Below, piece after piece: positions 1 to 40,054 of a DNA stretch of 40,054 nt. Below the pieces are notes generated by a model. It was given only the letters and a program-made list of their open reading frames with translations. It did no database searches and had not been told where the DNA came from. The translations under genes and the position numbers were made by a program. The DNA comes from a bacterium (lineage in GTDB: Bacteria; Patescibacteriota; Microgenomatia; UBA12405), in NCBI GenBank assembly GCA_021817905.1, contig JAKAFM010000010.1:1-40054 (forward strand), read 5' to 3'. Each line of letters starts with the position of its first letter. Position 1 is the stretch's first letter.

Positions 1-221
1 CCGTCACTCCCGTCACCCAGCTTATTAATCGTCTGATACGCAAATGTGTAGTCTCCGTTGAAAGTATAGGTCCTCTTTTCTTCCACTCGCATCGAACCAT
101 CGGTTTTCACTTCGGCGGTAATCATTACCGGCCCGATTGTATACGATTTTGCTGCTGCACTCTTAATCGAAACAGACCAAAACAAAACACCAACCACCAA
201 TCCCCACCATATTCGCTTCAC
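1..221 (-). CDS. DUF2207-like membrane protein, N-terminal fragment (truncated by window edge)
   Basis: Reverse-strand translation from GTG at 221: VKRIWWGLVVGVLFWSVSIKSAAAKSYTIGPVMITAEVKTDGSMRVEEKRTYTFNGDYTFAYQTINKLGDGSD. Signal peptide followed by the DG(S)-x-V-E-E...F-x-G-x-Y pattern typical of DUF2207 N-termini. Confidence 0.6.
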   Translation of the reverse strand, partial: MKRIWWGLVVGVLFWSVSIKSAAAKSYTIGPVMITAEVKTDGSMRVEEKRTYTFNGDYTFAYQTINKLGDGSD

Positions 222-258
222 CCTTTGATTATATCCAAATAGTTGATTCGATTCTCAC

Positions 259-1665
259 TTACGTTATCATTGCGATTACCTGTCTGGGACTGGTAATGTT
301 ACCCCGTTTATGTGCTCCACCATTAGTAAATTTTTCCTGAACATCCTGATCAGTCGTTAAATTATGTGCCTCTGTTATTCCGTTGATGGTCTTAAAAGTC
401 ACCACTGCTCCTGGGTCACGACCCTGGCTTCCCGACCATAACACTTGTAAATGTAACTTTTGTTGTAGTCTGTGCAAAGTTGTTAACATCTCCGCTGCTG
501 TGTAACCGTCCCAACCGCTGACTTCTCGTCTTTTGCCATCTATCATAATGTGACTTCTGCCTGGGATATGAATTGTCACTAATTGGTTAGTATCATTTAC
601 CCCGAAAAGAAGATGGTTGTAGCATCCGGGCTTCAGACCTTTTACACTAATTATCTTATCGGTAATAACTAAATCATCCATAAATTCGGCATCACCCCCG
701 TACACCGGATCATCAGCAAAGGCCTTCCTCATTGCCTCAGGGCTATTTTGCCAACTTCCTTCTGGAGGTTTGAAACTAATTGGTCGCCCTTCCCGCAATG
801 CTTGATATAACTCTTTTCCTCTTCCTTCACGTACCATTTCCACAGTTTGACGCATCAATAGCGTCTCTGGGGTCACTTCCTCACCTCGCACCACTGGCAA
901 TCTTATATAATGCCTTGTATCTCCAATAAGTTGATCAAAAAATGCTTCTTCAGTCAATACTTCTCCGTCAATGATTAAGCATGGTTCTGCCGCCATTCCA
1001 TAAACTATTTGATGTTGTTCACATAGATGTCGCAAGTCTTGTTCGTTATCAAAACCAAAAGTTACTGTCTCGCCTACTTCATCAGTTCCAATCAGTTGTC
1101 TTCGTTTATTGCGGTAAGCTTCTGAAGCCTTTATATCCGTAATAGTTTGGGGAAAATCTATTACTGCATAAAAACCATTTTCATCCCTTATCACTTCAAG
1201 TGATCCATCGTTAAAATGTAATCCCGATAGTTGTAAATATACACCTTCCATAGGAATTTTAGGATCAATCTGTTCAATTAGTCCAAAAAGATTTTCATCA
1301 TTTGGTAAATTAGGTACTTCATCATTAATTCGTGCAATCACACTTTTAACTCCATCACTACTTCCGGCCGCCGGCGCCCCCGCTATTGCACATTCACTTC
1401 CATATACCGCGTGTATCCGCTTAAGTAAAAACGGGTCATTATCATCGGTTATTAATGGAGGAACCAGGTTATACTCGGCTCCAAACACGTGGATTACCCA
1501 TGTACCTCCTGATTTTCTATGTAGACCTTCAAGTGCTGCCTCTGTCTTTTTGCTTTGATACTCATAACACACCACCTTTGACAGCCCCAAAGGCGATTCG
1601 ATTTTCTTTAAATTTAGTTCTTGTTTTGATTCTTCACTTGGTAATAGTTGATCCTTGTTATTCAT
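259..1665 (-). CDS. hypothetical protein, 468 aa
   Basis: Long ORF, no family recognised. Confidence 0.6.
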   Translation of the reverse strand: MNNKDQLLPSEESKQELNLKKIESPLGLSKVVCYEYQSKKTEAALEGLHRKSGGTWVIHVFGAEYNLVPPLITDDNDPFLLKRIHAVYGSECAIAGAPAAGSSDGVKSVIARINDEVPNLPNDENLFGLIEQIDPKIPMEGVYLQLSGLHFNDGSLEVIRDENGFYAVIDFPQTITDIKASEAYRNKRRQLIGTDEVGETVTFGFDNEQDLRHLCEQHQIVYGMAAEPCLIIDGEVLTEEAFFDQLIGDTRHYIRLPVVRGEEVTPETLLMRQTVEMVREGRGKELYQALREGRPISFKPPEGSWQNSPEAMRKAFADDPVYGGDAEFMDDLVITDKIISVKGLKPGCYNHLLFGVNDTNQLVTIHIPGRSHIMIDGKRREVSGWDGYTAAEMLTTLHRLQQKLHLQVLWSGSQGRDPGAVVTFKTINGITEAHNLTTDQDVQEKFTNGGAHKRGNITSPRQVIAMIT

Positions 1666-1684
1666 CTTTCGATTATAAAACTAT

Positions 1685-2851
1685 TTATCCAATTATCACT
1701 AGCGACTCTTCTGCTCGAGTGATCCCGGTATACAACCACCTCCGCCACATTTCTTCATCCATTTTTCCAAACCGTTCTTCAAACAGAATAACCTTTTTTG
1801 CCTGCGATCCCTGAGCTTTATGAACCGTCAACGCATAACCAAAATCAAACAAATCTCCTTTCATGGTTACTCCGCGTTTCTGAGTAAAATTCATTCCTAC
1901 TCGATTATTAAATTGTGCCGAGAGTATCAAACCATTATACAAATCCACTTCACCATCCATCATGATGTGTGCACTATACCATTCATCATTTTTTTTACTG
2001 ATTTGAAATATTGATCCCAACATCCCATTATAAATTTCTTTTCCGTGATTATTTCTCAAACAAATTACCCGGTCATTGGCCTGGGGAATTTGACTCTCAA
2101 AACCAAGACTTGTCCGAATAAAGTGATTAAGTTTTATTCGCGTCTGATTGTATCCACAGAGTAATAAGGTCTCCCGGTTAAATTGTGAAAGTATCTCTTC
2201 CACCTCGTTACCGGTTTCCGGTTCGCTGCGTGCCAATTTTTTTACCCCTCTACCATATACCCCGGGGCTAATTTTTCCTTCCGTTCTTGCCAAAAATGAT
2301 AGTCCAATGATGGGGTTATCTTTGGCTTGGCGATGAATTTCCTCCAACACAAAATCAGGTTTCGTCATCAAATTAAAATTTCCATTAATTGGCGGCAATT
2401 GGCCATGGTCGCCAACAGCAATAATCGGCACTTGGTAAGACAATAAATCATCCCAAATAACCCCATCTATCATTGATGCTTCATCTACAATAATCAGATC
2501 AGCCTTCATATATTCTTGCCGTTTCCATCCAATAATTTCTTTAGTGTTTTCATCCACCATTGGTGAATAGATAAGCGCATGAATAGTTCCGACGCTATCA
2601 TTTTCAAATAAAGCTTTATGGTCAATTAATTTTTGTTTCAATACTCTCGTCGCCTTACCGGTATAACTACAGAAAGCTACCCGCAAATCCTTATTTTGCT
2701 TATGTAAATTTGTTCGTAACAATGCCATCAATGTCGATTTTCCCGTTCCCGCAAACCCACCTAAAGTTACATACTTTCGCGCTTTTTGGGTTGAATAGAA
2801 CCATCCGGTTAAATTTTTCAAGGCAAAGGTTTGGTCGGCAGACAAATCCAT
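1685..2851 (-). CDS. RecD/Dda-like SF1 DNA helicase (AAA_30-type ATPase)
   Basis: Walker A GGFAGTGKST, Walker B LIIVDEASM, ALTVHKAQGSQ and YTGITRAEESLVII helicase motifs. Confidence 0.88.
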   Translation of the reverse strand: MDLSADQTFALKNLTGWFYSTQKARKYVTLGGFAGTGKSTLMALLRTNLHKQNKDLRVAFCSYTGKATRVLKQKLIDHKALFENDSVGTIHALIYSPMVDENTKEIIGWKRQEYMKADLIIVDEASMIDGVIWDDLLSYQVPIIAVGDHGQLPPINGNFNLMTKPDFVLEEIHRQAKDNPIIGLSFLARTEGKISPGVYGRGVKKLARSEPETGNEVEEILSQFNRETLLLCGYNQTRIKLNHFIRTSLGFESQIPQANDRVICLRNNHGKEIYNGMLGSIFQISKKNDEWYSAHIMMDGEVDLYNGLILSAQFNNRVGMNFTQKRGVTMKGDLFDFGYALTVHKAQGSQAKKVILFEERFGKMDEEMWRRWLYTGITRAEESLVIIG

Positions 2852-2876
2852 CGTTACCCATTATAGCCTTTCGCTC

Positions 2877-3440
2877 TTATATCTTTCCCACCAGCTCAAT
2901 CCCAGGTTTCAAGGTTTTCATTCCTGGTTTCCATGAAGCTGGGCAAACTTCACCATGATGCTCAGAAACATATTTTGCTGCTTCTAGTTTACGTAATATT
3001 TCCTCAATACTTCTCCCGATATCATTACTATGTATATCCATGGCTATCAACTTTCCTTCCGGGTTAATAATAAACGTTCCTCGCAACGATAATCCTTCAC
3101 TTTCGATATAGGTCCCCATCGTCCGGCAAAAAGTTCCCGTTGGATCAGCTGCCATCGGGTAGCTGATTTGTTTGATCGCGCTTGAAGCATCGTGCCATGC
3201 CTTATGTACATATTTAGTATCAGTTGACACACTCATTACCTCGGCATCTAATTTCTTAAAATCCTCATAATGGGCTGCCGCTTCTTGTAATTCAGTTGGA
3301 CAGACAAAAGTAAAATCAGCCGGGTAAAAAAGCAACACTAACCATTTTCCCCGATAATCACTTAATTTCACGCTTTTAAAATCTTCCACCTGGAAAACAT
3401 CAAGTGTTATCTCTGGTAACATTTCGTTTATCATCAACAT
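2877..3440 (-). CDS. peroxiredoxin (AhpC/Prx1 type)
   Basis: FYPADFTFVCPTE peroxidatic Cys motif; C-terminal GEVCPASWKPG resolving Cys. Confidence 0.95.
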   Translation of the reverse strand: MLMINEMLPEITLDVFQVEDFKSVKLSDYRGKWLVLLFYPADFTFVCPTELQEAAAHYEDFKKLDAEVMSVSTDTKYVHKAWHDASSAIKQISYPMAADPTGTFCRTMGTYIESEGLSLRGTFIINPEGKLIAMDIHSNDIGRSIEEILRKLEAAKYVSEHHGEVCPASWKPGMKTLKPGIELVGKI

Positions 3441-3530
3441 CCCTTCATCTTAGCCAAAAAACACTCCAAAAGCAACAAAGTATCCCCACAGTCTTTTCCC
3501 AGTCAGTACTCAGTATAATTAGGTTAAACT

Positions 3531-4820
3531 ATGACTATGAAAAATTTTGTTGTCGTTGGCGCCTCTGGCGATCTTGCTAAAAATTATATTTTCCCGGCTC
3601 TTTCAAATCTCTACAAAACCGGCACCGAATTTAATTATTACGGCTTTGGTCGAACCGATTTTACCCCAGATCAATTTTCCCAAATTGTTACCATTGCCAC
3701 CGATAATCAACAATTATCGGATCGATTCCTCTATGTTACTGGCAACTATGATCATGCCGGCTTTGCCGCTCTTAAGGGTAAATTAATAAACCCCGATTCT
3801 ATTTTTTATCTTGCCATTCCCACTTCTTACGAACTAGTTTCGGCAATATTAACCTCACTTCATGACCTTCACCTAGTTACTCCTGACTCTATGGTTGTTA
3901 TTGAAAAACCATTCGGCACAGACTTAGCGTCCGCCAAATTGCTAATGGATCGTATTAAAAATACCATTGGCTACAGTCGTGTTTTTCTTGTTGACCATTA
4001 TTTAACCAAAGAATTAGTTAAAAATATCATTACCCTCCGTTTCGCTAATCCTATATTTCAAAATCTCTGGAGTAATAAATTTATCAAAGATATCACTATT
4101 GTCGCCACTGAAACTAAAGGGATTGATGATCGTGGTCAGTATTACGATAAAACTGGTGCTATCCGTGACGTCATTCAAAACCATTGTCTTCAGTTGGCTT
4201 CACTTATTACCATGTGTCAGCCTGAAGCGTTCTCTCCACATGATTTCGTTAAAGAAAAAATGAGCACCCTCAAAAATATGCGCCTTTTCCTTGACGACTT
4301 TGATTCCTCAGTCTCTATTGGTCAATATCGAGGTTACCGACAAGAAAAAGGTGTTGATCCCCAGTCAACGACAGAGACCAAAGCTGAACTTATTTTTGAA
4401 GTCGACAAACCCCAATGGCGAGGCGTCCCCATAAAGATCATTACCGGTAAAAAATTAAGTCAAAAACGCACCGAAATTCAGGTTACTTTTCGTCAAAATC
4501 TAGACTGTTTATGGGGAGATAAATGTGTTCTTTTACCTCCAAATCGTCTCACCATCAATATCTTCCCTTCAAACGAAATCCGGCTCACCATTAATTCCGA
4601 GTTTAATCCCGCTCAAAATCTTCCCACCGCTGTCGATCTTCGTCTCGGCTATACCGACGAGAATCAGGTAATTCGAACAGCTTATGAAAATGTCATTGCC
4701 GACATCGCCGCCGATATTCGCATCAACACCCCTTCCTATCAAGAAATTATTGCTCAATGGCAACTAATTGACCCTATCGTACATCATCCTAATTTCGTCG
4801 CTAAGCTAAAAGAATACTAA
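3531..4820 (+). CDS. zwf: glucose-6-phosphate 1-dehydrogenase
   Basis: GASGDLAKNYIFPAL, VIEKPFGTD, VDHYLTKE motifs. Confidence 0.93.
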   Translation: MTMKNFVVVGASGDLAKNYIFPALSNLYKTGTEFNYYGFGRTDFTPDQFSQIVTIATDNQQLSDRFLYVTGNYDHAGFAALKGKLINPDSIFYLAIPTSYELVSAILTSLHDLHLVTPDSMVVIEKPFGTDLASAKLLMDRIKNTIGYSRVFLVDHYLTKELVKNIITLRFANPIFQNLWSNKFIKDITIVATETKGIDDRGQYYDKTGAIRDVIQNHCLQLASLITMCQPEAFSPHDFVKEKMSTLKNMRLFLDDFDSSVSIGQYRGYRQEKGVDPQSTTETKAELIFEVDKPQWRGVPIKIITGKKLSQKRTEIQVTFRQNLDCLWGDKCVLLPPNRLTINIFPSNEIRLTINSEFNPAQNLPTAVDLRLGYTDENQVIRTAYENVIADIAADIRINTPSYQEIIAQWQLIDPIVHHPNFVAKLKEY

Positions 4821-4884
4821 GTGTAATAAATGGTCATTATTTTCGTATTACTAGTGTCGACACATTATTCATTTTCCCTTTTTT

Positions 4885-5496
4885 ATGAAAACAAAATATC
4901 TACTTTCTGCCGCCGCACTTTTAGTTGTCGCTACGGTCAGCCTTCCGATCGCCCAAGTTTTTGCTCAAACACCCAGTCCTATGGTTACTTCTGTATTTAA
5001 AAAGCACTTTTTTAATCGTTTCCGAATCGGTACCATCTCGGCAATTAACGGCTCAATTATAACTTTAACAGCCAGGGATGGCAAAAACTATACCGTAGAC
5101 ACCACTGCGTCTACTAAATTTATTCGTCACTTCGGAGGTCTAAGTCGTCTTTCGGAATTTTCAGTTAACGACAAAATCCTAGTTTTTGGTTCGCTCGATA
5201 CTAACACCAACACTATTACTGCCAAACGAATTCGTGATTATGCTATCCAAAAGTTTAATGGCACTTTTGTTGGTTTAGTTACTGCTAAGGAAGCTACCAA
5301 CATTATCCTTAAAACGCATCGTGGCACCCAGGTTGCTATCTTTGACGCCAACACCACCTTTGTTAATCGTCATGGTAAAGCGATAACTTTTTCCACAATC
5401 ACGGTTGGCGATCGACTTCGTTTATCAGGAACATGGGACAAAACCTTAAACAAAATAACTGAAATCAAAAAGATCTGGGATCTATCCCAAAAATAA
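4885..5496 (+). CDS. DUF5666-like exported protein
   Basis: Signal peptide; two repeated G-x-I/V-(x)n-D/H-G...F OB-like segments typical of DUF5666. Confidence 0.65.
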   Translation: MKTKYLLSAAALLVVATVSLPIAQVFAQTPSPMVTSVFKKHFFNRFRIGTISAINGSIITLTARDGKNYTVDTTASTKFIRHFGGLSRLSEFSVNDKILVFGSLDTNTNTITAKRIRDYAIQKFNGTFVGLVTAKEATNIILKTHRGTQVAIFDANTTFVNRHGKAITFSTITVGDRLRLSGTWDKTLNKITEIKKIWDLSQK

Positions 5497-5514
5497 TAAA
5501 TTAGCCCACGTCAT

Positions 5515-5555
5515 ACCCCCTCTCCGTATAGTACGTGGAGGGGGCTTTATTATTT
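5515..5555 (+). terminator. Rho-independent terminator after the DUF5666-like gene
   Basis: ccccctctcc-gtatagtac-gtggaggggg followed by ctttattattt. Confidence 0.7.
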
Positions 5556-5709
5556 AAAATAAATGATTAATTCCACCGCTAATGGTCTCAGTGTCGATCT
5601 CTTCGTTTTGCTTGCCATCATCTCCTCTTGATTACCCTTGGTAGCTATCTTTTTGAAAAAATCCAAGTTTAACTCGACAAACTCCTACTATCTGCTATCA
5701 TTAATCTAG

Positions 5710-6123
5710 GTGAACACAAATAAAGCCTTATTGTTCGGTCTCCTTATTGTTATCACCGTTATTCTGGTTGTTACTAACCGCTACCGGGTAATTCCAACCG
5801 ATATTAATGGCGAAACATCCGACACTTTAGACACTACCATCAATCCCAAAAGTACCCCCGTCAAGGTCACTATTAGTGCTGACAGTATTAAGTTATCCCC
5901 TAAAAATATTATTATTAACCAAGGTGATCAAGTCCAGTTAACTCTAAAAAGTGTTAATGGCCTTCACCAGTTAATCGTCGAAGGATTATCGGTTTCTACT
6001 CCCGATATTTACGATAACCAGTCACAGACGATTGCCTTTGTCGCTACCCAGAAAGGCATTTTTCAATATTACTGCAAGTATCATAAAGATATGGGTATGA
6101 CTGGCAACTTAATTGTCCGATAA
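5710..6123 (+). CDS. cupredoxin-domain exported protein
   Basis: N-terminal TM/signal; IIINQGDQVQLTLKS and FQYYCKYHKDMGMTGNLIV type-1 copper motif. Confidence 0.85.
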   Translation: MNTNKALLFGLLIVITVILVVTNRYRVIPTDINGETSDTLDTTINPKSTPVKVTISADSIKLSPKNIIINQGDQVQLTLKSVNGLHQLIVEGLSVSTPDIYDNQSQTIAFVATQKGIFQYYCKYHKDMGMTGNLIVR

Positions 6124-7584
6124 CTAAATCAGTTTTTCCACTTGTTCCATTTTATTTTCCGGCAAATAAAACTTTCTTGACGGTTTTAATTCCTCTATAA
6201 ACTCCGGAGTATGACTCACCACTACCATTGCTCCTTTGTAGAGTTTTAGTGCCTCCAAAATCAGCCGTTGCGACAAAACATCTAGATAGGTAGTTGGTTC
6301 ATCCAGTATTAATAAATTGTAGTGTTGAACCAAAAGCAGAGCTATTGACAATCTTGTCTTCTCTCCACCAGAAAGTGACGCCACTCTCTGGAAAACCTTA
6401 TCCCCTGAAAATAGAAAACGTCCTAGATGCGATCGTAACACTCCTTCTTCCCCGCTATATTTTTCTTTTAAAGTTTCCAGGAGTGTTTTGTTCATATCCA
6501 TGGTCTCAAACTCTTGGGAATAGTAACCAATTGCCAGTTTGGCATCTTTTTCAATTTCCCCACGATCTTTCTCTGTCATCCCCATAATTACCTTAATCAT
6601 AGTACTTTTTCCCGCGCCATTAGGTCCTACCAAAGCAATTCGTTCCCCTCGTTTAATATCAAAATGTATTCCTTCCAAAATTTTATGGGAACCATAAGAT
6701 TTATGAAGATTACGAATAATCAAAGGTACCTCTCCTACCCATGCCGGTTCGGGTAATCTGACTTTAATTTTTTTGGCTACCAGCGGCATCGGTGGCAAAC
6801 GCTCCTCCATTTTTTCAATCCGTTTTTCCAACTGCAAGCGCTGCCTAACACCCTTTTCTGATTTTACATGCGACATTTTAAGCCATCCCTCTTTCATTCG
6901 CTCAATATGCTTTTGTTCGACGTGAATGTGTCGAACCAACAACGCTTCTTTTTCTGACTTTAATTTTTCAAAACTTGAATAATTACCAGTATATTCTTCA
7001 ATTTTTTTTGTTTGTAAATTTATTTCTAAAATCTTATTAATCTCGCCGTCCAAAAGAGCTAAATCGTGAGAGATAATTACCAATGTTTTGGAATACTTTC
7101 CCAGAGCCTGAGCAAGCCATTGTTTACCAGATATGTCCAAAAAATTTGTCGGTTCATCCAACAACAAAACCTCCGGTTCCATTAAAAGCGCCCGTGCAAT
7201 TGCTAATTTTGTTTTCTGTCCACCACTTAAATGCGCAGGCATTGCTTCCAACGTCAGTTGTGACATTTCCAATCTTGCTAATATCCGTGACATCTCGTAA
7301 TCTTGTTTTTGACGGTGTGGATCAAGATAGCTTCTAATCGTTTCCGCTTTTTCCATATCCGGGTCGTGTTTTACCTCTTGAGGAACCCAAACTGCCTTTC
7401 CTGAAACTTCAATTTTTCCCTCATCAGGGGTCTCCTGGCCGCTTAGAAGCTTAAACAATGTCGATTTTCCTGAACCATTAGCTCCTACTAGTCCCACTTT
7501 GCTATTTTTAGTCACATAAAAACTTACCCCATCAAAAAGAGGTTCTCGACCATAAGAATAGGACAAATCTTTTACCAATATCAC
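6124..7584 (-). CDS. ABC-F family ATP-binding protein
   Basis: Two ABC cassettes (GANGSGKST, LSGGQKTKLAIARALLMEPEVLLLDEPTN; GPNGAGKST, LSGGEKTRLSIALLL) and a charged inter-domain linker. Confidence 0.93.
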   Translation of the reverse strand: MILVKDLSYSYGREPLFDGVSFYVTKNSKVGLVGANGSGKSTLFKLLSGQETPDEGKIEVSGKAVWVPQEVKHDPDMEKAETIRSYLDPHRQKQDYEMSRILARLEMSQLTLEAMPAHLSGGQKTKLAIARALLMEPEVLLLDEPTNFLDISGKQWLAQALGKYSKTLVIISHDLALLDGEINKILEINLQTKKIEEYTGNYSSFEKLKSEKEALLVRHIHVEQKHIERMKEGWLKMSHVKSEKGVRQRLQLEKRIEKMEERLPPMPLVAKKIKVRLPEPAWVGEVPLIIRNLHKSYGSHKILEGIHFDIKRGERIALVGPNGAGKSTMIKVIMGMTEKDRGEIEKDAKLAIGYYSQEFETMDMNKTLLETLKEKYSGEEGVLRSHLGRFLFSGDKVFQRVASLSGGEKTRLSIALLLVQHYNLLILDEPTTYLDVLSQRLILEALKLYKGAMVVVSHTPEFIEELKPSRKFYLPENKMEQVEKLI

Positions 7585-7613
7585 CTCAACATTGTAGCAT
7601 TTCAGCCCCCCAA

Positions 7614-8018
7614 CTACTTTTTGATTCCTGTATAGACCACTTCCATCAAGATGTTATCTGGAGTTGCAAACATAATCTGGTAATAAGTTTGATCATTACC
7701 AGCACTAAATTCAGGGCGATGTCGCGGTGTTTCAAACAACATCTGTACCCCCATTTTTTCCAACCCTATTCTAATTATGTCCACCTCATCTTGCTCTTTC
7801 ACTTTAAACGATAGGTGATTAATCCCAATCTCGTCATAATCAGGTTTAATATTACTTTTTGAAGCCGTAAACCAAATATCCATACCCTCACTTTTAAAAC
7901 CCGCCACCGCCTTATCCTCAAAAATAACATTCCATCCCAGCATTGCCATAAGTTCTTTATAAAAAGCAATATTAGTGTAATCAATATTAACTTGCAGATG
8001 GTAAAAAGTTGATTTCAT
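7614..8018 (-). CDS. VOC-family (glyoxalase/bleomycin-resistance fold) protein
   Basis: Size and GINHLSFKVKEQDEV ... DNILMEVVY pattern. Confidence 0.8.
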   Translation of the reverse strand: MKSTFYHLQVNIDYTNIAFYKELMAMLGWNVIFEDKAVAGFKSEGMDIWFTASKSNIKPDYDEIGINHLSFKVKEQDEVDIIRIGLEKMGVQMLFETPRHRPEFSAGNDQTYYQIMFATPDNILMEVVYTGIKK

Positions 8019-8129
8019 ACTTCAATTCTAGCAGTTTATCAATCTTAATATACGTTATGGACAATAATCTCCAGGCAAAAAGTTCACGTTTTGCTATAAA
8101 AACAAGCCATTTTCCGTCAATAAATAGAC

Positions 8130-8975
8130 CTACACAATTCTGCACTTTGCCAAACAATCATGTACCCGCATTTTAATATATTCGTTAAAAATAATATTAA
8201 TTCCATAATCAGTCTCGTACCATTTAGTCTTTGACACTTGGTTATCAGGCTCCATTAGGGCATTCGAATTGAACAATGTTGTTCCCACTGGTAAATATTT
8301 CTCCATTACCATCCATGCTCTTTTTTGCGCATACCAGTTAATTATTAAAATCATTTTTCCAAAAGTAATATGTTTCTCATCCATCAAGTTAAGGCTTCTT
8401 CGGCAATTATCAGCGATTGTAATACTGTTTGGTTCTATAAAAATACAATCTTCCGGGACTCCCTCCTTGATGGCAATTTTTTTAAACGTTAACGCTTCAG
8501 GCTTATATTCTTGATAGATAGGGTGCCCACCACTTATCCAAATCTTTGGCGCCCATCCAGCTTTCCACAATGCAACCGCCTTCTGAATCCGTCCAACATT
8601 CTTTCCACCAAAAACAAAAATAAAATCACTTTTTTCCAGCGCATCCTCTTGTCCTAGATATGCTGTTATTTTTTGAAGTAAGCATTTAAAATTAGTATCG
8701 CCACTTTTTATCTTTTCTAAAGTTAATGGCCCAATAGTCTCTTTTGATGTATTACCTTTTTCAAGTATCTGCACAATATCATTGTTAATAGTAAAAGGAT
8801 CAGTTCCGATTCCGACTTCTTCTAACCACTTATTTGCCAATGAATAATCTACCAGATTAATATCTCTTTTCTCTTCTACAATTGGTCTTTTTACCTCGGT
8901 TTCCAAAATTGCCATTAATTCATCGTAGTCAGAGAATTGGGAGGCATTTGTTCTTTTCGAGACAAAATTTTTCAC
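8130..8975 (-). CDS. YdcF/DUF218-like protein
   Basis: DFIFVFGG...RIQKAVALWKAGWAPKIWISGG, and E-x-N-S-x-T-I-x-D-N. Confidence 0.75.
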   Translation of the reverse strand: MKNFVSKRTNASQFSDYDELMAILETEVKRPIVEEKRDINLVDYSLANKWLEEVGIGTDPFTINNDIVQILEKGNTSKETIGPLTLEKIKSGDTNFKCLLQKITAYLGQEDALEKSDFIFVFGGKNVGRIQKAVALWKAGWAPKIWISGGHPIYQEYKPEALTFKKIAIKEGVPEDCIFIEPNSITIADNCRRSLNLMDEKHITFGKMILIINWYAQKRAWMVMEKYLPVGTTLFNSNALMEPDNQVSKTKWYETDYGINIIFNEYIKMRVHDCLAKCRIV

Positions 8976-9018
8976 AGTCCATTATAACTCCCCGTTACAT
9001 TATGAGCAGGTAATGTAC

Positions 9019-11313
9019 TCAAGATTTCTTAGTCCATTCTTTTACTTCAACACTTCCAAACTTCTCTATAGTCAGAAAATGATCCAAAAGATAGCGATTA
9101 AGTAGTGGTAAGTCATTGACAGTCAAACCGCCAAAATTCTTGTTAGGATCATAAAGAACTAAAGCTTTCGGGTCTTTTTGTAAATCAGTTATCATTTGTC
9201 TTTGGTACTCATTGCTAAAAAAACCATAAGGGGTGTCAATACTGGTAGTGTTTTGCCGATCAGTTAAAAAATAAATTTCTGGCATCCACGGATATGCAAA
9301 GAGCTTAATGTCAGCTGGCTTATTTTTAATATAAGCAATTATAGCGTCGCTGTCTTTTATGTTAATTGACTGGTCAACAGCAATACCCCACCGTGGTGAT
9401 TGATAGGTTATCGATGATCCTGGTATTTTTCCATAGGATTGCAGCTTTAGAAGCTGGTTGTTTACAAAATCATTATAAAAAATATCTCTATTTAAAACCA
9501 TCCCAAAGAGCAATAATACTCCCACAAAAACTAACACTGAATACTTAACGGTTGTTTGCACTAAGTAACCAATAAGCAAAATCGCAATCAGAAGCGGGAA
9601 AAGTAAATGCCACCAGTCAGATCGGGCCAACGCTGTTCTAAAAAGCAATACACCCATTAAACTTAAAACAACAAATAAAGAATTAGCTGGATATTTACGA
9701 CCTCCTTTAAAATAGTTACTAACTCCCCACAATAAAGACCCAACTAAAACCAATTGGCATCCTTGCCACCACATCTCTGTCGAACCCAAAAAACTATTAA
9801 TCATTCTCCCTTCAAGTAAGGGTGATAATGCCAACCGATCAGCTGACAGATTAAAATAACCATCAGTAAACGCCTTTATGTAAAAGCTTATTTCTTTAAT
9901 CATAGGTAATAACGCCCCACCGAGAGCAAGCCCAATAGCCACCGGAGCAAAAATCAACAATACTCCCATCAAGAAGTAGGAAAGAGTTTTAATAGCCTTT
10001 AATCTTTCTGAGATAATAATGAATATAGTTATCGCCAATAATGATACTATTCCTACTTCTATACTAGTAAGTAATGATAATCCCGCAGCTATTCCAACAA
10101 TCAAAAGCCATCTCTTTTTATGATCTTTAAAGTATTCAAAAAGTGGTAATAAGGGCAACAATCCCAATGCCACTCTTATCTCTACATTATTTTTAATTAT
10201 TCCAGTACTTATTGCCATCACCATCACTAAAACAACCGTAGTCCCAAGATTACTCGGTATCAGTTTTCTAATTACCCCATAAAAAATAATAAATGCCAAT
10301 ATTTGTAGAAGGTGAAAATATAGTTTTACTTTTGCCACACTTACCCCCATAAGAACAACAAAATACTTCAACCCCCACAATAATAATGGCGGGTGATAAA
10401 CCATAAAGTCTTTATAAATAATTTGTTGGTGCAAAAGTCGTTCCAACCAACCTAGCCAAAATCCTTCTTCCACTGAATCCAATGGGGACCAATAATACAG
10501 GGGGTTAAACGCTACCACTATTATCATAACCAATGGATATAAGCGATAGAGAAATCGCTCCATATTTTTTTTACTTTTAAAATCAATTTTTTCAGAAATA
10601 ACAATACTTACTATCGTTATCACTCCTAAAATCGCCAACCAATATAGGTCACCTGGTTTTAAAATAAACAAACTCAAAATAAGATGTCCGGGATTTTGCA
10701 AAAACTTAAAAGGTAACAGATGATAGACAAGTGGTAATAATAATAAGACAAAAAGTGACCACACTAGTGAATAGTTAACCCGCTGCATTAATTGCATTAT
10801 CACCAATCCTGCCAGTATCCCATTAGCCAGCAAATATCGATTAAAACTAATCTTTTTAACCGCTAACTTTGATAACATAAAAGTCCAAAACAAAATCTGA
10901 AAAAATCCAAAAAAAACTAACATCATTCCTCCTGAATAACCCACAAAAGTTACCTGAAGGTAAAATAGTAATGCCACCCCCAAATAAAACCACCGATAAA
11001 ATGTGCTCGATTTTTTTTGCAGACGTCCTAACCACCATTGTCCACCAAATAAAATCAAGGAAATCACCAACAACAATTCATACCCCACAATATCAACTGA
11101 CTTTGCTTGCGCCAATGCTACACTAAAACCTGGAATAGTAGTTATTAATGTTGGTGAAAAAAGATTGATTGGCCCTGATTTATTGATTAGCTGCAAAATA
11201 ATTTTATCCAGACCCAAAGAGAAAAAAAGTGTCCCCACTAACAGCACGATGTCCATGGCACAGTATAACAGACAATAAACACTTCTAGCCCGCTCCTCCA
11301 TATCTCCTGTCAA
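9019..11313 (-). CDS. large polytopic membrane protein, glycosyltransferase-39-like topology
   Basis: More than 12 hydrophobic segments then a soluble C-terminal domain; consistent with CPR GT39-like proteins. Confidence 0.6.
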   Translation of the reverse strand: MTGDMEERARSVYCLLYCAMDIVLLVGTLFFSLGLDKIILQLINKSGPINLFSPTLITTIPGFSVALAQAKSVDIVGYELLLVISLILFGGQWWLGRLQKKSSTFYRWFYLGVALLFYLQVTFVGYSGGMMLVFFGFFQILFWTFMLSKLAVKKISFNRYLLANGILAGLVIMQLMQRVNYSLVWSLFVLLLLPLVYHLLPFKFLQNPGHLILSLFILKPGDLYWLAILGVITIVSIVISEKIDFKSKKNMERFLYRLYPLVMIIVVAFNPLYYWSPLDSVEEGFWLGWLERLLHQQIIYKDFMVYHPPLLLWGLKYFVVLMGVSVAKVKLYFHLLQILAFIIFYGVIRKLIPSNLGTTVVLVMVMAISTGIIKNNVEIRVALGLLPLLPLFEYFKDHKKRWLLIVGIAAGLSLLTSIEVGIVSLLAITIFIIISERLKAIKTLSYFLMGVLLIFAPVAIGLALGGALLPMIKEISFYIKAFTDGYFNLSADRLALSPLLEGRMINSFLGSTEMWWQGCQLVLVGSLLWGVSNYFKGGRKYPANSLFVVLSLMGVLLFRTALARSDWWHLLFPLLIAILLIGYLVQTTVKYSVLVFVGVLLLFGMVLNRDIFYNDFVNNQLLKLQSYGKIPGSSITYQSPRWGIAVDQSINIKDSDAIIAYIKNKPADIKLFAYPWMPEIYFLTDRQNTTSIDTPYGFFSNEYQRQMITDLQKDPKALVLYDPNKNFGGLTVNDLPLLNRYLLDHFLTIEKFGSVEVKEWTKKS

Positions 11314-11340
11314 TTAACTGATATAATACAAGTGTAAGTT

Positions 11341-11643
11341 ATGTTCCAGAAATTGTTCTATACATTAACCAACACTGTCCTTGCCATTATCGAATTTCTT
11401 CTCAGTTTTAGAATCATTCTCAAATTCTTTGGTGCTTCCGCGTCCGCACCTTTTGTTTTCTGGATTTACGAAACGACTCAACCCCTGTTGAAACCATTCA
11501 TTGGTGCATTTCCTTCTCCTCGAGTCGAAGGCGGATTTATAATCGAATTCTCCTCACTTTTTGCATTAATAGTTTTTGCCTTTATCGGCTATTTAATTGA
11601 CAATCTATTGCTTCAAATAAAACACCAACCCTCTAAAAACTAA
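11341..11643 (+). CDS. YggT family membrane protein
   Basis: ~100 aa, two hydrophobic blocks, FLLSFRIILKFFGAS...P..PFIGAFPS pattern. Confidence 0.75.
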   Translation: MFQKLFYTLTNTVLAIIEFLLSFRIILKFFGASASAPFVFWIYETTQPLLKPFIGAFPSPRVEGGFIIEFSSLFALIVFAFIGYLIDNLLLQIKHQPSKN

Positions 11644-11745
11644 TTAAGTGTTTCAAAGTATCCTTTCATTTGAACTGTTTCAAAATAGTGGCTTAATGTA
11701 ATTGGATCATTAAGTTCTCCTTGGTAAATTTTGCTATCATAATCT

Positions 11746-12378
11746 ATGAAAATATACCCATCCATGAACAAAAATAATACCGCCCTGTTAGTTATCGACC
11801 CCATCAATTCCTGTGCCCATGAAAAATGTGAAACACCTGAATGGAATATTCACTTTACTAAAATCCGTCAAATGCTACCCAAACTTGAAAATTTTCTTAA
11901 TGACTACCGTCAAAAAATCGGTGGTTTAGTTGTTATTACCACCATTACTCCCTGGAACAAGGAAAATCTCCCAAACAATATTAATGAGCTGTATACCGAC
12001 CCTTCCGCCTATTATTATTCAGACGACACCAGCGGCTTTGATGAACAATTTTATAAAGTTAAGCCAGACAATTCGGATATAATTTTAACCAAAAATACCT
12101 ATGATTCATTTTCCAATGGCCAGCTGGATAAATTATTTATGGAAAAGGGGATCAAGTATGTTGTTGTCACCGGGGTATTTACTGATGGTTGTGTTTTAGC
12201 TTCAATCGTAAGCGGTTTTTCGAAAGGCTACAATTTTGTTATTCTTAAAGATCTTGTTGAAACTACCGACAGTTCAACCCGTCAGCAGCTTCAGAAACTT
12301 CTCATAGAATACACCTTTCCAGTTATGTACGGTCGGACAATTTCTTCAAACGAGTTATTTGAGGAAATTAGTAGCTAA
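11746..12378 (+). CDS. isochorismatase-family cysteine hydrolase
   Basis: ALLVIDPIN, catalytic Cys in VVVTGVFTDGCVLASIVSGF. Confidence 0.88.
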   Translation: MKIYPSMNKNNTALLVIDPINSCAHEKCETPEWNIHFTKIRQMLPKLENFLNDYRQKIGGLVVITTITPWNKENLPNNINELYTDPSAYYYSDDTSGFDEQFYKVKPDNSDIILTKNTYDSFSNGQLDKLFMEKGIKYVVVTGVFTDGCVLASIVSGFSKGYNFVILKDLVETTDSSTRQQLQKLLIEYTFPVMYGRTISSNELFEEISS

Positions 12379-12467
12379 TACAAAATAAGTTCATGAGTAT
12401 AGCATTGGTCGGAGGTGTTGCTCTTTCATTTGAACCCCTGTTGGAAATTTTGGCTCATTTCTACCAT

Positions 12468-13058
12468 CTAACTTCGTGACTGCGCTAGTGTGTTGATGTA
12501 ACCAGTCTGCTGCGGCGTAAATACTGTTTCTTTCACAAAAGCATCTTTATTCGGGCTGTATATTAATACATCGCTTGCAATTGATGCTAAAAATTTAGGA
12601 TCCTTATTGGCTTTTGATTCAATAGCAATATATTGATTGGTGACCGGATAAGGCAAAAGAAAATAATCCACTGGATATTGGCGTATTTTTCCGTTGTCAG
12701 GAACTTTTTCCAGTAAAGTTCGAATCAATGTAAATCGACCCGGTTCGCTTAATCTTGAAAAGAGTGCTTCCTCCAAATATCCCTCGGGATCTTTGATAAT
12801 AGGTTTATCTCTCGTTTCGTCAGTTCTAATCATCATAATTCGTTTGACTAATGCTGGATCGCGAACAAATATAAGTAGGTCGATATCAGCCGGTGATTTA
12901 ATACCTCGAGCTAAACTGCCATAAATCCCCATCTTAGCCACTGCCGATTCATGCGAAAAAATTCTGCCTAACTCTAATGCTTTATCATAAAGAGTTTGAC
13001 GGTCAAAACTAGATTCAGAAGAAATTATTACTTCATTTGTTTTAACGTCAGTAGTCAT
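12468..13058 (-). CDS. Pol-beta-superfamily nucleotidyltransferase domain protein
   Basis: KMGIYGSLARGIKSPADIDLLIFV (GS-x10-DxD). Confidence 0.82.
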   Translation of the reverse strand: MTTDVKTNEVIISSESSFDRQTLYDKALELGRIFSHESAVAKMGIYGSLARGIKSPADIDLLIFVRDPALVKRIMMIRTDETRDKPIIKDPEGYLEEALFSRLSEPGRFTLIRTLLEKVPDNGKIRQYPVDYFLLPYPVTNQYIAIESKANKDPKFLASIASDVLIYSPNKDAFVKETVFTPQQTGYINTLAQSRS

Positions 13059-13260
13059 ATATAAAACAGTATTTTAAACTATAATAGCTGGTAATAAGAA
13101 AGAGTTGTATCCCGTCTACTACCTCTCATTTAGTTTTAAACCAACAACTTACCGAAATATACGGAAAATACACTTTTTCACAAGGTAACCTGTCTGGCGG
13201 AGGAGGTGCACTTCTATTTAATCTACTATTTGAAACCTACAAATACACGGATATGTTCTA

Positions 13261-13572
13261 CTATTTCTTAAAAAGTGGAAATAAAAAAAACATGAGAAAT
13301 AGAACTAACCAAAGCATTGTAATATTTTTCAACCCCTTTTGCTCTCCAAAAAAGTCTTTTATACCGACTAAATTCAATAAACCTTTTAATATAAAAAATC
13401 CAATTAATGCAACCGGAATAATTACAATATCCATTACAAGATTAGCTGTAATAATATGCCCCGCGTCTAATTCGGTTCCTGCCATGACCCTATTTCTAAA
13501 TGTAATTATAAATACCCCAAAAATCCATAAAATCACCCAAAGTAACAAAGGATGCTTTTTCTTCATGAACAA
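13261..13572 (-). CDS. small membrane protein, ~103 aa
   Basis: Three hydrophobic helices; preferred over the antisense ORF 13253..13597. Confidence 0.55.
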   Translation of the reverse strand: MFMKKKHPLLLWVILWIFGVFIITFRNRVMAGTELDAGHIITANLVMDIVIIPVALIGFFILKGLLNLVGIKDFFGEQKGLKNITMLWLVLFLMFFLFPLFKK

Positions 13573-13656
13573 TTCTCTCCAAAAGGACGAATATTAATGT
13601 GTTCTTTTGAAATCATTATTACATAGATCTAACGGTTTGTCTATAAATATTAGAAA

Positions 13657-13699
13657 AGCGGAGCAGGTGGGTCTGGAACCTTGGTATCCTCATAACACC
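13657..13699. repeat. 43-nt direct repeat, copy 1
   Basis: AGCGGAGCAGGTGGGTCTGGAACCTTGGTATCCTCATAACACC; 39/43 identical to copy 2, first 26 nt exact. Confidence 0.9.
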
Positions 13700-13780
13700 T
13701 ACTTTTACCATTTCTCATTCTACCCCAACTTAGTGTTTGAAATTTGCTTATTTTCTCATTCACAATTATGATTATTTATC

Positions 13781-14904
13781 ATGGTTAATTCTGAAGTTTT
13801 TATTTCTTCTTCATCTGTTGTGTCGACTCCCGTAACCGCTCCTATAACCCCAAATGATCCGATTGCCCCCCTGTTTTTAGCCATCGTCCGATTGGTTTGA
13901 GTATCTTACTTTTATTATTAATCGGATGCTTCCTTTACCGGACCATAGCTTCCATTGTTGTAATCGCAGTTTTAACTAATTCGGTTGCTCAAAGCCATGG
14001 TCTTTTACCAATATTTTCACTTGCTCCGTTAATTTGTATTTTCCCGATCATTGGTGCAGTAACAGTGGTGTTTTTAATCTACCTTTTCCTTAAAACAACA
14101 GACTTTTCGGTTAGTAGTTATAAATTTCTATTAACTTCTTTGATTGTTGCTCCTTTGTTATATACATTGCTGATTTATCTTTTGCTGTCACAAGCCCAAA
14201 CAGTTTATTCAGCCAGCAGCTTGGATACAAGCAGCAGTCCTCTAAATTCCATGATGCCTATTTTTTCGTCGGTATTAAACGAAATTAATCTATTTTCATT
14301 AGTCACTTTATTGGTGGTTAAAAAAAAGAAAGATCTTTTTACTAATCCTCCGTCAAACCTAAGTCAGTTGAAAAAAGTAATCTTGGTGGTTTTGGGATTA
14401 GTTATCATTTTGCCTAGTTTTAGTGAAACATTTACAGTTATTCGAAGCAGTTTGTATCCAGACACTAATTTTACCCAGGTCCGCAAGGAAGTTGGTTACA
14501 ATCTTTATTCGCCATCTAGCTTAGCCCAAGGGCAAGAAATTGCCACTCAGTATTATATAGATGAGAAAAATTCTCTAAAACTGCCGAACCCGACAGTAAG
14601 AGTTGCCTTTGATATTCCCCTTAAGGAAAGATTGGCTGGTTATAAATCAAAGGTAATAATCTTAAACCAAAGTTTAGTTCCAAGTGATTTTAGTCTTTCT
14701 TCATATTTGAGCAATCAATTCCCAAACACGTATCCTGAGAAAGCAACAATTTCGACAGCAGCCAACAAAGAAGGGTTTGTAGTCATCAAGACAGCAAAAT
14801 ATTTATACTTTGTGACTTCCGATAACATTTTGATCAACATCTCGGCAATAAGTCCGCAAATAAGTGCCCAAGACTTGGTCGAGTTAGCGGACTCATTGAA
14901 ATAA
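13781..14904 (+). pseudogene. polytopic membrane protein with probable frameshift near 13876-13885 (intact ORF from TTG 13897)
   Basis: Frame 2 from ATG 13781: MVNSEVFISSSSVVSTPVTAPITPNDPIAPLFLA...stop. Frame 1 continues from the C6/T5 homopolymers as ..PPVFSHRPIGLSILLLLIGCFLYRTI.. without stop to 14904. Confidence 0.55.
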
Positions 14905-14924
14905 ATACTCAATGCCAATATTTG

Positions 14925-14967
14925 AGCGGAGCAGGTGGGTCTGGAACCTTTCTATCCCTATAACACC
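14925..14967. repeat. 43-nt direct repeat, copy 2
   Basis: AGCGGAGCAGGTGGGTCTGGAACCTTTCTATCCCTATAACACC. Confidence 0.9.
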
Positions 14968-15009
14968 CTGTCTTATTTCAAGATTCCAATAATTTTTTCA
15001 GTACGAAAC

Positions 15010-15027
15010 AAGAACCAATAGGTTCTT
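15010..15027. terminator. hairpin AAGAACC-AATA-GGTTCTT
   Basis: Perfect 7-bp inverted repeat. Confidence 0.4.
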
Positions 15028-15063
15028 ATTCTACCCTTCCTTTCTGCCTAAATGAGACAAATA

Positions 15064-15087
15064 AGACACTATAAAAAAGTAGTGTCT
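15064..15087. terminator. hairpin AGACACTA-taaaaaag-TAGTGTCT, probable bidirectional terminator
   Basis: Perfect 8-bp inverted repeat followed by an A-rich tract, between convergent genes. Confidence 0.5.
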
Positions 15088-15127
15088 AAAAATTATGATC
15101 TAGATTGAACAAGTTTGTTACTCAAAA

Positions 15128-15643
15128 TCAATTTATTCCAAATTCTTTTAATAAAACTTTCATTTTTTCCATTTGGTGTGGAAAGACAAAATACACTGAA
15201 AGTTCATCGGGAAATACCCACTTAACTTCTCTAATCTCTTCTTTTTGCGTCTTTATCTCACTTTCTTCACCTGTAAATTTAACTAGGAATTGAGTTCTTT
15301 CTTGACCCCTGAAAAATTGCTTCTTTTCTGATATTCTTTTATTTATCACATCATCCGGCCATTCATAACGATCTATTTGCTTGCTGGTTTTAATCACTTC
15401 AAATTTATCGCTACCTAATTCTTCACTTAATTCTCTTACTATAGCTACTTCCGGCTTTTCTCCTTCTTCAATTCCTCCACCAGGAATATCCCACTCGTTA
15501 TCCTTATAGCTTCTTTTTTGAACAATAAGGATTCGTCCGTGCTTATCTAATATTGCTGCACTTGTGCTTTGCCTGTAAGTCAAATTATCACGAGTAATTT
15601 TCTGAGTAATAGTCATAAACAATCGTTTAATTGAATTACTCAA
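15128..15643 (-). CDS. NUDIX hydrolase
   Basis: GGGIEEGEKPEVAIVRELSEELG Nudix box (GX5EX7REUXEEXGU). Confidence 0.93.
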   Translation of the reverse strand: MSNSIKRLFMTITQKITRDNLTYRQSTSAAILDKHGRILIVQKRSYKDNEWDIPGGGIEEGEKPEVAIVRELSEELGSDKFEVIKTSKQIDRYEWPDDVINKRISEKKQFFRGQERTQFLVKFTGEESEIKTQKEEIREVKWVFPDELSVYFVFPHQMEKMKVLLKEFGIN

Positions 15644-15679
15644 TTATAACCCAATCATTGGTATATAATTGACCTATAA

Positions 15680-16624
15680 ATGTACATAATCTACTTAGCC
15701 GGTAATAGTATCAACAATAAAACTTGGACTGAAAAAGTTAAAGCCAAGTTTGATTCATTTTCCACTGGCGATATTCTGTATTACGATCACTGGCAAGCCG
15801 GAGAAAAATGGATAAATTTAGAAAGAGAGTCTAAAAAATTAGCAGAATTGGTTAAAGACAAAATAAATTATTTTGTTTTTGCTAAATCAATCGGGTCGGT
15901 TTTAGCGTTGAAAAATATCTATGAAGGTATTCTGAATCCAAAGAAAATGGTGATTTGTGGTTTACCCTATCGAGCCGGAAAAGAAGAATTTAAAGAAATC
16001 GACGAATGTCTAAAGACGCTTAAAGTACCAACAATGTTTATTCAAAATGAATTTGATCCGGTATATGGTTTTGATGAATTAGCCAAAGTTTTGGCGAATA
16101 ATAGTCCGAATGATTATCATCTGATTAAAAAACCGGGCAATAGCACTCACGATTATGAAGATTATGAAAATCTTATTAAACAAGTGAAAATCTATTTCGG
16201 TGATGAAGACAAACAAGTCCACTTAGAGAAAATCTATAAAACCCTCGATTTTGTGGCCAAAAAACTAAACACACTAAATATCAAATGGCTCCTTGGTGCC
16301 AGCGGAGCTTTGATGGTTCATGGAGTAAAAATCGCACCCTGGGACTTGGACATATTAACTCCTTTTGAAAATATTAAATTATTAAAAGATGAATTTAAAG
16401 AATATTTTGTCAGTGAGGATGAGGATGGATTGCTTTTGAAAATTGGTGATATTGAAGTTGAAATAATAAAATTAGATGACTTGGGAAATCCGGCTCCGAC
16501 TTTATTTCAGGATAATTTAATCCCGGTTAATCCTTTGGAAGACGAGCTGTATTTTTATGAACAAAGACCGGGAAGAGAAAATACAGTGAGGTTAATAAAA
16601 GAAAAATTGAAAAATGACAAATAA
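15680..16624 (+). CDS. alpha/beta-hydrolase (RBBP9-like) fused to C-terminal nucleotidyltransferase-like domain
   Basis: N-half: YLAGNS.., FAKSIGSVLALK nucleophile elbow, ..EFDPVYG.., H in NSTHDYEDYE. C-half: WLLGASGALMVHGVKIAPWDLDILTPF with downstream IEVEIIKLDD. Confidence 0.7.
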   Translation: MYIIYLAGNSINNKTWTEKVKAKFDSFSTGDILYYDHWQAGEKWINLERESKKLAELVKDKINYFVFAKSIGSVLALKNIYEGILNPKKMVICGLPYRAGKEEFKEIDECLKTLKVPTMFIQNEFDPVYGFDELAKVLANNSPNDYHLIKKPGNSTHDYEDYENLIKQVKIYFGDEDKQVHLEKIYKTLDFVAKKLNTLNIKWLLGASGALMVHGVKIAPWDLDILTPFENIKLLKDEFKEYFVSEDEDGLLLKIGDIEVEIIKLDDLGNPAPTLFQDNLIPVNPLEDELYFYEQRPGRENTVRLIKEKLKNDK

Positions 16625-17150
16625 AACCCAAGACTGGCAAGAGTTATCCCGAGAAGAAGCTTTTAGAAAATATTCTCGAAAAATTGAAAAAGTAATCTTT
16701 AAACTACCAAACGGAAAAGAAACTGATTTTTATATTAAAAAAGAAGGACCAACTGCCAGTGTTCTCGCTCTAACACCAGACAATCAGGTAATTATTGCCA
16801 AACAATTTCGTCCCGGTCCTAAAAAAGTCTTAATGGAACTTCCCGGTGGTTTTGTTGATCCAAACGAAGAGCCTGAAGTCACCATGAAACGAGAATTGTT
16901 AGAAGAAACCGGCTACGAAGGTGATGTCAAATTTATTACCACCTGTCTTGACGATGCCTATTCCACCATGGTGCGCTATTGTTTTGTCGCTACCAATTGC
17001 AAAAAAGTTAAAGAAATCGAAAATGGAGAAGACGAGTTTACCGAGCTGGTTTTAGTCCCATTAGAAGAGTTTAAAAATGTATTGCGCAGTGGTCAAATGA
17101 CGGATGTTGAAGTGGGATTCTTAGGGTTAGATTATTTAGGATTACTATAA
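16614..17150 (+). CDS. NUDIX hydrolase, ADP-ribose pyrophosphatase-like
   Basis: GGFVDPNEEPEVTMKRELLEETGYEG Nudix box. Confidence 0.93.
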   Translation: MTNKTQDWQELSREEAFRKYSRKIEKVIFKLPNGKETDFYIKKEGPTASVLALTPDNQVIIAKQFRPGPKKVLMELPGGFVDPNEEPEVTMKRELLEETGYEGDVKFITTCLDDAYSTMVRYCFVATNCKKVKEIENGEDEFTELVLVPLEEFKNVLRSGQMTDVEVGFLGLDYLGLL

Positions 17151-17153
17151 ACT

Positions 17154-17663
17154 ATGATATTAACCGATAAAATCAGAAAAGCTTTAAGAGTCGCAGCTAT
17201 CCAACACGATAAACAATATCGAAAGGACAATTTAACTCCATTTATCATCCATCCTTACGAAGTAGCTCTGATAGTTTCTGAATATATTGACGATGAAGAC
17301 ATAATTTCCGCCGCATTACTCCATGATTTATTGGAAGATACTTCGGGATATTCCTATGAAAAACTTAAAGAGGAGTTCGGAGAAAAAGTTGCCAATATTG
17401 TTCAGTCTTTAACTGATGAGCCACTTCCAGATTTTGACTGGAACCAGAAACATCAAAAGTATCTCGAAAATTTAAAAACTGCTAGTGATGAAGCTGTCTT
17501 GGTTTGTCTAGTTGATAAATTTTCCAATGTCTCTACTGCACCTGTTAATCAAGACAGAGTCTGGTATTACCAAGGCGTTATCGATATTGCTAAGTCTAGA
17601 GAATTAACTAAAAATTTTAAGTTATTAAGCGACTTTGAAAATTTAGTGTCAAACAACAAATGA
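17154..17663 (+). CDS. HD-domain phosphohydrolase, SpoT/MESH1-like hydrolase domain
   Basis: AAIQHDKQYRK..PFIIHPYEVA..AALLHDLLEDTSGYSYEKLKEEFGEKVANIVQSLTDEP. Confidence 0.85.
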   Translation: MILTDKIRKALRVAAIQHDKQYRKDNLTPFIIHPYEVALIVSEYIDDEDIISAALLHDLLEDTSGYSYEKLKEEFGEKVANIVQSLTDEPLPDFDWNQKHQKYLENLKTASDEAVLVCLVDKFSNVSTAPVNQDRVWYYQGVIDIAKSRELTKNFKLLSDFENLVSNNK

Positions 17664-18322
17664 ACCAAGATCTATTAAGTAACTTGATTGTCGAGTACAA
17701 ACAACTCTTTGAAAATGTCTGGGAGTTTGGGGGAGGTTATGGGTTTCGCTACCATCATGGAGTTCGAGTCATGAAATATTGTCAAAAAATAGTCAAGTTT
17801 CCCAGATTCAAAAATGAAACTATAAATATTGATGCCTTGTTAATTGCTGCTTTGTTTCACGATATTGGCAAAATTGAAGCTGTTAACGAAAACGGACAAT
17901 TAGTTTATGGCAATTATGGCGGAGTTAGTCATGACGCATTGGGAGCTAAAATCGCCCCAAAGTATTTAGAAAAATATATTAAAGAAAAAGAATTAATCGA
18001 CTTAATTTGTTTAATAATTTCTGAGCAGGAAAGTAAGGTAACCCCGACCAGAATTGAATCTAAAATAATCAAAGATGCCGATAGATTAGATCATTATGGA
18101 GTTCTCCATTTGTGGTGCTCGATAACTTACGCCAATTACAATAATAAAAATGTTGAGGGCTTAAAAGAATTTTGGGAAGGCGAAGAAGGCAAGAAGAAAT
18201 ATGAGTCCAACTCCTCTAAATTTTATTTTCCTGGAGTTAAAGCAATTGCCGAAAAAAGGTTTAAGAATTTAACACAAGCGACCGAATTAATGTTTAAGGA
18301 GGACGATGGACTGGACCTGTGA
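17660..18322 (+). CDS. HD-domain protein
   Basis: YHHGVRVMKYC...LLIAALFHDIGKIEA...DADRLDHYG. Confidence 0.85.
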   Translation: MNQDLLSNLIVEYKQLFENVWEFGGGYGFRYHHGVRVMKYCQKIVKFPRFKNETINIDALLIAALFHDIGKIEAVNENGQLVYGNYGGVSHDALGAKIAPKYLEKYIKEKELIDLICLIISEQESKVTPTRIESKIIKDADRLDHYGVLHLWCSITYANYNNKNVEGLKEFWEGEEGKKKYESNSSKFYFPGVKAIAEKRFKNLTQATELMFKEDDGLDL

Positions 18323-19117
18323 ATGAAATTAAGAGGTAAATTAATTAACCAACAATCTAGACTTGAGAATGTTCGTATGGGTTGCGATCTAAAAATTGCA
18401 AGTACACTCTCTACGGTGTTAAGAAATGACAACTACATAACTATTTTAGATGGAGGATATGGTGTTGATACTGTATGCAATGGTAAGCTTACCCGCTTTC
18501 ATCACGATCTTGATTTAATTATCTTACAGAAAGATATTCAGGTGGACGAAGCGAGGAAAATCGTACTAAGAAATACTGGAGAGGCTGGATGGGTTGAAAA
18601 TAAAACATCTCCCGGCTGGCTCTGGTTTACAAAAGATGATCCAACAAAACCAAATCTTCCAAGACAAATAAATATTCATTTGGTAAATCTTTCAAAAAAA
18701 TCCTCATCTACCCATATACTTAAAGCCTGTTCGAGTAAAGGAAAACCATATGGGTTGGAAGTTACAGAGTCTTATGTTAGAACCCCAGACGATATCGTCT
18801 ATAAGTTAAAAACGCTTGTACCTGAGGAATATGCCGCCACTAAATTAAGGTTAATTCCAAAATACGCACCCGATTGGAAGATTAGAGACTGTGATGAATA
18901 TGATCTTGGCTTATTGTTTCAATATCCAAACTTCAATATAGAAAAGTGTTATTCGATTTTAGAATCTTATTATGCGGCTATTAATGATGGTTATAGTAAT
19001 TTGGACAAAAGTCATCCAGCTACCTCATTTGAATTATTTTCTCAATTTGAAAGTAAGTTTCCTCATGTACTTAAAAAAGATCAAAAGGATTTTATTAAAA
19101 GTTTTCCGAAAGTTTAG
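18323..19117 (+). CDS. nucleotidyltransferase, aminoglycoside adenylyltransferase (LinB/ANT(2'')-like) N-domain
   Basis: ILDGGYGVDTVCNGKLTRFHHDLDLIIL (GG-x..-R-x-H-x-DLD). Confidence 0.75.
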   Translation: MKLRGKLINQQSRLENVRMGCDLKIASTLSTVLRNDNYITILDGGYGVDTVCNGKLTRFHHDLDLIILQKDIQVDEARKIVLRNTGEAGWVENKTSPGWLWFTKDDPTKPNLPRQINIHLVNLSKKSSSTHILKACSSKGKPYGLEVTESYVRTPDDIVYKLKTLVPEEYAATKLRLIPKYAPDWKIRDCDEYDLGLLFQYPNFNIEKCYSILESYYAAINDGYSNLDKSHPATSFELFSQFESKFPHVLKKDQKDFIKSFPKV

Positions 19118-20111
19118 ATTTTATAACAACGAATTTATTTGGAATGATATTCAAGGTTGATGCATGAAGCATCGGGATGATTCGGCATTTTTTGGAAAGT
19201 ATCGGTTGATTTTTTGAACAAATTATTCTCTCGATATATTCATTACCCGAAAGTTTATACGTTTCTTTATCGATTGTATCAATTAAATTATCCACAGTCC
19301 GCTGAGGTGATAAGCTATTTTTCGATCTGTATGGTTTTATATAACCAATTTTTCTTATATTTTTTAGTTTTTTGGTAGTAATAACTCCATCATGGTCAGT
19401 GCATGAACGAACTGATGTTGTAACTTCTTGTTCTTTAATAAATTTAATTTGATGTTCCGATATCTGTTGTTGAATTCTTACAGAAATCACTATTGACTCC
19501 CAACTATTGTCTAGAGGGAAATAAACATTTTTAAGCTGGAAAACATTTGCCCGGTAAGTGGTATTACCGCCAACGAAAAATTTGTGATTCCCTGTAGATA
19601 GAAGATAGTCACAAATACATCTCCCGGAATCCTCAAACAACTCTACCAACGTCTTCATATGAAAGAACTTTCTAAAACATTTTCCCGTCTCTATGACCTT
19701 TTTGTGATTGTTTCCAAATTTCAACTCATATCTTAAAGGTCCAGTTGTTACCATTAATTTTTCATCAAGTAAATAGGACTCTTCTACCTTTTTGATGAAA
19801 TCCGGATTAGTGATTTCCTCATCACAATCGAGCTGCACAACGATCGTCTCATTTAGCGTATGTCTGTATTCGTTCAGAATATAGTTAATCCCCACTTGTC
19901 TTGCTGCTCCTATCCCTTTCGTATCGCAAGATAGGACAGTACATCCATAATTTCTTGCTAATTCGGCTGTTCCGTCTGAGCTATTATTATCCACTATTAT
20001 TATTTCCGAAGGCCTTTGTGTCTGGTTATACACGGACCTAATAAAACCTGGTAGCAATTTTTCCTCATTGAGTGCTGGAACTACTATTATTAAGTTTAAA
20101 TTTCCATTCAC
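19095..20111 (-). CDS. family 2 glycosyltransferase
   Basis: IVVPALNEEKLLPGFIRSVYNQTQRPSEIIIVDNNSSDGTAELARNYG; VVQLDCDEEI. Confidence 0.9.
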   Translation of the reverse strand: MNGNLNLIIVVPALNEEKLLPGFIRSVYNQTQRPSEIIIVDNNSSDGTAELARNYGCTVLSCDTKGIGAARQVGINYILNEYRHTLNETIVVQLDCDEEITNPDFIKKVEESYLLDEKLMVTTGPLRYELKFGNNHKKVIETGKCFRKFFHMKTLVELFEDSGRCICDYLLSTGNHKFFVGGNTTYRANVFQLKNVYFPLDNSWESIVISVRIQQQISEHQIKFIKEQEVTTSVRSCTDHDGVITTKKLKNIRKIGYIKPYRSKNSLSPQRTVDNLIDTIDKETYKLSGNEYIERIICSKNQPILSKKCRIIPMLHASTLNIIPNKFVVIKSKLSENF

Positions 20112-20222
20112 GTCTCGTATTATATCCTATAATTTATTAACTTTCTTCAAAAAGACTGCATTCAACCGGATAAAAACAGTTATATAATGATAAAATATCC
20201 CTTATATTAGCTATAGAATAAT

Positions 20223-22082
20223 ATGAACTCAGACGAAATACGATCCAAATACATTGCACATTTTGTATCCAAGGGACATAAAGAGATAAGTGCCGCTAGA
20301 CTACTTGCAGAGAATGATCCAACATTGCTTTTTGTGAATTCAGGAATGTTTCCTTTGGTTCCTTATCTTTTAGGTGAGAAACACCCATCCGGAAACAGAC
20401 TGGTAAATTATCAGAGATCGTTTAGGACGGATGATATTGAAGAGGTTGGTGATAAGAGACATACCACCTTCTTTGAAATGCTTGGTAATTGGAGTCTTGG
20501 TGATTATTTCAAGAAAGATCAGCTTAATTGGTGGTATGAGTTTATAGTCGAAGAATTGAAATTAGATCCAGCTCGTATTTATCAAAGCGTTTTTGCGGGT
20601 AATGATTTAGTTTCCAGAGATGAGGAAAGTATTTCTGTGCTTCAAGAAATTTATAAAAAATATGGAGTTAGTGACGGTGTCGGACCTGCCACTGTTGGTG
20701 ATGGCGAGAAAGGACCAGGTGAAGAGATTGATTTTAATAAATCTCGCATTTTTCCATATCTTGATAAGAACTGGTGGAAAAGAGGTGATGCTGTCGGAGA
20801 ACTTGGTGGACCAGATTCGGAAACTTTCTATGATACCGGCAAATCACATGATCCAAAGTTTGGAAAATATTGTCATGTAAATTGTTCTTGTGGTCGTTTT
20901 ATTGAAATTGGTAATTCAGTTTTTATGCAATACCGTAAGACTGTCGATGGTTGGGAAGAGTTGACGCAAAAGAACGTTGATTTTGGTGGTGGCCTAGAGC
21001 GGTTAACCATGGTTTGCAATCAGGCACCAAATCTTTTTAAAACCGATGTGTTTAGTTCATACGTAGAATTCATTGAGAGTAAATCAGGAATAAAATATGA
21101 TGATATTCCGTCAAGTTACGAGATAATTACTGATCATATTAGAGCAGTTACCTTCCTAATTGGCGATGGTGGTATTCCATCGAATAAAGACCAGGGGTAT
21201 TTTATCAGGAGATTAATAAGAAGAGGTTTGGTTCATCTTAACAAAGTGGGTGTAAATTTTGACGTGTTTATAGATCTATCAAGACTGGTAATAAAAAAGA
21301 TGTCGGCAGTTTATCCCCAACTCACAAAGAATGAAGAAACTATTGTTTCTCTGATTTCTGAAGAAGTACAAAAGTTCTCGAGGACTTTAGATAAAGGAGT
21401 CAAATATTTTAACGACATAAAACCGGTTAATAATTCGATTTCAGGACAAGATGCGTTTAACTTACTTACCACTTATGGTTTTCCAATTGAACTAACCAGG
21501 GAAATGGCTAAGGATAAAGGTTGGAATATTGATGAAAAAGAATTCGCAGAAAAAATAATTCAGCACAAAGATCTTTCCAGACAAGGAGCTGATCAGAAAT
21601 TCAAAAGTGGACTAGCAGATACCGCTGAGGCAACGATTAAGCTTCATACGGCTACACACATGCTACATCAGGCACTTCGCCAGGTTTTGGGTGAACACGT
21701 TCAACAAAAAGGAAGCAATATCACTCCAGAACGTCTAAGATTTGATTTTTCTCATCCTCAAAAAATGACGGAATTGGAAATTAAGCAAGTTGAGAATATT
21801 GTTAACGAGAATATTGTAAAGAAACTACCGGTGTATTGTGAGGAAACCAGCCCTGAAGATGCAAAAAACCACGGTGCGATCGGGTTGTTTGATAAAAAGT
21901 ACGGAGAAAAAGTTACTGTCTACTCAATAGGTGCAACATTAAACAGCAAGGAAAAACCCTACTCCAGAGAAATTTGTACAGGACCTCACGTAAAAAATAC
22001 TGAAGAATTAGTTAAATTCAAAATAATTAAGGAAGAGGCCTGTTCTTCCGGTATTAGAAGAATAAAAGCTATATTAGTTTAA
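20223..22082 (+). CDS. alaS: alanyl-tRNA synthetase, short (619 aa) form lacking the C-Ala domain
   Basis: FVNSGMFPLVPYLLGEKHPSGNRLVNYQRSFRTDDIEEVGDKRHTTFFEMLGNWSLGDYFK; editing motifs HTATH and CTGPH. Confidence 0.93.
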   Translation: MNSDEIRSKYIAHFVSKGHKEISAARLLAENDPTLLFVNSGMFPLVPYLLGEKHPSGNRLVNYQRSFRTDDIEEVGDKRHTTFFEMLGNWSLGDYFKKDQLNWWYEFIVEELKLDPARIYQSVFAGNDLVSRDEESISVLQEIYKKYGVSDGVGPATVGDGEKGPGEEIDFNKSRIFPYLDKNWWKRGDAVGELGGPDSETFYDTGKSHDPKFGKYCHVNCSCGRFIEIGNSVFMQYRKTVDGWEELTQKNVDFGGGLERLTMVCNQAPNLFKTDVFSSYVEFIESKSGIKYDDIPSSYEIITDHIRAVTFLIGDGGIPSNKDQGYFIRRLIRRGLVHLNKVGVNFDVFIDLSRLVIKKMSAVYPQLTKNEETIVSLISEEVQKFSRTLDKGVKYFNDIKPVNNSISGQDAFNLLTTYGFPIELTREMAKDKGWNIDEKEFAEKIIQHKDLSRQGADQKFKSGLADTAEATIKLHTATHMLHQALRQVLGEHVQQKGSNITPERLRFDFSHPQKMTELEIKQVENIVNENIVKKLPVYCEETSPEDAKNHGAIGLFDKKYGEKVTVYSIGATLNSKEKPYSREICTGPHVKNTEELVKFKIIKEEACSSGIRRIKAILV

Positions 22083-22088
22083 TCAGAA

Positions 22089-22162
22089 GGGCCTGTGGCT
22101 CAGTTGGTCAGAGCACCTCATTTGCAATGAGGGGGTCAGGAGTTCGAATCTCCTCAGGTCCA
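22089..22162 (+). tRNA. tRNA-Ala (anticodon TGC)
   Basis: Full cloverleaf by eye: acceptor GGGCCTG/CAGGTCC with G3:U70, anticodon arm CCTCA-TTTGCAA-TGAGG, T arm AGGAG-TTCGAAT-CTCCT; 3' CCA not encoded. Confidence 0.96.
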
Positions 22163-22247
22163 CAACAGCCTACTGTATGGCAAAATTTAGTTGATTTATC
22201 TCTGAATGGTGATATCATAAACAAATACTTATTTTGCTATAACAGAT

Positions 22248-23267
22248 ATGGAAATTGGCTTAAACAAGTTATTCTTATTTCCTGATAAACTCAGAGAATT
22301 AATTAAGGCTTCAAAAGACGAGAAAGCTATCGATAATACTTATCCTGTAAGTGTGGAATTGTCTCTTACCAATCGCTGTAATTTTAACTGCATTTGGTGT
22401 TCTGATAAGAAAATAAGAAACGACTACAAAGGTGACATAGACAAGAAAGTTTTGTTTAAATTAATCGATGATTTGGCCAAAGGTGGCACTAAAGGAATTT
22501 GTGTTGAAGGTGGTGGTGAACCGGTGCTTTATCAAGACTTCAAAGAAGTAGTGCAGAAGATAAAATCGACAGGAATGAGCGTTGGACTAATTACCAATGG
22601 CTCAATATTTAACTATGGAGAAATTATTGACTGTTTTGAGTGGATCAGAGTAAGTCTCGATGTTTCCACTGCCTCACAAATGGAAAAACTAAAGGGATCT
22701 AAATCTTTCAACCAGGTAATTTCGAATATTCACAATATGTGCAAGTTACGTAAAGACACAGTCATTGGTGTGGCGTATGTTTTATCAAACAAAAATAGTG
22801 TTTCGTTAGAGAAAATGGTAAAAAAAATTAAATCATTCGGGGCGGACTACTTCTACATAAGGCCTGTTATAGATCATCCGGAGTTGTGGCCTAAGAATCT
22901 CAATTTCGACAAATTAATGAAATATTCAGATGACAAATTTTCAGTTTTATTATCGGCAATGAAAGAGCATCAAATCAGAGGTAATAATAGTTTGCCTTGC
23001 GTTGCAAATTCATTGACAACAGTCATAACCGCAGATGGTAATATCCATTTGTGCGGAAGATTAAATCAATATGAAGACTGGCAACCTATGGGGAATTTAT
23101 ATGAGAATAGTTTTGATGAAATTTGGAAAGGAGAAAAAAGAAAAGAGCAGTCGATCCAGGTAAAAAATCGCCAATTTTGTAATAAAAAGTGTCCTGAATG
23201 CCGCCTAACCAAGTTTAATATTGCAGTTAACGATTTAAATCAAACCAAAACAAAAAACTTTATATGA
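22248..23267 (+). CDS. radical SAM protein with SPASM-like C-terminus
   Basis: LSLTNRCNFNCIWCSDK (CX3CX2C), EGGGEPVLY; C-terminal CVANS..HLCGRL...FCNKKCPECR cysteine cluster. Confidence 0.9.
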   Translation: MEIGLNKLFLFPDKLRELIKASKDEKAIDNTYPVSVELSLTNRCNFNCIWCSDKKIRNDYKGDIDKKVLFKLIDDLAKGGTKGICVEGGGEPVLYQDFKEVVQKIKSTGMSVGLITNGSIFNYGEIIDCFEWIRVSLDVSTASQMEKLKGSKSFNQVISNIHNMCKLRKDTVIGVAYVLSNKNSVSLEKMVKKIKSFGADYFYIRPVIDHPELWPKNLNFDKLMKYSDDKFSVLLSAMKEHQIRGNNSLPCVANSLTTVITADGNIHLCGRLNQYEDWQPMGNLYENSFDEIWKGEKRKEQSIQVKNRQFCNKKCPECRLTKFNIAVNDLNQTKTKNFI

Positions 23268-24298
23268 TCATTCCGTTTGAAGAAGAATATAGAAAAAAAT
23301 ATTATAGTCTGCTAGATGAAGTGTTTGATAGCAGTTTCTTGTCACATGGGAAAATGAACAAGATCTTTGAAGAAAAGTTTTCTCAATCCACCGGTTTAAA
23401 AAGCTGTACCATTGCTAATGGCGGATGTGGCTTGCTGGCGTTACTTAATTATGTTGATGTAAAAGGCAAAGACGTGATAGTTCCTACGAACACATTTATG
23501 GCCACACCTCTGTCAGTAAAACTTGCCGGAGGAAATGTAATTTTTGCAGACTGCAAAAAAGAAGATCTTTGTATTGGTCTTGAGCAAATCAAGAAAGTAA
23601 TCACAAAAAACACTAAAGCTATTATTGTAGTTCATATAGGTGGACACCTCGCCTTTGATATTTTTGAAATTAGTGAGTTTTGCAAATCTAATGGAATTTC
23701 TCTTATTGAAGATTGTGCCCATGCTCATGGGGCAACTTATAAAGGTGTTTCAGCCGGATCATTTGGAATCGGCGGATCGTATAGCTTTTATGCTACAAAA
23801 ACCATGCCAATGGGTGAGGGGGGAATGGTCGTCAGTAATGACGAAAAGGTGATTGATTTTGTAAATAAATATAAAAACTATGGAAAATTGGAATATGAAC
23901 CCGGCAGGTTTAAATACCCCGTCGAAGGATTTAATTTTCGGATGAGTGAAATTATGGCAGCTTTTGGAATTATTCAGATGGAACGCCTTCCCAAGATATT
24001 AGAATGGAAACGCAAACTTGCATCAAAATACGACCAGATATTTGACAAGAATCAAAGGGTCGTTTTCCCGGAAGGTATGGAGTCAGGATTTTACAAATAC
24101 ATTGTATTTAACACCAGTTTAAAGTTGAAGACAGGAAGTGTTTTTGATGAACTTTGTCACAATATCATGGGAAGTAAAGAATCTTTTGAAAACTCAGAAT
24201 GGGTCGCTAAGAATCACAGTTGCCCTCCGATATTTTATGGATGGGAAATGGCTAATAAAAGTGTAGATGAGTTAAAACAAATTCTACTTGATAAGTAA
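23264..24298 (+). CDS. DegT/DnrJ/EryC1/StrS aminotransferase
   Basis: PTNTFMATPLSVKLAGGNVIFADC; LIEDCAHAHGATYKG; PLP lysine in YATKTMPMGEGGMVV. Confidence 0.92.
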   Translation: MIIPFEEEYRKKYYSLLDEVFDSSFLSHGKMNKIFEEKFSQSTGLKSCTIANGGCGLLALLNYVDVKGKDVIVPTNTFMATPLSVKLAGGNVIFADCKKEDLCIGLEQIKKVITKNTKAIIVVHIGGHLAFDIFEISEFCKSNGISLIEDCAHAHGATYKGVSAGSFGIGGSYSFYATKTMPMGEGGMVVSNDEKVIDFVNKYKNYGKLEYEPGRFKYPVEGFNFRMSEIMAAFGIIQMERLPKILEWKRKLASKYDQIFDKNQRVVFPEGMESGFYKYIVFNTSLKLKTGSVFDELCHNIMGSKESFENSEWVAKNHSCPPIFYGWEMANKSVDELKQILLDK

Positions 24299-24968
24299 TA
24301 TGAAAAAAATATTAGTAGTCGCTCCACACATGGATGATGAAGTGTTGGGAGTCGGCGGAACAATTTGCAAACATGTTCAAGCCGGTGATGAGGTTAGGAT
24401 TATTATTGTTGCCAACCGTGCCTATGGTCATTTGTATGATCAAGAAGTTATTAAAAAAGAAGAGGGTAACTGCTTGAAGGCATGTAGTATTCTTGGGGTA
24501 GATAAAGTATCGTTCCTACAACTAAACGATGAACAACTTGATGAAAAATTAATCAATGTAATATCTGCAATTGAAAACAGCTTGGGCGATTATTTACCGG
24601 ATACTGTTTATATTCCATATCAGGGCGATATCAACCAGGATCACAAGGCTGTATATTCCGCCTGTCAAGTAGTTTTTAGAGTAATCGGGAGATATTGTGC
24701 AAAGACGTTGCTGTGTTACGAGGTGCCCTCTTCAACTGACGCAAGTCAAACTCTGCCACATGAAAGATTTTCACCAAATTATTATGTAGATATTGAAAAA
24801 CACTTAGATAAAAAAATATCCGCAATCAAGGCATATGAAAAGGAAATTAGATCCTTTCCTCATCCTCGTTCGACTGAGGGTTTAAGAATCTATTCCCAAA
24901 AAAGAGGTATGGAGGTAGGTATGAATTGTGCGGAAGCTTTTGTGTTAATTAGAAACGTAATTCAATAA
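24288..24968 (+). CDS. PIG-L/LmbE family deacetylase
   Basis: VVAPHMDDEVLGVGGT (PHxDDE); DINQDHKAVY. Confidence 0.93.
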   Translation: MISNMKKILVVAPHMDDEVLGVGGTICKHVQAGDEVRIIIVANRAYGHLYDQEVIKKEEGNCLKACSILGVDKVSFLQLNDEQLDEKLINVISAIENSLGDYLPDTVYIPYQGDINQDHKAVYSACQVVFRVIGRYCAKTLLCYEVPSSTDASQTLPHERFSPNYYVDIEKHLDKKISAIKAYEKEIRSFPHPRSTEGLRIYSQKRGMEVGMNCAEAFVLIRNVIQ

Positions 24969-24977
24969 GTCACAATA

Positions 24978-25727
24978 ATGAAATTAGGATTGAAGTCGAA
25001 ATGGACAAATGAACAGTTGAAAAAAAGAATTGAGATAAAACCTTACCTAGTAGAAATATTTGTCTCCAACTCCGATCTTGAAACTCAATTGTTTCAGATA
25101 AATCACAGTTTAAAAAACTTTGTTGAGAATTTTCCCGACATTAAACTCTCAATTCACCAGCCTGAAAAATATAAAAATAAATTCTTAAATTTAGCAACAA
25201 ATGATCGTGATACTCTCACAAATACGCTTGAGTGTTTACGCATTCTAAATGACTTATCAATTAAGTATGGAATGCTTGGGTTTGTAACTCACCCTTATTG
25301 GTCAGAAGATCCAGCCAGTAAAAATATTGATGATCTGATTACCAACCTGAATAAATTACCCGATTTAAAAAATAGCTTGATGCTAGAAAATGAACTAGAT
25401 GGTTGTTTTTCTGAGCCTGACGATATTGGCGCTGTATTATCAAAAACGGGATTTAAGTTTGTCCTTGATGTATGTCACTTGCGAATAGCGTCAAAAAATA
25501 ACCACACATTTATCCGACACTTTGGGGAATGTAAAAACTACTCGTATTATTTTCATCTATCCGACACCGATGGTTTTAATGATAACGCCTTAAGTCTGGG
25601 TAATGGTGTTATCAATTGGTTGGATATAAAAAAAGACGTGACTATAGGATTAGTAGAGGTTGATGATAACGATTATGCGAACATACCAAATGCAATTAGT
25701 AGTTTCAATTATTTTAAAAACCTATGA
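24978..25727 (+). CDS. xylose-isomerase-like TIM-barrel (AP_endonuc_2 / sugar isomerase-epimerase)
   Basis: LMLENELDG, FVLDVCHLRIA, YYFHLSDTDG, IGLVEVDD strand-end ligand motifs. Confidence 0.72.
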   Translation: MKLGLKSKWTNEQLKKRIEIKPYLVEIFVSNSDLETQLFQINHSLKNFVENFPDIKLSIHQPEKYKNKFLNLATNDRDTLTNTLECLRILNDLSIKYGMLGFVTHPYWSEDPASKNIDDLITNLNKLPDLKNSLMLENELDGCFSEPDDIGAVLSKTGFKFVLDVCHLRIASKNNHTFIRHFGECKNYSYYFHLSDTDGFNDNALSLGNGVINWLDIKKDVTIGLVEVDDNDYANIPNAISSFNYFKNL

Positions 25728-26491
25728 ATCCCAAATATAACTTTGATGACAAAGTGGTTATTGTTACTGGTGCAGCTCAAGGGATCGGACAAGAAATTGC
25801 CAGGCGATTTCTATCTGAAAACGCCATCGTTGCCTTAGTAGATAAGAATAAAGAGGCTCTGGAAAATTTCACTAACGAGTTTGACCATTCAAAGTACAGG
25901 TTTTATCAATGCGTAGGGGATGTTTCCGATGAAAAATTTGTGGTTGATACTGTAAGTGATTTGTTTATCAAACAAAAAACTATTGATATCCTGATTAATA
26001 ACGCAGGTATATACGAACCAACTTTTTCAATTCTGGAAATGGACAAGGCAACGTGGGATAGAACTATAGCTGTAAATTTAACCGGCACTTTTTTGTTTTG
26101 TAGGGAAGTTTCAAAGATTATGGTCGACAATAAAATCAAAGGCTCTATTGTTAACATGTCATCAACCAACGGATTAGTCGGTGAACGAAATTATATTGCC
26201 TATAATGCATCCAAAGGCGGTGTTACTCTACTTACAAAAGGTATGTCGCTAGATCTAGCCGAATACGGAATAAGAGTAAACGCTGTATGCCCCGGTTATA
26301 TCACAACCGAGGCAACCGTAAAAATGGATGGCGAAGAGTTTGTAAATAATTATGTTAAAGCGAACATTCCTTTAAACAGATCCGGATCCGTCGAGGATGT
26401 TGCCGGAGCTTTCCTGTTCCTTGCCAGCGATGACGCAAAATTTATTACAGGTACTTGTGTAGTAGTAGATGGAGGACAGTTAGCTGTCTAG
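25724..26491 (+). CDS. SDR-family oxidoreductase
   Basis: VTGAAQGIGQEIA, NNAGIYEP, YIAYNASKGGV (YxxxK), VDGGQLAV. Confidence 0.94.
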   Translation: MNPKYNFDDKVVIVTGAAQGIGQEIARRFLSENAIVALVDKNKEALENFTNEFDHSKYRFYQCVGDVSDEKFVVDTVSDLFIKQKTIDILINNAGIYEPTFSILEMDKATWDRTIAVNLTGTFLFCREVSKIMVDNKIKGSIVNMSSTNGLVGERNYIAYNASKGGVTLLTKGMSLDLAEYGIRVNAVCPGYITTEATVKMDGEEFVNNYVKANIPLNRSGSVEDVAGAFLFLASDDAKFITGTCVVVDGGQLAV

Positions 26492-26495
26492 AACT

Positions 26496-27545
26496 GTGAT
26501 CAAGAAACTCTTAGCCTCTATTCCATTCAAAGTCGATTCTTTCCATGAAATAGATTTTCAAGGCGATCCGGGTGCTTATTATTATAAAATCTTAAGTCAA
26601 AATAATAGTTTTTTTATAAAGATTTACGAACGGACCAGGGAAACTGATTTTAATAATGAGGTGTCTAATTACGATTTGTTGGCAGAAAAAATCAAGAACT
26701 TACCCAAAAGACATTATTATTCAAAATACGACGAATATAATTATATAATTTACGACTTTATTGACGGCGAATCATTGTACTCAAAAAACAATAACGGAGA
26801 ATTAAATCAGGAATATTACACGAAATTAATCAAAAACATTGCTCAAACTCAGTCAATTATCAACAGCGATCTAAAAACTCAGACAACTCTGGAATGGTTT
26901 AAAAAAGAGTTTATTATTAATGTCCAAGGAAACAGTTCAATTAAAAGTGAGTTGTTTGAAGCATATAAACAAGTAGACCGCATCGTCCAAGACATAGTAG
27001 CCAAGTATCCGGGAATTTATTCAGACAGAAACCCGAGGAATGTTCTTATTTCAAAAACAGGACAATTATTTAATATCGACTTTGAAGTTCTCTTTAAATG
27101 TTCACCAATCTTTGATTTCATTAAGTTAACAAGGAATGGTACTGACTTTATAGAGCCCCCAAGTGTTTTTTCCGAGAAACTACATATATTTAGCAGACAA
27201 CAAGAATTGGCATTATTTAAGAAATTTATCAAAGACATTTATAATAACCCAGAACATAATTTATCTGTAGTTAGTGCCGAGTATTTATCGTACATATACG
27301 ATACTTGCTCTCTATTCGTTCACTTGTTGTATATTGGATACTGTTCATCAGAACTATCTCGTCAGGAGAATACAGTTAAATATAATCGTCAAAAATACCA
27401 CTTGTTAAGTGCTATTGATTCTGTTGATAAAATTATAAACAGTGCAAATAATCGGGAGAAAAGTAGCTTTATGAGCTTAAAATTATTACTAAAAAAAATC
27501 TGCTTAAATCAAAATGGAGTATTATCACTTAATAACCAATTATGA
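26496..27545 (+). CDS. phosphotransferase / APH-like small-molecule kinase
   Basis: YIIYDFIDGESL hinge, IYSDRNPRNVLI catalytic loop (D-x4-N), FNIDFEVLF (D-x-E). Confidence 0.75.
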   Translation: MIKKLLASIPFKVDSFHEIDFQGDPGAYYYKILSQNNSFFIKIYERTRETDFNNEVSNYDLLAEKIKNLPKRHYYSKYDEYNYIIYDFIDGESLYSKNNNGELNQEYYTKLIKNIAQTQSIINSDLKTQTTLEWFKKEFIINVQGNSSIKSELFEAYKQVDRIVQDIVAKYPGIYSDRNPRNVLISKTGQLFNIDFEVLFKCSPIFDFIKLTRNGTDFIEPPSVFSEKLHIFSRQQELALFKKFIKDIYNNPEHNLSVVSAEYLSYIYDTCSLFVHLLYIGYCSSELSRQENTVKYNRQKYHLLSAIDSVDKIINSANNREKSSFMSLKLLLKKICLNQNGVLSLNNQL

Positions 27546-28444
27546 TAAACATTAACGACCTAAATAAATGTATTGAACAATCAAAAGATAGAAATGATCC
27601 AACTTATACCAAGCTTGCCACCAAGTTAATTGTGGAGTGTCAAGGCAAAAGCGAAGCTGAAATTATTAAAAATTTTGAATTAGTGGATGTCCCAGTAGGA
27701 AAAGAAGTAAGTTATCTAATCCTTAAATTCGGTCTTCTACTAATTAACCTAATTGGCAATAGACACTCTGAGGATATCCTCACAGCCTATACGGTCGGAT
27801 CAGTATCCGGAGGATACTGCAAAAATGGCAAACAACAAAGAATCGTATTCGAATATGTGCCCACTGAAAATCATACTTTGTCAGGACTGAGAATTACTCC
27901 CACAGGAATGGTTATGCCGGATCTTGATTTAGAGATAATAGTTAGATCTAATTCTTCTGAAGCCGTAAAGAAAACTGTTGTTGAGATATATGAAAATTTG
28001 AAAATAAAATACCTTGAGTTTTTAGATATTCCCGTTGATATCAGAATTATTGATCAAATAGACCTTGATTATTATTTGCATGTATCTGAAAAGCCCAGTT
28101 ATTCCATTTTTAGACTTCTCTTTGGTCCACCTCTTTGTTTGTATAATCAAACTGAATTTAGTCAAATACTCGATAGGGCAACAAAACTAATTCTTGATAA
28201 TCACAACCAAATTGATGAAGTGCCAGAATGGAGGATGTGGAATGCATATATGGATGAGATCAAAATGATTAAAGGGCTTACTAAACGAGAAGAACGATTT
28301 TTCCCCGCCGAAGAGTTAAAAACAATGGGTGACTTATATTGGTTTTATTCATTAAGAATAAATACTCCGAACGAAAAGAATCCGTCAAATTTTCCGCCAG
28401 ATGCATCCAGTAAATCATTCAAAATGAAGTTTGGATATCATTAG
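27542..28444 (+). CDS. hypothetical protein, divergent nucleotidyltransferase-like
   Basis: YTVGSVSGG... MVMPDLDLEIIV (GS..., DxD) followed by VDIRIID. Confidence 0.5.
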   Translation: MININDLNKCIEQSKDRNDPTYTKLATKLIVECQGKSEAEIIKNFELVDVPVGKEVSYLILKFGLLLINLIGNRHSEDILTAYTVGSVSGGYCKNGKQQRIVFEYVPTENHTLSGLRITPTGMVMPDLDLEIIVRSNSSEAVKKTVVEIYENLKIKYLEFLDIPVDIRIIDQIDLDYYLHVSEKPSYSIFRLLFGPPLCLYNQTEFSQILDRATKLILDNHNQIDEVPEWRMWNAYMDEIKMIKGLTKREERFFPAEELKTMGDLYWFYSLRINTPNEKNPSNFPPDASSKSFKMKFGYH

Positions 28445-28494
28445 TTATTTACTTGTCTGCAAAACAATTAAAATCTCTATTTTGTCAATAATTA

Positions 28495-29301
28495 TTAAAT
28501 GTAATTGTCCAGAACCACTTTGTGGGGAATCGAGTGTTTTATTAAGTCATCTTTCAGTTTAGATAATCCGACATAAATGCCTGGGTGACATTCACTCATT
28601 TTCTTTTTGCTTCCACAAACACATTTTTTGTAACCTTTGATATTTTTCCTCTTTTTGAGCATTTGTCTAACAATGTAGTTTTCTTCAGAACGAATTATCA
28701 CAGAAAATACTTTTTCCACCTCCTCTCTTGAATGAGAATCTGTCTCTCCGTATTTCTCGATAATTCCTAATACGCCGTGAGCATATTCTCCCCAAGGCCA
28801 GTGTCGGTATTTTTGAAAAAAAGACTGTTCATAAAAAAATGGAATGACCATCTGATTCATAAAATCACTCAACTTGAATCCCGAAGAGAAATATTCATCC
28901 TCAGAGCCTTCGACACACAGGCAGGCTGCCTTACTTGGATTAATATGAAGATCTGACAGATCAATTAAATTACTCTTGGCGAAGTTCTCAATTTTCCCAC
29001 CGACTTCAAACACTTGTGGTAGTTTTGAGGAGGTGGTGGGAGCAAATATTATCTTTATCTGGTATTCGTCCTCAATATTGATTCCACTACCTTGCTGAAT
29101 AGTCTGAGAGCCGATTAAAAATGAGTTATCCGAATGGTTATAGCTCATGGCAAACTTCAATTTACCTTGAATTTCATCCACCCCATTAGGTCGTTTACTG
29201 GCTGTCAATGCAGGATAGTATTTATTGATCCAATCTAGGTCTTGGGCGGTAAGCTTGAGATCAAAAGCTTCTCCATGGTTTCGGTGGTGAATGTCCGACA
29301 T
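28495..29301 (-). CDS. E2-like (ubiquitin-conjugating-fold) CBASS accessory protein with C-terminal SEC-C motif; start re-assigned to ATG 29301
   Basis: GKLKFAMSY...YQIKIIFAP...PQVFEVGGKI...LHINPSKAACLCVEG resembles E2 beta-meander + HPN..G.iCL; C-terminal KKCVCGSKKKMSECH. The ORF-track start at 29520 lies deep inside the upstream CD-NTase. Confidence 0.65.
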   Translation of the reverse strand: MSDIHHRNHGEAFDLKLTAQDLDWINKYYPALTASKRPNGVDEIQGKLKFAMSYNHSDNSFLIGSQTIQQGSGINIEDEYQIKIIFAPTTSSKLPQVFEVGGKIENFAKSNLIDLSDLHINPSKAACLCVEGSEDEYFSSGFKLSDFMNQMVIPFFYEQSFFQKYRHWPWGEYAHGVLGIIEKYGETDSHSREEVEKVFSVIIRSEENYIVRQMLKKRKNIKGYKKCVCGSKKKMSECHPGIYVGLSKLKDDLIKHSIPHKVVLDNYI

Positions 29302-30310
29302 AGACGTTTTGGGTAAATTGCTTATTATCTTCAAGCTCCTCGTTAAATATTGTTCTCCAGTAAGAAAGGGATTCCTCAATATTCCCATTAGACTCCTGCT
29401 CGACTGCATTGGTAATCGTTTCATGAATAGATTGAAGTTTTCCCTTAATCGTCTCTCTTGTCCAATCGTCCCAATCCTCAATATAATCATCCACCTTATT
29501 ATCCGGATTAGCAGGATCAATTATCGAAGCTTTGTCTAATAGACTCCCGGCCTTTTGGAAAAATTTGTGCAAACCATCACTATAAGAAGTGATTTTTTCT
29601 CCCTCGAGAATTTTGGCTGCCAGCAATTCTAAATGGAATGATCTAAGTTTTATTGGCTCGCTGTTAAATTCCTTTCTTTTAATATATTTGATCAATCTAG
29701 CTATTTTCTTAAATCGCTTTTTACCGCTAAATTCCGTGTCATCATTCACCTTGTTTATATATTCATAGTGGGTTTTTGGGTTAGAGGTGATGTATTTATC
29801 TTCTTTGCCTTCTTCTGCGTCAGGAATTTTGTATGCCGTCTCATCTTCGGTTTCGAAAGCGGGAATTACATCGATGCTAAAATTATCGGTGTACTTGACG
29901 GTAACTGAGTGGCGCTGACTTTTTACTTCGATATTATTTTGACCCTCGTAGATCTTCTCTAAAGCCGTCTTAAGCTTTTCAATTAAATCTACCGGAGTAA
30001 TCAAGTCGTCCAAGTCCTCACCCCTGTACTCTTGGCTGTCTAGGACTAAAAAGAGATCCACGTCTTTTGGTGGTCTGATCATGGTGTTACGGCGATAAGA
30101 CCCAGTAAGAAAATAGGAGGGGAGATTTTCCTCATCATCTGTAGCTAAAACTTTCATTTCTTCCTTCAGCTTCTCTACTAGATCTTTGTAGGTGCCCATG
30201 ATTAAACAATAATCACACCCATCCTCTGATCCCTTGCATTCGCCGTCACATAATTTAACGAGATTTATTTTTTGGGATAAATAATTATCAAAAAATTCTT
30301 CTATGGTCAT
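29261..30310 (-). CDS. CD-NTase (SMODS-type CBASS oligonucleotide cyclase)
   Basis: FLTGSYRRNTMIRPPKDVDLFLVLD (GS...DxD) and third carboxylate FSIDVIPAF. Confidence 0.88.
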   Translation of the reverse strand: MTIEEFFDNYLSQKINLVKLCDGECKGSEDGCDYCLIMGTYKDLVEKLKEEMKVLATDDEENLPSYFLTGSYRRNTMIRPPKDVDLFLVLDSQEYRGEDLDDLITPVDLIEKLKTALEKIYEGQNNIEVKSQRHSVTVKYTDNFSIDVIPAFETEDETAYKIPDAEEGKEDKYITSNPKTHYEYINKVNDDTEFSGKKRFKKIARLIKYIKRKEFNSEPIKLRSFHLELLAAKILEGEKITSYSDGLHKFFQKAGSLLDKASIIDPANPDNKVDDYIEDWDDWTRETIKGKLQSIHETITNAVEQESNGNIEESLSYWRTIFNEELEDNKQFTQNVYVGHSPPKPWRSF

Positions 30311-30311
30311 A

Positions 30312-30851
30312 TTACTTTTTGGAATAACCAGTAGTTATAAGTGCGGTGACAATGTCATTTAGTATCCGTCCTCGAAAGTTGGCGACAGCAACATTTCTGC
30401 CATTGTCTAATTTAGCCATGATATCGTCCGGTATAAAGCCGCCGCTTTTGGGAGCGTAGACAATCATTGCCTCCCCATCCTTTTTAAGATTTTTGATATC
30501 GATTACCTTTTCTCCCCAATCCGGCCAGTAGACCAGAAATAATGTAGCTTTTTCAGATTTACCAAAATCGTCTTCTTTGCAGATCTTGGTTATATTTTTA
30601 TCTGAAAAAAGCCCGGAGTCGAGCAGAAGGTCAGTCATGCTTTGAAGATTGTCATTTTTTGCGAATATTGCAATTCTTCTCTTAGCAAAGCCGTTACCAA
30701 ACCGTAAAATTGCTGGCAGAATGCCTTTTATCCAAGCAATGATTGCCCAAATTATCATTAAAAAAAGTATGATGGTGCTCGGGTAACCTAATAAATCCAA
30801 GAAATCCTTAATTAGGCTAATTAAATCTGTCATAGTCTTGCCTCCAACCAT
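30312..30851 (-). CDS. membrane-anchored putative CBASS effector (N-terminal TM, cytosolic alpha/beta domain)
   Basis: YPSTIILFLMIIWAIIAWIKGILPAIL hydrophobic segment, then RRIAIFA...LFLVYWPDW...AMIVYAPKSGG...VAVANFRGRILNDIVTALITT. Confidence 0.6.
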   Translation of the reverse strand: MVGGKTMTDLISLIKDFLDLLGYPSTIILFLMIIWAIIAWIKGILPAILRFGNGFAKRRIAIFAKNDNLQSMTDLLLDSGLFSDKNITKICKEDDFGKSEKATLFLVYWPDWGEKVIDIKNLKKDGEAMIVYAPKSGGFIPDDIMAKLDNGRNVAVANFRGRILNDIVTALITTGYSKK

Positions 30852-31096
30852 TCATGAGCAGTGACATCCATGAAGGCAGAGTAACTACCGGCGGAAAGTT
30901 GCGCCACAAAGACTTGGTCATTTTGGTCGATAACAGTCATTAAACTGTCCCTAATACCGTCGGCGGACAAATTTGTGCTGACCAACCATAAGTTTTGAAG
31001 CGGATGGAGGGTTTGTCCTAAATTCCTAATACTTTGATAGAGGGAGTCATAGTTCTGGCCAACCCTCCTAAGATCATATGTTATAGCGTAAATCAT
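30830..31096 (-). CDS. Cas2-like (SinR-annotated family) ferredoxin-fold protein
   Basis: MIYAITYDLRRVGQNYDSLYQSIRNLGQTLHPLQNLWLVSTNLSADGIRDSLMTVIDQNDQVFVAQLS; no cas1 or CRISPR array in window. Confidence 0.65.
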   Translation of the reverse strand: MIYAITYDLRRVGQNYDSLYQSIRNLGQTLHPLQNLWLVSTNLSADGIRDSLMTVIDQNDQVFVAQLSAGSYSAFMDVTAHEWLEARL

Positions 31097-31191
31097 CTTG
31101 ATTTTTTCTTAAAATGTAATATCCTCAGAGGGTTAATCAGAATCAAAATCTGGTTTTCCACCTGTTGATTTAATCCATTGTCTCACATGTG

Positions 31192-31213
31192 AAACAGTGT
31201 TGCAATACTGTTT
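31192..31213. promoter_or_regulatory. near-perfect palindromic operator AAACAGTGTTGCAATACTGTTT
   Basis: 20/22 positions match the reverse complement; located between divergent CBASS operon and XRE gene, just upstream of TATAAT (31223-31228). Confidence 0.7.
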
Positions 31214-31235
31214 TAATTGATTTATAATATTTCTA

Positions 31236-31592
31236 ATGAAGATTAGTCTTGAAAATCTAAGTCTTATATTAAAAGAAAGGCGAGGAGGTAGAGGAATTAG
31301 AGAAGTTGCCAAAGAAATTAAAATAAGTCCGGCAACTTTATCACGGATAGAACAAGGGAAACAACCAGATCTTGATACTTTTTCCAAAATTTGTGCATGG
31401 TTAAACGTTGACCCCGGAGACATTTTGGGGGTTGTGAACACTGAAACCAACTATACTCAGCAAACGACTTGCGACCAAAGAGTAATGGTTCATTATAAAG
31501 CTAAACAGACCATTAGTCCTGACACTGCAAAAAAACTTTCTGAGCTCATAATTCAGGTGCAACAATCAATTCAAGATGGATTGATTAAATGA
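31236..31592 (+). CDS. XRE-family HTH transcriptional regulator
   Basis: GIREVAKEIKISPATLSRIEQGKQPDLDTFSKICAWLNVDPGDILG. Confidence 0.92.
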   Translation: MKISLENLSLILKERRGGRGIREVAKEIKISPATLSRIEQGKQPDLDTFSKICAWLNVDPGDILGVVNTETNYTQQTTCDQRVMVHYKAKQTISPDTAKKLSELIIQVQQSIQDGLIK

Positions 31593-32179
31593 GAGGTGAT
31601 GTAACCAACACAACAACATATTTTGAAAGAGGATTCAAAAGTTGGTGTGAGAACACCGCAGTTTCCATTAGGAGTCGCCTTGGTCTTTCCAAGTTTGAAT
31701 CATTAGATCCGTGGTTATTAGCACAACATCTTAAAGTCGCAATTCTATTTCCTTCAAATATTCCAGGCTTAACGAATGAAGTCGCCGATTACTTAAAGTC
31801 TTCTGACGGAGATGAATGGTCAGCAGTCACTATAATTTACTTAGGTATCACCGTTGTCGTAATAAATCAAAATCATTCTGTCGCTCGCCAATCTACAGAC
31901 ATAATGCACGAGCTAGCCCACTTAATTAGGGCTCATCAACCAGTTCAACACTTTACGAATGATTCCGGGTTCGTAATACGTTCGTTTAATAAATCCCAAG
32001 AAGATGAGGCGGATTGGCTGGCAGCTACGTTACTACTCCCACGTACAGCTTTATTTCAGATTGCAAGATCCCATTACGACATTGATCAAGTTTGTTCAGA
32101 ATTTAAAGTAAGTAAAATGCTATTAAAATACAGACTTAATGTAACAGGACTGGCAAGACAGTATCCGGTAACCAATTAA
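31589..32179 (+). CDS. ImmA/IrrE-family metallopeptidase
   Basis: DIMHELAHLIRAH (HExxH) ... EDEADWLAATLLLPR. Confidence 0.93.
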   Translation: MRGDVTNTTTYFERGFKSWCENTAVSIRSRLGLSKFESLDPWLLAQHLKVAILFPSNIPGLTNEVADYLKSSDGDEWSAVTIIYLGITVVVINQNHSVARQSTDIMHELAHLIRAHQPVQHFTNDSGFVIRSFNKSQEDEADWLAATLLLPRTALFQIARSHYDIDQVCSEFKVSKMLLKYRLNVTGLARQYPVTN

Positions 32180-32320
32180 AGTACTATAAGTTTTGCTAGT
32201 ATCGTTTTGAACCACTGATAATTTTTACTAGAAGTTGTCAATAGGCAAATTAAAATTTGTTTTTCAAAAAATAGAACATTAAATAATAGATCTAAAGACA
32301 GGAAATATTTACCATCGTAT

Positions 32321-32354
32321 CACCCTCCTTGACAACCCCGTTGTCAATAGGGTG
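32321..32354. promoter_or_regulatory. strong hairpin CACCCT-cc-TTGACAAC-ccc-GTTGTCAA-t-AGGGTG
   Basis: 14 paired positions with a small internal bulge and 3-nt loop. Confidence 0.7.
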
Positions 32355-32395
32355 GAAAAAACGGCAATTTAAAAAACTCATGGTATTTTCCTGGT

Positions 32396-33724
32396 ATGAA
32401 CAATACCAACAAACTTCAAATCGTCCTTGTTAATATTTCCGACCTTCACCATCCCGAAGTTAATCCCCGAAAATGGTCACCGGAGCAAACCGAGAATCTT
32501 AAGGAAAGTATTAAACGCTTTGGGCTTGTAGACCCAATCATTGTCAATTCTTTTGAAGAAAGGCGAGGAGTAATTATTGGTGGCAATTTCCGTTTTGAAG
32601 TTGCCAAACAACTCGGCTTTACTGAAGTCCCTGTAGTATATGTAAACATTTCTGATTTGGAGAAAGAGAAAGAACTGAATCTCCGTCTCAATAAAAATAC
32701 AGGCGAGTTTGATCTCAAACTATTATCCGAGTTCGATGAATCAATTCTTAAAGACATTGGATTTAATTCAGAAGAACTTGATGACATTTTCAATATCGAA
32801 ACTACCCCCGAGGAATTTGATTTAGCCAAAGAATTAAAGAAACTGAAAATCGATAAAGTGGAAACCCGGACGGGTGATCTGTGGCAACTTGGGGATTCGA
32901 GATTGTTAGTGGGCGACTCAACTAAAACCGAAGACATATTAGAACTCATGGATAACGAAAAAGCAAACATGTGCCTAACGGACCCTCCATATATCCTTGA
33001 CTACTTAAGGGGCAAACGAAAAGGCAATCCGACTGATGGTTTTGGTCAAAAGAGAAACCGTCGTTATATCGGCACTGACTCATTGCCTGATAATTTTACT
33101 GAGCTATGGATGGCAAATATTGCCAAGATTCAAAAAGAAAGCTTCTCCATTATTGTCTATGAAAATTGGAAGAATCTTAGAACTATCTGGGGTGAAATGG
33201 AAAAGTATTGGCGAGTAAAAAATATGATCGTTTGGCATTTACCTAACCGTACCCAAGGGTTTTCAGCTAAGTACAAATTCTTTAGTAAACACGACATTGC
33301 CATGGTTGGAGCCTCGCCTAACGCCGATATCGAATTTAATATGGAGCCGGAGACTGATGGCCTTCAGCAAGAATACGAAACCGCTCTCTATGCCATCAGT
33401 GGCAAACCTCAATGGGAGGGTTATGAAAAAGGTAAAAAGGTTCAGCCGACCGATTTTATTGAATTCAAAGCCTCAGATGAAAAAAGTTCCGGTCAGGGGA
33501 TTATCTTTGGTACTAAGCCAACTGAAATCCTAATCCCTTACATTAAGGTATTAACTAAAAGAGGGGATTTAATCATCGAGCCGTTCGGAGGCAGTGGAAG
33601 CACCCTAATTGCTGCTACCAAAATGAAACGGCGTTGTTACATCATGGAAAAATGTCCCACCTACGCCGAGGTAATTAAAAAGCGTTGGGAAAAACTTACT
33701 GGGTTAAAGGCTTTAAAAATATGA
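32396..33724 (+). CDS. ParB-like N-domain fused to DNA (N6/N4) methyltransferase, phage type
   Basis: ParB-like DLHHPEVNPRKWSPEQTENLKESIKRFGLVDPIIVN..GVIIGGNFRFEVAKQLG; LTDPPYILDYL; EPFGGSGSTLIAA. Confidence 0.9.
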   Translation: MNNTNKLQIVLVNISDLHHPEVNPRKWSPEQTENLKESIKRFGLVDPIIVNSFEERRGVIIGGNFRFEVAKQLGFTEVPVVYVNISDLEKEKELNLRLNKNTGEFDLKLLSEFDESILKDIGFNSEELDDIFNIETTPEEFDLAKELKKLKIDKVETRTGDLWQLGDSRLLVGDSTKTEDILELMDNEKANMCLTDPPYILDYLRGKRKGNPTDGFGQKRNRRYIGTDSLPDNFTELWMANIAKIQKESFSIIVYENWKNLRTIWGEMEKYWRVKNMIVWHLPNRTQGFSAKYKFFSKHDIAMVGASPNADIEFNMEPETDGLQQEYETALYAISGKPQWEGYEKGKKVQPTDFIEFKASDEKSSGQGIIFGTKPTEILIPYIKVLTKRGDLIIEPFGGSGSTLIAATKMKRRCYIMEKCPTYAEVIKKRWEKLTGLKALKI

Positions 33725-34131
33725 AAAGCAAAACCCAAATTCTTGAACTCCTAAAAACTACTCCAATCGTCCAAGTTGCTTGTCAAAAATCAGGTGTCAG
33801 TCGGGCCACCTACTATCGATGGCGCGACAAGGATAAAAAATTCAAAGAACAATCGGACTTGGCACTAAAAGAAGGGATTGCCTTCATTAACGACCTTGCC
33901 GAAAGTCAGCTTCTCACATCAATTAAGGAAAAGAACATGACTGCCATTATTTTTTGGCTCAAAAACCGTCATTCGGGTTATGACACCACAAAACTTCAAA
34001 TATCTGCTGACAATTTGAACAAAGACGAGACATTGACTCCAGAGCAACAGCAATTAGTTAACAAAGCACTACAAATGGCTTCAATTTTACCTACTACAGG
34101 AGATATTACTGATGAAACTACCTCAAAGTGA
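33721..34131 (+). CDS. small terminase / phBC6A51-type HTH protein
   Basis: ACQKSGVSRATYYRWRDKDKKFKEQSDLALKEGIAFINDLAESQLL; ATGA coupling with methyltransferase, position upstream of TerL. Confidence 0.75.
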   Translation: MKSKTQILELLKTTPIVQVACQKSGVSRATYYRWRDKDKKFKEQSDLALKEGIAFINDLAESQLLTSIKEKNMTAIIFWLKNRHSGYDTTKLQISADNLNKDETLTPEQQQLVNKALQMASILPTTGDITDETTSK

Positions 34132-35659
34132 AACGGACATTTTTGAAGCCTTGATGAGCGATCAAAAAATCCGCCGGGAGGTTTGTCGTCAGAGCCATTA
34201 CTGGTTCTTTCATGTCTATTTTAGTCACTATATTTTCCATAAAACCGCTGATTTTCAAAAACGAATTTTTGAAATAACTGAAAATGACAGCTTAAAAATG
34301 TCTACCATTGTTTCTTTTCGAGGTTCAGCCAAGTCGACCATCGTTTCTCTTTCTTATCCTATTTGGTCAATCCTAGGCAGGCAATCTAAAAAGTATCCAA
34401 TCATTATTGGTCAAACTCAAAACCAAAGTCGTCAGATGTTAAAGAATATCAAAAGCGAATTTGAGTTTAATGAATTACTAATCAAAGACTTTGGTCCATT
34501 TGAAAACAGCTCCGATTGGCGCTCCAATACTTTAGTTATTCCTAAAATTGGCGCTAGAATCACTGCCTTATCAACAGGTGAAAGTATTAGAGGGCTTCGC
34601 CATCATCAGTATCGCCCCGACTTAATTATTTGCGATGATATTGAGGATTTATCAACAGTCAAATTTCGGGAAAGTCGGGATAAAAACTATAACTGGCTGA
34701 TGGGAGATGTAATCCCGATTGGCGACATTAATACTAAGACGGTCATCATTGGCAATCTTTTGCATGAGGATTCCTTGATGATGAGACTAAAAGAGCATCT
34801 TCAGATTAAAAAGGACATGGTAGGAACCTATGACGAGTTCCCTCTGATAGACGTGAGTGGAAGATGTTTATGGCCAGACAAATTTCCTACATCAAGAGAA
34901 ATAGACGAGCTTAAACTCAAGATTCCAGATCGAGTGACTTTTGAACGAGAGTACCTTCTTCATATTATTGCCGATGGCAATCAAGTCATTAATAGAAGTT
35001 GGATTAAGTATTATGACCCTTCCGATATTCCCAATCCTGATGTTGTCAAACCCAGAATGATTGTTGTTGGTCTCGATTTGGCAATTTCTGAAAAATCCAC
35101 CGCTGATTTTACCGCCATGATTCCTGCCTGGGTCTATGGTTATGGTGATGAATTCAAAGCATTTATTTTACCTCAAATTGTTAATATGAGATTAAACTTT
35201 ACTCAAACGAAAGATAAGGTCAAAGATCTTAAGCAATTAATAAATAAGCCCTATGACCAAGTCAAATTTTATTGTGAATCTGTAGGGTATCAGCTCTCAC
35301 TTGTCCAACAATTGTCAGTCGAGAATATATTAATCGAAGGAGTAAATATAGGTAGCACTGACAAGCGTAGTCGACTCTGTCTTACCTCAGCTTATATCGA
35401 AGCCGGAAAAATTCTCTTCCCTAAACATGGCGCCGAAGAATTAATTGATCAATTAGTAAACTTTGGTGTCGAAAAACATGATGATTTAGTCGATGCTTTT
35501 AGTTTGGTTATCAATAAAGTCATTGAAACCGATCAAGCCTTTACCCGTTCAAACAACCCTCCGCGACCCCCAAAGTCTCATTGGGGATATGACATTCTTG
35601 GTGATTACAGAGACTTATCAAAACCTATAACCGCCGGAATATGGAATGAAAAACTTTAA
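34112..35659 (+). CDS. terminase large subunit
   Basis: VSFRGSAKSTIVSLSYPIW (Walker A-like), LIICDDIEDL (Walker B), IVVGLDLAISEKSTADFTAMI nuclease motif. Confidence 0.9.
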   Translation: MKLPQSETDIFEALMSDQKIRREVCRQSHYWFFHVYFSHYIFHKTADFQKRIFEITENDSLKMSTIVSFRGSAKSTIVSLSYPIWSILGRQSKKYPIIIGQTQNQSRQMLKNIKSEFEFNELLIKDFGPFENSSDWRSNTLVIPKIGARITALSTGESIRGLRHHQYRPDLIICDDIEDLSTVKFRESRDKNYNWLMGDVIPIGDINTKTVIIGNLLHEDSLMMRLKEHLQIKKDMVGTYDEFPLIDVSGRCLWPDKFPTSREIDELKLKIPDRVTFEREYLLHIIADGNQVINRSWIKYYDPSDIPNPDVVKPRMIVVGLDLAISEKSTADFTAMIPAWVYGYGDEFKAFILPQIVNMRLNFTQTKDKVKDLKQLINKPYDQVKFYCESVGYQLSLVQQLSVENILIEGVNIGSTDKRSRLCLTSAYIEAGKILFPKHGAEELIDQLVNFGVEKHDDLVDAFSLVINKVIETDQAFTRSNNPPRPPKSHWGYDILGDYRDLSKPITAGIWNEKL

Positions 35660-35872
35660 TTAGAAATCAAATAACTCACTTAGAGTCACACCCAAAGCCT
35701 TGGCTATTTTGTATGCAGTTTTTATAGAAATGTTTCGTCCTTGCTCAATGTCCCAAAAATATGAACGATGTAGTCCTGCAACTTCGGCCAATTTCTCCTG
35801 CGTCATATTCTTCTCTTTTCTGAGATCCTCAATTCTTTGACTTAGTTTTTGGTAAATAACATTGTAATTCAT
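35660..35872 (-). CDS. XRE-family HTH regulator, 70 aa
   Basis: KNMTQEKLAEVAGLHRSYFWDIEQGRNISIKTAYKIAKALGVTLSELF. Confidence 0.93.
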   Translation of the reverse strand: MNYNVIYQKLSQRIEDLRKEKNMTQEKLAEVAGLHRSYFWDIEQGRNISIKTAYKIAKALGVTLSELFDF

Positions 35873-35916
35873 AGCTACTTCTCCAGTAGCCTACAAAATC
35901 CCCAGTTTTTTCTTTA

Positions 35917-35930
35917 CCAGATATATCTGG
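35917..35930. promoter_or_regulatory. perfect 14-bp palindrome CCAGATATATCTGG (candidate XRE operator)
   Basis: Between divergent XRE and UDG-like genes; half-site CCAGATATA recurs at 35972-35980. Confidence 0.65.
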
Positions 35931-35967
35931 CTTTTACTCAAATTTCCATGTAATATCCTGGTAAATA

Positions 35968-36648
35968 ATGCCAGATATAACTAACTTTTTAGAAAATCCA
36001 TGGGAAGCACTCCCTAAAACGTCACCTCATATTCTTGAAGACGACCTTAATGCCTTAAGTCAATTTAATAAAACCCCTGAAAAATTAGGTTGGCACACCG
36101 AACTTCTTCCTTGTCCTTTTCTTGGGAACTACCAAAAAGCCTCAATCATATTTTTATGTCTAAATCCTGGTTATATAGAGACAAAGGATGTGGTTGACTA
36201 CAACAATGACTATTACTTCCAAGAAAGCCTAAAAACTTTGACTATGCAAAGCAACACTCCATTTTTCTGCTTAAATCCAATGGTCAATTTTTCTGGAGCT
36301 TATATTTGGTGGACAAAAATTCTTAAGCGATTGATTGATCAATTCGGATGGAAACGGCTATCCGAGAAATTAATGTGTTTACAATTTTTGGCTTATCATT
36401 CAAAAACTTACACCAACCCACCGTGCACGCTTCCTTCACAAAGTTTCACCTTTGAGATATTAAGACAAGCTATAAAGGATCAAAAGACAATAGTAATAAT
36501 GAGAAGTGAAAAACTATGGATTAAGGCCGTTCCTGAGTTGAAAGACTATCCTTACATCGAACTTAAAAATTATCGGAGGCCATTTCTAAGTGAAAGAAAC
36601 ATGGGCAAAGATAATTACGAAAACTTAATCAGATGTCTTAAATGCTAA
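35968..36648 (+). CDS. uracil-DNA-glycosylase-superfamily-like protein
   Basis: ASIIFLCLNPGYIETKD, TPFFCLNPMVNFSGAYIWWTKILKRL, IVIMRSEKLWIKAVPEL. Confidence 0.55.
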   Translation: MPDITNFLENPWEALPKTSPHILEDDLNALSQFNKTPEKLGWHTELLPCPFLGNYQKASIIFLCLNPGYIETKDVVDYNNDYYFQESLKTLTMQSNTPFFCLNPMVNFSGAYIWWTKILKRLIDQFGWKRLSEKLMCLQFLAYHSKTYTNPPCTLPSQSFTFEILRQAIKDQKTIVIMRSEKLWIKAVPELKDYPYIELKNYRRPFLSERNMGKDNYENLIRCLKC

Positions 36649-37145
36649 GGCATAAACATATATTGATATTCATCCCCTGGACCAAAGTAGTGAGACTTGT
36701 TAAGTAAAGTATCGGCCATTTCCCATGCCGTCATATTCTCAGATATCCGATAACTCGCGACGATATCAATCGAACCATCCTTACCGACAGATAGCGCGCC
36801 AGGATTACCAGCCGTTGTGTCTTTAGTATGTTCCAATGCGTACTTTAATGCTTTCTCGCTTCGAATAAAGCCGTAATATTGAAGGTTACTAATTATGGCC
36901 TCTAAAGTCGAGCCTGCTCCTGGTCTAAAATCAACCGTATCGCTTTGCTTTTGTCGTTCCAGATCTGCCTGAGTAAATCGCAATTTCTCGACAAAATAAT
37001 CCTCAACTTTCTTCGGTGATTGCCAAATTTTTCCGGGAGCTTTGAAATCATTGGCTGGAATTCGATTCTGAAAGTAGACAAAACCTGCAATCCCAGATAG
37101 CAAGATAATTAAAAATGCCAAAGCAATGATTTTATTAAGTTTCAT
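36645..37145 (-). CDS. exported/membrane-anchored protein, weak MltG N-domain resemblance
   Basis: N-terminal TM, FRPGAGSTLEAIISNLQYYGFIRSEKALKYAL. Confidence 0.5.
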   Translation of the reverse strand: MKLNKIIALAFLIILLSGIAGFVYFQNRIPANDFKAPGKIWQSPKKVEDYFVEKLRFTQADLERQKQSDTVDFRPGAGSTLEAIISNLQYYGFIRSEKALKYALEHTKDTTAGNPGALSVGKDGSIDIVASYRISENMTAWEMADTLLNKSHYFGPGDEYQYMFMP

Positions 37146-37147
37146 GC

Positions 37148-37855
37148 TTAATTATTTATACAATATTTTTCTAATAATCGATCGTATGTTGATTTTATCT
37201 CCTCGTCCTTTTTAACAGCATTAGCTATGGCATCATCTAATGATCCCTTTGTAGGCACAACTCGGTTTTGATCGTTATCTCTCCTCCAGTTTTGGCATTC
37301 AATCGACTCAGGCTTATATTTTCTACCTGACCAATTAATTTTAGCGTCAGAATGGCAATCTTGATCCATCCTCTCCCTAAAAACATCATTTTCAGTTTTA
37401 CCTATTTCATCATATAAACTTTTCAATTGACTCCCTGCGCAAATTACCATTCCATTTTTGCTTGGCATCCCGTATTGTTTTTTTAAATCCAGAGCTAAAC
37501 GGGGGATGGGTAAAGTTCTATATTTTTGGTAATACTCTTGTTCGTATTTATTTAATTGTGCTTTGTCGTTCAATATTTGATTTATAAGCCCCTTGTCCGT
37601 GATTCCAAAAAATTTACCTAATATTTCTTCATTAATGACTGATTTCGGTTTAGCTATGGTTGGTTTTGTGATTGCTGTAGGTTTTACTGTAGAAGTCGGT
37701 TCCTTGTCTATATCTGTCGGGATATTACTTGGAATCTGAATTATTGTCGGGGTTAGATTTACTTTAATCTCAGGTGTATTGTGACCAATGCCGAATAAAC
37801 TAGAGAATGCCAAAAATATCGATGCAAAAAAGGCTTTCATGGCGTATTTTACCAC
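37148..37855 (-). CDS. exported hypothetical protein
   Basis: Signal peptide, Thr/Pro-rich linker, C-terminal domain with several Cys. Confidence 0.55.
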   Translation of the reverse strand: MVKYAMKAFFASIFLAFSSLFGIGHNTPEIKVNLTPTIIQIPSNIPTDIDKEPTSTVKPTAITKPTIAKPKSVINEEILGKFFGITDKGLINQILNDKAQLNKYEQEYYQKYRTLPIPRLALDLKKQYGMPSKNGMVICAGSQLKSLYDEIGKTENDVFRERMDQDCHSDAKINWSGRKYKPESIECQNWRRDNDQNRVVPTKGSLDDAIANAVKKDEEIKSTYDRLLEKYCINN

Positions 37856-37903
37856 TAATTCATCTAGCTAGATTTCTATAAACCATGCGGTACAGTCATA
37901 TCA

Positions 37904-39265
37904 ATGGATAAACCAAAGACTGGAAAGACACGAGAAACAGAACAAATCAAATATTGTCTGTATGCTCGTAAATCAACCGAATCGGATGAACGTCAAGCCA
38001 TGTCGATTGATTCTCAAATTAAAGAAATGACCGATCTCGCCGTTCGGGATGGATTAATAATCAAAGAAGTTAGGCACGAAAGTCATTCGGCTAAATCATC
38101 AGGACTTAGGCCAGTATTTAATCAATTGCTTATCGATATCAAAAACGGAGTTTTTAACGCCATTCTTACTTGGGCTCCCGACAGATTAAGTAGAAACGCA
38201 GGGGATCTGGGAACGTTAGTTGATCTGATGGATCAAGGTAAATTAGCGACCATTCGAACTTTTTCCCAATCATTTTCCAATAATCCCAACGAGAAATTCT
38301 TACTAATGATTTTATGTTCACAAGCCAAGCTAGAAAATGATAATCGGGGGATCAATGTTAAAAGAGGCCTTCGTGCCAAATGCGAAGCGGGGTGGCGGCC
38401 AGGATCTGCCCCCGTGGGTTATATCAATCGATTAACCGAAAATCGAATCGCTTATGTTGATATTGATCCGGAAAGGGCTCCAATCGTCAAAGAAATTTTT
38501 GAAAGAGTTGTGAATCAAGGCCAAAGTGGTCGAACTATCAAGTATTGGCTTGATAAAACCGGATTTAGAACTCGAGTTGGTAAACGAATGGCAATAAGCG
38601 AAGTTTATCGTGTACTAAGAAAACACTTTTATTACGGTATGTTCGAATTCCCAGAAGAAAGTGGCAAATGGTATCAAGGCAAGCATCCACCAATAATTAC
38701 CAAAGAATTATTTGATCAAGCTCAAAGAATTTTGGCTGTTCCTCCTAAAGATTGGAGTAAAAAAGACTTTCCATTCAAAATGCTCCTAAAATGTGGCCAA
38801 TGCGGTGCCAGTATCACCGCCGAAGAGAAATATAAAAAGTTAATTAACGGAAAATTCAAACGACATGTTTACTATCACTGTACTCGATCACTCGATTACG
38901 ATTGTGACGAACCTTATATCACCGAAGACGATTTGGTCAGACAATTATTAGTCAAAATAAATGAAATTGAATTCGATCAAAAGGCAGTTGATGAAAAAAT
39001 GAAGCAAGAGATTGAGCGATATCATCGGCTAAGATCTGATGTGCTTCATCAGGAAATGTTTGAGCAACAAATGGAAGTAATGGACTATCCAATCATTAAA
39101 GAAAAATCGCCTGAGCAAAGAGTTAGAGAATATGTAATTCATGTCCTCAAAACAGGCTTCTCAGAAGAAAAGCAGGAAATATTGGCATTATTCAAAACAA
39201 GGTTTATTTTGAAAGACAAACAAATTAATATTTCCCCGAGGTCAGAGATCAACCTCGGGGAATAA
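37904..39265 (+). CDS. large serine recombinase (resolvase/recombinase/zinc-ribbon)
   Basis: YCLYARKSTESDERQAMSIDSQIKEM, ILTWAPDRLSRNAGDLGTLVDLMD, zinc ribbon LLKCGQCGASITAE...YYHCTRSLDYDC. Confidence 0.94.
   Translation: MDKPKTGKTRETEQIKYCLYARKSTESDERQAMSIDSQIKEMTDLAVRDGLIIKEVRHESHSAKSSGLRPVFNQLLIDIKNGVFNAILTWAPDRLSRNAGDLGTLVDLMDQGKLATIRTFSQSFSNNPNEKFLLMILCSQAKLENDNRGINVKRGLRAKCEAGWRPGSAPVGYINRLTENRIAYVDIDPERAPIVKEIFERVVNQGQSGRTIKYWLDKTGFRTRVGKRMAISEVYRVLRKHFYYGMFEFPEESGKWYQGKHPPIITKELFDQAQRILAVPPKDWSKKDFPFKMLLKCGQCGASITAEEKYKKLINGKFKRHVYYHCTRSLDYDCDEPYITEDDLVRQLLVKINEIEFDQKAVDEKMKQEIERYHRLRSDVLHQEMFEQQMEVMDYPIIKEKSPEQRVREYVIHVLKTGFSEEKQEILALFKTRFILKDKQINISPRSEINLGE
39232..39262 (+). terminator. 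perfect 11-bp hairpin TTCCCCGAGGT-n9-ACCTCGGGGAA at the 3' end of the recombinase CDS
   Basis: Perfect inverted repeat ending immediately before the TAA stop. Confidence 0.5.
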
Positions 39266-39275
39266 GGATCTAACT

Positions 39276-39551
39276 CTAGATCAAGTTATTACTTTTGGCA
39301 CTGTTATTTTTCCAGTTTAGAGGTTGAAGATTGGAATAATGATCAGATCCACCCAATGAAGCCGGGATGATGTGGTCGATCTCCCACCCATATTCGGAGT
39401 TTCGATTACCATAGTCAACAAATCGCATTGCAGTGCCGTATTTATCGAAGCGATATTCGTTACTGACATCGACACCGTTCCTGGTGGCGGGTCCGCCCTT
39501 ATTCCAAACTAATAATTTAACTTGATCACTAATTGAAATTTGAGTAAACAT
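39276..39551 (-). CDS. HNH endonuclease
   Basis: GWEIDHIIPASLGGSDHYSNLQPLNWKNNSAKSNN. Confidence 0.9.
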   Translation of the reverse strand: MFTQISISDQVKLLVWNKGGPATRNGVDVSNEYRFDKYGTAMRFVDYGNRNSEYGWEIDHIIPASLGGSDHYSNLQPLNWKNNSAKSNNLI

Positions 39552-39617
39552 TTTAAAATAGAAAAAATATAAATTGCAAAATCCTCCAGAACCGATACAA
39601 TGAAAGTTGAAGTGGAA

Positions 39618-39656
39618 AAGACGTCTGAGAAGATTTTATCTTAGGCGTCTTTTTTA
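39618..39656 (+). terminator. Rho-independent terminator hairpin
   Basis: aagacgtctgaga-agattta-tcttaggcgtctt followed by T-run. Confidence 0.6.
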
Positions 39657-40054
39657 TTTGGATAATTTGGGCATATTTTAATTTAACCTGTAAATACGCC
39701 AGGTGTTAAGAACAAACAACATCTAACGTCAACATTAATATACATACCGCATCCCCAACTTTCAATTAGCATTAACTGTATCAGACTGCTAAGTTCGACC
39801 CAAAAACATCCCCTCGGGGACATGGGTCTGGAACCAAATTGAAGCTAAACAGGAACAACTAAAAAAATGGTTAGGGGAGTAGCATCACCTGTATTATATG
39901 GAAAAATACGGAACAACTGAAGATTGGCGGAGAGGGCACCGTTTAAATTTGGTCACTTTATTAATTTGATTCTGCCTGTATTTGCCTTAATAGTATTCAA
40001 ATGACTAGGTGAAGAGTAAAATGTAGTTCATGAAAAAAGTTATAGTTGTCCCTA

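Follow-up and report, generated by a model that had tools for sequence, protein, structure and literature searches.

An E2-only CBASS contains no E1, which leaves open how its E2 selects a substrate and activates it. The class, also called type II-short, combines a CD-NTase, an E2 without E1 or JAB, and an effector. An operon of this kind is found in the stretch of 40,054 nucleotides analyzed here (the window).

An E2-only CBASS operon in a small genome

The features of the locus are listed in Table 1.

Table 1. Genes, motifs, and candidate sites of the locus, with positions in the window
Feature	Position	Strand	Evidence
E2-like conjugating enzyme, 268 aa, with SEC-C zinc motif at C-terminus	28495..29301	-	PADLOC E2 PDLC00872, E=1.2e-35; residues invariant across 7 homologues
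SEC-C motif C227-x-C229-x-S231...C238-H239 in E2	28585..28623	-	invariant in E2 alignment (7 homologues); profile matches SecA SEC-C structures 1tm6/1sx0
H119-I-N...C127, candidate E2 catalytic cysteine motif	28921..28947	-	H119 and C127 invariant in E2 alignment
CD-NTase (cyclic oligonucleotide synthase), 349 aa	29261..30310	-	PADLOC PDLC00823, E=1.5e-50; Pfam SMODS, 1.2e-19; PDB CD-NTases, E=2e-14
CD-NTase C-terminal tail KPWRSF, proposed E2 recognition/conjugation tag	29264..29281	-	PW tail in 12/12 E2-SEC-C partners, 0/20 E2-less CD-NTases
CD-NTase active-site stretch GSYRRNTMIRPPKDVD	30056..30103	-	translation; aligns with GSY...DID of 6p8u
1TM effector, 174 aa	30312..30836	-	PADLOC PDLC00664, E=2.5e-56
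Cas2-fold protein, 88 aa, first operon gene	30830..31096	-	phrog_1090, E=3.9e-21; AlphaFold and Foldseek
Palindrome AAACAGTGTTGCAATACTGTTT, 22 bp, divergent intergenic region, candidate repressor operator	31192..31213		2/100 shuffles as good
HTH (Xre/CI type) repressor, CapH position	31236..31592	+	Pfam HTH_3, 1.9e-11; capH, E=0.0032
ImmA/IrrE-type M78 metallopeptidase, CapP-like	31589..32179	+	Pfam Peptidase_M78, 2.6e-16; capP, E=7.7e-10

Judged from its sequence, the operon is a genuine type II-short (E2-only) CBASS; its effector is of a known class, and its host is unusual. The initial annotation had described four minus-strand genes with a 22-nt overlap, a 1-nt gap, and a 41-nt overlap. 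The four ORFs were recovered, and the ORF coordinates gave exactly 1 nt between the 1TM and CD-NTase genes and 41 nt of overlap between the CD-NTase and E2 genes. The 22-nt overlap requires the alternative 1TM start at 30851. Homologues favor the ATG at 30836, so the Cas2-fold and 1TM genes overlap by 7 nt. CD-NTase, E2, and effector profiles all matched, and no E1 or JAB/Cap3 domain was detected with PADLOC and Pfam in the neighboring ORFs scanned, in agreement with the E2-only class first proposed. The system reaches beyond 28495–31096, to 32179, through a divergent HTH and ImmA/M78 pair that looks like a CapH/CapP switch. At the E2 end, the operon adjoins a gene (27542–28444) whose 300-aa product shows the NTase-like pattern GSVSGG...DLDLEI and had no NCBIfam match.

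The host genome comprises 817 kb in 31 contigs and is 97% complete; sampled genomes of the phylum span 0.5–2 Mb. At 0.82 Mb, it probably belongs to a CPR/Patescibacteria bacterium, as had been supposed. The added argument that CPR bacteria are generally poor in defense systems proved weak. CD-NTases were present in 21 of 380 genomes of the phylum, and a groundwater survey reports that CPR genomes have fewer defense systems each but a higher density of them (PMC12259885).

CD-NTase and 1TM effector

The CD-NTase signature that had been read from the sequence is intact in the translation, with GSY...DVD and a third Asp in SIDV. The closest solved CD-NTases are 6p8u and 6p82 (2e-14), followed by E. 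coli CdnC (6.8e-10). A sequence search of viral contigs gave no match to the window CD-NTase. Its N-terminus (30203–30250) carries a cysteine cluster, C-x3-C-x6-C-x2-C (CDGECKGSEDGCDYC), which is a possible zinc site; the cluster is shared with genome G376 and absent from G237.

The effector had been considered unassignable. It belongs to the known 1TM class of PADLOC, with one N-terminal transmembrane helix and a soluble domain. Such effectors were found in 8 of the 380 phylum genomes, a CD-NTase adjoins 1TM in all other genomes of the sample with a 1TM match, and G237 has the same 1TM–CD-NTase–E2 gene order as the window. A sequence search of genome contigs gave no match to the 1TM protein. 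Other CBASS operons with 1TM or TM effectors, from the phylum and from one viral contig (L011, L012, L013, L016, L018, and L208), have an apparent LexA-type repressor gene upstream in place of HTH–ImmA.

E2 with a SEC-C motif

For the fourth gene, both the E2-like assignment and the SEC-C motif of the initial annotation were borne out by the profile match and the invariant residues (Table 1). As the single-sequence AlphaFold model reached only pLDDT 33, the E2 identity rests on profiles and motifs. The PADLOC E2 profile gave matches in 269 of 380 phylum genomes. Among the matches listed, a strong E2 of the window kind was present in four of the 380 (the window genome, G237, G210, and G352), and G376 had one weak but real match. 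The other listed matches were short, mostly in SecA-sized frames, and were discarded as the SEC-C motif of SecA. The E2 alignment had no match in viral contigs, and E2 queries gave no phage record.

A Pro-Trp tail on the partners of the E2

The gene directly upstream of the E2–SEC-C gene ended in a Pro-Trp (PW) tail at all 12 intact loci examined, a modest sample that was gathered by E2 similarity, from which unseen E2 subfamilies could differ, and that counts a Vibrio gigantis locus added once the pattern had been noticed. The tailed partners were nine CD-NTases, one Pycsar cyclase, one Thoeris ThsB TIR protein, and one MBL protein. Besides the tail of the window, those of the CD-NTases were KPWCSL (G237), QPWSY (G352), KPWRN (Ligilactobacillus), KPWCRS (Haliscomenobacter), KPWKNI (Aliarcobacter), KPWGDTY (Cytobacillus), SPWSR (Enterococcus), and DPKPWFKQ (Vibrio gigantis). 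The other three were RPWLKRS (Chryseobacterium Pycsar cyclase), KPWQRG (Runella MBL-fold protein), and APWGDNANGRR (G210 ThsB TIR). Past the Trp, 2–8 residues follow, and the final residue is not conserved.

Two loci were left out of this count. In G376, the E2 is a weak variant and the tail, SASWGESK, is not PW. In Carnobacterium (L038), the gene immediately ahead of the E2 gene encodes an IS30 transposase, and the E2 is preceded by no synthase. The G376 locus (L197 1369–3274) has a CD-NTase 47% identical to that of the window, and its variant E2 has two SEC-C-like cysteine clusters.

The tail was rare outside E2 partners. For CD-NTases alone, it was present in 9 of 9 with E2 versus 0 of 20 without E2 (all with a complete C-terminus), giving a Fisher p of about 1e-7 with relatedness ignored. 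Of 438 background ORFs with a length of 250 aa or more, E2 partners set aside, one had it. That the tail arises merely from overlap with the start codon of the E2 gene was rejected, because its proline is encoded by each of the four possible codons and it is kept in several genes that do not overlap the E2 gene.

The partner families are unrelated: SMODS, ThsB_TIR (PADLOC ThsB, 1.5e-60), Lactamase_B, and an annotated adenylate/guanylate cyclase. The last, from Chryseobacterium, had no Pfam match and is adjoined by a PycTM effector. Its plasmid (L036 1282–5654) carries PycTM and the cyclase, then E2–SEC-C, with a divergent sigma70–hypothetical–ImmA module upstream. In G210 (L072 296–2034), the gene before E2–SEC-C encodes a ThsB-type TIR protein with an extended C-terminus; a small membrane protein is encoded upstream, and no CD-NTase is present. 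This locus is like a Thoeris operon with an added E2.

The PW tail is the most informative feature of the locus and raises its interest. From its sequence pattern, we read it as a putative portable tag for E2 recognition or conjugation. Since no conserved residue ends the tails, the tail would have to be processed before it can be conjugated, unless it serves purely for docking. We give even weight for and against the wider reading, in which a single-E2 conjugation module has been swapped between CBASS, Pycsar, Thoeris, and an MBL system with the PW tail as its portable substrate tag. We found no description of the tail in the CBASS literature covered by our search, the main E2-only study (Yan et al. 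2024) lying outside it.

Cas2-fold gene, HTH–ImmA pair, and mobile element

The leading gene had been called Cas2-like, and the fold was confirmed. The AlphaFold model had a pLDDT of 91.5, the top Foldseek matches were Cas2 structures (E about 1e-3, probability 1.00), and the TM-score to BPSL1038, a reported Cas2/VapD-family DNase (PMC10491678), was 0.71. D8 is invariant in 33 sequences, and D57 and D60 are conserved. The family, phrog_1090, is annotated as 'SinR' or CRISPR-like in phages. No Cas1 match was found in the 97%-complete genome.

Most Cas2-fold homologues stand alone or face an ImmA protease gene. For 11 of 17 genomic homologues, an ImmA gene lies 0.5–2 kb upstream on the opposite strand, and three further phylum genomes have the same opposite-strand arrangement. 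On an Actinomycetota plasmid, the Cas2-fold gene is co-directional with sigma70–hypothetical–ImmA. In viral contigs, the ImmA profile detected the link in 2 of 88 Cas2-fold loci; this profile misses the CI–DUF955 pair that adjoins the Cas2-fold gene in Enterococcus phages. The Cas2-fold searches used subsets of a diverse 14-sequence alignment. In three alphaproteobacterial loci (L032 2912, L044 4910, and L049 4909), shared palindromes, CTCGGACA...TGTCCGAG or TCGGACA...TGTCCGA, lie in the intergenic region between the sigma70–ImmA module and the Cas2-fold gene and are a candidate operator.

The M78 gene of the window is the only one found in the genome. By analogy, it and the HTH gene probably form a CapH/CapP-like DNA-damage regulator. 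The 22-bp palindrome between the divergent genes overlaps a promoter-like site on the plus strand. Beyond the M78 gene, the window (32396–39265) encodes a ParB-type DNA methylase, TerS, TerL, and a serine recombinase. No capsid genes were visible in this region, which is like a satellite element. A related element in G234 has a recombinase 49% identical and a TerL 44% identical to those of the window, together with TerS, methylases, HTH–ImmA, and a Cas2-fold gene. It carries no CBASS, so the CBASS of the window looks like cargo. In G034, a methylase 56% identical to that of the window lies near a 1TM CBASS. The product of 35968–36648 weakly resembles Brig1, a DNA glycosylase that acts against phage (NCBIfam E=0.003).

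Proposed mechanism and alternatives

We consider it quite likely that the locus is a DNA-damage-inducible E2-only CBASS of a probable CPR bacterium, carried next to a mobile element with serine recombinase and terminase genes. As in CapH/CapP, the HTH protein would repress the divergent operon, and ssDNA caused by phage would activate the ImmA protease to cleave it. The derepressed operon would then supply the Cas2-fold protein, the 1TM effector, the CD-NTase, and the E2. Through C127, the E2 may recognize the KPW tail of the CD-NTase and process it or form a thioester. It could then set cyclase activity by conjugating the cyclase, either to itself or to lysines on targets. The existence and conservation of the tail were observed; the conjugation chemistry is modeled on reports of E2-only and Cap2 systems. 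The CD-NTase would presumably make a cyclic oligonucleotide. Its binding to the soluble domain of 1TM would permeabilize the membrane and kill the infected cell.

The regulatory step has a competing explanation, in which HTH–ImmA is the lysogeny switch of the neighboring element, incidental to a CBASS that has its own constitutive promoter. HTH–ImmA pairs also act as phage/ICE lysogeny switches (ImmR–ImmA), and the CBASS-free element of G234 has such a pair divergent from its Cas2-fold gene, with recombinase, TerL, and TerS. However, the CBASS genes of the window are co-directional with the Cas2-fold gene and overlap it, which places them with it in one divergent transcription unit, and Cereibacter has a similar layout with CD-NTase and SAVED. 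We judge this explanation the less probable one, with a real share of plausibility. The same Cereibacter plasmids, where a Cas2-fold gene leads a CD-NTase–SAVED operon, bear on whether the Cas2-fold protein is a working CBASS component, for example a nuclease accessory or a nucleotide regulator. Its place as first gene, overlapping the effector gene, would fit such a role. Yet the window and the Cereibacter plasmid were the only examined loci where a Cas2-fold gene adjoins a CD-NTase; none of 105 further Cas2-fold loci, some redundant, had a CD-NTase within about 5 kb, and the Cas2-fold gene is missing from the seven remaining phylum-sample genomes that have a 1TM CBASS. The Cas2-fold gene was rejected as a CBASS hallmark, and a role in CBASS is improbable. 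The initial annotation had counted it with the operon; probably it is no CBASS part and belongs to the mobile element or ImmA switch.

The E2 step could also be purely structural: in place of a conjugation site, the PW tail would be a docking peptide at the C-terminus, keeping the synthase bound to an E2 that acts as chaperone or inhibitor. The unconserved final residue and the variable stretch past the Trp are what a docking peptide would allow. H119 and C127 are nevertheless invariant, as expected of a catalytic E2, and the E2-only system of Yan et al. 2024 reportedly shows C-terminal processing and conjugation of its cyclase. We find docking alone rather unlikely and prefer a tail that the E2 recognizes for conjugation. 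That the whole operon is a decayed relic, as its mobile-element surroundings without visible capsid genes might suggest, is very improbable: all four frames are open, no catalytic residue has been lost, and the PW tail has persisted despite an identity of only 27–36% between the window CD-NTase and the other PW-tailed CD-NTases that align with it.

Implications and comparison with known systems

The presence of one conserved tail in four unrelated enzyme families suggests a sequence code open to direct mutation or transplantation. Annotators could use it to predict which enzymes an E2 controls, and it points to one conjugation module common to three second-messenger defense systems. The pairing of Cas2-fold and ImmA genes helps explain 'Cas2' genes without CRISPR on many mobile elements.

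Like other type II-short CBASS, the locus has a CD-NTase directly before an E2-only protein and a membrane effector. It differs in its CPR-type host, its Cas2-fold leader gene, and the PW tail on its cyclase. Krueger et al. (2024) cite cyclase–cyclase conjugation for a type II-short system, that of Yan et al. 2024 (PMC11153139). Type II CBASS with Cap2 (E1–E2) and Cap3 resembles the locus in that the cyclase C-terminus is the expected substrate of the E2 cysteine, whereas the window has neither E1 nor Cap3. Cap2 systems need a terminal Gly/Ala, in place of PW plus 2–8 residues; in the available text of Jenson et al. (2023), this residue is conserved only in cyclases with full Cap2 and Cap3, operons without Cap2/Cap3 or without an E2 domain show no C-terminal conservation, and no treatment of E2-only operons was found (PMC10097602).

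CapH and CapP form a DNA-damage switch, established by experiment, that is encoded next to immune operons (PMC13373217). The window shares the divergent HTH gene and M78 peptidase gene beside an immune operon, with the difference that its HTH matches capH weakly. With the Cas2/VapD/BPSL1038 family, the Cas2-fold protein shares the ferredoxin-like fold and the conserved Asp8; it differs in the lack of Cas1 in the genome, in its conserved D57 and D60, and in being encoded by a family of mobile-element genes that stand alone. Where an E2 is added to a Pycsar or Thoeris (ThsB) operon, E2–SEC-C likewise comes after a PW-tailed second-messenger enzyme, but there the synthase is a cyclase or a TIR enzyme and not a CD-NTase.
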